Below are positions 1-64,000 of a DNA stretch of 64,000 nt, one piece after another. Made by a program: the position numbers and the translations under genes. How positions within the stretch are numbered: position 1 is the stretch's first letter; each line of letters starts with the position of its first letter. A model generated the notes under the pieces. That model was not told the DNA's origin, did not search any database, and was given only the letters and a program-made list of their open reading frames with translations. The stretch is from Acinetobacter sp. XH1741 (GTDB lineage Bacteria > Pseudomonadota > Gammaproteobacteria > Pseudomonadales > Moraxellaceae), in contig NZ_CP157428.1 in NCBI RefSeq assembly GCF_041021895.1, positions 744,001 through 808,000 of the forward strand, given 5' to 3'.

Positions 1-997
1 GTCTACTGATCAGCAATTCCCGACACCAAACAATCTAGGTATCGCAGTTTATTCCAATAATGCTGAGGCTATTGGTAATACTCCTTTAGTACGCATTAAT
101 CGTTTAATTAAAACAGGTGCTACTGTATTAGCAAAAGTGGAAAGCCGTAACCCTGCATTTTCTGTAAAATGTCGTATTGGAGCAGCACTTATTGCAGATG
201 CAGAAAAACGTGGTGTATTAAAAGAAGGCATGCATATTGTTGAGCCAACCAGTGGTAATACTGGTATTGCATTGGCATTTGTTGCTGCGGCAAAAGGTTA
301 TCCAATTACTCTAACTATGCCTGCAAGTATGAGTCTTGAACGTAGAAAAGTATTAAAAGCTCTTGGGGCTAATTTGGTTTTAACTGAACCCGCTAAGGGA
401 ATGAAAGGAGCAGTTGATGAGGCTGTACGCTTAGCTACTGAACAGCCAGATCTTTATTTCTTGCCACAACAGTTTGAAAACCCAGCGAATCCTCAAATTC
501 ATGTAGACACAACTGGTCCTGAAATCTGGCAAGCTACAGGTGGGCAAGTCGATATTTTAGTGGCGGGCGTTGGTACTGGCGGTACGATTACGGGTATTTC
601 TCGTTATTTTGAACAGGTTCAAAATAAACCTTTGTATTCAGTAGCAGTTGAACCTGCTGAATCTCCAATTATTACGCAAACTAAAAATGGTGAGAGCATT
701 ACGCCTGCACCCCATAAAATTCAGGGAATTGGTGCAAACTTTATTCCAAAGAATCTTGATTTGGACCTTGTGGATGAAGTTTTACCAGTGAGTAGTGAAG
801 AAGCAATTCAATGGGCGAGAAACTGTGCAACCCAAGAAGGTATTTTAGTGGGTATTTCAAGTGGAGCTGCATTGGCAGCCGCTGCAAAGATTGCAGAGCG
901 TCCTGAAAATGCTGGTAAAACGATTGTTGTTATTCTGCCAGATAGTGGTGAGCGCTATTTATCCTCTGTGTTATTTGAAGGTTTATTCGACGAATAA
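1..997 (+). CDS. cysK: Cysteine synthase A (O-acetylserine sulfhydrylase), 5' end cut by two bases
   Basis: PLP enzyme that makes L-cysteine from O-acetylserine and sulfide in the cytoplasm. The first base of the window is the G of an ATG followed by TCT ACT GAT, so only two bases of the gene are missing; the full protein would be about 332 residues, normal for CysK. The PLP lysine sits in [11 protein letters not shown] (about K57), followed by the phosphate-binding TSGNTG loop and the [12 protein letters not shown] segment typical of CysK. The C-terminal DSGERYLSS also fits CysK rather than CysM. It is transcribed alone and followed by an intrinsic terminator. Identity is secure from family knowledge; only the promoter is outside the window. 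Confidence 0.96.
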
Positions 998-1011
998 AAT
1001 TAATTGTATAA

Positions 1012-1037
1012 AAAAGCCCATCTAGTGATGGGCTTTT
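1012..1037. terminator. Intrinsic terminator between cysK and the transglycosylase gene
   Basis: Perfect 9-bp stem AAAAGCCCA/TGGGCTTTT with an 8-base loop. A-tract and T-tract flank it, so it can serve both convergent genes. Confidence 0.85.
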
Positions 1038-1049
1038 ATTTAATCTCAT

Positions 1050-1631
1050 TTATAGCGCACTTTTTAAATTCTTTTGATGATGTTTAATAGATCGAGCATA
1101 TTTTTTTGCTTTGTGACGTGTCCAGAAACTTCTCTCATAACCAGTTGGCCCAACATTATAATAAGCCGTGGCTTTGAACCAACTATCTGCGGTTTGATAG
1201 TAATGATTTAAAATATAAGCACCACATTGGATATTAGTAGATTCATCATATAAATTACCAGCGCAAGTTTGCTGCCAATAGCTTGGAATAATTTGAGTTA
1301 GTCCAACAGCTCCAGTTGGAGAACGGGCATTACTATTGTAGTTAGACTCTTGTCTGATGACTGCCGCGAGTAAAAGTGGAGGAACATTATATTTGTCAGC
1401 ACTTTGGATAATCAGTGGAGATAATCGATTCGCTGTACTCGGTGGAACGGAATAAGCTTTTTGTAAACCAGATGAGAGCTTATTTGAACGCCAAGAAAAT
1501 GAGCCGCTATTGGGACCTAAGCTTGTGCATCCCGTCATTATTGTCATTAAGGCAATAATAAAAAATTTGAGACTAAAGATGTGTAATTGTGTTGGTTCAA
1601 AACGATTTTGGGTTAAAGATGGGATAAGCAA
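1050..1631 (-). CDS. Lytic transglycosylase (SLT domain) lipoprotein
   Basis: A predicted peptidoglycan lytic transglycosylase of about 193 residues. A hydrophobic N-terminal segment ends in a lipobox-like MTGC (Cys about 35), which suggests an outer-membrane lipoprotein. The SLT fold follows: the catalytic Glu is in RQESNYN (about E95), then GAVGLTQIIP, and AYYNVGPTGY near the end, all standard for the MltE/EmtA-Slt-C class. The start is uncertain: the longest frame opens with TTG at 1631 and no good ribosome site is seen, while the first ATG would cut into the signal peptide. Known role of the family is cleavage of the MurNAc-GlcNAc bond with 1,6-anhydro product formation; the physiological role here is not visible from context. 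Confidence 0.8.
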   Translation of the reverse strand: MLIPSLTQNRFEPTQLHIFSLKFFIIALMTIMTGCTSLGPNSGSFSWRSNKLSSGLQKAYSVPPSTANRLSPLIIQSADKYNVPPLLLAAVIRQESNYNSNARSPTGAVGLTQIIPSYWQQTCAGNLYDESTNIQCGAYILNHYYQTADSWFKATAYYNVGPTGYERSFWTRHKAKKYARSIKHHQKNLKSAL

Positions 1632-1750
1632 AATACAAAACCAATAATCAAGTTTTAAATGAAATCAATGGTATTTAGGCATTACAATCAGATCAATATC
1701 AGTTCTGTTGCTCAGCACATCTAAAAAGTAAGAATTTTGTATAACTGAAA

Positions 1751-1872
1751 TGAAAAAACCCCGACATCCTGTCGAGGTTCCTTCGTATTCAGCTTTATGT
1801 AGCTAACTCCTGTCAACTACCGCTTCCTGCGTTCTTATTCTTCTTCAATGAGACATCCTGTCTCTCTATGAT
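1751..1872 (-). ncRNA. Candidate Rsm/Csr-type small RNA (CsrA/RsmA sponge)
   Basis: Read on the minus strand, this stretch holds five GGA motifs, each preceded by purine-rich CA or AA. GAGACAGGAUGUCUC is a perfect 6-bp hairpin with GGA in the loop (1850-1864). CGCAGGAAGCG is a short hairpin (1821-1831). GUUGACAGGAGUUAGC is a 6-bp hairpin with two G-U pairs and an AGGA loop (1802-1817). A linker ACGAAGGAACC follows (1776-1786), then a terminator hairpin with a GGA loop (1759-1777) and a U run. The ACAGGAUGU core closely matches the known CsrA-binding consensus. Predicted length is about 120 nt, in the range of RsmY/RsmZ. A CATAAT -10 lies at 1879-1884 and a GacA-like box lies upstream. The role (titrating CsrA) is inference; no sequence homologue was searched. 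Confidence 0.72.
1753..1777 (-). terminator. Intrinsic terminator of the candidate Rsm RNA, GGA in the loop
   Basis: On the minus strand an 8-bp stem CCTCGACA/TGTCGGGG (one G-U pair) closes a GGA loop and is followed by TTTTTT. The plus strand has no T run after the hairpin, which fixes the direction of transcription. Confidence 0.85.
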
Positions 1873-1926
1873 TCATATATTATGAAAAAATACTAAAGCT
1901 GAATATCCGCAAATTACCGCAAGTTT

Positions 1927-1944
1927 TGTAGGTTTTTACTTACA
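1927..1944 (-). promoter_or_regulatory. GacA-type upstream box
   Basis: Minus strand TGTAAG-TAAAAA-CCTACA differs by one base from the GacA activating sequence TGTAAG-N6-CTTACA known from gamma-proteobacterial rsm/csr RNA promoters. Its centre is about 64 bases upstream of the predicted RNA start near 1872. The promoter has a poor -35 region (GATATT), as expected for an activator-dependent promoter. Confidence 0.65.
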
Positions 1945-1965
1945 GAGATACCCTTTTTAGCTTTC

Positions 1966-2136
1966 TTAAATACGATGTTGACTCGTTACTGAGTTATAAG
2001 AACATAAATTAAAACTCTTGGGAAAGCCAACATCCCAGCAGATGACCACAATGAAAAGAAAACCATAATTCAGCTCTAATCCTTGAAAAGTTAAAATACC
2101 TGAAATCATAAGAGACATCATTTCTGATAAAACCAT
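1966..2136 (-). CDS. Possible 56-residue hydrophobic small protein or gene remnant
   Basis: An open frame from ATG (2136) to TAA (1966) encodes a peptide starting MVLSEMMSLMISGILTF, with two hydrophobic stretches (roughly residues 1-14 and 24-32). It has no convincing ribosome-binding site and I recognise no family. It lies in the 541-base gap between the transglycosylase and flavodoxin genes, just upstream of the GacA-like box. It may be a decayed membrane-protein gene or chance. Confidence 0.15.
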   Translation of the reverse strand: MVLSEMMSLMISGILTFQGLELNYGFLFIVVICWDVGFPKSFNLCSYNSVTSQHRI

Positions 2137-2172
2137 GAAGATTAAAACCCATGTATTTTCATTGTGTTATGT

Positions 2173-2733
2173 CTAATGGTAGGCGTTTAAGGTTAACGCA
2201 AAATTCTCCCCAAATTGTTGAGCAGTTTTTATGTCTCCCTCATCAAATCCATTTGCATTACTGCCGTGTTCAGGTTGAGCCATTAAACCTGACCATGAAC
2301 CGAGACGATTAGCTGCTTGAGCATAGGGAATACCTTGATGCTGCTCTGGCAAAATTGGATTGCCGATCCATAACATGCCATGTTGCATACAAAAGGTAAA
2401 AAGTGAAATTAGTGTCGATTGTTTATCTCCAGCAGGAAGAGAGGAAACGGTAAAACCGGCTGCCAATTTTCCTTTAAAGTTCTGTTTTTTCCATAATGGA
2501 CCCGTTGCATCCATGAGTTGTTTTAACTTAGAAGATACTCCACCTAAATAAGTAGGAGATCCCCAAATTAAACCATCATATTTGATAAGAATTTCTGGAG
2601 TGTTGATAAGATCTTCAGCATTAAGCAAATCTACTTCAATATCTTGATGGCTCAAAATACCAGTTTGAATTTGCTGGGCAATAAATTGGGTGTGGCCTTG
2701 GCGACTATAGTAAATAATGGCAACAGTTTTCAT
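2173..2733 (-). CDS. Flavodoxin-family NAD(P)H:quinone oxidoreductase-like protein
   Basis: A 186-residue flavodoxin-fold protein. The N-terminal IIYYSRQGHTQFIA (residues 6-19) is the FMN phosphate loop, and WGSPTYLGGVSSKLKQLMD (about 57-75) is the conserved isoalloxazine-side segment found in WrbA-like and flavodoxin_2 proteins. This supports FMN binding and probable two-electron quinone or azo-type reduction in the cytoplasm, but the substrate is unknown. It lies 18 bases downstream of the DUF2938 gene in the same direction, and the pair is divergent from a MerR-type regulator. Induction by a stress sensed by that regulator is therefore likely. Confidence 0.82.
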   Translation of the reverse strand: MKTVAIIYYSRQGHTQFIAQQIQTGILSHQDIEVDLLNAEDLINTPEILIKYDGLIWGSPTYLGGVSSKLKQLMDATGPLWKKQNFKGKLAAGFTVSSLPAGDKQSTLISLFTFCMQHGMLWIGNPILPEQHQGIPYAQAANRLGSWSGLMAQPEHGSNANGFDEGDIKTAQQFGENFALTLNAYH

Positions 2734-2751
2734 GAGCAGTTTCCGCTTTAT

Positions 2752-3237
2752 TTAAATTTGAAATAGTTTTGCAGTGAGATATAAACCACAGCCAAAAACA
2801 CTATGGTTAAGTAAACTTTTGAAGCAATTCAAAAAAGGATGAGGTGTTTTTGATGAAGCAAAACCACTACCCATGGCAGGTTGCATAATAAAAAAAGGAA
2901 TGAGAACTGTGATTAATCCAAACAGAAGTGCTAAGTAGAATTGAGGATGAATGAGCCAAGTTTCCCCTATAATTAAAAGAAAGCTGAATGCAAAAATAAC
3001 CCCGACACTGTAGTGTGTTATCCAACCTAATAAATATTCACCTTTAACTTGAGGACTTTGTGCAATAGATGGATGGATGAGTTTCCCTTGAAATATCCAA
3101 CCGAACCATCGTCCAAGAAAGGCAAAATTTAAGGTCGGAATCTTAAATATTTTTAGTATTAACAGCCAAATATCCATAAATACTGTTGCACCAACACCAA
3201 GATATAAAGCTTGTAAGAACAATGTGGAGATATTCAT
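2752..3237 (-). CDS. DUF2938 family integral membrane protein
   Basis: A 161-residue protein with about four hydrophobic segments (residues 4-28, 72-90, 96-120 and 140-158) and the conserved GRWFGWIFQGKLIHPSI and GEYLLGWITHYSVG stretches that I associate with DUF2938. Function is unknown. The start at ATG 3237 is preceded by an AAGGTG ribosome site. It is the first gene of a two-gene unit with the flavodoxin gene and is controlled by a MerR-type promoter lying between it and the divergent regulator. Confidence 0.75.
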   Translation of the reverse strand: MNISTLFLQALYLGVGATVFMDIWLLILKIFKIPTLNFAFLGRWFGWIFQGKLIHPSIAQSPQVKGEYLLGWITHYSVGVIFAFSFLLIIGETWLIHPQFYLALLFGLITVLIPFFIMQPAMGSGFASSKTPHPFLNCFKSLLNHSVFGCGLYLTAKLFQI

Positions 3238-3278
3238 TTTTACACCTTACTTTTATACATATGAAACGTGATAAATTT

Positions 3279-3309
3279 ATTGTGCAAGTTCAAGTTCACT
3301 TGAAGTCAA
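3279..3309 (-). promoter_or_regulatory. MerR-type promoter/operator with a 19-base spacer and internal palindrome
   Basis: Minus strand TTGACT (3304-3309), 19-base spacer, CACAAT (3279-3284). The spacer carries a TTCAAGT-N2-ACTTGAA inverted repeat (3289-3304). A spacer longer than the usual 17 bases with dyad symmetry is the hallmark of promoters untwisted by MerR-family activators. Confidence 0.6.
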
Positions 3310-3318
3310 GAGGTTGTT

Positions 3319-3723
3319 ATGGATATCGGTGAAGTCGCTAAAAAGGCAAAAGTCACAACAGCAACGCTACGTTTTTATGAAGAGAAAGGATTAATTAAGT
3401 CGATAGGACGACAAGGTTTACGTCGGCAGTATGGGAAACAAGTGCTTGATCAACTGGCACTCATTGCTTTAGGCCGTGCTGCGGGTTTTTCTTTAAATGA
3501 AATCGCAACAATGTTTGGACAAGATGGTAAACCAGATCTTGATAGGCAAAAATTAAAAGAAAAAGCTGAACAATTAGAGCAAATGGCAAAGCGGTTACAT
3601 TTTATTAGTCAAGGATTAGAGCATGCTGCGGTATGTCCCGCTGAAAATCATATGAAATGTCCAACGTTCCAGAAATTTTTGAAAGCAGCAATTGCTGGAG
3701 AATATCAGCCAACAAAACTTTAA
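3319..3723 (+). CDS. MerR-family transcriptional regulator
   Basis: A 134-residue regulator. The N-terminal winged helix-turn-helix (MDIGEVAKKAKVTTATLRFY, residues 1-20) is followed by the EEKGLI wing and a helical dimerisation coil (about 72-100). Two cysteines lie at the C-terminus (C106 and C114, in a CPAENHMKCP arrangement), which might bind a metal or sense thiol or redox stress; the ligand cannot be read from sequence. It has a strong AGAGG ribosome site. It is transcribed divergently from the DUF2938/flavodoxin pair, and the operator in the shared 81-base gap implies control of those genes and of itself. Confidence 0.88.
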   Translation: MDIGEVAKKAKVTTATLRFYEEKGLIKSIGRQGLRRQYGKQVLDQLALIALGRAAGFSLNEIATMFGQDGKPDLDRQKLKEKAEQLEQMAKRLHFISQGLEHAAVCPAENHMKCPTFQKFLKAAIAGEYQPTKL

Positions 3724-3866
3724 TCTGCGTTTCCTGAAGGAATACAATTTTGGATATTGAACAGTTCGCTGTCATATTTTCGCCATAAAGATTTCATCTT
3801 TTTGAAGCAAAAACTTCATAGAAGCTTGATTAAATTTGCTTAATTTTTTACCAATTGGATAAAATT

Positions 3867-5126
3867 ATGAGCAAAAAAACTTTAGTAGCATTATTGTGTT
3901 GTGCCAGTTTAGGATTGACGGCATGTAATGATAATAACGATCAAGAACAAACGCCACCAACTGAAAATGTTACTGAACCCACCTTAATTTCTTTTGCCAA
4001 ATTACCTGTCGAAACCTATGCTGCTGGTCCAGACTCTGGTGCATATGTAAAAGGAGCAAATGGCATTTATCCTCCATTTAAAGGTCAACCTGTACAAGGC
4101 TTTTCTGCTGCATTAAAAAATGAAGATGGCAGTTATATGGCAATGGCTGATAACGGTTTTGGTACTCAAGATAATTCAGCAGACTTTTTACTTCGTATTT
4201 ATAAGTTAAAACCTGACTTCAAAACTAAAACCAAAGGTACAGGTCAAGTGACTGTACAAAGCTTTATTCAATTGCGTGATCCAAATAAATTAGTCCCATT
4301 TAATATTGTAAATGGTAATACCCCTGAGCGGTTACTAACGGGTGCTGATTTTGACCCCGAATCGATGCAACGTACTAGTGATGGCACTTATTGGATTGGG
4401 GATGAGTTTGGACCTTATTTACTTCATTTTTCAGCGAATGGCGTGTTATTAGATGCACCCATTCCTCTACCAAATCCATTAAATCCGACGCAAGAATTAC
4501 GTTCTCCACAAAATCAGTTTAATAAAGCACAAATTAATTTTGTAGAACCTCTGGTTCAGCAAAGTGGTGGCTTTGAAGGAATGGCAATTTCGCCAGATGG
4601 GCAATATCTTTACACTCTTATAGAAAAGCCGATTAAATCCATTCGAGAAACGGAAAGACAGTTGCTGATTTCGCAATTCGATATTAAGAAAAAAGCCTAT
4701 ACAGGAAAATATTATTGGTTCCAGTTAGACAGCAAGGCAACCAATATTGGTGATTTCCAACTCTTTAATGATAAAGAAGGCATTATTATTGAGCGTGATG
4801 CGACTCAGAATAATTTAGGTGGATATAAAAAATTAATCCGTATTAAGCTGAATGAGTCAGGACAGCTAGTAAGCCGTGAAGATCTAGTCGACTTAAACAA
4901 AATTGCTAACCCAAATATGCTGTATGGCACAGCACGTGCAGGGGATATTGGTACAGGACAGGTTTTTGCTTTCCCATTTGAAACGATTGAAGATGTGATT
5001 ATTGAAAATGGCACAACGCTCACGGTACTAAATGACAATAACTTCCCAGGCTCTTCAGGGCGTAATGCAAAACTGGCTGATGATAACGAGATTATTCAAA
5101 TTCGTTTACCAAAAGCTTTGTTCTAA
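3867..5126 (+). CDS. Phytase-like esterase-domain lipoprotein
   Basis: About 419 residues. The start is taken at ATG 3867, giving MSKKTLVALL and a lipobox LTAC, so the protein is a likely lipoprotein of the envelope. The rest resembles the phytase-like esterase domain family (PF13449 type): GGFEGMAISPDGQYLYTLIEK and the C-terminal LNDNNFPGSSGRN are typical beta-propeller segments of that group. An upstream in-frame TTG at 3855 would add four residues and is less likely. The substrate is unknown; related proteins are annotated as esterase-like or alkaline-phosphatase-associated. It stands alone, with its own terminator. Confidence 0.75.
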   Translation: MSKKTLVALLCCASLGLTACNDNNDQEQTPPTENVTEPTLISFAKLPVETYAAGPDSGAYVKGANGIYPPFKGQPVQGFSAALKNEDGSYMAMADNGFGTQDNSADFLLRIYKLKPDFKTKTKGTGQVTVQSFIQLRDPNKLVPFNIVNGNTPERLLTGADFDPESMQRTSDGTYWIGDEFGPYLLHFSANGVLLDAPIPLPNPLNPTQELRSPQNQFNKAQINFVEPLVQQSGGFEGMAISPDGQYLYTLIEKPIKSIRETERQLLISQFDIKKKAYTGKYYWFQLDSKATNIGDFQLFNDKEGIIIERDATQNNLGGYKKLIRIKLNESGQLVSREDLVDLNKIANPNMLYGTARAGDIGTGQVFAFPFETIEDVIIENGTTLTVLNDNNFPGSSGRNAKLADDNEIIQIRLPKALF

Positions 5127-5152
5127 TACCTATAAATAACTTGTGTTAAAAC

Positions 5153-5179
5153 TACGGCGGATTTTATTTCGCCGTATTT
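5153..5179 (+). terminator. Probable intrinsic terminator of the phytase-like gene
   Basis: Stem TACGGCG/CGCCGTA with a 10-base loop, followed by TTTATT. The T tract is interrupted, so it is probably moderate in strength. Confidence 0.6.
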
Positions 5180-5342
5180 ATTCTGAGAATAAAAATATTG
5201 AATAAACTTTAATCAAATTAATTTTTATATTATTGTTTTCGTATGTTTTATAAACAAGGAAAATGAATGAAATTCATGTTAAAATGATCGGCTTTCATCT
5301 TTAGATGTCTCTCCTTCATCTGCTAGCCGAGATTCGCAAGCC

Positions 5343-7721
5343 ATGTCTACCGCTTATACCATGCAAACTGCGCCAAAAGCGCTGTTTGATTACGACAAAT
5401 ATTGGGCGTCGTGTTTTGAACCAGCGCCATTTTTGCCGATGTCACGAGAAGAAATGGACCAACTCGGCTGGGATGCATGTGACTTTATTTTAGTCTGTGG
5501 CGATGCTTATATTGACCACCCATCATTTGTTTCGGGTGTGATTGGCCGTGTACTTGAAGCACAAGGTTTCCGTGTCGGTATTATTGCGCAGCCAGACTGG
5601 ACCAATGTTGAAAGCTTCCGCGTTTTAGGTAAGCCAACGATTGCTTGGGGTGTGACCGCAGGTAATATGGACTCGATGATTAATCGTTACACGGCAGATC
5701 GTAAAATCCGTTCGGATGATGCATATTCTCCAAACAATGAACCAAACAAACGTCCTGACCGTGCAGCAACCGTATATTGCCAACGTTGTCGTGAAGCGTT
5801 CCCTGATGTACCAGTGTTATTAGGTGGTATTGAAGGTAGTTTACGTCGTATTGCGCACTATGATTATTGGTCAGATAAAGTCCGTCGTTCGATTTTGATG
5901 GACTCAAAAGCCGATTTGCTCATGTATGGTAATGGTGAGCGTGCCATTATTGATGTGATGCATCGTTTGGCTAAAGGTGAAAAAATCTACGAGATTACTG
6001 ATGTTCGTGGTACAGCATTTATTATTAATAAACATAACAAAGCATCAAAAGCGAAGTTTGTTGAAGTTGCGAGTAATGATGTAGATACAGTTGGGCGTGT
6101 TGATCCAATTATTAACCCATATGTCATGACAGAAGATATTGATGGCTGTGAGGTTGAAAAAGAAAAAGGTAACTCTTTAGCTCAGTATCAAAACTTCCAA
6201 AAAGAGATTGTTGCCAATCCAATTGTGCATGAAGGCGATAAGCTAGACGACGACACTCAAATCGTACAATTAAAGCCAGCGCCATCAAAAGCAATTAAAC
6301 ACAAATTACCACCACGAGAGTTGGCAGTCATTCGCTTGCCTTCTTTTGAAGAAGTGGCGAATGACCAAGTGCTTTACGCGCATGCAAACCGTATTTTGCA
6401 CCTTGAAACCAACCCTGGTAATGCCCGTGCTTTGGTGCAACGTCATGGTGAGCGTGATGTTTGGATTAACCCACCTCCAATTCCTCTAACGACTGAGGAA
6501 ATGGATTATGTGTTTGATTTACCTTATGCACGTTTGCCACATCCTACTTATGGAGACGCTCGTTTCCCAGCATTTGATATGATCAAATTCTCGGTCAATA
6601 TTATGCGTGGATGTTTTGGTGGCTGTACATTCTGTTCTATTACAGAACATGAAGGGCGTATTATTCAAAACCGTTCGGAAGATTCGATCTTACGTGAGAT
6701 TGAAAAAATTCGTGATACGGCACCAAACTTCACCGGCATTATTTCAGATTTAGGTGGTCCAACGGCAAACATGTACCGTTTGCACTGTAAAGATCCAGAA
6801 ATTGAAAAGAACTGTCGTAAACCTTCTTGTGTATATCCGGGCGTTTGTCAAAACTTACATACCGATCATGCGCCGTTAGTGCAGCTTTATCGTAAAGCAC
6901 GTGCGATTAAAGGTGTGAAGAAGATTCTGATTGGTTCAGGTTTACGTTATGACCTTGCTGTACTCAACCCTGAATATGTCAAAGAACTGGTACAACACCA
7001 CGTTGGTGGTTATTTAAAAATTGCGCCAGAGCATACAGAACAAGGCCCGTTATCTAAGATGATGAAACCGGGTATTGGTACGTATGATCGTTTCAAACAA
7101 ATGTTTGATCGTTTCAGTAAAGAAGCTGGAAAAGAGCAATATTTAATTCCTTACTTTATTGCTGCACATCCGGGTACTTCAGATTATGACATGATGCACC
7201 TTGCAATTTGGTTGAAAAAGAATGGCTTCCGTGCCGATCAGGTACAGACTTTCTATCCTTCACCTATGGCAACGGCAACGACCATGTATTATTCGGGTAA
7301 AAACCCACTTGCTAAAGTCGCTCGCTATACTGAAAAAGTTGATATTGTAAAAGGTGAAAAACGTCGTCGTCTGCATAAAGCATTCTTGCGTTACCATGAT
7401 CCAAACAACTGGCCATTACTTCGTGAAGCCCTAAAAGAAATGGGCCGCGCTGATTTAATTGGTAATTCAAAGCAGCATTTAATTCCGACGTATCAACCTA
7501 AAGGTACTGAAGGGGAATATAAATCTGCGCGTAAGAAAAACTCGTCTACGGCAGGTGATTCGGTTAAACGGAATAGCCAACAAACGAATAATCATTCAAA
7601 TCAGAAACGTCCACAAAAGGGACAGGTTCTAACCCAACATACAGGTTTGCCTCCTCGTGAAACTGGCGAAAAAAGGCCGTTTAGTGGGAAAAGTAAACCA
7701 AAATCAAAAGCTCGTGGATAA
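5343..7721 (+). CDS. ygiQ: YgiQ family radical SAM protein
   Basis: A 792-residue radical S-adenosylmethionine protein. The [4Fe-4S]-binding CX3CX2C motif is in [10 protein letters not shown] (Cys about 424, 428 and 431). The long N-terminal domain includes [29 protein letters not shown], split here for length as [10 protein letters not shown] plus DAYIDHPSF, a hallmark of the YgiQ/UPF0313 family. The last 70 residues are a basic, low-complexity tail rich in Lys, Ser and Gln. The reaction catalysed by YgiQ is not established. The gene is monocistronic and followed by a strong terminator. Confidence 0.93.
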
Positions 7722-7725
7722 TGAT

Positions 7726-7755
7726 AAAAAAGGCTCTTAAACAGAGCCTTTTTTG
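7726..7755 (+). terminator. Intrinsic terminator of ygiQ
   Basis: AAAAAAGGCTCT/AGAGCCTTTTTT stem with a short loop and a T run, starting 5 bases after the stop codon. Confidence 0.88.
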
Positions 7756-7852
7756 TTTCTGAAGAGCATGCTTAAAATCGTATAGTGAGATTTTTGGAAT
7801 TTTTAACCTAAAAAATGTAATGAAAAATGATAAATTCTAAAAATCTGACGAG

Positions 7853-7881
7853 TTGCACTTGATTGTTGTTGATTCTATGAT
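7853..7881 (+). promoter_or_regulatory. Sigma-70-like promoter upstream of the DUF2726 gene
   Basis: TTGCAC (7853-7858), 17-base spacer, TATGAT (7876-7881). It predicts a leader of about 150 bases before the ATG at 8036. I see no recognised riboswitch in that leader. The rest of the 314-base gap from 7722 holds only the ygiQ terminator. Confidence 0.55.
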
Positions 7882-8035
7882 TATAAATAATGTGAGTATG
7901 GCTAAATTTAAGCCAAGCTTGATAACTACAAGTGAAATTACTAAGTGAACCTTTTAAAAAACGGCTGTGTCGTTATCAATTAAAACAAAGCGTGCTCTAG
8001 CAAAATCATTATAAAAAACTTAAAGGATTGGACCC

Positions 8036-8536
8036 ATGTACTATTTAATTACGATTTTATTACTCTTTTTGACTGTCGTTATGGCGGCAAAAAGTCTCTC
8101 AAGAAAGCACCAACAAGACAGTGCTTTAAAACGCCGTGCTGTGTTAAGTAGTCATGAACAGGTGACATTAACTCGTTTACAAACAGTATTGCCAAAATTT
8201 ACTGTATTAGCTCATGTTTCTTTTGATGCTTTATTAACAACTAAATATGCCCATACTCGCCGTAAATATCAAAATATGACGGCTGACTTTGTTGTGCTTG
8301 ATCAAAATTATCAAGTTTTTGTTGTGGTTATGCTTGAGGAAAATGGTTTACGCCGTGCACATCAACAGTATGAACGTCGTTTACTCCAGTTAGCAGGCTA
8401 CCGTGTATTACGCTATAGCAGCGTGCCTGACTATCATGATTTAAGAAGAGATTTATTGACACCTGAATCAGAGATGGCAACTTTGCACGCCACGCCTCAA
8501 CTAGAAAGAATCTCGAATGCTTTTGTGAAGTCTTAG
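8036..8536 (+). CDS. Membrane-anchored DUF2726 protein (nuclease-fold-like)
   Basis: A 166-residue protein with one N-terminal transmembrane helix (residues 1-18) and a cytoplasmic DUF2726-type domain. The segment ALLTTKYAHTRRKYQNMTADFVVLDQ is cited in part as KYQNMTADFVVLDQ. Together with the later RRLLQLAGYRVLRYS it resembles the restriction-endonuclease-like core seen in DUF2726 proteins, in which a D and an E/Q-x-K pair are typical. Here the ADFVV aspartate is present, but VVMLEENGLRR lacks an obvious E-x-K, so catalysis is doubtful. No partner gene is visible. Confidence 0.7.
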   Translation: MYYLITILLLFLTVVMAAKSLSRKHQQDSALKRRAVLSSHEQVTLTRLQTVLPKFTVLAHVSFDALLTTKYAHTRRKYQNMTADFVVLDQNYQVFVVVMLEENGLRRAHQQYERRLLQLAGYRVLRYSSVPDYHDLRRDLLTPESEMATLHATPQLERISNAFVKS

Positions 8537-8628
8537 ACGTTATAAGTAGATATTATCGCAATTTAATTTTTAGGACTCATTAAAGAAGATTTGAAAAAAA
8601 TGCTGATATCAGAAATTTTTAAAGTATG

Positions 8629-8667
8629 AAAAAAGAGCAATATCGCTATAAATATTGCTCTTTTTTT
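8629..8667. terminator. Bidirectional terminator between the DUF2726 and RidA genes
   Basis: AAAAAAGAGCAATAT/ATATTGCTCTTTTTTT stem with a short loop between two convergent genes. Confidence 0.85.
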
Positions 8668-8685
8668 GATTAAACTTAATAAGAA

Positions 8686-9039
8686 TTAAGGAAGTACCGC
8701 AACAACGGTCATTTCTACAAGCACCTCAGGTGCATAAAGTTTAGATTCGACACAAGTACGAGCAGGTGGGTTGTCTTTACTAATCCATGCATCCCATACA
8801 GCATTCATGGCTGCATAGTCCGTTTCAATATCTTTTAGAAAAATCATTACAGAAAGAATATGACTTTTATCCGTGCCCGCTTCAGCAAGTAAACGATCAA
8901 TATTATCTAAAGTCTGTTGAGTCTGTGCTGTAATGTCGACACTGGTATCATCAGCGAGTTGTCCTGCTAAATGCACCAAGTTACCTGAAATCGCAACTTC
9001 ACAATATCTTGAAGTCACGTGTAAGCGTTTTACCGTCAT
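8686..9039 (-). CDS. RidA family (YjgF/YER057c/UK114) protein
   Basis: A 117-residue single-domain protein of the RidA family, which hydrolyses reactive enamine/imine intermediates released by PLP enzymes. The conserved substrate-binding arginine is in PPARTCVESK (R94), and the C-terminal VLVEMTVVAVLP contains the conserved Glu (E109). The NPPART spacing is one residue different from canonical RidA (usually RSxV), so it belongs to a RidA subfamily rather than archetypal RidA; true imine deaminase activity is likely but not certain. It is monocistronic, with the terminator shared with DUF2726. Confidence 0.85.
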   Translation of the reverse strand: MTVKRLHVTSRYCEVAISGNLVHLAGQLADDTSVDITAQTQQTLDNIDRLLAEAGTDKSHILSVMIFLKDIETDYAAMNAVWDAWISKDNPPARTCVESKLYAPEVLVEMTVVAVLP

Positions 9040-9150
9040 AAAAATGCTCTAAAGTTCTTTATTGAATAGGTAAGATTTTATGAAGAGTTAATAGGTAGGC
9101 GCAAGCAAGCGTCAAAGAATTTCAGTAGTTTATTGTTGTGTTGTTAAGAA

Positions 9151-9275
9151 TGGACATAGGCCCATGTACTGTAGGTGCCCTGTAATATTCGGATTTGGTC
9201 GTCACGCCAATCACAGGACGATATGCCGAAAGTAAAGGTTGCTTTGGCATGTTGCAAATACATGGGTAATGGATA
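9151..9275 (+). ncRNA. Possible structured RNA in the 320-base ridA/dinB gap
   Basis: The plus strand can form a nested, coaxial set of stems. They are CCCATGTA (9161-9168) with TACATGGG (9259-9266), GTGCC (9175-9179) with GGCAT (9246-9250, one G-U pair), TTCGG (9188-9192) with CCGAA (9226-9230), and TCGTC (9199-9203) with GACGA (9217-9221). A large asymmetric internal loop lies between the second and third stems. This closing-stem/bubble/terminal-hairpin shape recalls 6S RNA, but I do not recognise 6S sequence motifs and see no clear terminator. The G-U pair favours the plus strand. It could instead be a regulatory leader or chance. Confidence 0.3.
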
Positions 9276-9359
9276 TGCGCTGATTAGATTACTTCAAACT
9301 TTGATCAAAAGGGAATTGTTTTTGTTTAAAACTTGTTCTTTTGAATAAAAAAGCATCAA

Positions 9360-10415
9360 CTACAATAGAGTCAGCTGAAAGTCATCAGCTTTAGTCTGTA
9401 ATTGGTAAACGCCAATACCAATAAGACGAAATTGAAAGTTGTCGGGAATATGCATCTCATTCAAAAGTAAGAATAAAACTTGAATCAGGTCTTGTTGAGA
9501 ATGAATCGGATTTTTAAAACTTTTACTGTGCTGTAGAGTTTGAAAATTCTTGAGTTTGAGCTTAATACTTACACCACGCGCATTAAGTTGTTTTTTTTCT
9601 AGGATTTGCCAGACTTTTTCAACTAAACCATGCCAGTACGGCTGACATTGTGCCAATGTAAAATCACTATCAAAGGTGGTTTCTTTAGAAATTTGTTGAC
9701 GAGCGCGTTCAGCTTGTACGGGGCGGTTATCGATACCTTGTGCATATAGATAAAGCTGTTGTCCATATTTACCAAAATGATGAACTAAAACAGCTTCTTC
9801 AATTTTTTGTAAATCACCTAGCGTATGTAATTCAAGTTGTTGCAGTTTTTCTTGGGTAACTTTGCCCACACCCGGAATTTTTTTTAAGGGTAAGTCTTGA
9901 ATAAAACTAGCTACCTGAGAAGGTTTTATCACAAACAAGCCATTTGGCTTGTTCCAGTCAGAAGCAACTTTAGCCAAGAATTTATTTGGAGCTACACCGG
10001 CTGATGCAGTCAGCCCTGTTAGCCTAAAAATATCTTCCCGAATATGCATGGCAACTTCAGTCGCACTTGCGATTTGCTTTAAATTTTCAGTGACATCTAA
10101 GTAGGCTTCGTCTAAAGATAAAGGTTCAATAAGCAACGTATATTGCTGAAAAATACTATGAATCTGGGCTGAAACTGTACGATATTTTTCAAAGTTAGGT
10201 TCGATAATAACAACTTGAGGGCATAGTTTTCTTGCTTGGCTCATAGACATGGCAGAGCGTAAACCGAACTCCCGAGCAGGATAAGAAGCTGCTGCGATAA
10301 CGGCCCGCGGATGATGTGATGAGATAACGACAGGAAGATGTTTTAAGTCAGGCCGCTCTCGTAATTCGACCGATGCATAAAAGGCATCCATATCGATATG
10401 AATGATTTTGCGCAT
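9360..10415 (-). CDS. dinB: DNA polymerase IV
   Basis: A 351-residue Y-family translesion polymerase. The catalytic carboxylates are in [13 protein letters not shown] (D8) and LSLDEAYLD (D102/E103). Finger and palm motifs such as [20 protein letters not shown] follow the DinB pattern, and two helix-hairpin-helix elements occur around residues 165-205 ([14 protein letters not shown]). The C-terminus ends QLTLL, a probable beta-clamp-binding peptide. The start codon lies one base after the stop of the GH25 gene on the same strand, so the two are probably co-transcribed. No SOS box was identified upstream. Confidence 0.95.
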
Positions 10416-10416
10416 A

Positions 10417-11175
10417 TTATTGTGCTTTCACGATGCCTTGCTGCTGTAAAAATTGATGCCATTCTTTGACTGAACCCTCATAAACATTTAAGTCTACCGG
10501 CTTTGTCATGCCTTCAATTTTACCTTGATTACTATGTTGCCAAAAGAGCCATTTTCTCTTGTCTTTGAGTTCAGGTTTTCCTTCGTAGTCTCTGACCCAC
10601 AGAGGTGTATTTGGGAAATTACCGATTAAGACAATGTGGTAAAAAGTTTTAGAAATATAAAAGATGGGTTGTTTGCCATAATGCTGTTTTAGGCGGTCAT
10701 GCATGATACCTATTTCTTTAATTAATTGTTCCTTGGTATGGGTGTTAATGCAGCTACTGTCATATTCAAGATCGATTACAGGGGGAAGGGCATCGGTTTT
10801 ATTTGGAACGGTTGCAATAAAATTTTCGGCTTGTGTTTTACCATCACGACATAAACGATAAAAATGATAAGCACCCACATGAAAACCACGCTCGCGTGCT
10901 TTGAGCCAATTTTCCTGAAATTTCTGGTCTCTAAAATCCCCACCTTCCGTTGCTTTTAAATAAACAAACTGAAACTTTTCAGGAGAGATTTTTTTCCAGT
11001 TAATATCGTCTTGATGATGAGATATATCAAAACCTTGAACTGGATAATCTTGAGCAAGTGCTTTTTGTTGATAGAACAGACCAAAGTAAGAGAGAACCCC
11101 CATAACACAAGCTAAAACAAGCCCGATTAGGGTGTTGTAGCGTGGTGCAGAAAAGGTTTTTGCCAGCTTGGTCAT
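10417..11175 (-). CDS. Glycoside hydrolase family 25 muramidase, membrane-anchored
   Basis: A 252-residue protein with an N-terminal transmembrane or uncleaved signal segment (about residues 17-36) and a periplasmic GH25 lysozyme domain. The strand-end motifs [13 protein letters not shown] (catalytic-site Asp) and PPVIDLEYD (catalytic Asp/Glu pair) match the family, as do FVYLKATEG and the late [12 protein letters not shown]. It probably cleaves the MurNAc-GlcNAc bond of peptidoglycan. It sits one base upstream of dinB. Functional linkage to DNA damage is not evident; it may be simple operon neighbourhood. Confidence 0.88.
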
Positions 11176-11252
11176 GCAAAACTCATTGTAAATATCATGT
11201 TTACATCATAGCGTGATTCAGGAGCGAGAAACCATGCTAAAAATGCAACAGC

Positions 11253-12644
11253 TTATACAGGCGTATTTTTTGGAATTTGCCAAAAAATAAGCGCAGTAAT
11301 GACATTGATAGAGCCTAAACAGATTAAAGTAATATGGAAGGCGGTTGTGACATGAGCTGTGCCGTAATAATTGGTAAATACATTAATAAGTGTACCTGCT
11401 AGCGCAACCCCAATACTCATTGAAAGCATCATAATCATTGATAAAAAGCTGTTGCCGCTACTCGCATCTTGCTGGGGTAAATCTTTTAAGGTGAGTGTAT
11501 TCATCCCTACAAACTGTAATGAGTTTAAGATGCCAAATAAGAAAAAGTGCAATGCTCTAAGCCAGCTTGGGGTATCCGCAGTCATCATTGCAAAAGATGC
11601 AATACATAGCCCGACCAATATGGTGTTAATTAAAAGAAAACGTCGATAACCCAGTCTCTGAATAATAGGTCTAACAATCGGTTTAGAAAAAAGTGACCCT
11701 AATACCAATGGAATCATCATTAAACCCGCAATAAAGGGTTCGAAACCAAAAGCGACTTGCAACATGAGTGGTAGAACAAAAGGTAAGGCATTCCCCCCAA
11801 AGCGGGCGAAGAAATTACCTAAAATACCAATCGCAAAAATTTTATTTTTAAACAATCGGCTACGGAATAATGCATTTTGATGAGTATGTGAATGATAAGC
11901 ATACCAAAGTGTCGCGATTACGCCGATGACTAACAATGAAATGCTGAACCATTTTGAATATTGAGGTGATGCTAAATGTTCAATGCCTAAAGACCAACCA
12001 ATCATGGCAACGACTAAGAGTACGAAACCAATCAAGTCAAATGTTTTAACGGTAGGTTCTTTTACATTTGGCATAACCTTTAAGGTCATTAAAATACCCA
12101 ATATACCCATCGGGATATTAATAAGGAAAATCCAGTGCCAAGTTGCAACCTCGACTAACCAACCACCGAGTGTTGGGCCAGCCAAAGGCCCAAGTAGACC
12201 TGCCAGACTCATTAAGCTCATGGCAGCTAAAAATTGAGTACGGGGAATAATTTTTAAAAGTGATAAACGGCCAACGGGAAGTAGTAATGCGCCGCCAACA
12301 CCCTGAATCACCCTGAAAAACAAAAGCTCATTAAGGCTTTGAGAGAGGCCACAACCTAAGGATGCAAGCGTAAAAATAATAATAGCTGACAAAAACGTAT
12401 TTCTAACACCAAAACGATCGGCCAACCATCCACTTAAAGGAATACAAGTAGCTACAGATAAAACATAAGCGACCACTACACTATGCATATGTAGTGGATC
12501 TTCATTTAAATGATGTGCCATTGCAGGAATAGCAGTATTTACAATCGTTGTATCTAATGCCTGCATAAAAAAGCCAATGGAAACCAAAAGAACCAGTAGG
12601 CGATATTCAGGTTGTAAGGCTTGATGAGTCGGCGTGGCATTCAT
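11253..12644 (-). CDS. MFS multidrug exporter, DHA2 (EmrB/QacA) family
   Basis: A 463-residue, about 14-helix drug:H+ antiporter. Helix 1 carries the motif LDTTIVNTAIPAMA of DHA2 proteins, the loop 2-3 signature is GWLADRFGVRN, and antiporter motif C is in GLLGPLAGPTLGGWL. No membrane-fusion partner gene is next to it, so it may act alone in the inner membrane or use a partner from elsewhere. It reads in the same direction as the GH25 gene, but a 77-base gap separates them. Confidence 0.87.
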   Translation of the reverse strand: MNATPTHQALQPEYRLLVLLVSIGFFMQALDTTIVNTAIPAMAHHLNEDPLHMHSVVVAYVLSVATCIPLSGWLADRFGVRNTFLSAIIIFTLASLGCGLSQSLNELLFFRVIQGVGGALLLPVGRLSLLKIIPRTQFLAAMSLMSLAGLLGPLAGPTLGGWLVEVATWHWIFLINIPMGILGILMTLKVMPNVKEPTVKTFDLIGFVLLVVAMIGWSLGIEHLASPQYSKWFSISLLVIGVIATLWYAYHSHTHQNALFRSRLFKNKIFAIGILGNFFARFGGNALPFVLPLMLQVAFGFEPFIAGLMMIPLVLGSLFSKPIVRPIIQRLGYRRFLLINTILVGLCIASFAMMTADTPSWLRALHFFLFGILNSLQFVGMNTLTLKDLPQQDASSGNSFLSMIMMLSMSIGVALAGTLINVFTNYYGTAHVTTAFHITLICLGSINVITALIFWQIPKNTPV

Positions 12645-12772
12645 AACATTTGAAAATTAACGTTTTGGCCTAGTGTAAAACAAATTGCATTTAAAAAAAG
12701 TAAGACAATGTTGAGTACCCCTTTACTAAATCTAATTACTTTTGAAGGCAATGGTGAAAATAGTTAAAACAA

Positions 12773-12795
12773 AAAAAGCGGAAGAACCGCTTTTT
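12773..12795 (-). terminator. Intrinsic terminator of the LOG-family gene
   Basis: AAAAAGCGG/CCGCTTTTT stem with a 5-base loop. A T run follows on the minus strand, downstream of the gene ending at 12811. Confidence 0.85.
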
Positions 12796-12810
12796 AGGAG
12801 ATTAAAGAGA

Positions 12811-13434
12811 TTACACAACAAATCTTTTTGGCATTTTTAAGTTTTTAATGACGTTATAAATCTGATCAATTTCTTCACATACAATTAATTTAGCTCGGTG
12901 CTGAAGAGGAAGGAAGCCTTCTTGCACAGCATGGTCTAACTGAGCAATTAATGCATTATAAAAACCATTTACGTTATATAAAATCATAGGTTTCTGGTGC
13001 TGGTTGAGTTGTCCCCAAGTCGCAATTTCCAAAATTTCTTCGAATGTTCCTAAACCGCCAGGTAGTGCGATAAAGGCACTCGCGCGTTCTGCCATCATGG
13101 CTTTACGTTCATGCATCGTTTCTACGACATGTAACTCGGTAAGTCCTGCATGTGCCACTTCATAATCAAGCATAAATTCAGGAATGACACCTACAGCTTC
13201 TCCACCATTGGCAAGTACGCTTTCTGCAACTTGACCCATTAAACCAATGCTAGCACCGCCATAGACGAGGCCAAAACCTTGTTCAGCAATTCCGCTTGCT
13301 AGCTCAATTGCTTTTTCGCGATAAATCGGTTTATTTCCTGCTCGTGAACCACAATATAATGCAATAAGAGGTTGTGTTGTTTTTACAGCTGTTACTGGTG
13401 AATCATTTACTGCCATTGTTAATACGCTATTCAT
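12811..13434 (-). CDS. LOG family (TIGR00730) nucleotide 5'-monophosphate nucleosidase
   Basis: A 207-residue Rossmann-fold protein. The phosphate-binding GSRAGNKPIY near residue 30, GLVYGGASIGLMG, and the signature ALPGGLGTFEE place it in the LOG (Lonely Guy/YvdD) family, which cleaves AMP or cytokinin-type N6-substituted adenosine monophosphates to base and ribose-5-phosphate. In bacteria it is usually a house-cleaning nucleosidase. It is monocistronic, with its own promoter and terminator. Confidence 0.9.
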   Translation of the reverse strand: MNSVLTMAVNDSPVTAVKTTQPLIALYCGSRAGNKPIYREKAIELASGIAEQGFGLVYGGASIGLMGQVAESVLANGGEAVGVIPEFMLDYEVAHAGLTELHVVETMHERKAMMAERASAFIALPGGLGTFEEILEIATWGQLNQHQKPMILYNVNGFYNALIAQLDHAVQEGFLPLQHRAKLIVCEEIDQIYNVIKNLKMPKRFVV

Positions 13435-13468
13435 TGTTTTATTTTCACCTTATCACGTTCATATTTCT

Positions 13469-13496
13469 TGTCTACACTAAGCAAAAAATATGACAA
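13469..13496 (-). promoter_or_regulatory. Promoter of the LOG-family gene
   Basis: Minus strand TTGTCA (13491-13496), 16-base spacer, TAGACA (13469-13474), about 35 bases ahead of the start codon. The remainder of the 326-base gap to 13760 shows only the AGGAG ribosome site of the next gene; no riboswitch was recognised. Confidence 0.45.
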
Positions 13497-13760
13497 CTTT
13501 ATAAGCAGTTTTATATGAAAGATTCATGTTTTGTATGGGTTTGGTGAATACCGATCATGAGTAAATAAAAATGATGAATTTATGTTAAATCTTGCCTATA
13601 CTGAAAATTCGTTTAACAACATATGAACAAATATGGGTAGTGGTTGTAGTCGCTCCGTTTTAATTTCTTGTCTTAAAAAAACATTATTCCCCCTTTGTCT
13701 AGGCATGCCTGTTGCGTTGCCCAATAAAGATAAAACTCACCCAGCACAGGAGCAGGATCA

Positions 13761-15353
13761 ATGATCTTTGAATGGATGTCTGATCCCTCTGCTTGGGTAG
13801 GCTTAGCTACATTAATTGTTCTTGAAATCGTACTGGGGATCGACAACCTCGTCTTTATTGCGATTTTGGCTGAAAAGTTGCCGCCAGAACAACGTACTAA
13901 GGCACGTATAGTGGGTTTAATACTCGCTTTGGGAATGCGTCTTATCCTCTTGGCTTCAATTGCTTGGGTCGTGACACTCACCCAACCACTTTTCCATATT
14001 TTTAGCCATCCATTTTCTGGTCGTGATTTGATTTTACTGTTCGGTGGTGTGTTCCTGTTATTTAAAGGCACTATGGAATTGCATGAGCGAATGGAAGGTA
14101 AACAGCTTCATAAAGAAGATAACCCCGTCCATGCTGCTTTCTGGATGGTAATTGTCCAGATTGTTGTGCTTGATGCCGTATTCTCACTAGACAGCGTGAT
14201 TACTGCTGTGGGTATGGTCAAAGAACTGTCAATCATGATGGTTGCTGTTGTGATTGCTGTGGGTATCATGTTGTGGGCTTCAAGACCCCTCATGGACTTT
14301 GTGAATAAGCATCCAACCGTTGTTATTCTGTGTCTTGGCTTCTTAATGATGATTGGTTTCTCTTTGGTTGTGGAAGGTTTTGGTTTCCATATTCCGAAGG
14401 GTTATTTATACGCTGCGATTGGTTTCTCAATTTTAGTAGAAATGATCAATCAAACCATGCGTCACAATCAAGAAAAGTTAGTGACCACCACCGATTTACG
14501 TTATCGCACAGCATCTGCAGTTTTACGTATGTTAGGGAGTAAGAACAGTAGTTCTACTTCGGACTCTCAAGCGGCTGATAAAGAAGACGTTTTGGCAACC
14601 CAAGCTTTTGCTGACGAAGTTTTCGATGAAGAAAATGGTGCTTACCATAGTGTGCTTGTACAAGGCGTACTTGGATTATCTGAGCGTCCAGTAAAGTCGG
14701 TGATGACACCAAGACCTGAACTTGAATGGATTGACTTGGATGATGAACCGGAAGTATTAAAAGAACGTTTAATGTCGATGACACATTCACGTTTAATCGT
14801 TGCTCGTGGTGAGCTTGATAATATTGAAGGTATCGCGCTTACGCATAAAGTTTTAAATAACTTTATTGAAACGGGTGTTGTCGATTTTCAAAAGCACTTA
14901 CGTGAACCAGTTATTGTGCATGAAAATGCTCAAGTGCTTATGGTGATGGAGCAGTTACGTCAGGCTCCTTTACAAATGGCGATTGTTTTAAATGAATATG
15001 GTTCAATCGAAGGTATTGCAACGCCAATTGATATTTTAGAAGCAATTGCGGGCGAGTTCCCTGATGAAGATGAACTTGATGCAGCAGCTGAAAGTTTAGA
15101 AGATGGCTCTTTAATACTTGAAGGTTCAACGGACATTCGCCATGTTTCGCTTTTACTTGGTCGTGATTTAGTTGATGAAAGTGAGCAATATTCTACTTTA
15201 TCGGGTTATTTGTTATTCCATTTAGGACGTTTACCTGAAAATGGTGAAGCGGTTGAAGCTGATGGTTACCGCTTTGAAGTCGTGACGATGGAAGGGCATA
15301 AAATCGAGAAAGTTCATATTGTTTCTATCGAACAAGATGAATCGAAAGATTAA
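13761..15353 (+). CDS. TerC-family membrane protein with CBS pair and CorC/HlyC domain
   Basis: A 530-residue protein with three parts. A TerC-type membrane domain occupies about residues 1-235 ([20 protein letters not shown] and [18 protein letters not shown] carry the paired acidic residues). A CBS-domain pair spans about 305-425 ([36 protein letters not shown] in part). A C-terminal CorC_HlyC transporter-associated domain spans about 440-525. The architecture is that of E. coli YegH/YoaE. TerC-type proteins are linked to manganese or calcium export or metalation of exported proteins. The ribosome site AGGAG precedes the ATG by 9 bases. No yybP-ykoY riboswitch was found ahead of it. Confidence 0.9.
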
Positions 15354-15381
15354 ATTGCGTTCTAAGTTTAGAAACACCATA

Positions 15382-15408
15382 AAATAGCTCAACTTTGAGC
15401 TATTTTTT
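15382..15408 (+). terminator. Intrinsic terminator of the TerC-family gene
   Basis: AAATAGCTC/GAGCTATTT stem followed by a T run. Confidence 0.85.
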
Positions 15409-15425
15409 TATTTGAGAAATACTGA

Positions 15426-15893
15426 ATGACACAACAAACCTGCCCATGTGGAAAGGGAAACTATGTAGATTGCTGTGAGCCTTTACATTTAGGCACAGTG
15501 AAGGCTCTATCTGCAGAACAGCTTATGCGCTCGCGTTATAGTGCTTTCGCATTGCAGCACATTGATTATATTGTTCAAACGACTGCTTTAGGTCAGCAAG
15601 CTGCGCTTGATAAAGAGGCAATTCGTGACTGGAGCAAACAAAATCAATGGCTCGGTTTAGAAGTTATACAAGCCAAAGAAAAGTTAGATAAGACCCATGC
15701 ACAAGTGGAGTTTAAGGCTCATTATCATGATGGAAAAAGTGCTCAAATCCATCATGAAGTTTCACATTTTGTATATCACCAACAACAATGGTTTTTCCTT
15801 GATCCGACGGTCGATATGCAGGTCACGATGAAACAGCCTTGTATCTGCGGTTCAGGAAAAAAATTTAAACAATGCTGTGCACAATTCCTATAA
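15426..15893 (+). CDS. ychJ: YchJ family protein with two SEC-C zinc motifs
   Basis: A 155-residue UPF0225/YchJ protein. One SEC-C motif opens it (CPCGKGNYVDCC, residues 6-17), and a second closes it (CICGSGKKFKQCC). Between them lies an NTF2-like fold with LMRSRYSAFALQHIDYI. The SEC-C motif binds zinc and in SecA contacts SecB; the role of YchJ is not known. The neighbouring TRIC-like gene follows after 45 bases and may be co-transcribed. Confidence 0.92.
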   Translation: MTQQTCPCGKGNYVDCCEPLHLGTVKALSAEQLMRSRYSAFALQHIDYIVQTTALGQQAALDKEAIRDWSKQNQWLGLEVIQAKEKLDKTHAQVEFKAHYHDGKSAQIHHEVSHFVYHQQQWFFLDPTVDMQVTMKQPCICGSGKKFKQCCAQFL

Positions 15894-15938
15894 CTTTATC
15901 TTAAAATACGCGCACCGTTTGGCCTGAAGGAAAGGGCA

Positions 15939-16583
15939 ATGTTACTCACCGTTATTTATATTATTGCGATTACTGCCGAAGCTATGACAGGGGCATTGTC
16001 TGCTGGGCGACGGAGTATGGACTGGTTTGGTGTGGTATTAATTGCCTGTGTGACAGCTTTGGGTGGTGGTTCAGTACGTGATGTATTGCTTGGGCACTAT
16101 CCTTTAACTTGGGTAAAACATCCTGAATATTTGGTTTTAACGTGTTGTGCTGCCTTTGTTACCATCATCATTGCTAAATGGATGCGCCATTTACATAACA
16201 TTTTCTTGGTGCTAGATGCTTTAGGTCTGATTGGATTTACCATTATTGGTTGTCAGATTGCCTTACAAATGGGCCATGGTTTTGTGGTCTCGGCTGTCGC
16301 TGGGGTTTTGACTGGAGTGTCTGGAGGAATTTTGCGTGACATTTTATGTAACGATGTCCCGTTTGTGTTCCGCCGTGAGCTTTACGCGAGTATTTCTTTT
16401 GTTGCGGTCATTTGTTATTGGGTCTGTCTGGACTTAGGGTTAAGTTTAGAACTTACCGTTATTTCAACCTTGGTATTTGGTTTTACGCTTCGTTTAATCG
16501 CCATTTATTTTGGTTTGGAAATGCCTAAATTTATATATAAAGATGATGACGCTGAATCGGCTTCTTCAACCGATGAACATTAA
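15939..16583 (+). CDS. Trimeric intracellular cation (TRIC)-like channel, UPF0126/YicG family
   Basis: A 214-residue membrane protein with seven predicted helices in two repeats. Each repeat has the glycine-rich kinked-helix motif: ALGGGSVRDVLLGHYPL (about 47-63) and GVLTGVSGGILRDILCNDVP (about 127-146). Prokaryotic TRIC homologues form monovalent cation channels. The C-terminal tail is acidic and polar. It is probably in one unit with ychJ. Confidence 0.88.
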   Translation: MLLTVIYIIAITAEAMTGALSAGRRSMDWFGVVLIACVTALGGGSVRDVLLGHYPLTWVKHPEYLVLTCCAAFVTIIIAKWMRHLHNIFLVLDALGLIGFTIIGCQIALQMGHGFVVSAVAGVLTGVSGGILRDILCNDVPFVFRRELYASISFVAVICYWVCLDLGLSLELTVISTLVFGFTLRLIAIYFGLEMPKFIYKDDDAESASSTDEH

Positions 16584-16663
16584 ACATGCCGAACTTCATG
16601 TGGGCATGATATAACAATTAAATATTATATTGCTCACTTATTCTTTCCAGTAGAGTTACTCCT

Positions 16664-17983
16664 ATGGATCTGGTTTCACGTATACAAAATCTTCCAATTG
16701 GCAAATTCCACTACACACTTTTGTGGGTAGTTGGATTAGGCTGGATGTTTGATGCGATGGATACCGGCATTATTGCTTTTATTATGACGACCCTTGTTAA
16801 AGACTGGTCATTAACACCCGTTGAAAGTGGCTGGATTGTCAGTATTGGTTTTGTGGGGATGGCAATCGGGGCAGTTTGTTCGGGCGCTCTAGCAGACCGT
16901 TTTGGCCGAAAAACTGTATTTGCGATGACGATGGCCATTTATAGTATTGCAACTGCTTTGTGTGCCTTTGCTCCAGATCTGAAGTGGCTATTAATTTTTC
17001 GGTTTATTGTTGGGCTGGGACTAGGTGGTCAACTACCTGTAGCGGTCACACTGGTCAGTGAATATGTACCTGCCCATGTACGTGGTCGTTTTATTGTACT
17101 GCTAGAAAGTTTTTGGGGGTTAGGCTGGTTAGTTGCTGCGCTCATTTCTTATTTTATTATTCCTAAGTTTGGTTGGCATATTGCCTTTTTAATGGGTGGT
17201 TTACCCCTAATTTATATTTTAGTCATTTGGAAAAAAATCCCTGAGTCAGTACCGTATTTGATTAACCGTGGTCGTATTGAAGAAGCACATGCATTAGTAC
17301 AAAAACTTGAAGCTGAAGCTTGTGTTCAAATTGTTCAGCACATTGAAGTCGTGCCTGTGTCGATACGACAAAAAGTTTCATTTAAACAGCTTTGGAGTGG
17401 GCAGTTTGCACGCCGAAGTTTAATGCTCTGGCTTATCTGGTTCGGAATTGTCTATTCCTATTATGGTATTTTTACTTGGTTGCCAAGTTTATTAGTCAAA
17501 CAAGGCTATGATGTTGTCAAATCATTTGAATATGTATTGCTTATGATTTTGGCACAGCTACCGGGCTATTTGGCAGCAGCATGGTTTGTTGAGCGTTTAG
17601 GCCGAAAAATTACACTTGCTGCATTTATCGGTTTTTGTGCCTTGTCTGCATATTTCTTTGGACAAGCCCACAGTGTAAATAGCATTATGTTTTGGGGTTG
17701 TCTCATGTCATTCTTTAATTTGGGTGCATGGGGCGTGTTATATACTTATACGCCGGAACAATATCCAGCCAATATTCGTGCCTTTGGTTCGGGCTGGGCA
17801 TCGGCAATGGGGCGTATCGGTGGAATTGTTGCCCCAATGGTTGTGACACATATGATGGTCGCCAAAAATGGGTTTAATCACGTTTTTATGATGTTTACTG
17901 TTGTTTTACTTGCCGTGGCTTTAGTAATTTTGATATTAGGTGAAGAGACTCAAGGTAAAAGACTAGAGTCGATCGGGCTATAG
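16664..17983 (+). CDS. MFS transporter, sugar-porter/NiaP-like uptake carrier
   Basis: A 439-residue, 12-helix major facilitator. Helix 1 has GWMFDAMDTGIIAFIM, with the acidic pair found in aromatic-acid and NiaP-type importers. The loop 2-3 motif is GALADRFGRKTVF and the second-half counterpart is ERLGRKITLAAF. Similarity in memory is strongest to NiaP (nicotinate) and related organic-acid carriers, but substrate cannot be fixed from sequence. It is transcribed alone, ahead of parC. Confidence 0.8.
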   Translation: MDLVSRIQNLPIGKFHYTLLWVVGLGWMFDAMDTGIIAFIMTTLVKDWSLTPVESGWIVSIGFVGMAIGAVCSGALADRFGRKTVFAMTMAIYSIATALCAFAPDLKWLLIFRFIVGLGLGGQLPVAVTLVSEYVPAHVRGRFIVLLESFWGLGWLVAALISYFIIPKFGWHIAFLMGGLPLIYILVIWKKIPESVPYLINRGRIEEAHALVQKLEAEACVQIVQHIEVVPVSIRQKVSFKQLWSGQFARRSLMLWLIWFGIVYSYYGIFTWLPSLLVKQGYDVVKSFEYVLLMILAQLPGYLAAAWFVERLGRKITLAAFIGFCALSAYFFGQAHSVNSIMFWGCLMSFFNLGAWGVLYTYTPEQYPANIRAFGSGWASAMGRIGGIVAPMVVTHMMVAKNGFNHVFMMFTVVLLAVALVILILGEETQGKRLESIGL

Positions 17984-18134
17984 TTTCTGCCTAACTTTAT
18001 AGCAAGTGACTAAAAATATAGAGAGATAAGACATAATTTGACGCTCAGGTGACATAGTCCCTCTTGTGTCTGTACCATAGCCCACTTAGCATAATACACT
18101 CAAAATAACGACTGATTTGGAAGATAAGCTGACT

Positions 18135-20354
18135 ATGACCAGCCTTGCGCATCATGCGACAGAAAACCGCTCTGTAGCCGAATTTACTGAACAGGCTTAC
18201 TTGAATTATGCCATGTACGTCATTATGGATCGTGCATTGCCGCATATCAGTGATGGCTTAAAGCCTGTACAGCGCCGTATTGTCTATGCCATGAGTGAGT
18301 TAGGGCTAAAAAATAGTGGTAAGCCAAAAAAATCAGCGCGTACAGTGGGTGATGTACTCGGTAAATACCATCCACATGGTGACTCGGCGTGTTATGAAGC
18401 AATGGTATTAATGGCTCAGCCATTTAGTTACCGTTATCCTTTAATTGAAGGTCAAGGTAACTGGGGTTCACCTGACGATCCTAAGTCGTTTGCGGCGATG
18501 CGTTATACCGAAGCCAAACTGTCTGCTTATAGTGAATTATTGCTGAGTGAATTGGGTCAGGGCACTAGTGAATGGCAAGATAACTTTGATGGTTCGTTAA
18601 AAGAACCGATCACTTTGCCCGCGCGTGTACCTAATATTCTACTCAACGGCACAACCGGTATTGCGGTTGGTATGGCGACCGATATTCCACCGCATAATTT
18701 GCGTGAAGTTGTGAAGGGGACAATTGCTTTAATTCGTAACCCACAAACTTCAGATGAGAAATTAGCTGAATATATTCCGGCTCCGGATTTGCCAACCAAA
18801 GCTGAAATTATTACTCCACCAGAAGAGTTGTTGAAAATCCAGACTACTGGTCGTGGTAGTTACCGCATGCGAGCGGTGTATGCCGTTGAAAAACATGAAA
18901 TCGTAATTACTGAGCTGCCATATCAGGTATCTGGTTCTAAAGTGATTACTCAAATTGCTGACCAAATGCAGGCTAAAAAGCTGCCTTTGGTGGTGGATAT
19001 TCGTGATGAGTCAGATCATGAAAATCCAACACGACTCGTGATTGTACTGCGCTCTAACCGTATTGATGCGGAAGCGGTGATGAGTCACTTATTTGCGACC
19101 ACCGATTTAGAATCAAGCTATCGTGTCAATTTAAATATGATTGGCGAAGATGGTCGCCCTCAAGTTAAATCGATTCGACGTATTTTGCTCGAATGGATCG
19201 AGATCCGTAAAAAAACGGTAACTCGCCGTTTACAGTACCATTTAAATCGTATTGAAAAGCGCTTGCATATTTTGGCAGGTCTTTTAATTGCTTATCTTGA
19301 TATTGATACTGTCATTCGTATTATTCGTGAAGAAGATCAGCCTAAACCAGTGTTGATGGAACATTTCAATATTGATGAGATTCAAGCAGAAGCAATTTTA
19401 GAGCTTAAATTACGTCACTTAGCAAAACTTGAAGAAATGGAAATCCGTCATGAACAAGATGAGCTTGCTGCGAAAGCTGCCATTATTCGTGAACAATTGG
19501 AAAATCCCGAGTCTTTGAAAAATCTGATTATTGGTGAACTAAAAGAAGATGCCAAGAAGTTTGGTGATGAACGTCGTTCTCCAATCGTCGCACGTGCTGA
19601 AGCTGTTCAAATTAGAGAACAAGATTTAATGCCAGCTGAAACGGTGACCGTTGTGTTATCGGAAGCAGGTTGGATTCGTGCAGCAAAAGGTGCGGATGTT
19701 GATGCTGAGAACCTCAACTATAGAGCAGGGGATCAATATTTAAGTCATGCCGTAGGTAAAACCAATCAGCGAGTTTATTTCCTTGATGAAACAGGGCGTA
19801 GTTATGCCTTGCCAATCAGCAGTCTACCTTCAGCAAGAGGTTTGGGCGATCCACTCAGCTCTAAACTAGCTCCGGCAAGCGGTGTAGCGTTTATTCAGGT
19901 TTATTTAGATGATGATGAATCTGAACTGATTGCTGCAAGTACATCGGGTTATGGTTTTAAAACTCAAGTCAAACAACTAGATACCAATGCTAAAGCAGGT
20001 AAAACGTTCTTAACGGTGCCTGATAAGGCAAAAGCTTTACCACTCATCTCTGCAAAAAATATGACACATTTGGCTGTACTCAGCTCAGCAGGGCGTTTGT
20101 TAATTTTAGATTTGGCAGAACTACCGAATTTAAATAAAGGTAAAGGTAATAAGTTGATACAACTTGAGGCCAAAGAGCAAATTTTATCCATGACAACCCT
20201 GAACTTAGATGAAATAATTCAGGTGGTTGCAGGTCAACAGCATCTAAAACTAAAAGGTGATGATCTACAAAAATATATGGGTAAACGCGCTTCAAAAGGT
20301 CAGCTCTTACCACGTGGATATCAAAAAGCAAATAAACTGTTGATTCAGAGATAA
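18135..20354 (+). CDS. parC: DNA topoisomerase IV subunit A
   Basis: A 739-residue type IIA topoisomerase subunit that decatenates daughter chromosomes with ParE. The active-site tyrosine is in [11 protein letters not shown] (Y124). The quinolone-resistance region [13 protein letters not shown] reads Ser84 and Glu88, the wild-type (susceptible) residues in A. baumannii numbering. A coiled-coil segment (about 430-480) and a C-terminal beta-pinwheel follow. The ATG at 18135 is preferred to an in-frame TTG at 18117 because it gives the standard [11 protein letters not shown] start. The gene stands alone. Confidence 0.97.
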
Positions 20355-20454
20355 AGCTAGCGTCTGGCAACATAAATACGCTATATATGGCAACATGTTC
20401 AAGCAATGAACGGAACTTGTTGGTATTGAATAATGATTAAAAGGGCAGCAATTT

Positions 20455-20475
20455 GGAGTACGTAATTTGTACTCC
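20455..20475. repeat. Perfect inverted repeat in the parC-fadD gap
   Basis: GGAGTAC-N7-GTACTCC, 177 bases upstream of fadD. It has no T run, so it is a poor terminator; it could be an operator. Nothing else was recognised in the 297-base gap. Confidence 0.4.
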
Positions 20476-20651
20476 ATACAAAAAATTTGGCAGGGTCAAA
20501 TTGTCAAAACTTCTGTCTCATAATCTTGTTCGAAAGTGTCATGAATGTGCCAATAAGTTTTAAATATGTTCTGGCACCAAGAAGCTAAAGAATAGCTGGG
20601 GCATTGAATAACAGTTATTACTAAGGATTACGAATCGGAGATAATGGCATT

Positions 20652-22331
20652 ATGGAAAAGATTTGGTTTGCAGAATACCAAAAGACAGGGATTCCAGAAA
20701 CAGTAGCATTGCCTGCAGAAAATACCTCACTTGTTGATATTTTTGAGCGTAATTTCCAGAAATTTGGTTCTCGTGATGCCTTTATCTTTATGGATAAAGC
20801 CATGTCTTTTAACGAGTTAGAACTTGCAAGCCGTAAGTTCGCGACCTATTTGCAAAATTTGGGGTTAGCAAAAGGTACTCGCGTTGCAGTAATGATGCCA
20901 AACGTATTGCAATATCCTGTCGTGGCATTGGCAGTTTTCCGTGCAGGCTTGGTTTTAGTGAATGTTAACCCGCTATACACTGCGCGTGAGCTTGAGCATC
21001 AGTTAAATGACTCAGGTGCCGAAGTCCTCGTGATTATCGAGAACTTTGCGAGTGTTTATCAAAGCATTTTAGGTAAAACTCCAGTGAAACATGTGGTGGT
21101 TGCCTCTGTCGGAGATATGCTCGGTACACTTAAAGGTACTCTAGTAAACTTTGTTTTACGTAAAGTGCGTAAACAAATTCCGGCTTGGAATATTCCTGGG
21201 CACGTTAAATTTAACAGTGCTTTAAATAAAGAAAATCCAAGTAACTACAAACGTCCGTCTTTAACGTTAAGTGATACTGCTGTACTTCAATATACCGGCG
21301 GTACAACGGGTGTTTCAAAAGGTGCTGAGCTAACGCATCGTAATTTGGTAGCCAACCTTTTACAGTGTGATGGTATTTTCCAAAGCAAATTCGGTGCAAA
21401 CGATGGTGCAAAAGGCGATCGTATCGTTTGTGCATTACCGCTTTACCATATTTTTGCGTTCATGGTTTGTGCGATGTACGGTATGTACAAAGGGCAAGCA
21501 AATATCTTGATTCCTAACCCACGTGATTTACCGGCCGTGATTAAGGAATTACGTAAATATCAACCTTCGTTCTTCCCGGCAGTAAATACATTATTTAATG
21601 CTTTAGTGAATAACGAAGAGTTTAGACAACTCGACCATAGCAATTTAAAAATGGCGATGGGCGGTGGTATGGCAGTTCTGCCTTCTACAGCAGAAGCTTG
21701 GAAGAAAATTACGGGCACAACCATTATTGAAGGTTATGGTCTATCGGAAACTTCTCCGGTAGCGACTGCTAACCCTCCAGCTTCTACTGAATTTAGTGGC
21801 ACGATTGGTATTCCGTTACCTTTAACAGAAGTTGCTATTTTAGATGATGACGGTAAAGAAGTACCTTTAGGTGAGCAAGGTGAAATCTCAATTCGTGGTC
21901 CTCAGGTCATGAAAGGTTATTGGAACCGTCCAGATGAGACCGCTAAAGTGATGACAGCCGATGGCTTCTTCCGTACAGGTGACATTGGTGTAATGGATAG
22001 CCGTGGATATACAAAAATTGTAGACCGTAAAAAAGATATGATTTTGGTTTCTGGCTTTAATGTTTACCCAAGTGAAATCGAAGAAGTTATTGCTAAACAT
22101 CCAAAAGTATTGGAAGTTGCTGCAATTGGTGTTCCAGATGAAAAATCAGGTGAAGTGCCAAAACTCTTTATTGTGAAAAAAGACCCAAGTCTAACGACTG
22201 AAGAAGTTTTGAGCTATGCTAAAGAGAACTTAACAGGCTATAAACGTCCTCGTTATGTTGAGTTTATGGATGAGTTACCAAAATCAAATGTAGGTAAAAT
22301 TTTACGTAAAGACTTACGTAAACCTGCTTAA
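20652..22331 (+). CDS. fadD: Long-chain-fatty-acid--CoA ligase
   Basis: A 559-residue acyl-CoA synthetase of the ANL superfamily; it activates fatty acids to acyl-AMP and then acyl-CoA for beta-oxidation. The AMP-binding P-loop is LQYTGGTTGVSKGAELTH. Other motifs are EGYGLSETSPV, the hinge DRKKDMILVSGFNVYPSEIE, and the C-terminal catalytic lysine in SNVGKILRKDLRK. Length and the N-terminal MEKIWFAEY match the FadD group. A strong terminator follows. Confidence 0.95.
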   Translation: MEKIWFAEYQKTGIPETVALPAENTSLVDIFERNFQKFGSRDAFIFMDKAMSFNELELASRKFATYLQNLGLAKGTRVAVMMPNVLQYPVVALAVFRAGLVLVNVNPLYTARELEHQLNDSGAEVLVIIENFASVYQSILGKTPVKHVVVASVGDMLGTLKGTLVNFVLRKVRKQIPAWNIPGHVKFNSALNKENPSNYKRPSLTLSDTAVLQYTGGTTGVSKGAELTHRNLVANLLQCDGIFQSKFGANDGAKGDRIVCALPLYHIFAFMVCAMYGMYKGQANILIPNPRDLPAVIKELRKYQPSFFPAVNTLFNALVNNEEFRQLDHSNLKMAMGGGMAVLPSTAEAWKKITGTTIIEGYGLSETSPVATANPPASTEFSGTIGIPLPLTEVAILDDDGKEVPLGEQGEISIRGPQVMKGYWNRPDETAKVMTADGFFRTGDIGVMDSRGYTKIVDRKKDMILVSGFNVYPSEIEEVIAKHPKVLEVAAIGVPDEKSGEVPKLFIVKKDPSLTTEEVLSYAKENLTGYKRPRYVEFMDELPKSNVGKILRKDLRKPA

Positions 22332-22342
22332 TCATTGATGAT

Positions 22343-22368
22343 AAAAAAGCGCCGTAGGGCGCTTTTTT
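22343..22368. terminator. Bidirectional terminator between fadD and the convergent membrane gene
   Basis: AAAAAAGCGCC/GGGCGCTTTTTT stem with a very short loop. Confidence 0.88.
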
Positions 22369-22371
22369 ATT

Positions 22372-22755
22372 TTACTGCTTTTTTAATAACCAGCGATCTA
22401 CATAAGGGCGGCCAATACCGACCATACCAACGAACACTAACATTGTGCTGAGTTGAAGACGTAAGTGAGTTAAATCAAGCTGACCGTAACTGAGATAATT
22501 ATCTGCAAGGCAATATAGGGTAATCACAATTAACCAGTGCCATAACGGCAATCTTTTGACACCAACAGCAATAAAGGCAATTGTTAAAATGATAAAGGTG
22601 CCAAGTGTAGATTGCCAATTTAAATTGGCACAAATTACACTCAGTAAAAAAGCGACGATGGGTAATACAATTTTAAATATAAGGTCTACCTGAAGCTGGT
22701 TCTTCTTTTGCTTTTCTAAGACCTCGAACAATTCTTTTTGATCAGGTTGTTGCAT
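22372..22755 (-). CDS. Hypothetical inner-membrane protein
   Basis: A 127-residue protein with a charged N-terminal 20 residues (QKELFEVLEKQKKNQ) and three or four hydrophobic segments (about 27-45, 49-66, 71-85 and 101-117). I recognise no family beyond Acinetobacter-restricted hypotheticals. It is convergent with fadD and divergent from the MAPEG gene, with no operon partner, so the context gives no functional clue. Codon use looks like that of its neighbours. Confidence 0.65.
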   Translation of the reverse strand: MQQPDQKELFEVLEKQKKNQLQVDLIFKIVLPIVAFLLSVICANLNWQSTLGTFIILTIAFIAVGVKRLPLWHWLIVITLYCLADNYLSYGQLDLTHLRLQLSTMLVFVGMVGIGRPYVDRWLLKKQ

Positions 22756-22860
22756 ACATAGCCCTATAAATCAGTGGTGATTGCGATTGCATAAAATTTC
22801 AGGTAAAAACGATCAGTTATGATAGCATGATCAACAGTATTTTCAGTGATGGATGGCACT

Positions 22861-23259
22861 ATGCACGGCATCAGCAGCATTATCTATATTATTTTAGTGG
22901 CATGTTTGCTGCCATACGCATTTACCGTAATTGCAAAATTTAAAGGTGGATTTCAGCCTGCCGATAATCAAAACCCTAGAGCTTTTTTTGCCGGACTCAC
23001 TGGCATAGCTGCTCGCGCTAATGCTGTACAACAAAATAGCTTTGAAAGCCTACCTTTATTTTTAACAGCTATTTTAATGGCTGAATATATGGTGGTTCCT
23101 GAATACTTTATTTTAAGATTGGGCTGGGCCTATATTATTTTGCGCGTGATTTATGGCATTTGTTATTTAAGTAACTGGGCAACTTTACGCTCGATTGTCT
23201 GGTTTTTATCATTGTTATGCCCAATATTCTTATTGATCGTGACAATTAAGCTGACTTGA
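22861..23259 (+). CDS. MAPEG family membrane protein
   Basis: About 132 residues with four transmembrane helices. The segment NPRAFFAGLTGIAARANAVQQN (cited in part as GIAARANAVQQNSFES) is the conserved helix-1/2 loop of the MAPEG family (membrane-associated proteins in eicosanoid and glutathione metabolism). Prokaryotic members of this short type have no proven substrate. The ATG at 22861 is chosen because MHGISSIIY gives the usual start; earlier GTG and ATG codons at 22846 and 22849 lack ribosome sites. Confidence 0.82.
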   Translation: MHGISSIIYIILVACLLPYAFTVIAKFKGGFQPADNQNPRAFFAGLTGIAARANAVQQNSFESLPLFLTAILMAEYMVVPEYFILRLGWAYIILRVIYGICYLSNWATLRSIVWFLSLLCPIFLLIVTIKLT

Positions 23260-23386
23260 GTGTCATTCTGTCATCATTCATATCAACTTTCGCGTGTGCG
23301 CATTGTATAATCGGCATCATTTTGATGATATCCACGTTATAATCGAGTGGATTTTACATCTGACTTCATAACGAAAGAGTACTGAT

Positions 23387-23914
23387 ATGAGTTACAGCAA
23401 TATCCCAGCAGGTAAAGATGCACCAAATGACATCTATGTCATCATTGAAATTCCTGCAAACGCAGCGCCAATTAAATATGAAATTGACAAAGATTCTGAT
23501 GCATTGTTTGTAGACCGTTTCATGGGTACAGCAATGTTCTATCCAGCAAACTATGGTTATGTACCAAATACTTTGTCTGAAGATGGCGACCCATTAGACG
23601 TACTTGTTGTAACTCCATATCCTGTTGCTGCTGGTTCTGTAATTCGTTGCCGTCCAGTTGGTAAATTAAATATGGAAGATGACGGTGGTATCGACGCGAA
23701 ATTAATCGCAGTTCCACACGAAAAATTATCTCCACTTTACAAAGACGTTAAGGAATATACAGATCTTCCTCAATTGTTAATTAGCCAAGTTGAGCATTTC
23801 TTTAAACACTATAAAGATTTAGAACCAGGAAAATGGGTAAAAATCAGCGGTTGGGAAGGTGCGGATGTTGCTAAAGCTGAAGTAGTAAAAGCAATCGAAG
23901 CTGCTAAAAAATAA
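23387..23914 (+). CDS. ppa: Inorganic pyrophosphatase (family I)
   Basis: A 175-residue soluble hydrolase that splits pyrophosphate to two phosphates. The metal-binding signature [10 protein letters not shown] carries the conserved aspartates, and the active-site YGYVPNTL and [10 protein letters not shown] are present. Two TATAAT hexamers in the 127-base leader (23306-23311 and 23338-23343) suggest tandem promoters. It is followed by a bidirectional terminator shared with the porin gene. Confidence 0.97.
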
Positions 23915-23964
23915 GTTTTGATTTATAGGCCTAGAGTGTCTCAACTAGATATTCTAGGCTCAAT

Positions 23965-24000
23965 AAAAAACCTACCTGTGTTACCAGAGGTAGGTTTTTT
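23965..24000. terminator. Bidirectional terminator between ppa and the OprD-type porin gene
   Basis: AAAAAACCTACCT/AGGTAGGTTTTTT stem with a 10-base loop. Confidence 0.88.
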
Positions 24001-24021
24001 TATGCTTGATAGATTTGTGAA

Positions 24022-25341
24022 TTAGAATAATTTCACAGGGATATCAAGGAAGATACGCCATTCGTTTGTGTCACCGATGTACGCATTAGATTGATACGCA
24101 TCGCTTGCACGGTAGTAAGAGTTACGAATACGAAGGCTTGCATCTTTAGCAAAACCACTTTGAACCGTGTATTTTACTTGGTTGAAGAATTCGCGCTCTT
24201 GAGCATTGTCAGTTACATCACGAACTTTGATGTCCCAACCGTATACAAATGCAGTTGTCCAGTTCAAACCAGGTAATACACCTAACTTACCGAAATCAAC
24301 GTTGTATTGAATTTGTGCAGATTTCTCGTGGTTACCGATGAAATCAGACATATAAGAGTTCGGTAAATAAATACTTTGGAAACCGTCAGCATTTTGACCA
24401 TAGTCATAACCAACATTACCAGTGTTTTGTTGGTAAGCAACCATAACACTATGTGGGCCAGTGTTATAAGTTGTAGAAATTGCCCAAATATTATTGGTCT
24501 TTTCTTCGCCAGCGACACCAGTCTTACCATAGTTTGGTGCTACTGCTCCAGTTGCTGAGTAAGTAATAGCATCTTTATCAAACTTAGTGTGGTAGCCACT
24601 GAAGTCATAAGTTAATGAACTGTCATTTGTTAAAGGCTGTTTAAAGTTCACATTAGCATAATGACGTTCAAGTGTATTTTTGCTGTCTAAGCCATAGTAA
24701 GAGGCATTTAAGTTATCATCAAACTTATATTTACCGCCCCAAACGATTGCACGATCAAGACCTCTGCCGTTTACATCAGCATCGGTATTAATTTGGTTAG
24801 ACATTTGGTCTTTCGTGAATTTACCAGCAACTAATTCAAGATTCTTGATTTCATGGCTTGTTAATAAAGTACCTGTAAAGTATTCAGGAACCATACGGCC
24901 AGTGTTACTTGCTAAAACTGGTAAATCGAGTACTTGAGTACCATAGCGTACAGTGGTATTTGAGAAACGAGCCTTAACGCTACCGCCACCACGACCCCAA
25001 TGGTCATAAGCAGAACCATCATTGTGCTGAGGAATCATTTGGTTTCCGGCATTTTTATTTTCACCGATTTTAAATGAACCATCACCAACAACGCCTACAC
25101 CGAAACCAATAATACCAGGGGTAAAGCCAGATTCAAGATTTACAATTGCCGATTGAGCAACTGAGCTAGTATCTTTCGCGCCTTGTTTTTTGTCGCGAGT
25201 TAGATAACCTGTACGGAAGAGAATAGAACCGTTCGCATCTTCAACAAATCCCTTTGCCTCACTTTGCTCGCTTGCCTGAGCTGAGGAAATTATTGCCGCA
25301 GAAATGAGAACTGCTAATGTAAGTTTTTGTGCATTTAGCAT
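24022..25341 (-). CDS. oprD: OprD-family outer-membrane channel (OccAB1-like)
   Basis: A 439-residue porin with a cleavable signal ending AQASEQSEA, amphipathic beta strands throughout, and a terminal aromatic residue (DIPVKLF). The KGFVEDANGSILFRTGYLTRD start and GRMVPEYFTGTLL belong to the OprD superfamily, whose members pass amino acids and other carboxylates; the A. baumannii homologue at this locus is, as I recall, OccAB1. The frame is intact, so the channel should be functional. It reads toward ppa and has a GAGG ribosome site. Confidence 0.88.
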   Translation of the reverse strand: MLNAQKLTLAVLISAAIISSAQASEQSEAKGFVEDANGSILFRTGYLTRDKKQGAKDTSSVAQSAIVNLESGFTPGIIGFGVGVVGDGSFKIGENKNAGNQMIPQHNDGSAYDHWGRGGGSVKARFSNTTVRYGTQVLDLPVLASNTGRMVPEYFTGTLLTSHEIKNLELVAGKFTKDQMSNQINTDADVNGRGLDRAIVWGGKYKFDDNLNASYYGLDSKNTLERHYANVNFKQPLTNDSSLTYDFSGYHTKFDKDAITYSATGAVAPNYGKTGVAGEEKTNNIWAISTTYNTGPHSVMVAYQQNTGNVGYDYGQNADGFQSIYLPNSYMSDFIGNHEKSAQIQYNVDFGKLGVLPGLNWTTAFVYGWDIKVRDVTDNAQEREFFNQVKYTVQSGFAKDASLRIRNSYYRASDAYQSNAYIGDTNEWRIFLDIPVKLF

Positions 25342-26304
25342 ATTTAAAGAACCTCATAAAAACGATAAATCCTGTGCCTTGTTATAGTTCAGGGCCTAGA
25401 ATTTCCATCAATTGTATAAGTAATCTATAAAAAAGATATATTTTTGTTCATTTTATTTTATATATGCTATGCAGGATTTGATTAATGTGCTAGGGATGTT
25501 TAGTCAAATTTATTTATAATAATTTATAGTTAATTTATTGTTTAAAATAAAAAAAGTAATTTATTTTTTAGTTGAATTTTCTCATTTTTTTTAGTGCTAA
25601 AAGCAAAAAATTAGTTGATTCTTGTGTTCATTTTTTACTCTTTTTTGTTTGATATGTTTACTTTTTAATCTCATTTTAAGCTGCTTTATTGAACGGTTTT
25701 GAATAAATTCATTATATATTGTTATCTTATAACATTTGTGCAACCAATGAATATTCAAAGAAAACCAACATGGTTTGATAAAAAGCACTAAATCTTACCG
25801 ATCTATCTTAGTGCGACAAACTGCATGAATTTTGTGCAAATTAATTTTAAGTTCTATACAAGTCGGAAAAAGACCCAAAATAGTTCATAAATCAGAAACC
25901 AGGATAAATAATAAAAACTTATTAAAAGAAACGTTTTCTAATCTGCTCTTAAGACGCCTTGAGCGAACAAATTTACGAATTTTTTATCTCTTTACATAAT
26001 CATGAAATAGAAACTTTATGTCCTGTTAACCAATACTACCGACCTCGGCTAACTTATTTCCGATAAGGTGTTGTTCATGTTTTTTATACGCTTGGTGTTG
26101 AAAATTTTATTTTTATTTGATTGTTTTTTATAAAAATTTATTTGTAAGAGATATTAATTTTTTTCATTGTAAAAATCTTTTTATTTCAAAATAAATGCAC
26201 AGCCACGTTATGAGAGTGTGAATTGGCACAGCAATTGCTAAAGCTTAAATGACAAGATTTGTTTAATTCATATAAATCGTGCGTTCATTGTGGGGGAGAT
26301 CAAA
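25342..26304. other. Long AT-rich intergenic region between two outer-membrane protein genes
   Basis: This 963-base gap lies between divergent oprD and the TorF-family gene. A possible oprD promoter is TTGATG (25406-25411) and TATAAC (25381-25386) on the minus strand, with a long 19-base spacer. The remainder is low-complexity A/T runs. A 63-codon minus-strand frame at 25597-25788 looks like chance. I see no tRNA, IS ends or clear RNA hairpin. Confidence 0.5.
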
Positions 26305-27126
26305 ATGATGAAATTTGCACTTAAAGCAGCAACATTCGGTGTACTCGCGGCAGGTTCAACCATGGTTATGGCTGAAAATGCTCCATCTTTTTATGGAATC
26401 ACGACAACGGGTAGTGTCGCTGCAACCACAGACTATCGCTTCCGCGGGGTTACACAATCTTCAAATAACCCCGCTATTCAAGGGGGTTTTACTTTTTCTC
26501 ATAAGTCGGGTGCTTATTTATCACTTTGGGGTTCAAGTGTTGATTTTGGCGTAACAGGCAATTCAACAGAAACTGATGTCGCTTTGGGTTATACCAATAC
26601 CCTAAAGTTATCCGATAAGCTTGCACCCACTTATGATGTAGGTGTAATTCATTATGGTTACATTGGTTCAGGCCATAGTTTTGACCGTAATGGTATTGGT
26701 TATGAGGGCAAAAACGGATTAGATTTTAATGAGGTTTACGGTAAGTTAACATTTGCTGATTCTTTATTTAAAGGCGACGCACTGAGTGTAGGTGTCAACT
26801 ATTCAAATGACTACTGGGCTCACTCTAAACAGTTTTGGTATTTTAATGTCGGTTATTCGGCACCAATTGCAAATACCGGATTTACTGGTCTTGCATCAGT
26901 TGGCTATAACAAATTCAAAAACAAAGAGGCTTTAGCAGTAGTTGCTGGTGGCCCGGGTACAGATGACAGTTATATCGATTATAAAGTTGGTGTAAACCGT
27001 AGCATTTTGGGGGTTGTGGCTGAGCTAGATGTGGTCGGTACGGATGTGAGTACTTCTGGTATGACTGACGCTCAGAAAAAACCTTATGATGCTGGCTTAG
27101 TGTTTAGTTTAACTAAAACATTCTAA
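26305..27126 (+). CDS. TorF family putative porin
   Basis: About 273 residues. The start at ATG 26305 lies 7 bases after a strong GGGGGAG ribosome site; it gives a signal peptide MMKFALKAATFGVLAAGS ending AMAE-like VMAE. The mature N-terminus GSVAATTDYRFRGVTQSSNNPAIQGGF (cited in part as TDYRFRGVTQSS) is the signature of the TIGR02001/Gcw_chp outer-membrane family. Beta-barrel alternation continues to the terminal KTF. Substrate is unknown. Confidence 0.83.
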   Translation: MMKFALKAATFGVLAAGSTMVMAENAPSFYGITTTGSVAATTDYRFRGVTQSSNNPAIQGGFTFSHKSGAYLSLWGSSVDFGVTGNSTETDVALGYTNTLKLSDKLAPTYDVGVIHYGYIGSGHSFDRNGIGYEGKNGLDFNEVYGKLTFADSLFKGDALSVGVNYSNDYWAHSKQFWYFNVGYSAPIANTGFTGLASVGYNKFKNKEALAVVAGGPGTDDSYIDYKVGVNRSILGVVAELDVVGTDVSTSGMTDAQKKPYDAGLVFSLTKTF

Positions 27127-27137
27127 GTTTATGCTGT

Positions 27138-27166
27138 AAAAAAGCGGGCTATTTACCCGCTTTTTT
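27138..27166. terminator. Bidirectional terminator between the TorF-family and DapA-like genes
   Basis: AAAAAAGCGGG/CCCGCTTTTTT stem with a 7-base loop. Confidence 0.88.
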
Positions 27167-27168
27167 AA

Positions 27169-28047
27169 TTAGTTTTCTATTTTACAAAGCAGCTGTTTTA
27201 ACTGATTAAGCTCAATATCCGTGGCTTTAGACAAAGGCTTACGCGGTAAACCAGCAGAAATACCTTGTAGCTGTAAACCTGCTTTAATGGTTTTTGGTAA
27301 ACCACCATTTACGATAAAGCGTAGTAAAGGAAGTTGTTTATAAAATGACTTTTGTGCTTGGCTTAAATCAGCATTTTTCACATATTGAAATAGTTGTTGA
27401 GGTTGTAGGCCTAACAAGTTTGGTGCTGCTGTACACCAACCGCTAGCTCCTGCACATAAAGCTTCTAAAGCGAGTGGATTACAACCGTTATAAAACGGAA
27501 GTTCACCTTTTGATAGCTCATAAATTTTATGCATGCGTTGAATATCGCCGCTACTTTCTTTCACCATCGTGATATTTGCAATGTTGTTAAACATACGCAC
27601 AATCAACTCTGGAGACATATCAACACCGCTGGTTGCAGGGTTGTTATACACCATAATTGGTAAAGTCGTCTCTTGAGCAATTGCTTGATAATATTCAAAA
27701 ACCTCTTGGTCTGTGAGCTTCCAGTAAGATACAGGAATCACCATAAGTGCATCTGCACCATAGTTTTGCGCGATTTTCGCCTTTTTAATGGCTTGATCAG
27801 TGGTGAGTTCTGAAATTCCAATAATAACGGGCAAACGTTTATTAATACTTTCAATTGAAGTTTTAGCGACTAAACACCATTCATCCCACTCAAGATAAGC
27901 ACTTTCGCCGGTACTGCCTAAAGGTGCAATCGCATCGCAGCCATTTTCAATAAGCAAATCGAGCATTTGTTTTAGAACAGGAAGGTTAATAGTGTTGTCA
28001 TCAGAAAATGGCGTAACAGGGTAGCCAATAATGCCGTTTAGTTTCAT
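27169..28047 (-). CDS. Dihydrodipicolinate synthase-family (DapA-like) aldolase
   Basis: A 292-residue class I TIM-barrel lyase. The Schiff-base lysine is in MVKESSGD, the proton-relay tyrosine is in IMVYNNPA, and the substrate carboxylate loop GSTGESAYL replaces the usual GTTGES. This is typical of paralogues acting on 2-keto acids (N-acetylneuraminate lyase, KDG aldolase and similar) rather than lysine biosynthesis. It is 15 bases downstream of a class II aldolase gene and divergent from a MocR regulator, so a catabolic role is likely; the substrate is unknown. Confidence 0.82.
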   Translation of the reverse strand: MKLNGIIGYPVTPFSDDNTINLPVLKQMLDLLIENGCDAIAPLGSTGESAYLEWDEWCLVAKTSIESINKRLPVIIGISELTTDQAIKKAKIAQNYGADALMVIPVSYWKLTDQEVFEYYQAIAQETTLPIMVYNNPATSGVDMSPELIVRMFNNIANITMVKESSGDIQRMHKIYELSKGELPFYNGCNPLALEALCAGASGWCTAAPNLLGLQPQQLFQYVKNADLSQAQKSFYKQLPLLRFIVNGGLPKTIKAGLQLQGISAGLPRKPLSKATDIELNQLKQLLCKIEN

Positions 28048-28062
28048 GGTTGAAGTCTCTTT

Positions 28063-28839
28063 TTAAATACAGTCAGTGTGTTTTTTCAAAGCTTTACGCG
28101 CGTAATAAGCAAAATTCACTTTGTTGCGTTTATCGGTAGATACCCAATCATGAGCTTCAGTTGCTAAATCGTGGGGGATTGGTTGAATCTGTCCGGCAGA
28201 CATGGCCAGTAGTTGCAGTTGAGCGGCACGTTCAATTAAAAGAGCTAAGTTGCACGCTTCTTCAATCGTTTTTCCTGTGACCAGTTGACCATGGTGAGAC
28301 AACAAAACAGCGCGGTTTTTACCCAGAGCAGAGGAAATCAAAATACCTTCTTCATTACCTACCGGAACACCCGGCCAATGACCTACAAAAGAGCAGTCTT
28401 CATAGAGTGCACAGATATCCATTTGAGAAATCATGAGTGGAATTTGAAGCATGGAGAGAGCCGCTACATGGGTTGGATGCGTATGGATAATGCAGTTTAC
28501 TTCCGGGTGTTCTTTATAAATCCACGTGTGAAAACGGTTGGCTGGGTTTGCCATTCCTTCTTGATGGATGGGTTCTAAATCTTGGTTCACTTCAAGTAAG
28601 TTTGAGGCCGTAATTTCATCGAACCCTAAACCGAAACGTTGGGTAATGAATGAATCTTTATTTGGGCTGCGGCAAGTAATTTGACCTGCTAAACCAGCAT
28701 CATGGCCATGATCAAATAAAATACGGCAAGTCAGTGCAAGCTTTTGGCGGTCAGTTAAATCTGAGTCGCTAATCCACTTTTGCATGTCGTGCTGTGCGTG
28801 TTGCATGAGGTCTTGTTTGTTTACAGAAGCAGTCTTCAT
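28063..28839 (-). CDS. Class II aldolase/adducin family protein
   Basis: About 258 residues. The start is placed at ATG 28839, 5 bases after GGAG, giving MKTASVNKQDL; an earlier ATG at 28863 has no such site. The fold is that of zinc-dependent fuculose-phosphate aldolase and related enzymes. Metal ligands are likely in CIIHTHPTHVAALS and LSHHGQLVTGKT, with an early HDAGLAGQITCR loop. Members include aldolases, epimerases and decarboxylases, so the reaction is open. It is the first gene of a two-gene unit with the DapA-like enzyme. Confidence 0.83.
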   Translation of the reverse strand: MKTASVNKQDLMQHAQHDMQKWISDSDLTDRQKLALTCRILFDHGHDAGLAGQITCRSPNKDSFITQRFGLGFDEITASNLLEVNQDLEPIHQEGMANPANRFHTWIYKEHPEVNCIIHTHPTHVAALSMLQIPLMISQMDICALYEDCSFVGHWPGVPVGNEEGILISSALGKNRAVLLSHHGQLVTGKTIEEACNLALLIERAAQLQLLAMSAGQIQPIPHDLATEAHDWVSTDKRNKVNFAYYARKALKKHTDCI

Positions 28840-28892
28840 CTCTTCTCCAGTCCAGTTGACCAAATTAAGTAGGTGAAGGCAGAATAGAAAAT

Positions 28893-28918
28893 AACTGGAT
28901 GAATCAATATACCCAGTT
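28893..28918. promoter_or_regulatory. Probable MocR operator between the divergent genes
   Basis: AACTGG (28893-28898) and CCAGTT (28913-28918) form an inverted repeat. Further CCAG/CTGG-type elements, GTCCAGTT near 28850 and GGTCCAGA near 28933, occur in the same 90-base gap. The cluster suggests a regulator site. Confidence 0.4.
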
Positions 28919-28950
28919 TTTACAAGTTATATGGTCCAGATGGGGCGAAT

Positions 28951-30384
28951 ATGCTAAGACCTTGGCAAGTACATTTTCGTATCGATGAAAGAGAAGAAAA
29001 AACGGTTTTTTTAAAACTGACAAACTTGATTAGTCAGGAAATTTTAAGTGGACGTTTGGCACAAGGGACGATGTTGCCGGGGTCTCGTAGTCTGTCAAAA
29101 GAACTAGGCATTAATAGAAAAACAGTACAAGCAGTCTATGAAGAATTAGAAGCACAAGGATGGCTGGTAACTCATCCTAGAAAAGGAACATTTGTCGCTG
29201 ATATTTTGCCTGAAAGTCCAATTGAGATAGAGCCAGCCTTTGAGCAAATAGAACAAGAGAAATCTCTTATTCAAAACACTGCTGTCTATCCACATAACGA
29301 TGGTGTACCAGATCCAAGACTGATTCCCTATGAATTATTTTCAAGGGCTTATCGGCATGCATTGATTAAAATTACTCAAAACCAATATATGGGATATGGT
29401 GACCCGCGAGGTATGGTTGAGCTAAGACAAGCTTTACAACAAATGCTGTCGATGGAAAGGTTTATGAACGTTGCCGAAGATGAAATTTGTATTGTCCGAG
29501 GGAGCCAGATGGGAATTTTTCTAGCCTCTCGTGCATTACCAAATCGGCAAGGCGTGATTGTTGTTGAAGAGCTTTATTATCCATCTGCTTTTAAAGCATT
29601 TCAGTCAAATGGCTTTCAGGTGGTTTCTGTCAAATTAGATGAGCAAGGTATTGTTATTGAGGATCTTGAGCGAATTTTACAAGAACACTCGGTTGCTGCA
29701 ATCTATACAACCCCACACCATCAATATCCTACAACTGTCACCATGACCATGTCTCGTCGTCTTCAACTTTTAGAACTTTCGAAGCAATGGGGTTTTTATA
29801 TTATTGAAGATGACTATGACCATGAGTTTCACTATGACAGCCGACCTATGCCGCCCTTAGCAAGTTTGCCTCATTCTGAGTTGGTTATTCATGTTGGCTC
29901 ATTATCAAAGGTCTTTGCACCCGGTATTCGCTTGGGGTACATCGTGGCATCTTCACCAATCATTCAGTCTATTACGGAAGATATTTTATTGATTGATCGG
30001 CAAGGCAATACTATTACTGAACTTGCTTTAGCAGATTTAATGCAACGTGGGGAAATTAAACGGCATATCCGTAAAATGAAAAAAATATATCAGCTACGCC
30101 GTGACCATGCCTTAGCTGAGTTTCACCGAATTTTTGCAGAGAGTGTTCAGATAAAACCGCCTGCGGGTGGAATGGCTTTATGGGTAAAATTCCAGAAATC
30201 ATTTACTCCAGATCAGCTTATACAGTTAAAAGAATTGAACATTGATACAGAGCATAAGTTTAAACAGGGAGAGGGTACTAATCTTGGTATTCGTTTTGGT
30301 TTTGCAGCTTTATCAGAGAAAGAAATTACGGCTTTAATCGAGAAGCTAAATGAGATTCTTAATAAAGGAACAGTGGACGCATAA
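28951..30384 (+). CDS. MocR-type (GntR-HTH/aminotransferase fusion) transcriptional regulator
   Basis: A 477-residue fusion. An N-terminal GntR winged helix (about residues 18-85; PGSRSLSKELGINRKTVQAVY) is joined by a linker to a fold-type-I aminotransferase domain (about 110-470). The PLP lysine is in HVGSLSKVFAPGIRLGY and a DDYDHEFHYD motif precedes it. MocR proteins use PLP as a cofactor or effector sensor rather than for transamination. It is divergent from the class II aldolase/DapA-like pair, which it probably controls. A terminator overlaps its stop codon. Confidence 0.9.
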   Translation: MLRPWQVHFRIDEREEKTVFLKLTNLISQEILSGRLAQGTMLPGSRSLSKELGINRKTVQAVYEELEAQGWLVTHPRKGTFVADILPESPIEIEPAFEQIEQEKSLIQNTAVYPHNDGVPDPRLIPYELFSRAYRHALIKITQNQYMGYGDPRGMVELRQALQQMLSMERFMNVAEDEICIVRGSQMGIFLASRALPNRQGVIVVEELYYPSAFKAFQSNGFQVVSVKLDEQGIVIEDLERILQEHSVAAIYTTPHHQYPTTVTMTMSRRLQLLELSKQWGFYIIEDDYDHEFHYDSRPMPPLASLPHSELVIHVGSLSKVFAPGIRLGYIVASSPIIQSITEDILLIDRQGNTITELALADLMQRGEIKRHIRKMKKIYQLRRDHALAEFHRIFAESVQIKPPAGGMALWVKFQKSFTPDQLIQLKELNIDTEHKFKQGEGTNLGIRFGFAALSEKEITALIEKLNEILNKGTVDA

Positions 30385-30400
30385 TCCACTGTTTTATTTT
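30369..30400 (+). terminator. Intrinsic terminator overlapping the MocR stop codon
   Basis: AACAGTGGA (30369-30377) pairs with TCCACTGTT (30385-30393) and is followed by TTATTTT. The stop codon lies in the loop. Confidence 0.7.
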
Positions 30401-30408
30401 AAGAAAGT

Positions 30409-30954
30409 TCACTCTAATTGATCGTGATACTTTTGAATTTCTGAGACAAAGCTAAGCAGAAAAGGTGTAACTTGTGACTTATATTCTTCAGTGTGTAGCA
30501 TTTCAAAAATTTGTTCTGGAGATTTGCTAAGAAGAGAGAAGCGTAAGAATAAATCTTCAAAAAAATTGCTGCTCACTGTCGAAAGTACTCTTCTTAACGA
30601 AATTAGCATATCGTCACCACGGCTGGATGCATGAACTAGCACAATAGGCTTGTCTATGATTTCAGTGCGCGAAACCATCCAGTCAATTGCATTTTTAAGA
30701 CCGCCGGGAATACAACGGACATATTCGGGACTTGAGATAATAATGCCATCTGAGACAGAAACAGATTTGATGAATGCTTCTACTACAGCAGGCGTTTTTT
30801 CTCCCTCATTATCTGGAGAAAAGATAGGCAGGCTATTAACTTGATCGAAAACTGAAAATTCAATGCTGGACGGTGCTATATCTTTCATCGCGTGTAATAG
30901 CGCTGTATTTGTAGATGCTTTTCTTGCACTACCTGAGATAGCCAAAATTTTCAT
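30409..30954 (-). CDS. NADPH-dependent FMN reductase family protein
   Basis: A 181-residue flavodoxin-fold reductase. The N-terminal ILAISGSARKASTNTALL (residues 3-20) is the FMN phosphate loop, and IISSPEYVRCIPGGLKNAIDW matches the SPEYNxSxPGxLKNAIDW motif of the family, with Arg-Cys in place of the usual Asn-Gly or Asn-Ser. It may reduce FMN, quinones, azo dyes or chromate; specificity is not readable. It is convergent with the MocR gene. Confidence 0.82.
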   Translation of the reverse strand: MKILAISGSARKASTNTALLHAMKDIAPSSIEFSVFDQVNSLPIFSPDNEGEKTPAVVEAFIKSVSVSDGIIISSPEYVRCIPGGLKNAIDWMVSRTEIIDKPIVLVHASSRGDDMLISLRRVLSTVSSNFFEDLFLRFSLLSKSPEQIFEMLHTEEYKSQVTPFLLSFVSEIQKYHDQLE

Positions 30955-31020
30955 AGCGTCCTCTTTGCCTTTTTATATAGGCAGTATCAATTTTTTAATT
31001 AACAACTTACATCAATATTA

Positions 31021-31050
31021 AAAAACAGCGGACTCACGATCCGCTGTTTT
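31021..31050 (-). terminator. Intrinsic terminator downstream of comM
   Basis: AAAACAGCGGA/TCCGCTGTTTT stem with a 7-base loop. On the minus strand a T run follows, just after the comM stop at 31054. Confidence 0.85.
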
Positions 31051-31053
31051 ACC

Positions 31054-32541
31054 TTAAGAATGATTACCTCGATAGGAGAGAGCTTCTGTAAGGTGAGGAC
31101 TTTGAATGACCTCACTTTGAGCTAAATCGGCAATAGTCCGTGCTACTCGTAAAACACGGTGATAAGCACGAGCAGATAGATTTAAACGTTGCTGAGCCAT
31201 TTCGATCATTCGCTGTGACGTCTCATCTAGAACCGCAAATTGTTCTAATTGTTTCGGTGAAAGGGCTTGATTTAAACAATCTTGTCTTTGCATTTGCTGT
31301 TCATAAGCAGAAATCACGCGCTTTCGTACAGCCGTAGAATCTTCTGCTGGGGTTGGGTCTTGTAGTTCCTGAGCTTTTAAAGGAGGTACTTCAATATGTA
31401 AATCGATACGGTCAAGTAATGGCCCCGATATACGGTTTTGGTAGCGCTTAATACTCTCTGGTGAACACTGACAACGGCTGTCTTGATTAAACGCATAACC
31501 ACATGGACAGGGGTTCATTGCAGCAATAAGTTGGAAGTTGGCAGGATAGGTAATTTGCCGTGCTGCACGAGAAATAATGATTTCTTTTGACTCAAGCGGC
31601 TGGCGTAAAACTTCTAATACTTTGCGATCAAACTCTGGCAGTTCATCTAAAAACAGTACACCTAAGTGAGATAAGGTAATTTCACCCGGTTTAGGATGAG
31701 AACCGCCCCCAACGAGTGCAATTGCTGATGCTGTATGATGAGGCGCACGAAATGGACGCTGTCCGAAAGTATGTGGCGTATTTGAAATAGAATAAATACT
31801 AGCAACTTCAAGAGTTTCTTGATTAGAAAGAGGTGGTAAAATTGAAGGAAGACGTGAAGCGAGTAAAGTCTTACCTGTACCCGGTGGTCCTTTAAAGAGC
31901 AGGGAATGCCCTCCAGCGGCAGCTATTTCTAGTGCGCGACGCGGGCGTAGCTGACCTTTAACATCTGCAAGGTCAAATTTATAAGGTATTTCATTTAAAC
32001 GGGAATCTGGTTGTACATGAGCGAGCTTATGTGTACCTAAAAAGTGCTCGCAAACTTCCTTTAAATGACTCACCGGATAACACTCAAGATGTGGTAACTG
32101 GCTAATATCCTGACTATTATCACGTGGTAAAACGATTTTATGCTGAGCTTGCTGACAGGCCATTGCTAAAGTTAATGCACCTGAAATAGGCCTTACGTGT
32201 CCATCAAGTGCTAACTCCCCAATAAATTCAAAACCTTCTGTACAGTTTTCTGGAAGTTGACCTGAGGCAATTAATATTCCCAGAGCAATGGGTAAATCAA
32301 GACGTGAACCATCTTTGGGCAAATCTGCGGGTGCAAGATTGATGGTCAGCCGCTTCGTCGGAAACTGAAATCCACTATTAATAATGGCAGAGCGAACCCT
32401 GTCTTTACTTTCTTTTACAGCTGTTTCAGCTAGCCCTACAATGGTCAGAGAGGGTAAGCCTTGACTCACATGCACCTCTACTTCTATGAGAGGCGCATGT
32501 AAACCTAAAAGTCCCCGAGTATAAATTTTAGAAAAAGACAT
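31054..32541 (-). CDS. comM: ComM, YifB-family Mg-chelatase-like AAA+ helicase (intact)
   Basis: A 495-residue protein. An N-terminal Lon-protease-like fold (ChlI domain, about 20-140) precedes an AAA+ core with Walker A GPPGTGKTLLAS, Walker B LFLDELPEF and the Mg-chelatase C-terminal domain. A cysteine cluster NPCPCGY...CQC lies around residues 350-370. ComM is a hexameric helicase that promotes branch migration during natural transformation. In A. baumannii this gene is the classic insertion site of AbaR resistance islands; here the frame is unbroken from start to stop, so no island is present. Confidence 0.95.
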   Translation of the reverse strand: MSFSKIYTRGLLGLHAPLIEVEVHVSQGLPSLTIVGLAETAVKESKDRVRSAIINSGFQFPTKRLTINLAPADLPKDGSRLDLPIALGILIASGQLPENCTEGFEFIGELALDGHVRPISGALTLAMACQQAQHKIVLPRDNSQDISQLPHLECYPVSHLKEVCEHFLGTHKLAHVQPDSRLNEIPYKFDLADVKGQLRPRRALEIAAAGGHSLLFKGPPGTGKTLLASRLPSILPPLSNQETLEVASIYSISNTPHTFGQRPFRAPHHTASAIALVGGGSHPKPGEITLSHLGVLFLDELPEFDRKVLEVLRQPLESKEIIISRAARQITYPANFQLIAAMNPCPCGYAFNQDSRCQCSPESIKRYQNRISGPLLDRIDLHIEVPPLKAQELQDPTPAEDSTAVRKRVISAYEQQMQRQDCLNQALSPKQLEQFAVLDETSQRMIEMAQQRLNLSARAYHRVLRVARTIADLAQSEVIQSPHLTEALSYRGNHS

Positions 32542-32606
32542 CTTATTGTTCCATTATGGTGCTTCATTTTTAATCGTTGTAAAGTATAAGTGCGCTACGT
32601 TGGTGC

Positions 32607-32834
32607 TTATTTTTTATTCTTTAAAGTTTCTTCTAATAGACTTACTTGTTTTTGTAGCTCTTCTAAACGTTGGTTGGCTAACTGAAGAGCTGTTTTTTGT
32701 CTTTCAATTTCTTGTTTAGAAACGAGATCTAATTTCTCGACAGTTTCATTTAATAATGCACGTAAATTTTTTTCTAAATCTTTTTTAGGCTCGTCAATTT
32801 GTTCCAAAATTGCCTGTAACAGAGTTTCTAGCAT
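32607..32834 (-). CDS. ubiK: UbiK (YqiC) ubiquinone-biosynthesis accessory factor
   Basis: A 75-residue protein, almost all helical. An N-terminal amphipathic helix (MLETLLQAILEQIDEPKKDL) is followed by a coiled coil (about 38-72, LANQRLEELQKQVSLLEETL). This is the BMFP/YqiC family, which trimerises and helps the UbiJ-containing ubiquinone-synthesis complex bind lipids. It is upstream of comM on the same strand with a 65-base gap. Confidence 0.85.
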   Translation of the reverse strand: MLETLLQAILEQIDEPKKDLEKNLRALLNETVEKLDLVSKQEIERQKTALQLANQRLEELQKQVSLLEETLKNKK

Positions 32835-33076
32835 GAGATATCCAAAGTGTTGTATTAGCTTTACTTGTCATTTTAACACCGCTTGAACTTGGGATATAGG
32901 CTTGTTGGCTTTTACATATTGCATAACGATAAATTGAAATAAAAACAGGACTGCAAATTCATTTTATTTTTAGTAGCTCATCTACATCTTGATAACTAAA
33001 TAGGTTATAAAGAAAGCTCATGCAAAAGATTCATCTCCTCCAACCTTTGAAATATTGGCATGAAAATTGAACATAA

Positions 33077-33451
<375 letters not shown>

Positions 33452-33508
33452 ATTGGCACAAAGCTTGCTGAGCAATAAATAGCTCGCAAATGAGGTTGGG
33501 GGACACGA

Positions 33509-34903
33509 ATGAAAAAAATGCTTATGGCGCTGAGTCTAACAGGCGCACTTTTGGGTGGTACTGCCGCTTGGGCAGAAGAGACTGTAACAACACCTGCATC
33601 TGCGGTTACAGCAACATCAACGACTGCAGCTCCTGCAACTGCAGCAGCACCAGCCGCCGCAGTAACTCCGGCAGCTCCGACACCAACACCAAAACTCGAT
33701 ACCGGCGATACGTCTTGGATTTTAGTTTCAACAGCTTTGGTTCTGTTGATGACGATTCCTGGCTTGGCATTGTTCTACGGCGGTATGGTCCGTAAGAAAA
33801 ACGTCTTAAGTACCATGATGTTCAGCCTTTCTGCTGCAATTTTGGTAAGTTTAATTTGGGTGATTGCTGGTTATTCACTCGCGTTCTCTGGCACAGGTGC
33901 ATACTTTGGTGACTTGTCTAAAGCAATGCTCAATGGCGTAGGCTTTAATGCACTAAGTGGAACAATCCCTGAAAGCTTATTTGTTATTTTCCAAATGACT
34001 TTTGCCATCATTACTGTCGCAATTTTGAGTGGTTCAATTGCTGACCGTATGAAATATTCAGCTTTTATGGCATTTATCACGATTTGGGTACTTGTCGTTT
34101 ACGCACCAATTACTCACTGGGTGTGGGCAACAGATGGCTGGTTATTTAAAGCAGGTGCATTAGATTTTGCTGGTGGTACTGTTGTACATATCAACTCTGG
34201 TGTTGCAGGTTTAGTCGCAGCTTACATGCTTGGTAAACGTATTGGCCTTGGCCGTGAATCGATGGCACCGCATAACTTAACTTTAACTGTAATCGGTGCA
34301 AGCTTACTCTGGGTGGGTTGGTTCGGCTTTAACGGTGGTAGTGCTTTAGGCGCTGGTGCTCGTGCAAGTATGGCTATTTTAGTGACACAAGTTGCTGCCG
34401 CTGCTGCTGCGTTCTCTTGGTTAGTGGTAGAACGTATGATTCGTGGTAAAGCTTCGGTATTGGGCGGTGCATCTGGTGCTGTTGCCGGTTTGGTTGTGAT
34501 TACTCCAGCTGCTGGTTTCGTCGGTGTAGGCGGAGCTTTAGTGATGGGCCTCATCGGTGGTGTAGTGTGTTTTTGGGGTATTACAGCACTTAAACGTTTA
34601 CTTAAAGCAGATGATGCATTGGATGCGTTTGGTTTACATGCGGTAGGCGGTATTGTCGGCGCAATTTTAACTGGCGTGTTTTACAGCGATGAAATCATTA
34701 AGGCAGCCAGCGTAACTTTAGCACCAACATTTGCAGGCCAATTGTGGGTACAAGTTGAAGGTGTACTTGCAACTATGGTTTACAGTGGTATTGCAACCTT
34801 CATTATTCTTAAAGTGATTGATGTTGTGATTGGTCTGCGTGTTAATGCAGATGATGAACGCATGGGTCTGGATTTAAGCCAACATGGCGAACGTATTGAA
34901 TAA
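33509..34903 (+). CDS. amtB: Ammonium transporter
   Basis: A 464-residue Amt channel. A signal peptide (MKKMLMALSLTGALLGG, cleavage near AWA-EE) is followed by an unusual Ala/Thr/Pro-rich spacer of about 45 residues before the first helix (WILVSTALVLLM). Eleven membrane helices follow with FDFAGG-type motif ALDFAGGTVVHINSGVAGLV and the pore histidines in VVHINS and LHAVGG. The Ala-Pro linker is longer than in E. coli AmtB. It is co-transcribed with glnK; a GGGGGA ribosome site precedes ATG. Confidence 0.95.
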   Translation: MKKMLMALSLTGALLGGTAAWAEETVTTPASAVTATSTTAAPATAAAPAAAVTPAAPTPTPKLDTGDTSWILVSTALVLLMTIPGLALFYGGMVRKKNVLSTMMFSLSAAILVSLIWVIAGYSLAFSGTGAYFGDLSKAMLNGVGFNALSGTIPESLFVIFQMTFAIITVAILSGSIADRMKYSAFMAFITIWVLVVYAPITHWVWATDGWLFKAGALDFAGGTVVHINSGVAGLVAAYMLGKRIGLGRESMAPHNLTLTVIGASLLWVGWFGFNGGSALGAGARASMAILVTQVAAAAAAFSWLVVERMIRGKASVLGGASGAVAGLVVITPAAGFVGVGGALVMGLIGGVVCFWGITALKRLLKADDALDAFGLHAVGGIVGAILTGVFYSDEIIKAASVTLAPTFAGQLWVQVEGVLATMVYSGIATFIILKVIDVVIGLRVNADDERMGLDLSQHGERIE

Positions 34904-34925
34904 TTCGTAATATATCTACTGTATT

Positions 34926-34986
34926 AAAAACAGTCTTGCGCTGTGATCAAAGTGATGCTTTGATCTGGCTCAGGACTGTTTTTTTG
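34926..34986 (+). terminator. Two-tier intrinsic terminator of glnK-amtB
   Basis: Outer stem AAAAACAGTC/GACTGTTTTT and inner stem GATCAAA/TTTGATC, followed by a T run. Confidence 0.85.
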
Positions 34987-35003
34987 TCTCATAGAATGCT
35001 GGT

Positions 35004-35031
35004 TCAGTAAGTGTAGAAATTTTGCTACACT
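35004..35031 (+). promoter_or_regulatory. Promoter with an inverted repeat upstream of nrdR
   Basis: TTCAGT (35004-35009), 17-base spacer, TACACT (35026-35031). A perfect inverted repeat AGTGTAG-N8-CTACACT (35010-35031) fills the spacer and -10, a typical repressor site position. The regulator is unknown; its half-sites are in the reverse order to an NrdR box. Confidence 0.4.
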
Positions 35032-35063
35032 AGGTCAAAGTAATTGATCCTATTAAGTCCGCT

Positions 35064-35522
35064 ATGCATTGTCCATTTTGCAACGCCGCAGATAGTAAAG
35101 TCATCGATTCGCGCTTAGCTGCAGAAGGCTGTCAGATTCGTCGACGTCGTGAGTGTGTAAGTTGCGGTGAACGTTTTACCACTTTTGAAAGCTATGAAGT
35201 GGTGATGCCCCGTGTGATCAAATCGAATGGAAAGAATGAACCATTTGATGAGGCAAAACTGCGTCGTTCGCTCATGCATGCCTTACAAAAGCGTCCAGTC
35301 ACCCAAGAGCAGATCGAGACGGTACTAAGCGATATCCAATTACAGATTCGCCGTTTAGGTGAGCGTGATGTCAAATCCAGAACAATTGGCGAAATTGTTA
35401 TGCAATCTTTATTTGCACTTGACCATGTCGCTTATGTTCGTTTTGCTTCGGTTTATCAAGACTTTCAGGATGTTGAAGCATTTCGTCGTCAAATTGAGCA
35501 AATGCAACAACGTGAGCACTAA
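35064..35522 (+). CDS. nrdR: NrdR ribonucleotide-reductase repressor
   Basis: A 152-residue protein. An N-terminal zinc ribbon (CPFC at residues 3-6 and [13 protein letters not shown] about 31-43) is followed by an ATP-cone domain (about 49-139; [19 protein letters not shown]). It binds dATP/ATP and represses ribonucleotide reductase genes. It heads a unit with ribD, aamA and probably ribE; the nrdR-ribD linkage is widespread in gamma-proteobacteria. Confidence 0.96.
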
Positions 35523-35537
35523 ATATTTGAGATTTAT

Positions 35538-36623
35538 ATGTCTGAGTTGAAACAAGATCAGTATTGGATGCAGCAAGCCATTGAACTTGCCAAACGAGGA
35601 CTCTATTCGACAAAACCAAATCCGAATGTCGGTTGTGTCATTGTCAAAGATAATCAAATTATTGGTAAAGGTTTTCACCCTAAAGCTGGTCAACCTCATG
35701 CTGAGGTTTTTGCCTTACGCGAGGCAGGTGAACAAGCACAAGGTGCAACAGCTTATGTCACGCTTGAACCATGTGCCCATTATGGCCGAACCCCTCCTTG
35801 TGCTGAGGCACTTGTAGCGGCACAGGTTAAAAAAGTTGTGGTGGCGTGTCCCGACCCAAATCCGCTCGTTGCTGGTAAAGGCGTTCAGATTTTAAAAAAT
35901 GCGGGTATTGAAGTAGACATTGGTATTTGTGAAGATTTAGCAGCCAAACTTAATCAAGGCTTTTTAAAAGCAATGTCTACAGGCATGCCTTATGTACGGT
36001 TAAAAGTCGCTTCAAGTTTAGATGGGCGTACTGCCATGGCATCGGGTGAGTCTAAATGGATTACAGGTGCTGCTGCCCGTCAAGATGTACAACATTGGCG
36101 TGCGATTTCAGGCGCTGTGATTACAGGCATTGATACTGTGATTGCGGATGATTGCCAGCTTAATGTACGTTCACTCCATAATATTGATATTGAGACAGTC
36201 GCGCAGCCAAAACGAGTGATTCTCGATCGTCAGGGGCGTTTGCCACTTAACGCTAAAATTTTAGAAAATCCTGAAACGGTGATGGTCATGGGACCGTATC
36301 GTCAAGAACTTGCTGACTTAGGCGTGGTACAATTAGAAATTCAGCCTTTAAAAACGTTATTACAGTCCTTATCTAAGCAATACCAAATTTATGATGTGCT
36401 GATTGAGGCTGGTGCAACATTATCGAGCGCTTTTTTACAAGAAGGCTTGGTCGATGAAATGATCAGTTATGTCGCTCCGACTTTATTGGGGCAAAGTGCA
36501 AGAGCCATGTTCAACGCAGATTTTGAATATATGGCTCAGCAACTCCGTTTTAAACTTCTTGATGTAACGCAACTTGATCAAGATATACGCTTAAGGTTAA
36601 TCCCTACGCAAGAGAAAGTATGA
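35538..36623 (+). CDS. ribD: Bifunctional riboflavin deaminase/reductase
   Basis: A 361-residue enzyme of riboflavin synthesis. The N-terminal deaminase (about 1-145) has the zinc site HAEVFAL and PCAHYGRTPPC; the C-terminal reductase (about 150-360) opens with VRLKVASSLDGRTAM. It carries out pyrimidine deamination and side-chain reduction. Its stop overlaps the next gene's ATG by four bases (ATGA), showing tight translational coupling with the DNA methylase gene. Confidence 0.96.
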   Translation: MSELKQDQYWMQQAIELAKRGLYSTKPNPNVGCVIVKDNQIIGKGFHPKAGQPHAEVFALREAGEQAQGATAYVTLEPCAHYGRTPPCAEALVAAQVKKVVVACPDPNPLVAGKGVQILKNAGIEVDIGICEDLAAKLNQGFLKAMSTGMPYVRLKVASSLDGRTAMASGESKWITGAAARQDVQHWRAISGAVITGIDTVIADDCQLNVRSLHNIDIETVAQPKRVILDRQGRLPLNAKILENPETVMVMGPYRQELADLGVVQLEIQPLKTLLQSLSKQYQIYDVLIEAGATLSSAFLQEGLVDEMISYVAPTLLGQSARAMFNADFEYMAQQLRFKLLDVTQLDQDIRLRLIPTQEKV

Positions 36624-37912
36624 ATTCAGAGCCATCGGTTTACCACAAACGTCGTCATGCAGCCCGTACGACAGACGAATATCTTTTCCACCAGCTTGTG
36701 CCGTATTTGGGTAACAAGCGCCGATTGCTCCATCTAATTTTAGAAGCCCTTGAAATTACAGGGACACTTAATAGCAAGAAAAAGAATCCACCAATTTTTG
36801 CCGATTTCTTTGCAGGCAGTGGCGTCGTATCTCGCTTAGCACGTCAAAATGGTTATCGTGTCATTGCGAATGACTGGGAACCTTATAGCCATGCTCTAAA
36901 TCATGCGATTTTAGCTTGTGTGGATGCACCTGCTTTTAAAGAACTGGGTGGTTATCAAAAAGCCATTGATTATTTAAACAGGTTGCCTGAGGTTAAAGGT
37001 TGGGTAACACATAATCTTTGCCCACGTAATGATGATATCTACGACCCAACCCGTGACCGGTTGTTCTTTAAACGCCGTAATGGTATGCGTATCGATGCGA
37101 TTCGCCAGCAAATCGCAACATGGCAGGCACAAGGTGCAATTAATGATGTAGAGATGAGTGCTTTACTTGCACCATTGCTCTATTCAGCTAGCTTTGTGAG
37201 CAATACAAGTGGCGTATTTAAAAGCTTTCACCAAGGGTGGGGCGGACGTACACAAACGGCTTTAGAGCGTATTGAATCATTACTTTGGTTAACACCGAGC
37301 CGTTTCTGTGAGATTGGTGATCGTAAACGTCCAGCCGCTGAAATGTGGTGTGTAGATTCACAGCATTTAGCAAATCAGATGAGTGGTTTTGAAGTAGATG
37401 TTGCCTATCTTGACCCACCATATAACCAGCATGCTTACAGTAGTAACTATCACGTTTTAAATGCATTAACTTTATGGGATCAGGTTGATTTACCTTCACC
37501 AGATACCAAAGGTTATAAGAGCGGTATTGATCGTGCGTGGCGTAAAGAGCGTCCAAGTCCATATAACTCTTCTAAACATGCAAAAGATGCGTATGAAAAA
37601 TTACTTTCAACCATCAATGCGCGTTATATTCTGACCAGTTATTCGACCGACGGTAACATTGAGCCAAAAGACTTGCTCATGGCCAATCTGGAGCGAGGTA
37701 AGGTCACTTTACTCACTCAGGATGTTCCGCGTTATCGCGTAAGCAAACAACGTCAGTCAGAGCGCGCACGAGTGCTTGAGTTTATTGTGATTACAGATAC
37801 TCATGCCAAACCGGGGCCGCCGTTACGTCAATTGTTAGGCCAGCTTTACCACTTTGCCGAGCTAGGTGGTGTAGATACTTCAGGTAATAGTACGCAGCTC
37901 GCACTTTGGTAA
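36620..37912 (+). CDS. aamA: DNA adenine methyltransferase (D12 class), orphan
   Basis: A 430-residue N6-adenine DNA methylase. The SAM-binding motif I is FADFFAGSGVVSR (about 60-72) and the catalytic motif is DPPY (about 265-268, in AYLDPPYNQHAYSS). No restriction endonuclease gene is near it. From memory the A. baumannii enzyme at this position is AamA, reported to methylate GAATTC and to influence surface motility. It is embedded in the riboflavin operon, overlapping ribD by four bases and 42 bases ahead of ribE. That placement is odd for a mobile methylase and suggests a fixed core gene. Confidence 0.9.
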   Translation: MNSEPSVYHKRRHAARTTDEYLFHQLVPYLGNKRRLLHLILEALEITGTLNSKKKNPPIFADFFAGSGVVSRLARQNGYRVIANDWEPYSHALNHAILACVDAPAFKELGGYQKAIDYLNRLPEVKGWVTHNLCPRNDDIYDPTRDRLFFKRRNGMRIDAIRQQIATWQAQGAINDVEMSALLAPLLYSASFVSNTSGVFKSFHQGWGGRTQTALERIESLLWLTPSRFCEIGDRKRPAAEMWCVDSQHLANQMSGFEVDVAYLDPPYNQHAYSSNYHVLNALTLWDQVDLPSPDTKGYKSGIDRAWRKERPSPYNSSKHAKDAYEKLLSTINARYILTSYSTDGNIEPKDLLMANLERGKVTLLTQDVPRYRVSKQRQSERARVLEFIVITDTHAKPGPPLRQLLGQLYHFAELGGVDTSGNSTQLALW

Positions 37913-37954
37913 GCGCTGCAATTTTAGCAGTGTAAAAGATTTGGAGATTGAGCC

Positions 37955-38614
37955 ATGTTTACAGGCATTATTGAAAGTTTAGGTAAAGTAGAAAGCCTGC
38001 AAAGTGTAGGCGGCGATGTACGTTTGCGTATTCAAACCGATTTGGATATGTCGGATGTACATTTGGGTGACTCAATTGCAACGAACGGGATTTGTCTCAC
38101 TGTCATTGAGTGGGGGGATAACTGGTATGCAGCTGATGTTTCTCGTGAAAGTTTAAACCGCACGACTTTGGGCAACTGGAAAGTTGGTCAACGTGTTAAT
38201 GTGGAAAAAGCCATGCTGCCGACAACGCGCTTTGGTGGGCACATTGTAAGTGGACACGTTGATGGCGTCGGCGAAATTACCGTAGTGCGTGAAGATGCTC
38301 GCTCAATCTATTACGAAGTTACAGCACCTGTAGAACTTGCTAAATATTTAGCTGAAAAAGGCTCTGTGACTGTAGATGGTATTAGTTTAACGCTTAACCA
38401 TTTGCGCGGTAATATTTTAAGTTTGAACTTAATTCCTCACACAGCGGAACGTACCAATATTGGGACATGGCAAGTAGGCAGTAAGGTCAACCTTGAAGTT
38501 GATGTATTGGCGCGTTATATCGAACGTTTATTGCTAGGCGATAAAGCTGCCGAACAAAAAACCGAGTCAAATATCAGTATGGCTTTTTTAGCTGAAAATG
38601 GCTTTTTAAAATAA
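37955..38614 (+). CDS. ribE: Riboflavin synthase (alpha subunit)
   Basis: A 219-residue enzyme that dismutates two lumazines into riboflavin. It has the invariant MFTGIIE start and two homologous lumazine-binding repeats: GDSIATNGICLTV in repeat 1 and GSVTVDGISLTLN in repeat 2. It lies downstream of the ribD-aamA pair, followed by a strong terminator. No FMN riboswitch was found before it. Confidence 0.96.
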   Translation: MFTGIIESLGKVESLQSVGGDVRLRIQTDLDMSDVHLGDSIATNGICLTVIEWGDNWYAADVSRESLNRTTLGNWKVGQRVNVEKAMLPTTRFGGHIVSGHVDGVGEITVVREDARSIYYEVTAPVELAKYLAEKGSVTVDGISLTLNHLRGNILSLNLIPHTAERTNIGTWQVGSKVNLEVDVLARYIERLLLGDKAAEQKTESNISMAFLAENGFLK

Positions 38615-38633
38615 AATTTTGAAGTATTAAAAT

Positions 38634-38664
38634 AAAAAAACCGGACAGATGTTCCGGTTTTTTT
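38634..38664. terminator. Bidirectional terminator between ribE and the small convergent gene
   Basis: AAAAAAACCGGA/TCCGGTTTTTTT stem with a 7-base loop. Confidence 0.9.
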
Positions 38665-38677
38665 ATTTTTTGAAAAA

Positions 38678-38896
38678 TTAATGTTTGGTGAGCGTAACCG
38701 AATGTGTGCCGACCCAAGCTTTATGATGTTGGGTACGAGTAATCGTAAAGTCACCTTGTTCTGATGCTCGTGTAAGCAAGATCGAGAGTGAATTAAAGTC
38801 GTTATGACTCATATAAAGTTCTTGTGCTGAAAATGTCCATTGCTCGCCTTGATTAAGCTGCTTAATTTGCGTTGAAATCTGATGCGGAATGTCCAT
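38678..38896 (-). CDS. Small conserved hypothetical protein (72 aa)
   Basis: A 72-residue soluble protein without cysteines or membrane segments, starting MDIPHQISTQIKQLNQGEQW. It has a GAGG ribosome site 7 bases before ATG and its own terminator downstream, so it is probably real. I recognise no family; the pattern of short alternating strands suggests a compact alpha/beta fold. It is convergent with ribE and lies downstream of the coiled-coil gene, separated by 131 bases. Confidence 0.55.
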   Translation of the reverse strand: MDIPHQISTQIKQLNQGEQWTFSAQELYMSHNDFNSLSILLTRASEQGDFTITRTQHHKAWVGTHSVTLTKH

Positions 38897-39027
38897 TTTT
38901 TAACCTCATTAATTTTCATAAATAATTATGCGCTATTCTAATAATTGTTTGAACTACAAGAATATTATGCATGACCATTTTGTGACAATTAAATGTCAAT
39001 TTTATGACAGAGGAGGTTTTGAAAACT

Positions 39028-39666
39028 TTACTTTTCTATTTTTTCATCAGAAAACTTAGAATTCTTTAAAATGTATTCAATTTCTTCTTGAGCTGCCGAA
39101 TTGAGCTTAGCTCGGAAAGCCGTTACAGACTGTTCAATTAAACTCTCAGCTTCAAGTTCTAAGCGAATACGTAAACTTTCAAGCTCAGATAAGATTTGAT
39201 CATCGCTAATACTAAGTTTTACGCCAGAAGAGTAATTGACTGCTGGTGTCTCAGGATTTTTCTGATAACGCGCAGTTTGTTCAGCAACTTCTTGTTCTAA
39301 TTGACTGCGGAAAGATTGTAGAGCTTCGGTCTGTTCACCAAACTTACGAACCTCGTCTGCTTGTAATTCAGCAGCATAGGCTGCTTCAACTGCGCGCTTA
39401 TCGGCAAGAGATTTTTCTAAAGCAAGCTGACGGCGAATACGTGCTTGTTCGATTAGCTCTGCTTTTAAGTCAGCATAAGCCTGCTCAATGTTTTGTTGTG
39501 ATTCTAACTGTGCTTTTTCGTCATTGAGCACCCAAAGTTGTATGGGTGTCTGAGGCTGTAATAAATCACAAATGCGTGCCAAATCCTGTTGATAGGCATG
39601 ACGGACAGCTTCAGGCGCATTTAACCATCTTTTTTTAAAATCTTGCCCGACATTTAATGCCACCAC
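39028..39666 (-). CDS. Coiled-coil hypothetical protein
   Basis: A 212-residue protein. About residues 55-140 are a long, charged coiled coil rich in Glu, Ala and Gln (QARIRRQLALEKSLADK and EQTEALQSFRSQLEQEVAEQ), followed by a second helical part (about 160-205). No signal peptide or membrane helix is seen. The start is GTG at 39666 or the next codon, behind GGAG. It is downstream of holC, with a 38-base gap, so it may be co-transcribed with pepA-holC. Function is unknown. Confidence 0.6.
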   Translation of the reverse strand: MVALNVGQDFKKRWLNAPEAVRHAYQQDLARICDLLQPQTPIQLWVLNDEKAQLESQQNIEQAYADLKAELIEQARIRRQLALEKSLADKRAVEAAYAAELQADEVRKFGEQTEALQSFRSQLEQEVAEQTARYQKNPETPAVNYSSGVKLSISDDQILSELESLRIRLELEAESLIEQSVTAFRAKLNSAAQEEIEYILKNSKFSDEKIEK

Positions 39667-39704
39667 AGTTCTCCTTTGCTCAACAGTGTCTACATTTTAG
39701 CGCG

Positions 39705-41568
<1,864 letters not shown>

Positions 41569-41696
41569 CTATAGAAAGTTATGATGGATTAAAACATTGA
41601 AACACTTTCAAGCATAGCGTTGCAATGTGCGGTTTTATATTTTTAACATTCGGGTAAACTAGCATTCGTCCCGATTAGCCTTTTGGAAGTATTAAT

Positions 41697-42797
41697 TTGA
41701 TTATTCGGCGTTATCTCGTCAAGCAAGTGGTCTCTACCTCAATGGTGGTCATTGCATTATTGACCTTAATCATGATGGGTGGTCGTCTGATCAAATACTT
41801 TGGTGTGGCGGCGCAGGGGCGCTTAGATGTCAGTATTTTATTTAGCATCGTTGGATACCGCTTACCTGAATTTTTAACTCTCATTTTACCACTAGGTCTT
41901 TTCATTGGTTTAATGTTGGTGTTCGGTCGTTTATATGTTGATCATGAAATGGCTGTATTAAATGGTAGTGGTGTAAGCCGTCATCAATTAGCACGCTTAC
42001 TCATTCCCATGACGCTGGTTTATATGGTTTGTCAGTCTGTGCTTATGCTCTGGATGACACCATGGGGTCTTCGTGAATTTGAAAAATTAACGACCACCCA
42101 AGCAGTACGTACAGGTTTTGACTTGGTTCGACCACGAGAGTTTATTTCATCAGGGCCTTATACAATTTACGCAGGCTCACTTTCAGAAGACCGAAAAAAC
42201 CTCAAAGATATTTTCTTTTATCAGCGGTCTACTAAAGAAGGTAAGCCGGATGTGATGATTTTGGCAAAAGAAGCGACACGTGTTGAAGTTGCAAATGATA
42301 CCGCCAATGTGGTCGATCTGGTTCAAGGTCGTCGTTATGAAATTTATCCGGGGCAACCTAAATATACACAAGCAGAATTTCAGTCTTACCGTTTAAGACT
42401 TGAGAATGATAAAGACGTTAAGTTTGAAAGTAGTGAGGTAGAAGCACTTCCAACTTCAAAACTGTTGTCTAAAACAGATGATCCGATCATAAGAAGTGAA
42501 CTAGGTTGGCGTTTATTTGGTCCGTTTACCATTATTGTTGCGCTAATGATGTCGGTTGCATTGTCTGAGGTGAGCCCACGACAAGGTCGTTATTATCGTC
42601 TTATTCCATCTATTTTTATTTTCGCGAGCCTGATTGTACTTATGATTGCGATTAAGACTCGTATTAGTAAAGGTGAACTGGATATTTGGGCTTATCCAGT
42701 GGCTTTATTGGTTTATGCAATTGCAGCTGCCTTATTTTCACGTAAACAGAAATTAGGGCCGAAAATCAAGAAACAGATCAAGCGAGTGAAATTATAA
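41697..42797 (+). CDS. lptF: LPS export permease LptF
   Basis: A 366-residue inner-membrane subunit of the LptB2FG transporter that extracts lipopolysaccharide (here lipo-oligosaccharide). It has six helices with a periplasmic beta-jellyroll between helices 3 and 4 (about 130-260). The start is TTG at 41697, 8 bases after GGAAG; it gives MIIRRYLVKQVVST, matching family starts, and no ATG is near. Its stop overlaps the lptG ATG by one base. Confidence 0.93.
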   Translation: MIIRRYLVKQVVSTSMVVIALLTLIMMGGRLIKYFGVAAQGRLDVSILFSIVGYRLPEFLTLILPLGLFIGLMLVFGRLYVDHEMAVLNGSGVSRHQLARLLIPMTLVYMVCQSVLMLWMTPWGLREFEKLTTTQAVRTGFDLVRPREFISSGPYTIYAGSLSEDRKNLKDIFFYQRSTKEGKPDVMILAKEATRVEVANDTANVVDLVQGRRYEIYPGQPKYTQAEFQSYRLRLENDKDVKFESSEVEALPTSKLLSKTDDPIIRSELGWRLFGPFTIIVALMMSVALSEVSPRQGRYYRLIPSIFIFASLIVLMIAIKTRISKGELDIWAYPVALLVYAIAAALFSRKQKLGPKIKKQIKRVKL

Positions 42798-43867
42798 TGT
42801 TAGCACGTCGAATAGTCGCCAAATATGTGACGAAAACCACTGCGCTCGCAATGTTTGGTACCACCATTGTTTTATCTGTTTTACAAATACTGTTTACCTA
42901 TCTGGGTGAGTTAGGCCAGCTGAAACCTGACTATAGTGCATGGCAAGCTTTTATCTATGTGCTATGGGGTGCCCCTCGCTATCTGTATGAAATTTTACCT
43001 ATCTCTGCCCTTATTGGCGCCGTGATTGGGTTAGGGGCTTTAGCCTCTAATAGTGAACTGATCGTGATGCGTTCAGTTGGTATTAGTTTGTGGCGTATTG
43101 TCGGCTGGGTTATGCGTTCAGCTTTGCTACTTATTGTTTTATCTTTTGCTTTAAGTGAGTGGGTTGTTCCTTATACAAATGAGCAAGCGCAAAGTATTAA
43201 AAGCCATCGCTCGGTTGCAGCTTTAGGTGAAGTTAAAGGCTATTGGTCACGAGAAGGCCAACGCTTTATCTATATTGACTACGCGAACTCGCAAGGGAGT
43301 TTAAAAGATATTCAGGTGGTAGATTTTGATAAAGACTACCATTTGCAGTCTTTAATTAATGCAGAGCAAGGGAAGTTTATCCAAAATGGTCAGTGGTCTT
43401 TACAAAAAGCCAGCCAGATGGACATTCTCACAGATGGTAACTCGATACAAAACAATCATGATCAACAATCTTTAGGATTGGCTTTACAACCTAAATATGT
43501 GCACATGGTGACTTTAGACCCTGAAGACTTGTCTCCAAGTCAGCTGATTAGTTTTATGCGTTATATGGATGAATATAGCCAAGTTCCTAAAACTTACCAG
43601 TTAGCTTTCTGGCAAAAAGTTGCTTCTCCATTTTCACTGATTACGCTTGTGTTGGTGGCATGTTCTTTTATTTTTGGTCCACTACGTCAACAGTCAATGG
43701 GTTTCAGATTGGTGATCGCACTCTTTATTGGTCTCGGGTTTTATTACTTGCAGGACTTCTTGGGTTACGCAAGTTTGGTATATGCACCTTCACCTGCTTG
43801 GTTTGTACTTGTACCTATTGGTTTAATGTTTGTTGCCGGAAGTTATTTACTTTACCGCGCTCGCTAG
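42797..43867 (+). CDS. lptG: LPS export permease LptG
   Basis: A 356-residue partner of LptF with the same six-helix plus periplasmic-jellyroll layout. Motifs include LPISALIGAVIGLGALASNSELIVMRSVGIS (cited in part as GALASNSELIVMRSVGIS), the coupling helix that meets LptB. It overlaps lptF by one base, showing translational coupling. Confidence 0.93.
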   Translation: MLARRIVAKYVTKTTALAMFGTTIVLSVLQILFTYLGELGQLKPDYSAWQAFIYVLWGAPRYLYEILPISALIGAVIGLGALASNSELIVMRSVGISLWRIVGWVMRSALLLIVLSFALSEWVVPYTNEQAQSIKSHRSVAALGEVKGYWSREGQRFIYIDYANSQGSLKDIQVVDFDKDYHLQSLINAEQGKFIQNGQWSLQKASQMDILTDGNSIQNNHDQQSLGLALQPKYVHMVTLDPEDLSPSQLISFMRYMDEYSQVPKTYQLAFWQKVASPFSLITLVLVACSFIFGPLRQQSMGFRLVIALFIGLGFYYLQDFLGYASLVYAPSPAWFVLVPIGLMFVAGSYLLYRAR

Positions 43868-43990
43868 TTCAAAAGAATGAATGGCTTTCTCAATAATGGG
43901 TATTGGTGAAAGCCATAGGAAAAATTAGAGTCTTCACCGAAAATTCGGTAAGATATTGCGATGAAATTGTAGACAAAAGAGAAATTGATT

Positions 43991-45538
43991 ATGACGGATG
44001 CAACTGCTGGCAAGATCCCTCACGTTCTGGTCATTATGGATGGTGTTGGACACCGTGAAGCAATTGAAGATAATGCTTTTCTTGCAGCAAAAACCCCGAA
44101 TTTAACTGCAATGAAAGCAAAGCATCCAAATAGTCTCATTTCTGGTTCTGGTGAAGATGTAGGATTACCTGATGGACAAATGGGTAACTCTGAAGTTGGT
44201 CATATGAACCTCGGCGCTGGCCGTGTGTTATATCAAGATTTTACCCGTATTACTAAAGACATTCGTACTGGCGACTTTTTCAAACATGAAGTATTAATTG
44301 ATGCTGTAGAAAAAGCCAAAGCTGCTGGTGGTGCAGTTCATATTATGGGCTTGCTCTCAGAAGGTGGTGTTCACTCACACGAAGACCACATTGTGGCGAT
44401 GTGTGAGCTTGCATTAAAACGTGGTGCAAAAGTTTACCTTCATGCATTCCTTGATGGTCGTGATACTCCTCCACGTAGTGCTCAACGTTCATTAGAAAAA
44501 TTAGATACTTTATTTGCCAAATATGAAGGCAAAGGCCGTATCGCAACGATGATTGGTCGCTATTTTGCAATGGACCGTGATAATCGTTGGGATCGTGTTG
44601 AGCAAGCTTACCGTTTATTAACTGAAGGTGAGGCTGCTCGCACTGCAAATACTGCTGTTGAAGGCTTAGAGCTTGCTTATGCAGCCAATGAAAATGATGA
44701 GTTTGTAAAAGCAACTCGTATTGGTGATATCGCTAAAGTTCAAGATGGCGATAGTGTTGTTTTCATGAACTTCCGTGCTGACCGTGCTCGTGAAATTACT
44801 CGTGCATTCGTTGAAAAAGACTTTGCTGGTTTTGAGCGTAAAGTTGTACCGAACCTGTCTAAATTTGTCATGTTAACGCGTTATCAGGCAAGTATTGATG
44901 CACCTGTGGCATATATGCCTGAAGAGCTTAAAAACTCGCTTGGGGAATATTTATCTTCTCTTGGTAAAACGCAATTACGTATTGCTGAAACTGAAAAGTA
45001 TGCCCATGTGACTTTCTTCTTTAGTGGCGGCCGTGAAGATGAATACCCAGGTGAGAAGCGAATTCTAATTCCATCTCCAAATGTTGCGACATATGACTTA
45101 AAACCTGAAATGAGTGCTTATGAAGTAACTGATGAGTTAGTCAATGCAATTAACTCAGGCGAGTATGATTTACTTGTTGTGAACTATGCCAATGGTGATA
45201 TGGTAGGCCATACAGGCGTGTTTGATGCTGCGGTTAAAGCAGTTGAAGCAGTAGATACGTGTTTAGGTCGTGTATACGAAGCAGTGATGGCGAAAAAAGG
45301 TCATATGCTCATTACTGCCGACCATGGTAACGTTGAGCAAATGCAGGACTACGAAAGTGGTCAAGTACATACTCAGCACACAACAGAGCTTGTGCCATTT
45401 ATTTATATTGGCCCAACACAAGCGACAATTGCAGAAGGGGGCGTGCTTGCTGATGTTGCACCGACCATCCTTAACTTAATGCAGATTCCTGTACCTGCTG
45501 AAATGCAAGGTCGTAATCTGATTACATTATCTGCATAA
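43991..45538 (+). CDS. gpmI: 2,3-bisphosphoglycerate-independent phosphoglycerate mutase
   Basis: A 515-residue Mn-dependent glycolytic enzyme interconverting 3- and 2-phosphoglycerate. The phosphoserine nucleophile is in [14 protein letters not shown] (S67). Metal-binding motifs [21 protein letters not shown] and [10 protein letters not shown] are present. ATG 43991 is preferred over an in-frame TTG at 43985. It is followed after 15 bases by the CTP protease gene, suggesting co-transcription. Confidence 0.96.
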
Positions 45539-45553
45539 GCGATAGGTGACTAA

Positions 45554-46738
45554 ATGCTGCAACACAATATATATAAGGCTTTTTTTGTTAGCATATTGAT
45601 GTGTTGCAGCCAGTTTGCTCTTGCTGCTCCTGTTGTAAAAGAAAAATTATCGCCTCTGCATCCTGATTCGCCAGAATCTGAGGAAAGTTATGCAGAAGTC
45701 CCGATTGAGTCTATTCAACAGTTTGTACAAATCTATGGAATCGTTCGCGATAACTATGTTGATGAAAAGCCAGACGATGCTTTATTTTTGCAGGCAATCA
45801 AAGGCTTGGTGAGTGGCCTTGATCGTTATTCACGTTATTTGTCAGCTGAAGAATACCGTCAACTCATTCAATATACCGAAGGTGATCTTGCTTCGGTTGA
45901 TTTTGCCTTAAGTCCTGAAGCACATATTCATAAATGGATGATTCGTGATCTTAAAACAGGTTCAGACTCATATAAGTTAGGCTTAAGAAATGGGCAGACT
46001 GTTTTAAAGATTGATAATCAGGAACTTAAAAACCTAACCCAAGATCAAATATTTGGTTTGCTTTATGGGTCGATAGGATCAACGCTTCAAGTACAGACAG
46101 AAGAATCAAATAGTCCAATCAGTTTAGTGCGTAATAAAAAGATTGAAACCGATATCGAACCTGTCATGTTACATAATCAGGTGTTGGTATTAAAAATTCG
46201 AGTATTTCAGCAAGATACTGCCAATGAGATTAAACGTTTAATTGAAGAAAATAGTTCTTCACGTTTAAAAGCAGTATTAATTGATTTACGAAATAATCCC
46301 GGTGGATTGTTATCTGCTGCTGTTGAGTCAGCCGATTTATTTTTAAATCATGGCATTATTGTTTCTACAAAAAGTCGTTCAGAAGGCAACCAACAATTTC
46401 AGGCTTTACCCGGTAATGATTTTCAAAATATAAAAGTCGGTATTTTAATTAATCACAGATCTGCATCGGCAGCAGAAGTTTTTACTGCAGCAATGAAAGA
46501 GCATCAACGTGCATGGGTCATTGGTGAAAAAAGTTATGGAAAGGGTGTGGTACAGAAGCTTTTCCCTTTACCAAGTGGCGCGGCTCTACAAATGACGGTT
46601 TCACATTACTACACACCAAACGGCAATATGATTGAAGGGCAGGGTATTCAGCCTAACCAGACCTATCCCTTACCCCCAGAAATGAAAGAAGAAGTTTATT
46701 TAGATCGGGTTGCCGATCTACTTCTAAAAAAGAAATAA
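45554..46738 (+). CDS. S41 carboxy-terminal processing peptidase
   Basis: A 394-residue periplasmic serine protease. The signal peptide ends FALA-AP. A PDZ domain is at about 115-195, followed by the S41 catalytic core: the serine in NHRSASAAEVFTAAM and the general-base lysine in IGEKSYGKGVVQ. The gene follows gpmI and ends three bases from the convergent pilR stop, with no terminator visible between them. The linkage of gpmI, a CTP protease and an envelope role is common in gamma-proteobacteria. Confidence 0.9.
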   Translation: MLQHNIYKAFFVSILMCCSQFALAAPVVKEKLSPLHPDSPESEESYAEVPIESIQQFVQIYGIVRDNYVDEKPDDALFLQAIKGLVSGLDRYSRYLSAEEYRQLIQYTEGDLASVDFALSPEAHIHKWMIRDLKTGSDSYKLGLRNGQTVLKIDNQELKNLTQDQIFGLLYGSIGSTLQVQTEESNSPISLVRNKKIETDIEPVMLHNQVLVLKIRVFQQDTANEIKRLIEENSSSRLKAVLIDLRNNPGGLLSAAVESADLFLNHGIIVSTKSRSEGNQQFQALPGNDFQNIKVGILINHRSASAAEVFTAAMKEHQRAWVIGEKSYGKGVVQKLFPLPSGAALQMTVSHYYTPNGNMIEGQGIQPNQTYPLPPEMKEEVYLDRVADLLLKKK

Positions 46739-46741
46739 ATT

Positions 46742-48163
46742 TTATACTTCCTGTTCGGTTTCAGTATCTAACCCAAATTTCTTCAAACGGTAGCGTAAAG
46801 AACGGAAAGTCATTCCTAGTTTTTTAGCTGCTAAGGTTCGATTCCAGTGGGTCATGTTGAGTGCATTGAGCAAAATATCTTTTTCAATATTCTCTAAATA
46901 GCGTTCTAGCCCTTCAGTTGGTAATTTTTTTACAGCCTGAGGCGCAGTTACAGCGTTTGGTATAGTTTCACATACCGATGATATGGAGTTAGAGATATTG
47001 GCTCTTAGCGGAGCTGGATGTAAATGAGGTATATCAATCTTGGCATCATCACTTAAGGTAATTGCCCGCTCAATCATATTTCTTAATTCGCGAACATTGC
47101 CCGGAAAGTGTTGCTGTAGCAGGTACGTTTCAGCTGCATCGGTTAATTGTTTGGGCGGCGTTGCCCATTCCATACAAATTTTTTGGATGAAGTGGTTTGC
47201 AAGTAAAAGAACATCTTCACCACGTTCGCGTAAAGGTGGCAATATCAGATCCATTACATGGATACGGAAGAATAGATCCTGACGGAATTTGCCTTGCCGA
47301 ACCAGTAAATCCAAGTCTTGATGACTGGCACTGATCACACGAAAATCAACATCTATCTCTTGGTCAGAACCGACAGGACGAATCTTTTTTTCCTGTACTG
47401 CACGGAGCAGTTTGACTTGCATGCTCAAAGGTAATTCGGCAATTTCATCTAAAAATAAACTACCGCCGTGTGCGGATAAAATTAGGCCTTGTTTATCTTG
47501 AGTCGCGCCAGTAAAGCTTCCTTTTTTATGCCCAAACAATTCGCTTTCCATCAGTTCAGTTGGAATAGCACCACAGTTAATCGCGATAAAAGGTCCTTCA
47601 CTACGATTACTAAGGCGATGAACCAGATTGGCAACGACTTCTTTACCAGTTCCGGATTCACCAGTAACAAATACCGGTGCTTGAGAGCGGGCAATTTTTT
47701 TAATCGCGATACGTAACTGTTGGATAGGCAGAGAACGACCAATTAATAATTTATTTTCTAATGCAGTTTCTACAAAATCATGATCGGTTTTTTGCCGATT
47801 GAGTGCCTTTTGCAGTAATTGATCTAAATGAACTTGATTGACGGGTTTATTTACAAAATCAAAAGCACCTGCTTTTAATGCTGCAATTGCAATATCCATA
47901 TTGCCGTATGCAGTTAAAACTGCAATTGGGGTATTAGTGTAATTTTGAGAGACATGTTTGACTAAGTCTAATCCACTCCCATCGGGAAGGTTTAAATCGG
48001 TTAAGCATGCATCGTAATGAAACTGAGTAAAGAGTTGTTTGGCCTGTTCAACCCGATAAGCAAGATGTGTTTTAATCCCCATTCGTGCAAGTGTCATTTG
48101 CATTAAAAGGCACAAATCCTCTTCATCGTCTACAAGCAAAACCAGTGGTTGCTGTTCTGCCAT
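46742..48163 (-). CDS. pilR: PilR sigma-54-dependent response regulator
   Basis: A 473-residue regulator with a receiver domain (about 7-120; phosphoacceptor in ACLTDLNLPDG), AAA+ core (about 140-370; Walker A GESGTGKE) and Fis-type helix-turn-helix (about 430-465; NRTLAAKKLGMTFRSLRYRL). The sigma-54 contact loop reads GSFTGA rather than GAFTGA, which to my recollection is usual for PilR. It activates type IV pilin transcription with PilS. It lies 24 bases downstream of pilS. Confidence 0.93.
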   Translation of the reverse strand: MAEQQPLVLLVDDEEDLCLLMQMTLARMGIKTHLAYRVEQAKQLFTQFHYDACLTDLNLPDGSGLDLVKHVSQNYTNTPIAVLTAYGNMDIAIAALKAGAFDFVNKPVNQVHLDQLLQKALNRQKTDHDFVETALENKLLIGRSLPIQQLRIAIKKIARSQAPVFVTGESGTGKEVVANLVHRLSNRSEGPFIAINCGAIPTELMESELFGHKKGSFTGATQDKQGLILSAHGGSLFLDEIAELPLSMQVKLLRAVQEKKIRPVGSDQEIDVDFRVISASHQDLDLLVRQGKFRQDLFFRIHVMDLILPPLRERGEDVLLLANHFIQKICMEWATPPKQLTDAAETYLLQQHFPGNVRELRNMIERAITLSDDAKIDIPHLHPAPLRANISNSISSVCETIPNAVTAPQAVKKLPTEGLERYLENIEKDILLNALNMTHWNRTLAAKKLGMTFRSLRYRLKKFGLDTETEQEV

Positions 48164-48187
48164 TTCCCCAAAAACCTAATAAAAAAA

Positions 48188-49756
48188 TCAATATATTATT
48201 GGGCATTCTATTCTGAAGCATGCCCCTTGTTTTTGCTCTACATAAGTGAGCTTTGCATGGTTTGCCTCACAGAAACTATGAGACAAATATAATCCTAAAC
48301 CAGTTCCATTAATTTCGGTACTAAAAAATGGTTTAAATAATTGAGATATATCACGTTTTGAAACACCTTCACCGTAATCGATCACATCAATATAAATTTT
48401 ATTTGTTTGTGAATGAATATTGATCATGACATCGGGTGAATCAGGTGCATTATGTCTTAAAGCATTTCGAACCAGATTGATCATGACTTGTCGTAATTGT
48501 TTTTCGTCAAATAAAAGTTTTAAAGAGTCATTAGAAATTTTGAGTTCGATACAATGTTTAACGTCAGATAAATCTTCTTCGAATAAGCTATTTATGAATT
48601 CACTTAATTCAATTTGGATGGGATGAGTTCTTTCGCTGCGGGCAAGTCCTAGAGTATCTTGAACAATACTATCGATACGCTTGGTTTGTTTACCAATCAT
48701 ATGGCGTAAAGTGTTTTGTTGCTCTTGATCGCTATCTTTAAGTAACTCATTTGCTTGTACAATTGCAGCAAGAGGATTACGAATTTCGTGAGCAATGCTT
48801 GCTGAGAGTTGTCCTAAGGCGGCAAGTTTGAGCTGCTGTGCTTGCTGATTAATTTGCTGGGCATCTTGTAAAATGAGCAGTGTTAATGCGTGTTGGGGCA
48901 CCAATAGGTGTTGTACTTTAATATTGATAGAGTAGGCTGAAAGCTGAGATTCAAAAATAAATCGGTCACCTTCTTGTAAGTCACCCAACTTAAGAATTTC
49001 AAATAAATCTGCATGCCATTTAGCTAAAGGATATTTTTCATTGGCAAATTGCGGAGGAATACCAAGCAATGAACAGGCTGCCGGATTGCTTACCACAATG
49101 TCATAATTTTCATCTAAAACTAAATAGCCTTCTTCGATTTGTTCTAAAATATAACGATTGATATTTTGAAGTTGATAAAGTTCGATCGACTGATGGAAAG
49201 TGAGTGCTTCGAGTAGTTTAAAGCGCTGAACTGCAATTTGACCAATACCATGCACTACAAAAAATAAGAAGGCCAATAGGGCACTATTACCAATCGTATT
49301 GAGGTTGTTGTAGTCAAAAAAGCTACCAACAAATCGTTGGTAAATCACAGCAATCACAGCAAGTAATGTAATGAGCAAAGACATTCTTGCACTGAGCAAA
49401 ATTGCCGAAGTAAAGATTGCAATTACATAAAGCAGGCTGATTTGTAAATTTGGTTCACCGACAGAAAAAGTTAGTAAACTCAAACAAATAATGTCGACAA
49501 TAAAAAATAAAATAAGCTGCCGTGTCGCTTGAGTCGCAATAAATTTAAAGCATAGCAACTGAAGAAGGCTTAAGATTGAATAGCCGAGTAGAGTATAAAA
49601 ATATAAAGAAGGTTGCTGCAAACTGTTATCGGTTTGAGCATTGGTTAAAACCAAAATAATATTCAGGCTAACCGCAATAATCAGACGATATAAACCATAC
49701 CAGTTGCCCAAACGAAAAATCGTATGGGACAAGGATGAGTTTAAGGGAAATTGCAT
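48188..49756 (-). CDS. pilS: PilS sensor histidine kinase
   Basis: A 522-residue kinase. It has six transmembrane helices (about 20-185), a PAS-like segment (about 205-300), and HisKA with the phospho-histidine in SIAHEIRNPLAAI. The ATPase domain has the N box NLVRNALRHNAPDS, DYGEGVSKRD and GTGLGLYLS. It is paired with pilR and immediately follows gacA (10-base gap), so gacA-pilS-pilR may be one unit. Confidence 0.93.
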   Translation of the reverse strand: MQFPLNSSLSHTIFRLGNWYGLYRLIIAVSLNIILVLTNAQTDNSLQQPSLYFYTLLGYSILSLLQLLCFKFIATQATRQLILFFIVDIICLSLLTFSVGEPNLQISLLYVIAIFTSAILLSARMSLLITLLAVIAVIYQRFVGSFFDYNNLNTIGNSALLAFLFFVVHGIGQIAVQRFKLLEALTFHQSIELYQLQNINRYILEQIEEGYLVLDENYDIVVSNPAACSLLGIPPQFANEKYPLAKWHADLFEILKLGDLQEGDRFIFESQLSAYSINIKVQHLLVPQHALTLLILQDAQQINQQAQQLKLAALGQLSASIAHEIRNPLAAIVQANELLKDSDQEQQNTLRHMIGKQTKRIDSIVQDTLGLARSERTHPIQIELSEFINSLFEEDLSDVKHCIELKISNDSLKLLFDEKQLRQVMINLVRNALRHNAPDSPDVMINIHSQTNKIYIDVIDYGEGVSKRDISQLFKPFFSTEINGTGLGLYLSHSFCEANHAKLTYVEQKQGACFRIECPIIY

Positions 49757-49766
49757 GTAAGTCTGA

Positions 49767-50402
49767 TTACGGCTTGATCAGACCATAACGAATCGCAAGA
49801 TGTGTTAGTTTTACATCACTATCAATACCTAACTTTTCAAAAATACGATAACGGTAAGTATTTACAGTTTTCACACTTACAAAAAGTTTATCGGCAATTT
49901 CTTGTGCGCTAATACAATTTACGACCATCATCGCAACTTGCATTTCCCGTTCCGATAAAGAATCAAAAGGGGACTGTTGAGTGTCAGATAAATAAGAGCT
50001 TGCCAGTTGCTCTGCAATATCAGCACTAAAATATTTACCACCTTGCATGACTTTATTAATTGCACGAACCATCTCGGCAATTGGTGCACCCTTGGTGATA
50101 TAGCCTTTTGCTCCAGCTTTTAACAATAAAGACGGATAAGGCTCTTCTGCAAGGCCGCTCACAGCAATCACTTTAGTCTCTGGAGCTGTTTGTAGTAAAC
50201 GACGAGTTGTTTCTACTCCACCGATGCCCGGCATATTGACATCAAGTAGTACGACTTGCGGATGTTGCTGGCGAACGATAGCAATTGCTTCCTCCCCAGA
50301 TTCGGCTTGTCCAATTACCTCAACATCTGCATGATCTTCTAACATACGGCATATACCCGTACGTACCAGTTCATGGTCATCGACAACTAAAACTGTAATC
50401 AA
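49767..50402 (-). CDS. gacA: GacA/UvrY response regulator
   Basis: A 211-residue regulator. The receiver domain opens ITVLVVDDHELVRTG; the phosphoacceptor aspartate is in VVLLDVNMPGIGG; GAKGYITKGA is the usual GacA loop; and a LuxR-type helix-turn-helix follows (about 145-205, ISAQEIADKLFVSVKTVNTYRYR). The start is placed at TTG 50402, because a perfect AGGAGG (50408-50413) lies five bases upstream and the protein then aligns with UvrY/GacA from its first residues. The family's best-known targets are Rsm/Csr small RNAs, and a candidate target with a GacA box is in this window at 1751-1944. Confidence 0.93.
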   Translation of the reverse strand: MITVLVVDDHELVRTGICRMLEDHADVEVIGQAESGEEAIAIVRQQHPQVVLLDVNMPGIGGVETTRRLLQTAPETKVIAVSGLAEEPYPSLLLKAGAKGYITKGAPIAEMVRAINKVMQGGKYFSADIAEQLASSYLSDTQQSPFDSLSEREMQVAMMVVNCISAQEIADKLFVSVKTVNTYRYRIFEKLGIDSDVKLTHLAIRYGLIKP

Positions 50403-50407
50403 GAAGA

Positions 50408-50413
50408 CCTCCT
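50408..50413 (-). promoter_or_regulatory. Strong Shine-Dalgarno site that fixes the gacA TTG start
   Basis: Minus strand AGGAGG with a five-base spacing to TTG. It rules out the longer upstream ATG reading at 50483. Confidence 0.8.
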
Positions 50414-50510
50414 TTCTTTCAAAAAACAAGTTTTTTGTTACATAAAGCAAAATAAGCTTGCAATGGAATGACAAAATTAGCAATCCTATTCTTCTATAGT
50501 GAGCGAATAG

Positions 50511-50526
50511 TTGTGCACAATTGTGC
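50511..50526. repeat. Overlapping palindromes in the gacA/pbpG intergenic region
   Basis: TTGTGCACAATTGTGC contains two perfect palindromes (TTGTGCACAA and GCACAATTGTGC). The position between divergent genes suggests an operator; no known regulator was assigned. Confidence 0.4.
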
Positions 50527-50613
50527 TGGTAAAGCTTTATACCTTATATCTCAAATGTAAGGCATAATGATAGTAAGCGCAAATGTGTGTCACCCTGAGT
50601 CGAGTATTGTGCC

Positions 50614-51660
50614 GTGAAAAATTCTAAAAAGTCTTTAATGCATGTGCTAAGCATGTCTATTTTGCTTAGTTTGAGTTCAACAAGCTTTGCAGAACTCGTC
50701 AATAACCCGTCTTCAGGGAGTACTGGTACTGCAAGTTTAAATTGGTCCGCAGCGGACGCTAGTCAGCTTTTAAATGATGAAGATGATGAGCCAACGCCGC
50801 AAGGTTCAACTTCTGTAACTACAACTTTGCGTGGCGGTAATGCGCCGAAAGTGATTACCTCTACACCTAGAGTTGCTCCAATCCGTGACACCGTGGGTTA
50901 TAACGCCCAGCCAAATGTCAGTGCACGTGCTGCACTTGTGATGGATGCACAAACAGGTGAGGTTCTTTATAGTAAAAATACCAACGCATCGGTACCGATT
51001 GCGTCTATTACCAAATTGATGACAGCAGTTGTAACGGCAGATGCACGTTTAAACATGTCAGAAGAAATTACACTTGAGCAAATTGATTTTGCTGGTGCAA
51101 ATGGTAAAAATTCAAGCTCAACCTTACGTGTTGGCGACAAGATGAACCGTGCAGAAGTTCTTCTGTTTGCTCTCATGAAGTCAGAAAATCCAGCAGCAGC
51201 AGCTTTGGCGCGTACCTATCCGGGTGGTCGTCCTGCATTCGTAGCAGCGATGAATGCTAAAGCACGCTCTTTGGGTATGAGTGCTACTCATTATTACGAA
51301 TCAACTGGTTTAGACCCGCGTAATGTCTCTTCTGCGCGTGATTTAGGGATTTTGGCAAGTACTGCATCTCAATATGGTCTGATTCGTCAATTCTCAACTA
51401 CACCGACTTATGACTTTAATTTAGGTTACCGTGTACTCAAGTCAAACAATACGAATGCTTTAGTGCGTAATGGTGGTTGGAATATCAACTTGTCTAAGAC
51501 GGGTTATATTAATGAAGCGGGTCGCTGTGTTGTGATGCATACCACTGTAAATTCACGTCCAGCAGTCATTGTGTTGCTTGGGGAGCCAAGTACGCAGGCA
51601 CGTAATAACGATGCGACGAATTTACTGGGTTGGTTAAGTAATTTACCAAAACGTATTTAA
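50614..51660 (+). CDS. pbpG: D-alanyl-D-alanine endopeptidase, PBP7/8
   Basis: A 348-residue periplasmic low-molecular-mass penicillin-binding protein. The GTG start gives a signal peptide KNSKKSLMHVLSMSILLSLS ending SFAE, then a Pro/Thr-rich spacer of about 70 residues. The serine nucleophile is in SITKLM, the SXN motif is SEN, and KTG is in LSKTGYI. The family cleaves cross-linked peptidoglycan. The spacer is longer than in E. coli PbpG. A terminator follows. Confidence 0.92.
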   Translation: MKNSKKSLMHVLSMSILLSLSSTSFAELVNNPSSGSTGTASLNWSAADASQLLNDEDDEPTPQGSTSVTTTLRGGNAPKVITSTPRVAPIRDTVGYNAQPNVSARAALVMDAQTGEVLYSKNTNASVPIASITKLMTAVVTADARLNMSEEITLEQIDFAGANGKNSSSTLRVGDKMNRAEVLLFALMKSENPAAAALARTYPGGRPAFVAAMNAKARSLGMSATHYYESTGLDPRNVSSARDLGILASTASQYGLIRQFSTTPTYDFNLGYRVLKSNNTNALVRNGGWNINLSKTGYINEAGRCVVMHTTVNSRPAVIVLLGEPSTQARNNDATNLLGWLSNLPKRI

Positions 51661-51672
51661 TTTAAATATTCT

Positions 51673-51704
51673 AAAAAAGCGCTTCTATATAGGAAGCGTT
51701 TTTT
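51673..51704 (+). terminator. Intrinsic terminator of pbpG
   Basis: AAAAAAGCGCTTC/GGAAGCGTTTTTT stem, with one mismatch, and a T run. Confidence 0.8.
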
Positions 51705-51724
51705 ATGGTCTTAAAAAAATACAT

Positions 51725-51756
51725 AAAAAAACGGCTGTGTTACCACAGCCGTTTTT
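51725..51756 (-). terminator. Intrinsic terminator of hom-thrC
   Basis: AAAAAACGGCTGTG/CACAGCCGTTTTT stem with a very short loop; it lies just after thrC on the minus strand. Confidence 0.88.
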
Positions 51757-51769
51757 AGAAATTTAGATT

Positions 51770-52909
51770 TTACATATTAGATAAAATCGAATCTTTTACT
51801 TGGCTCATTGTTGCATCAATCGACAACATCACTGCATCAGCACATTGTTTGATTGCAGTATCAGGATCTTTCAAGCCATTACCAGTTACTGTACATACAA
51901 TGACAGAACCTTCGGCAATCTTACCTGCTTTAATGTCACGGATTGCACCGCCAATAGAAGCAGCAGATGCTGGCTCAACAAATACACCTTCATACATAGA
52001 AAGTAAGCGTTGAGCTTCTAAAATTTCACTGTCTTGAAGTTCATCAAACCAGCCTTTAGAGTCACGTACTACTGCTTTTGCATGGTTCCAACTTTGTGGG
52101 TTACCAATACGGATTGCAGTTGCAACTGTTTCAGGGCTTTCAACTGGAGCACCACGTAAGAATGGAGCTGCGCCAGATGCTTGGTAACCTACCATTGTTG
52201 GTAAGCCTTCTGGTTTAGGGCCAGTGAATTGATCAGTAGAAGCATCGTATACAACTTGTTCAAACTGGTCAGCAGGTTGGTTTGCTACAGCTTCTGTATA
52301 ACCCATCCAGTGAGCTGTGATGTTACCTGCGTTACCTACTGGCAAGCAGTGGTAGTCAGGTGCACGGCCTAAAGCTTCAACGATTTCATAAGCAATTGTC
52401 TTTTGACCTTGCAAACGGTAAGGGTTGATTGAGTTTACAATCGTTACAGGTGCTTGATCAGCTACTTCTTTTACAAGACGCATACCATCATCGAAGTTAC
52501 CGCGGATTTGCATAGTGATCGCACCATACATCATGGCCTGAGCCATTTTACCCATCGCAATTTTGCCTTCTGGAATCAAAACAAATGCTTTGATACCAGC
52601 GCGAGCAGCGTATGCGGCAGCAGCAGCAGACGTGTTACCCGTAGATGCACAGATAATCGCTTTAGAGCCTTCTTCAACCGCTTTGGTTACAGCCATGGTC
52701 ATACCACGGTCTTTAAATGAACCAGTCGGGTTTAAGCCCTCATATTTCACATAAATTTCTACATCTTTGCCAATAATACGTGGAATATTCTCAAGTTTAA
52801 TGAGAGGGGTGTTGCCTTCACCCAAAGAGATAGCACGAGTAGTTGCCGAAACTGGCAAACGGTCACGATAACGATCTACAAGACCAGTATAACGATTGGC
52901 ATTAGACAT
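51770..52909 (-). CDS. thrC: Threonine synthase
   Basis: A 379-residue PLP enzyme converting O-phosphohomoserine to threonine. The PLP lysine is in TGSFKDRGM and the phosphate loop is STGNTSAAAA. The short form and the LGEGNTPLIKLENIP start match the class I short enzymes. It follows hom after 55 bases on the same strand, the usual threonine pathway pair. Confidence 0.96.
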   Translation of the reverse strand: MSNANRYTGLVDRYRDRLPVSATTRAISLGEGNTPLIKLENIPRIIGKDVEIYVKYEGLNPTGSFKDRGMTMAVTKAVEEGSKAIICASTGNTSAAAAAYAARAGIKAFVLIPEGKIAMGKMAQAMMYGAITMQIRGNFDDGMRLVKEVADQAPVTIVNSINPYRLQGQKTIAYEIVEALGRAPDYHCLPVGNAGNITAHWMGYTEAVANQPADQFEQVVYDASTDQFTGPKPEGLPTMVGYQASGAAPFLRGAPVESPETVATAIRIGNPQSWNHAKAVVRDSKGWFDELQDSEILEAQRLLSMYEGVFVEPASAASIGGAIRDIKAGKIAEGSVIVCTVTGNGLKDPDTAIKQCADAVMLSIDATMSQVKDSILSNM

Positions 52910-52964
52910 GATGGTGTTCCAATTATGAGGTGAAGCGGGAGAGGGAATCTTTCCCTCAACCTGA

Positions 52965-54266
52965 TTAACTATCGAGCGATTCTAAACGAATTCTTACGAT
53001 TTCGCCACGAATAGCAGGTAATGCTTGAATTTGCGCAAGAGCATCATCCATCTTTGATTCAACGATTGGATCGGTCAAAATCACGATTGGAATGAGATCT
53101 TTTAAGCGTGATTGTTGCATGATGGCATCAATACTGATTCCGGCACGGCTTAAGATGGTCGTCACATCTGCAAGTACACCAGTTTGATCTTCAGCATTTA
53201 AGCGGATGTAATAACCTGTGGTCATTTCTTCACGGCTTAAAATAGGTACATTTGTTAATGCTTCAAAAGCCAGTTGAGGAATAGTACCTGCGCCATCTTC
53301 TGTATAAGAGATGTCACGAACAATATCAATCACATCGGCAACAACTGCAGAAGCTGTTGGACCAGCACCAGCACCAGCACCATAATACAGCGTTGGACCT
53401 ACTGCATTTGCCTGAACTAAGACAGCATTTTTAACGCCGTTTACATTGGCAATAAGCTGCTCATCTGGAATAAGGGTTGGATGAACACGTAGCTCAATAC
53501 CTTTCTCAGCGCGACGGGCAATGCCTAAATGTTTAATACGGAAACCAAGTTCCTCAGCATATTTCACATCTTGTGCAGTAATTTTGCTGATACCTTCGGT
53601 ATAGACTTTATCGAATTGCAAAGGAATACCAAAAGCACAAGACGCTAAAATTGTAAGCTTGTGTGCAGCATCAATACCTTCAACGTCAAACGTTGGATCT
53701 GCTTCTGCGTAACCGAGTTCTTGAGCTTCTTTTAATACATCATCAAATGCACGACCTTTCTCACGCATTTCAGTCAGAATAAAGTTACCTGTACCGTTAA
53801 TAATACCTGCAAGCCATTCAATGTGGTTTGCTGCAAGGCCTTCACGAATCACTTTAATAATAGGAATACCGCCAGCTACTGCTGCTTCATAGGCAATTTG
53901 TACAGCATTATCTTCTGCTGCCTTAAATAACTCATTACCATGTTCAGCAAGTAAAGCTTTGTTTGCAGTAACGACTTGTTTACCGTGTTTGATCGCTTCC
54001 ATAATGACTTCGTAAGCAGGGTGAATACCACCCATCACTTCAACAACCACATCAACATCGGGTTGGCAAACGATATCAAGTAAATCTGCGCTTTGTTTAA
54101 TCCCTTCTAATTCGAGATCTGGACGAGGGCGACGTGTTCCAACGTGGGTAATTTGAATTTCTCGACCGGTGCGACGTTTAATTTCAGCGGCATTTTCTTG
54201 TAGTAGTTTAAGGGCTCCTCCACCTACGGTACCTAGACCGAGTATTGCCAGGCGAACTGGTTTCAC
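52965..54266 (-). CDS. hom: Homoserine dehydrogenase
   Basis: About 433 residues. The NAD(P) motif is GLGTVGGG, the catalytic site includes GIINGTGNFILTEM and EGIDAAHKLTILA, and a C-terminal ACT domain (about 350-433; VLADVTTILSRAGISIDAIM) probably mediates threonine feedback. The start is GTG at 54266, 6 bases after GGAG, giving MKPVRLAILG; the ATG at 54278 would add four residues without a good ribosome site. It is monofunctional, unlike E. coli ThrA. Confidence 0.95.
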   Translation of the reverse strand: MKPVRLAILGLGTVGGGALKLLQENAAEIKRRTGREIQITHVGTRRPRPDLELEGIKQSADLLDIVCQPDVDVVVEVMGGIHPAYEVIMEAIKHGKQVVTANKALLAEHGNELFKAAEDNAVQIAYEAAVAGGIPIIKVIREGLAANHIEWLAGIINGTGNFILTEMREKGRAFDDVLKEAQELGYAEADPTFDVEGIDAAHKLTILASCAFGIPLQFDKVYTEGISKITAQDVKYAEELGFRIKHLGIARRAEKGIELRVHPTLIPDEQLIANVNGVKNAVLVQANAVGPTLYYGAGAGAGPTASAVVADVIDIVRDISYTEDGAGTIPQLAFEALTNVPILSREEMTTGYYIRLNAEDQTGVLADVTTILSRAGISIDAIMQQSRLKDLIPIVILTDPIVESKMDDALAQIQALPAIRGEIVRIRLESLDS

Positions 54267-54436
54267 GTCACACTCCATATCATCATTGAATCATTTAATT
54301 GAAGCTAGATCATAGCTAAAAAAAACGCCAGACTCTAGCGCTTTTAGTGCCTGTTCAATCAATTAGAGTGCGATGTTTGGAAAAGCAGAGTAGATCAGTC
54401 TTTAAACACTGGTGTGTAAATAACAATTTATTGAAA

Positions 54437-54470
54437 AAACAAAGCGCTGCAATAAGAGCAGCGCTTTGTT
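54437..54470 (-). terminator. Intrinsic terminator of dsbC
   Basis: Long stem AAACAAAGCGCTGC/GCAGCGCTTTGTTT with a 6-base loop and a T run on the minus strand. Confidence 0.88.
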
Positions 54471-54510
54471 TATTAGATAACTGATGAACTATTCGTCAAA
54501 ATTGAGAATA

Positions 54511-55326
54511 TTATTTATCCAGACGTTTAACCAATTCATCCGGTGTTAAGTAACCACCAAGATATTCACCATCTACATTATAAATGGCAGGTGTACCATT
54601 CACACCCATGTTTAAACCAAGTTGGTATTGTTCACGCACTGGGTTTTTACATTGTGCAGGCGCAATAGCAATGCCTTGTACAGCTTGGTTAAATGCAGCT
54701 TTACGGTCCGCACTACACCAAACGGCTTCCATTGTTGGCATAAATTGCTCGCCACGTGGCCAAGCAATGTAACGAACCTCAATGCCTTTTTCATTAATCT
54801 CGGCTAAATGCTCATGTAATTTATGGCAATAAGGACAGCTTGCATCGGTAAACACATAAATCACATGTTTAGCTTTACCGCCTTTAGCTGGGTAAACAAT
54901 CAGATCTTCATTTTTTAACGCAGCAAGGTGCTTTTTATTCTCAGAGGCTTGAAGATTATCACCGATATTGTGAAGCTCTTTGCCGCCTAAACGGATGACA
55001 TCGCCTTGAATGAGATATTTACCATCACTGGTCGTATAAACCGAGGTCATACCTTCAAGGTTTACCCAATAAAGATTAGGAACTTCAGTTGGCTTAATAT
55101 CTAAAATTTTGACATTGATGTTTGCATTCTTAAATTGTTTCTGCAAAGTTTCAATTAAACGCTGTTTAGCATTGCGTTCAATAATGGTTGAAGCTTCCCC
55201 TGTAGCAGGTGCGGTCGCCGTGAGCGCATCTTCTTTTTGTGGTTTGTTTTCTTTAGAACAAGCACTGAACAGCAGGCTGGAAGCCAAAGCACAGGCAAGA
55301 AAAATTTGAGATCGGGTAAAGGACAT
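54511..55326 (-). CDS. dsbC: Thiol:disulfide isomerase, DsbC family
   Basis: A 271-residue periplasmic disulfide isomerase. Its signal peptide ends in a lipobox-like LLFSAC, so it may be a lipoprotein; this is less usual than the soluble DsbC of E. coli. The N-terminal dimerisation domain (about 50-135) is followed by a thioredoxin fold with the active-site CPYC in DASCPYCHKLHEH. A second pair (WCSADRKAAF and AQCKNP) and the cis-Pro in VNGTPAIY complete it. It refolds proteins with wrong disulfides. It is upstream of the threonine genes on the same strand but separated by a terminator. Confidence 0.93.
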   Translation of the reverse strand: MSFTRSQIFLACALASSLLFSACSKENKPQKEDALTATAPATGEASTIIERNAKQRLIETLQKQFKNANINVKILDIKPTEVPNLYWVNLEGMTSVYTTSDGKYLIQGDVIRLGGKELHNIGDNLQASENKKHLAALKNEDLIVYPAKGGKAKHVIYVFTDASCPYCHKLHEHLAEINEKGIEVRYIAWPRGEQFMPTMEAVWCSADRKAAFNQAVQGIAIAPAQCKNPVREQYQLGLNMGVNGTPAIYNVDGEYLGGYLTPDELVKRLDK

Positions 55327-55472
55327 AGATAACCCTTATTTCATCAGTATTTATAGTCAGAAGCTGCTAAGCATAACAAAAAATCTAGCATGTATTGTTA
55401 AAACTTTCTTAACCTTTGTGAACGAAATCAAGTGATTGTTCGGTGTGTTTTAAATAATTCGTTTAAAAATTT

Positions 55473-56393
55473 TTAACCTCTAGGGTGATGTTTTTCATGT
55501 AATTGTTGCATTCTGACTTGTGCCACATGTGTATAGATTTGGGTCGTTGATAAGTCGCTATGTCCCAGTAACATTTGTACTACGCGTAAGTCTGCACCGT
55601 GATTGAGTAGATGAGTTGCAAAAGCATGGCGTAAGGTATGCGGTGAAAGTTCAGCCTGAATATTGGCCTGTAGAGCGTAACGTTTAATCGCATACCAAAA
55701 GTTTTGACGGCTCATAATTCCACCCTGTTGGGTTAAAAATAGATAATCAGTTGAACTTTTATAAAGCTGAGGACGTGCCTCATTTAAGTAACGCTCTACC
55801 CAGTCACAGGCATATTGACCTAAGGGAACTAAACGTTCTTTATTGCCTTTACCTGTAATACGTAAATAGCCTTGTTTTAAATTGATCAGTTCCAGGCGTA
55901 AGTTAATTAATTCAGAAACACGTAAACCGCAGGCATAAAGCACCTCAAACATTGCTCGGTCACGTAAGCCCAAGGCTGTTGTAATGTCCGGTGCTTGAAT
56001 GAGTGCTTCTACATCTTCTTCGGATAAATCTTTGGGTAAGGCTCTACCAATTTTCGGTGAATGATGGGTCGCTACCGGGTTGTCGCTTCGTAATTTTTGT
56101 TCACGTAAAAATTTATAAAACTGGCGTAGGGCTGATAAACAGCGTGCGATTGAACGAGGACTTTTTCCTATTTTGGTGAGTTCAATTAGAACATCTGAAA
56201 TGTCATCACTCGTCCAGTTTGGCAAACTATTTTTTTTATGCAGTTCACTACATTGAATCAGGTCAGATAAATAGGCATTGCGAGTATGTGGACTCACTGT
56301 TTGTGCAACTAAATAGTCGCGAAAACCTTGTAAAAAGCTCAAATGTTCAGGAATTTGAACAGGGCTTGGAATCCGCGGTTTTTTATTTATCAT
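55473..56393 (-). CDS. xerD: Tyrosine recombinase XerD
   Basis: A 306-residue recombinase that, with XerC, resolves chromosome dimers at dif. An N-terminal SAM-like core-binding domain (about 15-100) is followed by the catalytic domain. Arg I is in ACGLRVSELINL, the lysine in GKGNKERLVPLG, the HxxR box in LSPHTLRHAFATHLL, and the nucleophile in STTQIYTHV. The start is ATG 56393 (a TTG at 56399 has too short a ribosome spacing). Confidence 0.95.
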   Translation of the reverse strand: MINKKPRIPSPVQIPEHLSFLQGFRDYLVAQTVSPHTRNAYLSDLIQCSELHKKNSLPNWTSDDISDVLIELTKIGKSPRSIARCLSALRQFYKFLREQKLRSDNPVATHHSPKIGRALPKDLSEEDVEALIQAPDITTALGLRDRAMFEVLYACGLRVSELINLRLELINLKQGYLRITGKGNKERLVPLGQYACDWVERYLNEARPQLYKSSTDYLFLTQQGGIMSRQNFWYAIKRYALQANIQAELSPHTLRHAFATHLLNHGADLRVVQMLLGHSDLSTTQIYTHVAQVRMQQLHEKHHPRG

Positions 56394-56481
56394 AAACAAT
56401 GTCCTCTAAACCACTGTACTTTAAAAGAAACTTTAAGATTTGTCGATTAAAGTATAAGAGAATTGAAATTTAACCTTATTT

Positions 56482-56497
56482 GGTAATTATTCTCATT
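56482..56497 (+). promoter_or_regulatory. Candidate Fur box upstream of feoA
   Basis: GGTAATTATTCTCATT; its reverse complement AATGAGAATAATTACC closely follows the Fur consensus of GATAAT-type repeats. It lies 41 bases upstream of the feoA start and implies iron repression of the feo operon. Confidence 0.6.
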
Positions 56498-56537
56498 TAT
56501 ATGTATACTAGAAAAAAAGGTTTTAGGATCGGATGCG

Positions 56538-56798
56538 GTGCGTTTATCAGCGTTGAAAGTGAAGCAAGCGGCTACCATCACCAAAGTGGATCGGATAATA
56601 CAAACGTCCGAGCAACAAGATTTGGTCGCAATTCGTTTGGAAAGTCTGGGTTTTGTACCAGGCACTCGAGTAGAAGTGATTACCAAAGGTATTTTTGGTG
56701 GCGATCCGATCTTAATCCAAATTGGCTTTACTCGTTTCGCTTTACGTAAGGAAGAAGCGGAAAAAATCGAGATTCAGTTAGAAGGAGTACCCGCATGA
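56538..56798 (+). CDS. feoA: FeoA ferrous iron uptake accessory protein
   Basis: An 86-residue SH3-like cytoplasmic protein. RLESLGFVPGTRVEVI and GDPILIQIGFTRFALRKEEA match the FeoA fold. The start is GTG at 56538, 9 bases after AGGA. It overlaps feoB by four bases (ATGA). It probably assists FeoB GTPase activity or complex assembly. Confidence 0.93.
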   Translation: MRLSALKVKQAATITKVDRIIQTSEQQDLVAIRLESLGFVPGTRVEVITKGIFGGDPILIQIGFTRFALRKEEAEKIEIQLEGVPA

Positions 56799-58651
56799 GT
56801 GATGCGCTACGTATTGCCCTTGTGGGAAACCCAAACTGCGGTAAAACTTCACTGTTTAACCATTTAACCGGAACAAGACAAAAAGTTGCTAACTATGCGG
56901 GTGTAACTGTAGAGCGTAAAGTTGGGCATTTTCAACTGCCTTCTGGACGTGCAGTTCGAGTACTCGATTTGCCAGGCACTTATAGTTTAAAGGCAACCAG
57001 CCCAGATGAAGAAATTACCCGCGATGTCTGCCAAGGCAAAATTGCCGAAGAAGGGCAGCAAGATGCATTTTTATGTATTGTCGATGCGACGAACTTAAAA
57101 CTGCACTTAGGGTTGGTACTTGAAATCATTGAGTTAGGGCGCCCGATTCTGGTTGTGTTGAACATGATGGATGAAGCGCGTCGCCGCGGTATTCAGATCA
57201 ATACACAAAAACTATCTGAGCGTTTAGGGGTGCCGGTTGTTGAAACGGTTGCCGTACGTAACTCAGGTATTGAAAACTTATTGCATGCGCTCGACCAAGA
57301 AAAATATACCGTGCCGCATACTGAACTCAGTGGTTTAAGTGGCGGGCATCATCAGAAAATCGAAATGATTTTTAAAGATGTCGTGAACTTTGTCGACCAC
57401 GATGATAAGCGTACTGATTTTCTAGATCGAATTTTTTTACATCCTGTGCTGGGCTTACTTAGCTTAGCTGTCTTGATGTTTATTGTGTTTCAGGCGGTCT
57501 TTGCTTGGGCAGAACCTTTTAAAGCTGCAATTGAAGATGGTGTAATTCCATGGCTAGGTGAATGGTTAAATGGAGCTATTCATCAACCTGTACTACGAAG
57601 TTTAGTCGTAGATGGGGTTCTAGCAGGTGCAGGTACAGTACTGGCATTCTTGCCACAAATTTTGATTCTTTTCTTCTTTATTTTGGTCTTGGAAGAGTCA
57701 GGTTATTTACCACGTGCAGCATTCTTGCTTGATAAATTAATGTTTAAGGCAGGCTTGAGTGGTCGTTCTTTTATTCCATTATTGTCAAGTTTTGCTTGTG
57801 CGATTCCTGGGATTATGGCGACCCGAAGTATTAGTGACCCTCGTGACCGTTTTACCACGATCATGGTTGCGCCGCTAATGACATGTTCGGCTCGTTTACC
57901 AGTCTATGCTTTATTAATCGGTGCATTTATTCCAAGTCAAAGTGTTTTTGGAATATTTAACTTACAGGGTTTGGTGTTATTTGGCCTTTATATGGCAGGC
58001 ATCTTAAGTGCCCTTTGTGTCGCTTTTGTGATGAAGTTTTTACGTAAAGACAAGTCACAGCATGCATTGTTAATGGAGTTACCAAGTTATCGTTTGCCGG
58101 ACCCAAAAAGTATTGCTATTGGCTTAATGGAACGTGCAAAGATTTTCTTACGCCGTGTCGGTGGGATTATTGTTGCATTGACCATTATTCTTTGGTTCTT
58201 GTGTACGTTCCCACAAGCACCTGATGGTGCAACGCAACCAGCTATTGATTATAGCTTTGCGGGTATGGCAGGGCACTTCATTCAGCCTTTGTTTGCACCA
58301 CTTGGCTTTAACTGGCAAATCGTGGTGGCATTGATTCCTGCGATGGCTGCTCGTGAAGTTGTGGTAGCTGCATTAGGTACCGTATATGCGTTATCTGGTG
58401 CAGATGATCATGCGGTTGCACAAGGGCTTGCTCATTTGATTAGTGCAGATGGTACAGGCTGGTCATTTGCTACAGGTCTGTCTTTATTGGTCTGGTTTAT
58501 TTATGCACCACATTGTTTAGCAACCTTGGCAACGGTACGCCGTGAGACAGGTTCATGGAAGCATGTGGCAGTCATGACGGCTTATTTATTTGGTTTGGCT
58601 TATCTCATGTCATTTTTAACCTACCAGATTGCATCACGCATTTGGGGTTAA
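56795..58651 (+). CDS. feoB: FeoB ferrous iron transporter
   Basis: A 618-residue Fe(II) transporter. An N-terminal G domain has the P-loop VGNPNCGKTSLFNHLTG (G1), DLPGTYSL (G3) and NMMDEA (G4). It is followed by Gate motifs with conserved cysteines (SFACAIPGIMATRSI, TCSARLPVYALL) and C-terminal helices. It is shorter than E. coli FeoB (773 residues) because the cytoplasmic C-terminal region is reduced. It takes up Fe2+ under anaerobic or acidic conditions; a Fur box precedes the operon. Confidence 0.95.
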   Translation: MSDALRIALVGNPNCGKTSLFNHLTGTRQKVANYAGVTVERKVGHFQLPSGRAVRVLDLPGTYSLKATSPDEEITRDVCQGKIAEEGQQDAFLCIVDATNLKLHLGLVLEIIELGRPILVVLNMMDEARRRGIQINTQKLSERLGVPVVETVAVRNSGIENLLHALDQEKYTVPHTELSGLSGGHHQKIEMIFKDVVNFVDHDDKRTDFLDRIFLHPVLGLLSLAVLMFIVFQAVFAWAEPFKAAIEDGVIPWLGEWLNGAIHQPVLRSLVVDGVLAGAGTVLAFLPQILILFFFILVLEESGYLPRAAFLLDKLMFKAGLSGRSFIPLLSSFACAIPGIMATRSISDPRDRFTTIMVAPLMTCSARLPVYALLIGAFIPSQSVFGIFNLQGLVLFGLYMAGILSALCVAFVMKFLRKDKSQHALLMELPSYRLPDPKSIAIGLMERAKIFLRRVGGIIVALTIILWFLCTFPQAPDGATQPAIDYSFAGMAGHFIQPLFAPLGFNWQIVVALIPAMAAREVVVAALGTVYALSGADDHAVAQGLAHLISADGTGWSFATGLSLLVWFIYAPHCLATLATVRRETGSWKHVAVMTAYLFGLAYLMSFLTYQIASRIWG

Positions 58652-58663
58652 TAGGAGGCGCTT

Positions 58664-58915
58664 ATGTTTGATTACCTTATTGTTGCTGTATTGGTGTTGT
58701 GGAGTGCCATTGTTGTCTTTAAAAAGGTATTCCCTCAAACATCGACGTCAGTATTTTTTGCTTTATCAACTCAATGTCAACGGTTGGGCTGGCAGCGTTT
58801 GGCAACATGGCTGAAGCCTAAACAAGTTGCAGGTTGTGGCGGCAATTGTGGCTGTTCGACTGACGATGCGCCTGAGCAAAAGTCCGCTCCGATACAAACA
58901 GTGAAGTGGCGTTAA
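58664..58915 (+). CDS. DUF6587/FeoB-associated Cys-rich membrane protein
   Basis: An 83-residue protein with one N-terminal transmembrane helix (residues 4-20) and a short C-terminal tail carrying CGGNCGCS (about 58-65). It occupies the position of FeoC in E. coli, 12 bases after feoB. It lacks the FeoC winged helix but resembles the FeoB-associated cysteine-rich membrane proteins. The cysteine cluster could bind iron; this is inference. Confidence 0.75.
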   Translation: MFDYLIVAVLVLWSAIVVFKKVFPQTSTSVFFALSTQCQRLGWQRLATWLKPKQVAGCGGNCGCSTDDAPEQKSAPIQTVKWR

Positions 58916-58926
58916 TTTTTCTGTAT

Positions 58927-58953
58927 AAAAAGCCATCGAATGATGGCTTTTTT
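58927..58953 (+). terminator. Intrinsic terminator of the feo operon
   Basis: AAAAGCCATC/GATGGCTTTT stem followed by a T run. Confidence 0.85.
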
Positions 58954-58993
58954 ACGCACTGACACAAAAAAAGTAGAATAAAAGTCAAACTGA

Positions 58994-60409
<1,416 letters not shown>

Positions 60410-60433
60410 AGAAAATATGATTAGGAATGTAGT

Positions 60434-61630
60434 ATGGCAGGCTTAGCTCAGACCACAATCCAGAAAATCAATCATTGGTATGAACGGATATTGCCTAAAT
60501 GGCCAGCGGAAGTGACGCCACGTAATGTCTTGATTTTCTGTGTCGTTGCATTGTTATGTATCGGTTCGGTGATGGTGGCATCTGCTTCGATGCCTTATGC
60601 AGAGTATATGCATGAGAACCCGTTTCACTATGTCATCCGCCATGCGATTTCTATTGTCGCTGCGGCGGTGGTGGCATATTTAACATATCGGATATCACTC
60701 AATACATGGTTTAAAAATACGTTTCCGCTGTGGCTATTAACCATGATTCTGCTACTTGCTGCTTTGGCAGTAGGTTCAGAAGTCAATGGTTCTACACGCT
60801 GGATTAAAATCGGTGGCTTTACCTTGCAGCCAACAGAGGTTGCTAAGGTCATGATGGCAATTTTTACAGCAGATTATGTGGTACGCCGTGCAAAAGAAGT
60901 TCGTACTCACTGGAAAGGCTTGCTGCGTTTAAGTGGTGTGATGGCAATTACAGTCGGCTTGATTATTGCTGAGCCGGACTTGGGCGCTACCATCGTTATT
61001 GTCATGATGATGGTTGGGGTGTTCTTTTTAGCTGGTGCACCGCCAACACAGTTCTTGATCATGCTTGGTGCGATTGTCACGGGTATTGTGTTTTTAGTTC
61101 TATTTGAGCCTTATCGTTTCCAACGTCTAATTTCGTTTACTGACCCATGGGCAGATCCATTGGGCGTAGGTTATCAGTTATCAAATGCACTTATGGCATT
61201 TGGTCGTGGCGAATGGTTTGGAACTGGCTTAGGGCATAGTGTTCAAAAGTTATCTTATTTGCCAGAAGCGCATACTGACTTTATGTTGGCTGTGTTAGGT
61301 GAAGAGTTTGGTTTCTTCGGTATTTCAATCGTTATTGGTTTGTCTTTCTTAATGTTGGCATGTTGTATCAAGATTGGTCACCGTGCATTGAAACATCACT
61401 ACCTTCGTGCGGGCTATTTGGCCTACGGTATTAGTATTATTTTCTTGCTTCAGATTTTGGTAAATGCGGGTATGAACATGGGCTTAATGCCAACCAAAGG
61501 TTTAACTCTGCCATTTATTAGTTATGGTGGTACGTCTTTAATGATGTGTGCTGCCATGATTAGCTTGATTTTAAAGATTGATGCGTCAACTCAAGAAGTG
61601 AACCCTGAAAGAGAAGAATCAAACTTCTAA
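60434..61630 (+). CDS. ftsW: Lipid II flippase/peptidoglycan glycosyltransferase FtsW
   Basis: A 398-residue SEDS protein with about ten membrane helices. The conserved loops ADPLGVGYQLSNALMAFGRGEWFGTGLG (cited in part as GRGEWFGTGLG), LPEAHTDFMLAVLGEEFGFFG (cited in part as LPEAHTDFMLAVLGEE) and GLTLPFISYGGTSLMM are present. It polymerises septal peptidoglycan with FtsI. It follows murD. Confidence 0.95.
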   Translation: MAGLAQTTIQKINHWYERILPKWPAEVTPRNVLIFCVVALLCIGSVMVASASMPYAEYMHENPFHYVIRHAISIVAAAVVAYLTYRISLNTWFKNTFPLWLLTMILLLAALAVGSEVNGSTRWIKIGGFTLQPTEVAKVMMAIFTADYVVRRAKEVRTHWKGLLRLSGVMAITVGLIIAEPDLGATIVIVMMMVGVFFLAGAPPTQFLIMLGAIVTGIVFLVLFEPYRFQRLISFTDPWADPLGVGYQLSNALMAFGRGEWFGTGLGHSVQKLSYLPEAHTDFMLAVLGEEFGFFGISIVIGLSFLMLACCIKIGHRALKHHYLRAGYLAYGISIIFLLQILVNAGMNMGLMPTKGLTLPFISYGGTSLMMCAAMISLILKIDASTQEVNPEREESNF

Positions 61631-61647
61631 ATCATTTCAGTTGTTAT

Positions 61648-61679
61648 AAAAAAGCCTGATTTAATATCGGGCTTTTTTT
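61648..61679. terminator. Bidirectional terminator between ftsW and gluQRS
   Basis: AAAAAAGCCTGAT/ATCGGGCTTTTTTT stem with one G-U pair and a short loop. Confidence 0.85.
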
Positions 61680-62574
61680 ATAAATATGTTCCGCTGAGCT
61701 GTTGCTTATGAGGAATTAAATCTACATTCCACTGCGCTACAGCTTGCTTGAGCATGACTTCGGGGCGATCTAAATCAACGTTTGGTTGGCCTAAGGCTTG
61801 TATGGCTTGTTGTAATAATTGAGGAGCCTTAGTTAAATCGAGTGCTTGAGCAAGGTTTTGTTTAGAGAGCTTTTGCCCTTGGTCGTTCATGGCCAGAGGC
61901 AGATGCATATAGCTGAGTTTAGGGTAACCTAGGAGTTTCCCCAGCCAAATTTGACGTTCCGTGTTATCTAATAAGTCCGCGCCGCGAACAACGTGAGTAA
62001 TGCCTTGTAGGTAGTCATCTACGACAACAGCAAGTTGGTAATTAATAATGCCGTCACGGCGTTTAAGAACAAAATCGCCAAGGTCGTGTTGTAGATTTGA
62101 ACAATGGTGTCCTTGCAGACGGTCATCGAAACAAACTTGCTGATCTTGAACTTTTACTCGAATCGCTTGTCCTTGAAAATCGAGATGTAAATCACGGCAA
62201 ATACCTGCATAGATTGCATTTGAACCCAGCATTTTACGAGTACACTGACACGCATAAACCAGATCCTCTTTTTTAAGCTGATCTAATACGCTTTCATAAA
62301 TATCTAGGCGGTCTTTTTGAAAGATGATCTGGGCATCTGAGTCGAATTGAAAAGCTTCAAGTGATGCGAGTATATGGTCTTCACTACCCGGGTAAATGCG
62401 GGGAATGTCAGTGTCTTCAACACGAACGATCCATCTGCCTTGATGGGCTCGAGCATCACAATAACTGGCAACAGCAGTGATGAGTGAACCGAAATGTAAA
62501 GGGCCGGTTGGCGAGGGCGCAAACCGGCCTGAGTATGAAAAGCTAGGCTTTTCTTGAGTAGCTACCGCGGTCAT
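61678..62574 (-). CDS. gluQRS: Glutamyl-Q tRNA(Asp) synthetase
   Basis: About 298 residues, a truncated GluRS paralogue without anticodon domain that glutamylates queuosine 34 of tRNA-Asp. The HIGH-type motif is FAPSPTGPLHFGSL and the KMSKS-type motif is GQKLSKQN. A zinc site of CQC and YAGIC appears near residues 100-120. The start ATG 62574 lies one base past the dksA stop, a common dksA-gluQ coupling. Upstream reading adds 17 residues overlapping dksA and is less likely. Confidence 0.93.
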   Translation of the reverse strand: MTAVATQEKPSFSYSGRFAPSPTGPLHFGSLITAVASYCDARAHQGRWIVRVEDTDIPRIYPGSEDHILASLEAFQFDSDAQIIFQKDRLDIYESVLDQLKKEDLVYACQCTRKMLGSNAIYAGICRDLHLDFQGQAIRVKVQDQQVCFDDRLQGHHCSNLQHDLGDFVLKRRDGIINYQLAVVVDDYLQGITHVVRGADLLDNTERQIWLGKLLGYPKLSYMHLPLAMNDQGQKLSKQNLAQALDLTKAPQLLQQAIQALGQPNVDLDRPEVMLKQAVAQWNVDLIPHKQQLSGTYL

Positions 62575-62575
62575 A

Positions 62576-63112
62576 TTAACCGTTATTTTGCTTCTCTTTA
62601 ATTTCTGCCAAAGTTTTGCAGTCAATACATAACGTTGCAGTTGGACGCGCTTCTAAACGACGTAAACCGATTTCGATACCACATGTTTCACAGAAACCGT
62701 AGTCTTCGTTTTTAATCGCTTCCATAGATTGTTCGATTTTACGAATTAATTTACGTTCACGGTCACGTGTACGTAATTCAATTGCAAATTCTTCTTCTTG
62801 GGTAGCACGGTCGTTTACATCTGGCAATGCAGTTGATTCGTCTTGCATCGTATTTAAAGTACGATCAACTTCAGACATTAATTCAGCTTTCCATGCTTGC
62901 AGAATTTGTCGGAAATGCTCGAGCTGTCCTTCAGACATGTACTCTTCATTTTTCTTAGGTTGATAAGGTGCAATACCAAATAAACTTGCAGTTGTGCCTA
63001 TGTCAGAAGTTTTAGGTTTCACTTTACGTGCACGTTTTGCAGAAGCTTTGTCACCTTCCACTACAACTTCTGTATGTTCATCCAAAACTTGGTTGTGGTT
63101 GTCATTCGCCAT
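62576..63112 (-). CDS. dksA: RNA polymerase-binding transcription factor DksA
   Basis: About 178 residues. The coiled-coil tip carries DVNDRA (the DxxDxA motif that reaches the polymerase active site), and the C4 zinc finger is FCETCGIEIG and TLCIDCK. The ATG 63112 has GAGG 8 bases upstream; a longer start at 63136 would add eight residues. The N-terminal 50 residues are charged (VVEGDKASAKRARKVKPK), longer than in E. coli, and common in Acinetobacter. It acts with ppGpp at rRNA promoters. Confidence 0.95.
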   Translation of the reverse strand: MANDNHNQVLDEHTEVVVEGDKASAKRARKVKPKTSDIGTTASLFGIAPYQPKKNEEYMSEGQLEHFRQILQAWKAELMSEVDRTLNTMQDESTALPDVNDRATQEEEFAIELRTRDRERKLIRKIEQSMEAIKNEDYGFCETCGIEIGLRRLEARPTATLCIDCKTLAEIKEKQNNG

Positions 63113-63142
63113 AATAGGGCATTCCTCATCATACACGTATTA

Positions 63143-63172
63143 TCTATACGCAAAAAATATGGTGATATGCAA
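63143..63172 (-). promoter_or_regulatory. Promoter of dksA
   Basis: Minus strand TTGCAT (63167-63172), 18-base spacer, TATAGA (63143-63148). The predicted start is about 25 bases ahead of the dksA ATG. Confidence 0.5.
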
Positions 63173-63192
63173 GTGTTTTTATAGAAAACCAT

Positions 63193-63211
63193 CGATGGGA
63201 TTTTCCCATCG
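63193..63211 (-). terminator. Weak hairpin downstream of the cpdA-like gene
   Basis: CGATGGG/CCCATCG stem with a 5-base loop, 113 bases after the cpdA stop. No clean T run follows on the minus strand, so it is at best a weak terminator. Confidence 0.35.
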
Positions 63212-63323
63212 GGTCGTCATCATATAGATTTTTCCTGCAAGATGATAGTCATTCTGTCCCGTAAATATTTTCAAAACGTGTTTACCCTAGTCACAATTAT
63301 ATATAAGCATATAAGAAATAGGG

Positions 63324-64000
63324 CTAATAGCCTGAAATATCAGTATTTATACGGTTTTTAAAATTTTCAAGTCGAAACACTTTTGTTTCAAAACTACCAT
63401 CGTTATTCAGACGAATGTAACGATAACCCGGTGCATTTTGATCAAGGGCGAAATCATTACTAAACGGCTTAAATTGCACGCTTGTCGAGGGTGTAGAGAA
63501 AAACTCGATCCCTTGCCAAATATTAAGTGAGTCTTGATGCACATGTCCGCAGACTAAAGCCTTTACATTTTTAAATGGGCTTAACGTATCAAGAAGGACA
63601 TTCGAGTTTTGAAGCTTATGATGATCAATCCATTTTGATTTCATGGCAAAAGGATGATGATGACAAGCCAGCAAAACTGGATGATCTGCAAACTGCTCAA
63701 GTAAATTCGCCAAATTTTCTAATTGTTCAGAAGAGAGATGGCCATCTATTTTTCCTTTTACAGCGCTATTGAGCATAATCACACGCCAGTTGCCTAAGCC
63801 TACCACCACAGGTTGTTGATGATTCTCGTTATGCAATGGAAAGTGGTCAACATTGTCATGATTGCCTAAGGTCTGGAAAAAAGGCAGACCTAGGTTTTGC
63901 ATAAAGCTTATGTAACGCTTGTAAGTAATAGGCGTAGGTGCTTGTGCGAGGTCGCCAGTATGGATAATCGCATCGGCTTCCGGATGTTGCTTCAATATTT
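63324..64000 (-). CDS. cpdA: Cyclic-AMP phosphodiesterase-like metallophosphoesterase, 5' end outside window
   Basis: The C-terminal 225 residues or so of a calcineurin-like phosphodiesterase. Metal-binding motifs visible are HTGDLAQ, TLGNHD, CHHHP and CGHVHQD; the first DxH motif must lie upstream of the window. CpdA hydrolyses cAMP. It is the gene upstream of dksA in the same direction. The in-window TTG at 63995 is internal, not the true start. Confidence 0.87.
   Translation of the reverse strand, partial: ILKQHPEADAIIHTGDLAQAPTPITYKRYISFMQNLGLPFFQTLGNHDNVDHFPLHNENHQQPVVVGLGNWRVIMLNSAVKGKIDGHLSSEQLENLANLLEQFADHPVLLACHHHPFAMKSKWIDHHKLQNSNVLLDTLSPFKNVKALVCGHVHQDSLNIWQGIEFFSTPSTSVQFKPFSNDFALDQNAPGYRYIRLNNDGSFETKVFRLENFKNRINTDISGY

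Follow-up and report, generated by a model that had tools for sequence, protein, structure and literature searches.

Small RNAs of the RsmY/RsmZ kind carry GGA motifs in the loops of their hairpins and are controlled by the Gac system, and RsmX of Pseudomonas has a terminator of its own. Pseudomonas RsmX (rsmX-1/rsmX-2) is ∼110–120 nt long, contains GGA motifs, is preceded by a GacA upstream activating sequence and has paralogues that arose by duplication, sometimes in tandem (PMC7911923); in these features it resembles the locus described here.

In Acinetobacter baumannii, GacS/GacA is reported to control 674 genes (PMC5295007), and promoter activity of the sRNA Aar is 1.4-fold lower in a gacS mutant (PMC11472050). 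The csrA gene is described as essential on rich medium (PMC12802169), although a csrA deletion mutant of strain ATCC 19606 has also been described (PMC8567240). For the RNAs expected to join GacS/GacA and csrA, genome inspection is the only source given: RsmX, RsmY and RsmZ of A. baumannii are listed as found in this way and uncharacterised (PMC7366521, citing Kulkarni et al. 2006). In A. baylyi ADP1, two RsmA-regulating sRNAs of 119 and 139 nt have been predicted in the ACIAD0018/0019 and ACIAD2750/2751 intervals, others having been predicted earlier (PMC5568370). The kind of feature considered below is known and has already been predicted for the genus. To this the present analysis adds the locus, the family to which it belongs, a structure model, the promoter that its members have in common and a view of how large the set is.

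The initial annotation of the locus knew of no established Acinetobacter Rsm RNA at this site. This holds for experiment alone: a search of the open-licence literature did not turn up any experimental work on an Rsm RNA of Acinetobacter, and a term search of open A. baumannii regulation papers met 'Rsm' only in one reference title, whereas predictions do exist (PMC5568370 and PMC7366521).

A predicted RNA gene with four GGA hairpin loops

The window, i.e. the whole 64,000-nucleotide stretch that was analysed, contains on its minus strand a unit of 123 nt (positions 1871–1749, sequence read directly) that is very probably a Gac-controlled gene for a small non-coding RNA of the Csr/Rsm sponge type. 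The prediction of an sRNA of this type at 1749–1871 draws on its folding, its match to a covariance model (R1) and covariation among relatives. RNA of positions 1872–1749 folds with −40.9 kcal/mol, compared with a mean of −21.7 kcal/mol for shuffled sequences (z = −6.3; 0 of 200 shuffles as low), and no reading frame of ≥40 residues starting with ATG, GTG or TTG overlaps the unit. Of 12,776 segments, each 124 nt long and taken every 10 nt on both strands, 18 contained at least five GGA motifs, the unit's own segments included.

The anatomy of the gene can be read from its letters. GGA occurs on the minus strand at 1858–1856, 1827–1825, 1810–1808, 1781–1779 and 1769–1767. The first of these lies in the loop of hairpin 1 (1850–1864, GAGAC-AGGAU-GUCUC), the second lies in hairpin 2 (1821–1831, CGC-AGGAA-GCG) and the third in hairpin 3 (1799–1820, GUAGUUGAC-AGGA-GUUAGCUAC), whereas that at 1769–1767 lies in the loop of an intrinsic terminator (1752–1783) with a T run at 1758–1753. 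A terminator with a GGA loop had been claimed in the initial annotation, and direct reading of the minus strand bears this out. Two of the four GGA hairpin loops are ACAGGAUGU, which we take to resemble the best CsrA site. The fifth GGA (1781–1779) is situated at the base of the terminator stem, not in a loop, and occurs at that position in three of 55 aligned relatives, the window copy among them. Thus, all five motifs of the initial annotation are there, but only four of them are conserved, each within the loop of a hairpin. With a predicted promoter and a terminator of its own, the unit has, by its sequence, the form of a free-standing gene.

The promoter and the GacA-type box

Upstream of the unit, at 1944–1927 of the minus strand, the letters TGTAAG-TAAAAA-CCTACA were read directly. 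This palindrome corresponds to the pattern TGTAAG-N6-CCTACA of a GacA-type box (upstream activating palindrome), an assignment made by comparison with the GacA consensus. The more general pattern TGTANGN6CNTACA has this one match in the 64-kb window, where 0.03 would be expected, and the box keeps a constant offset in relatives. A predicted −10 element, TAATAT, lies at 1877–1882 (minus strand), 62–67 positions after the start of the box and at a fixed distance from it; T62, A63 and T67 are conserved at 94–95% in 87 distinct units. From the −10 element and its fixed spacing to the box, the predicted start of transcription is better put at ∼1871–1869, with the box ∼66 bp upstream; the start given in the initial annotation is revised accordingly. 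Its statement that the −35 region is poor agrees with our count: when the best of 12 offsets is taken for each of the 87 distinct units, five have TTGACA with at most one mismatch.

Between the box and the −10 element, at 1903–1921 of the minus strand (positions 23–41 after the box start in the 87 distinct units), there is a second conserved promoter element with the consensus TTGCGG..ATT.GCG.AT, which is possibly the site of a second regulator. The element is found family-wide, and a similar sequence, GGCGAATA, is present in the unit at locus L112 discussed below.

Full-length units from loci that had not seeded the profile search described below carried the box in 47 of 48 cases, and those from seed loci in 40 of 42, with at most one mismatch to TGTANGN6CNTACA and at the identical offset. 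The former count leans towards box-bearing units, because the box is the first part of the profile and only hits over its full length were admitted; on the other hand, the loci came from a BLAST search whose query was mostly RNA. The two units without a box are the second copies in loci L022 and L025 of relatives, and in each of them two loops read GAA where GGA would stand. Genome-wide, the box at ≤1 mismatch was not enriched (60 sites, compared with 78 for a reversed control).

Partner proteins

Both csrA and gacA are present in the genome. There is one copy of csrA, which scores 117.8 bits where the cut-off is 73, and by our own reading of the ORF its product has Leu4 and Arg44, RNA-binding residues of CsrA. 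The gacA orthologue, the presumed activator, is encoded in the window itself (49767–50399, minus strand); its best NCBIfam match is NF007018 (UvrY/SirA/GacA), with 265.6 bits (E 3e-79), just below the curated cut-off of 280. It adjoins an ORF of 522 aa with a histidine-kinase match, and a gacA gene beside a kinase gene is the arrangement described for A. baumannii (PMC5295007), which makes A. baumannii the probable source of the window. A BarA/GacS-like kinase in the genome reaches 565 of 890 bits, below the curated cut-off.

As an alternative, the sponge RNA could be genuine and its box be bound not by GacA but by another regulator of the NarL/LuxR type. Four other proteins with a NarL/LuxR-type DNA-binding domain are found in the genome, and the box was compared with the presumed consensus only. 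We nevertheless regard this explanation as unlikely, given that the box is of what we take to be the known GacA type (compare the upstream activating sequence of Pseudomonas; PMC7911923) and that gacA was kept, as one match per genome at E ≤ 1e-20, in 20 of 20 genomes tested. These 20 included all four genomes in which the RNA model found no match at E ≤ 1e-4. A joint loss of the RNA and gacA in small genomes was considered and rejected on this ground; the RNA and its presumed regulator have not been lost together.

Paralogues and gene neighbourhood

The initial annotation had proposed a search for paralogous copies. We searched the genome of origin (3.996 Mb in 4 contigs), and the best hit, the window copy, was followed by four places matching the terminator region, all four of which could be read as complete units; paralogy within the genome is thus plain. 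Three of the paralogues stand in a row within ∼2.1 kb (C1:640.9–643.0 kb) and one is at 297 kb. Each repeats the layout of the window copy: a GacA-like palindrome, which at 297 kb has one mismatch, stands ahead of hairpins with GGA, and the unit is closed by an intrinsic terminator that has GGA in its loop. Close to the tandem cluster there is also a match to C4 antisense RNA (L009:4234–4320, C1:643733–643819; 57 bits, gathering threshold 45).

The paralogues were first found through their terminators, and bare terminators score 33–41 bits with the covariance model, as might be expected of a repeated terminator or a mobile repeat without a function of its own. That explanation is hardly conceivable, since the similarity spans the box, the promoter and the hairpins, and is accompanied by compensatory changes and conserved synteny.

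Downstream of the window copy, ∼120 nt away and on the same strand, lies a lytic transglycosylase-like gene (1050–1631, minus strand; weak NCBIfam matches, all below the cut-offs) that might be a partner for read-through. Window-type copies were found in A. calcoaceticus, A. pittii, A. lactucae, A. nosocomialis and A. seifertii (nine loci; the genome of origin, or one very close to it, may be missing from this list). The transglycosylase gene adjoins the RNA in all nine, and a WrbA-like gene is on the other side in eight, the ninth stretch (L088) ending before that position. In eight more distant loci (L021, L022, L025, L026 and L031–L034) both the RNA and the transglycosylase-like gene are present twice, side by side. 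Such joint duplication is a visible route to new sponge copies.

This linkage, together with the doubling, could indicate that the unit acts in cis on the transglycosylase gene, as its 5′ leader or as an attenuator, with bound CsrA deciding on read-through of the terminator. However, the terminator is strong, and the same anatomy recurs in four paralogues of the same genome, in each of which the next long ORF downstream runs in the opposite direction (ORFs were called mechanically, not taken from annotation). The RNA is accordingly not always placed before a transglycosylase gene; the converging ORFs imply that the paralogous units are not mRNA leaders, and a leader function of the window copy is very unlikely.

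Distribution of the RNA family

In BLAST searches, the sequence of the window copy was matched in 70 of 99 genomes of the same genus (E ≤ 1e-6). A profile built from 40 units, extending from box to terminator, gave 103 hits in the fetched loci, of which 90 were full-length; the remaining 13 were excluded as partial, being mostly terminator matches on the opposite strand and otherwise broken pieces in L054 and L049. After removal of relatives ≥90% identical, 55 of the 90 units were kept and aligned.

The covariance model matches 171 of 175 genomes of the genus at E ≤ 1e-4, the best match having E ≤ 3e-8 in 170 of them. Within the window it scores 108.4 bits at 1869–1745, the next best hit having 23 bits; the window copy is itself among the 55 sequences of the model. 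Matches per genome have a median of 6 and a maximum of 14, some of the weak ones being perhaps bare terminators. These counts at E ≤ 1e-4 may be too low, with at most 19 candidates per genome scored and stricter filters applied; near the threshold they are uncertain and may also be too high, because bare terminators reach 33–41 bits.

In other genera of the family, E-values among the matches listed ranged from 6e-5 to 0.01. We inspected 15 weak hits (33–41 bits), of which two came from Acinetobacter genomes without a match (G050 and G026) and the remaining 13 from other genera. Fourteen contain no or one GGA and one (L136) contains four; a box with zero or one mismatch is absent from all 15. 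An extension of the family to other genera was rejected, as 14 of the 15 look like bare terminators. As far as this model can see, then, the RNA family appears to be specific to Acinetobacter. The exception, L136 (1501–1623; genome G213, another genus of the family), combines four GGA motifs with a terminator, no box being found upstream, and is possibly a distant Rsm-type RNA.

Conservation of structure

Conservation of the predicted structure was assessed on the alignment of 55 units. RNAalifold alone proposed 21 base pairs, 16 with compensatory changes. A structure of 29 pairs was drawn partly from the same alignment, by combining the RNAalifold result with our reading of the alignment, and was compared with shuffled alignments and with structures slid along the sequence; the shuffle counts are not probabilities. 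The 29 pairs are formed in 90.1% of cells, compared with 76.9% in shuffles and 42–48% for slid structures. Changes on both sides occur in 22 of the 29 pairs and in 234 cells, the shuffle mean being 77, and the covariation score is 0.454, compared with 0.209 in shuffles and ∼0.1 for slid structures.

The elements of the RNA share unequally in this support. In hairpin 1, four of five pairs show changes on both sides and the loop GGA is present in 52 of 55 units; the corresponding values are eight of nine pairs and 50 units for hairpin 3, and eight of 12 pairs and 54 units for the terminator, in which 99.4% of cells are paired. Hairpin 2 keeps its GGA in 49 of 55 units, but pairing was found in 53.5% of cells only. 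The scan for co-variation suggested in the initial annotation thus favours hairpins 1 and 3 and the terminator, hairpin 2 being weak. Compensated drift of the stems around a constant loop GGA is, to judge by the aligned sequences, what a CsrA decoy would show.

The A-rich linkers between the hairpins are also conserved, and more than one hundred sRNAs have been attributed to A. baumannii (PMC12802169), so that one might think of a GacA-controlled RNA acting mainly by base pairing (Hfq-type) instead of holding CsrA. Against this, the constancy of the loop GGA and the compensated drift of the stems form the signature of a protein decoy, and we consider a base-pairing role quite unlikely.

Other box-bearing units in the genome

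To a strict form of the box, TGTAVGN6CBTACA, nine places in the genome correspond, against ∼2.3 expected from base composition (P ∼6e-4). Four of these are the family units that suggested the pattern (the fifth family unit is missed by one mismatch), and the other five alone show no significant excess; the case for further sRNA classes therefore has to come from their own conservation. According to the ORF lists, one of the non-family boxes lies inside an ORF and four are intergenic. Three of the latter precede sRNA-like units with terminator hairpins, at loci L112, L110 and L111, and the fourth is at L113.

The L112 unit (L112:1501–1775, C1:1005108–1005382) represents a second putative box-driven class, ∼180 nt long, with eight GGA, one of them in the loop of a terminator-like hairpin. 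It was matched in 143 of 173 genomes of the genus. The box was within one base of its projected place in 27 loci (down to 68% identity) and perfect in 24; it had not been selected for, as in 21 of these loci the BLAST match by which the locus was located starts after the box. Each of the eight GGA positions is conserved (16–27 of 28 at the commonest column), and changes on both sides are seen in 11 of the 22 pairs predicted. The L110 unit (L110:1501–1729, C1:926916–927144) appears to represent a third class, ∼160 nt long, in which only three GGA are conserved and the terminator is preceded by a long invariant stretch; this stretch may serve a function other than holding CsrA. A match was found in 169 of 173 genomes with a query that also spans the L111 unit, and of 25 loci examined for the box, 24 had a perfect one, which in one case was shifted by 5 bases. 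The top hits for the L112 and L110 units comprised 29 and 19 loci, and the box counts are based on seven and five of these, respectively, plus 20 hand-picked weaker hits for each. Neither unit had an Rfam match at E ≤ 1.

At L111 (L111:1501–1740, C1:927364–927603) the box is followed by an A-rich unit with a terminator and two GGA only. Similarity spanning both the L110 and L111 units was listed for 16 genomes, our own included. The L111 unit was not counted as a copy of the window family, its score with the model being only 40.9 bits. At L113 (L113:1479–1750, C1:2941992–2942263) two GacA-like boxes, one with a mismatch, stand 22 bp apart before an AU-rich intergenic stretch with a strong hairpin and no clear T run.

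Judged by these comparisons, the window copy is one of five members in this genome of a multi-copy Acinetobacter RNA family, the box of which is common to at least two other predicted sRNA classes. With some hesitation, we lean towards the view that Acinetobacter has an enlarged Gac–Rsm network, in which three or more widespread sRNA classes, unrelated to each other, are driven by a single palindromic box: the RsmX-like RNAs of variable copy number, the single-copy 180-nt RNAs with eight GGA and the nearly universal 160-nt RNAs with three. If so, changes in the copy number of the sponge would tune CsrA.

Proposed mode of action

From the conserved box, loops and partner genes we infer that the unit is transcribed, that GacA binds and controls its promoter and that CsrA is bound and titrated by the RNA. 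When the GacS/GacA system is on, phosphorylated GacA would bind the box, centred near −66, and activate a weak sigma-70 promoter. The resulting 123-nt transcript would display its four GGA hairpin loops, to which CsrA dimers would bind and so be pulled off mRNAs; CsrA-controlled translation would change for as long as the Gac system is on. As the structure model and the box find loci of the family genus-wide, the link between Gac and CsrA becomes testable gene by gene.

Comparison with described Csr/Rsm RNAs

At the gathering threshold, the unit matches none of the Rfam families, and Rfam returned no match to a Csr/Rsm family in the window. Membership of RsmY (RF00195) was considered and rejected, as the unit scores 10.4 bits against a gathering threshold of 57, and relaxed thresholds did not help for any Csr/Rsm family; a paralogue from the same genome matches the whole RsmY model weakly (20.7 bits, E 0.097). 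The unit would consequently be a functional counterpart of RsmX/Y/Z and not one of the curated members of these families. The initial annotation had described it as a regulator of the RsmX/Y/Z type, and paralogues, covariation, the box and the presence of csrA and gacA all speak for this, the part that failed being a family match in Rfam at threshold. With the PrrB/RsmZ family and with RsmY the unit shares the GGA in the loops of its hairpins. It differs from Pseudomonas RsmX, in that the Acinetobacter family has no Rfam sequence-family match, the half-sites of its box are often TGTACG/CGTACA and up to 14 model matches, some of them maybe terminators, occur per genome.

Within the genus, the family has two length classes, ∼124 and 137 nt, to which the predicted ADP1 sRNAs of 119 and 139 nt are similar, and a family copy lies near 26 kb in the related genome G071, one of the ADP1 predictions being near 25 kb. 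This fit in published length and position suggests that the ADP1 sRNAs probably belong to the same family. The RsmX, RsmY and RsmZ predicted in A. baumannii come from the same group of organisms and have the same proposed role, and they may include the window locus. Compared with CsrB of E. coli, which has 18 sites (PMC7366521), an RNA of the Acinetobacter family has four to five. Numerous siblings in one genome have precedents in RsmZ1–7 and RsmY1–2 of Azotobacter vinelandii and in CsrB1–4 of Vibrio tasmaniensis (PMC7366521), to which the Acinetobacter set is likened by number.
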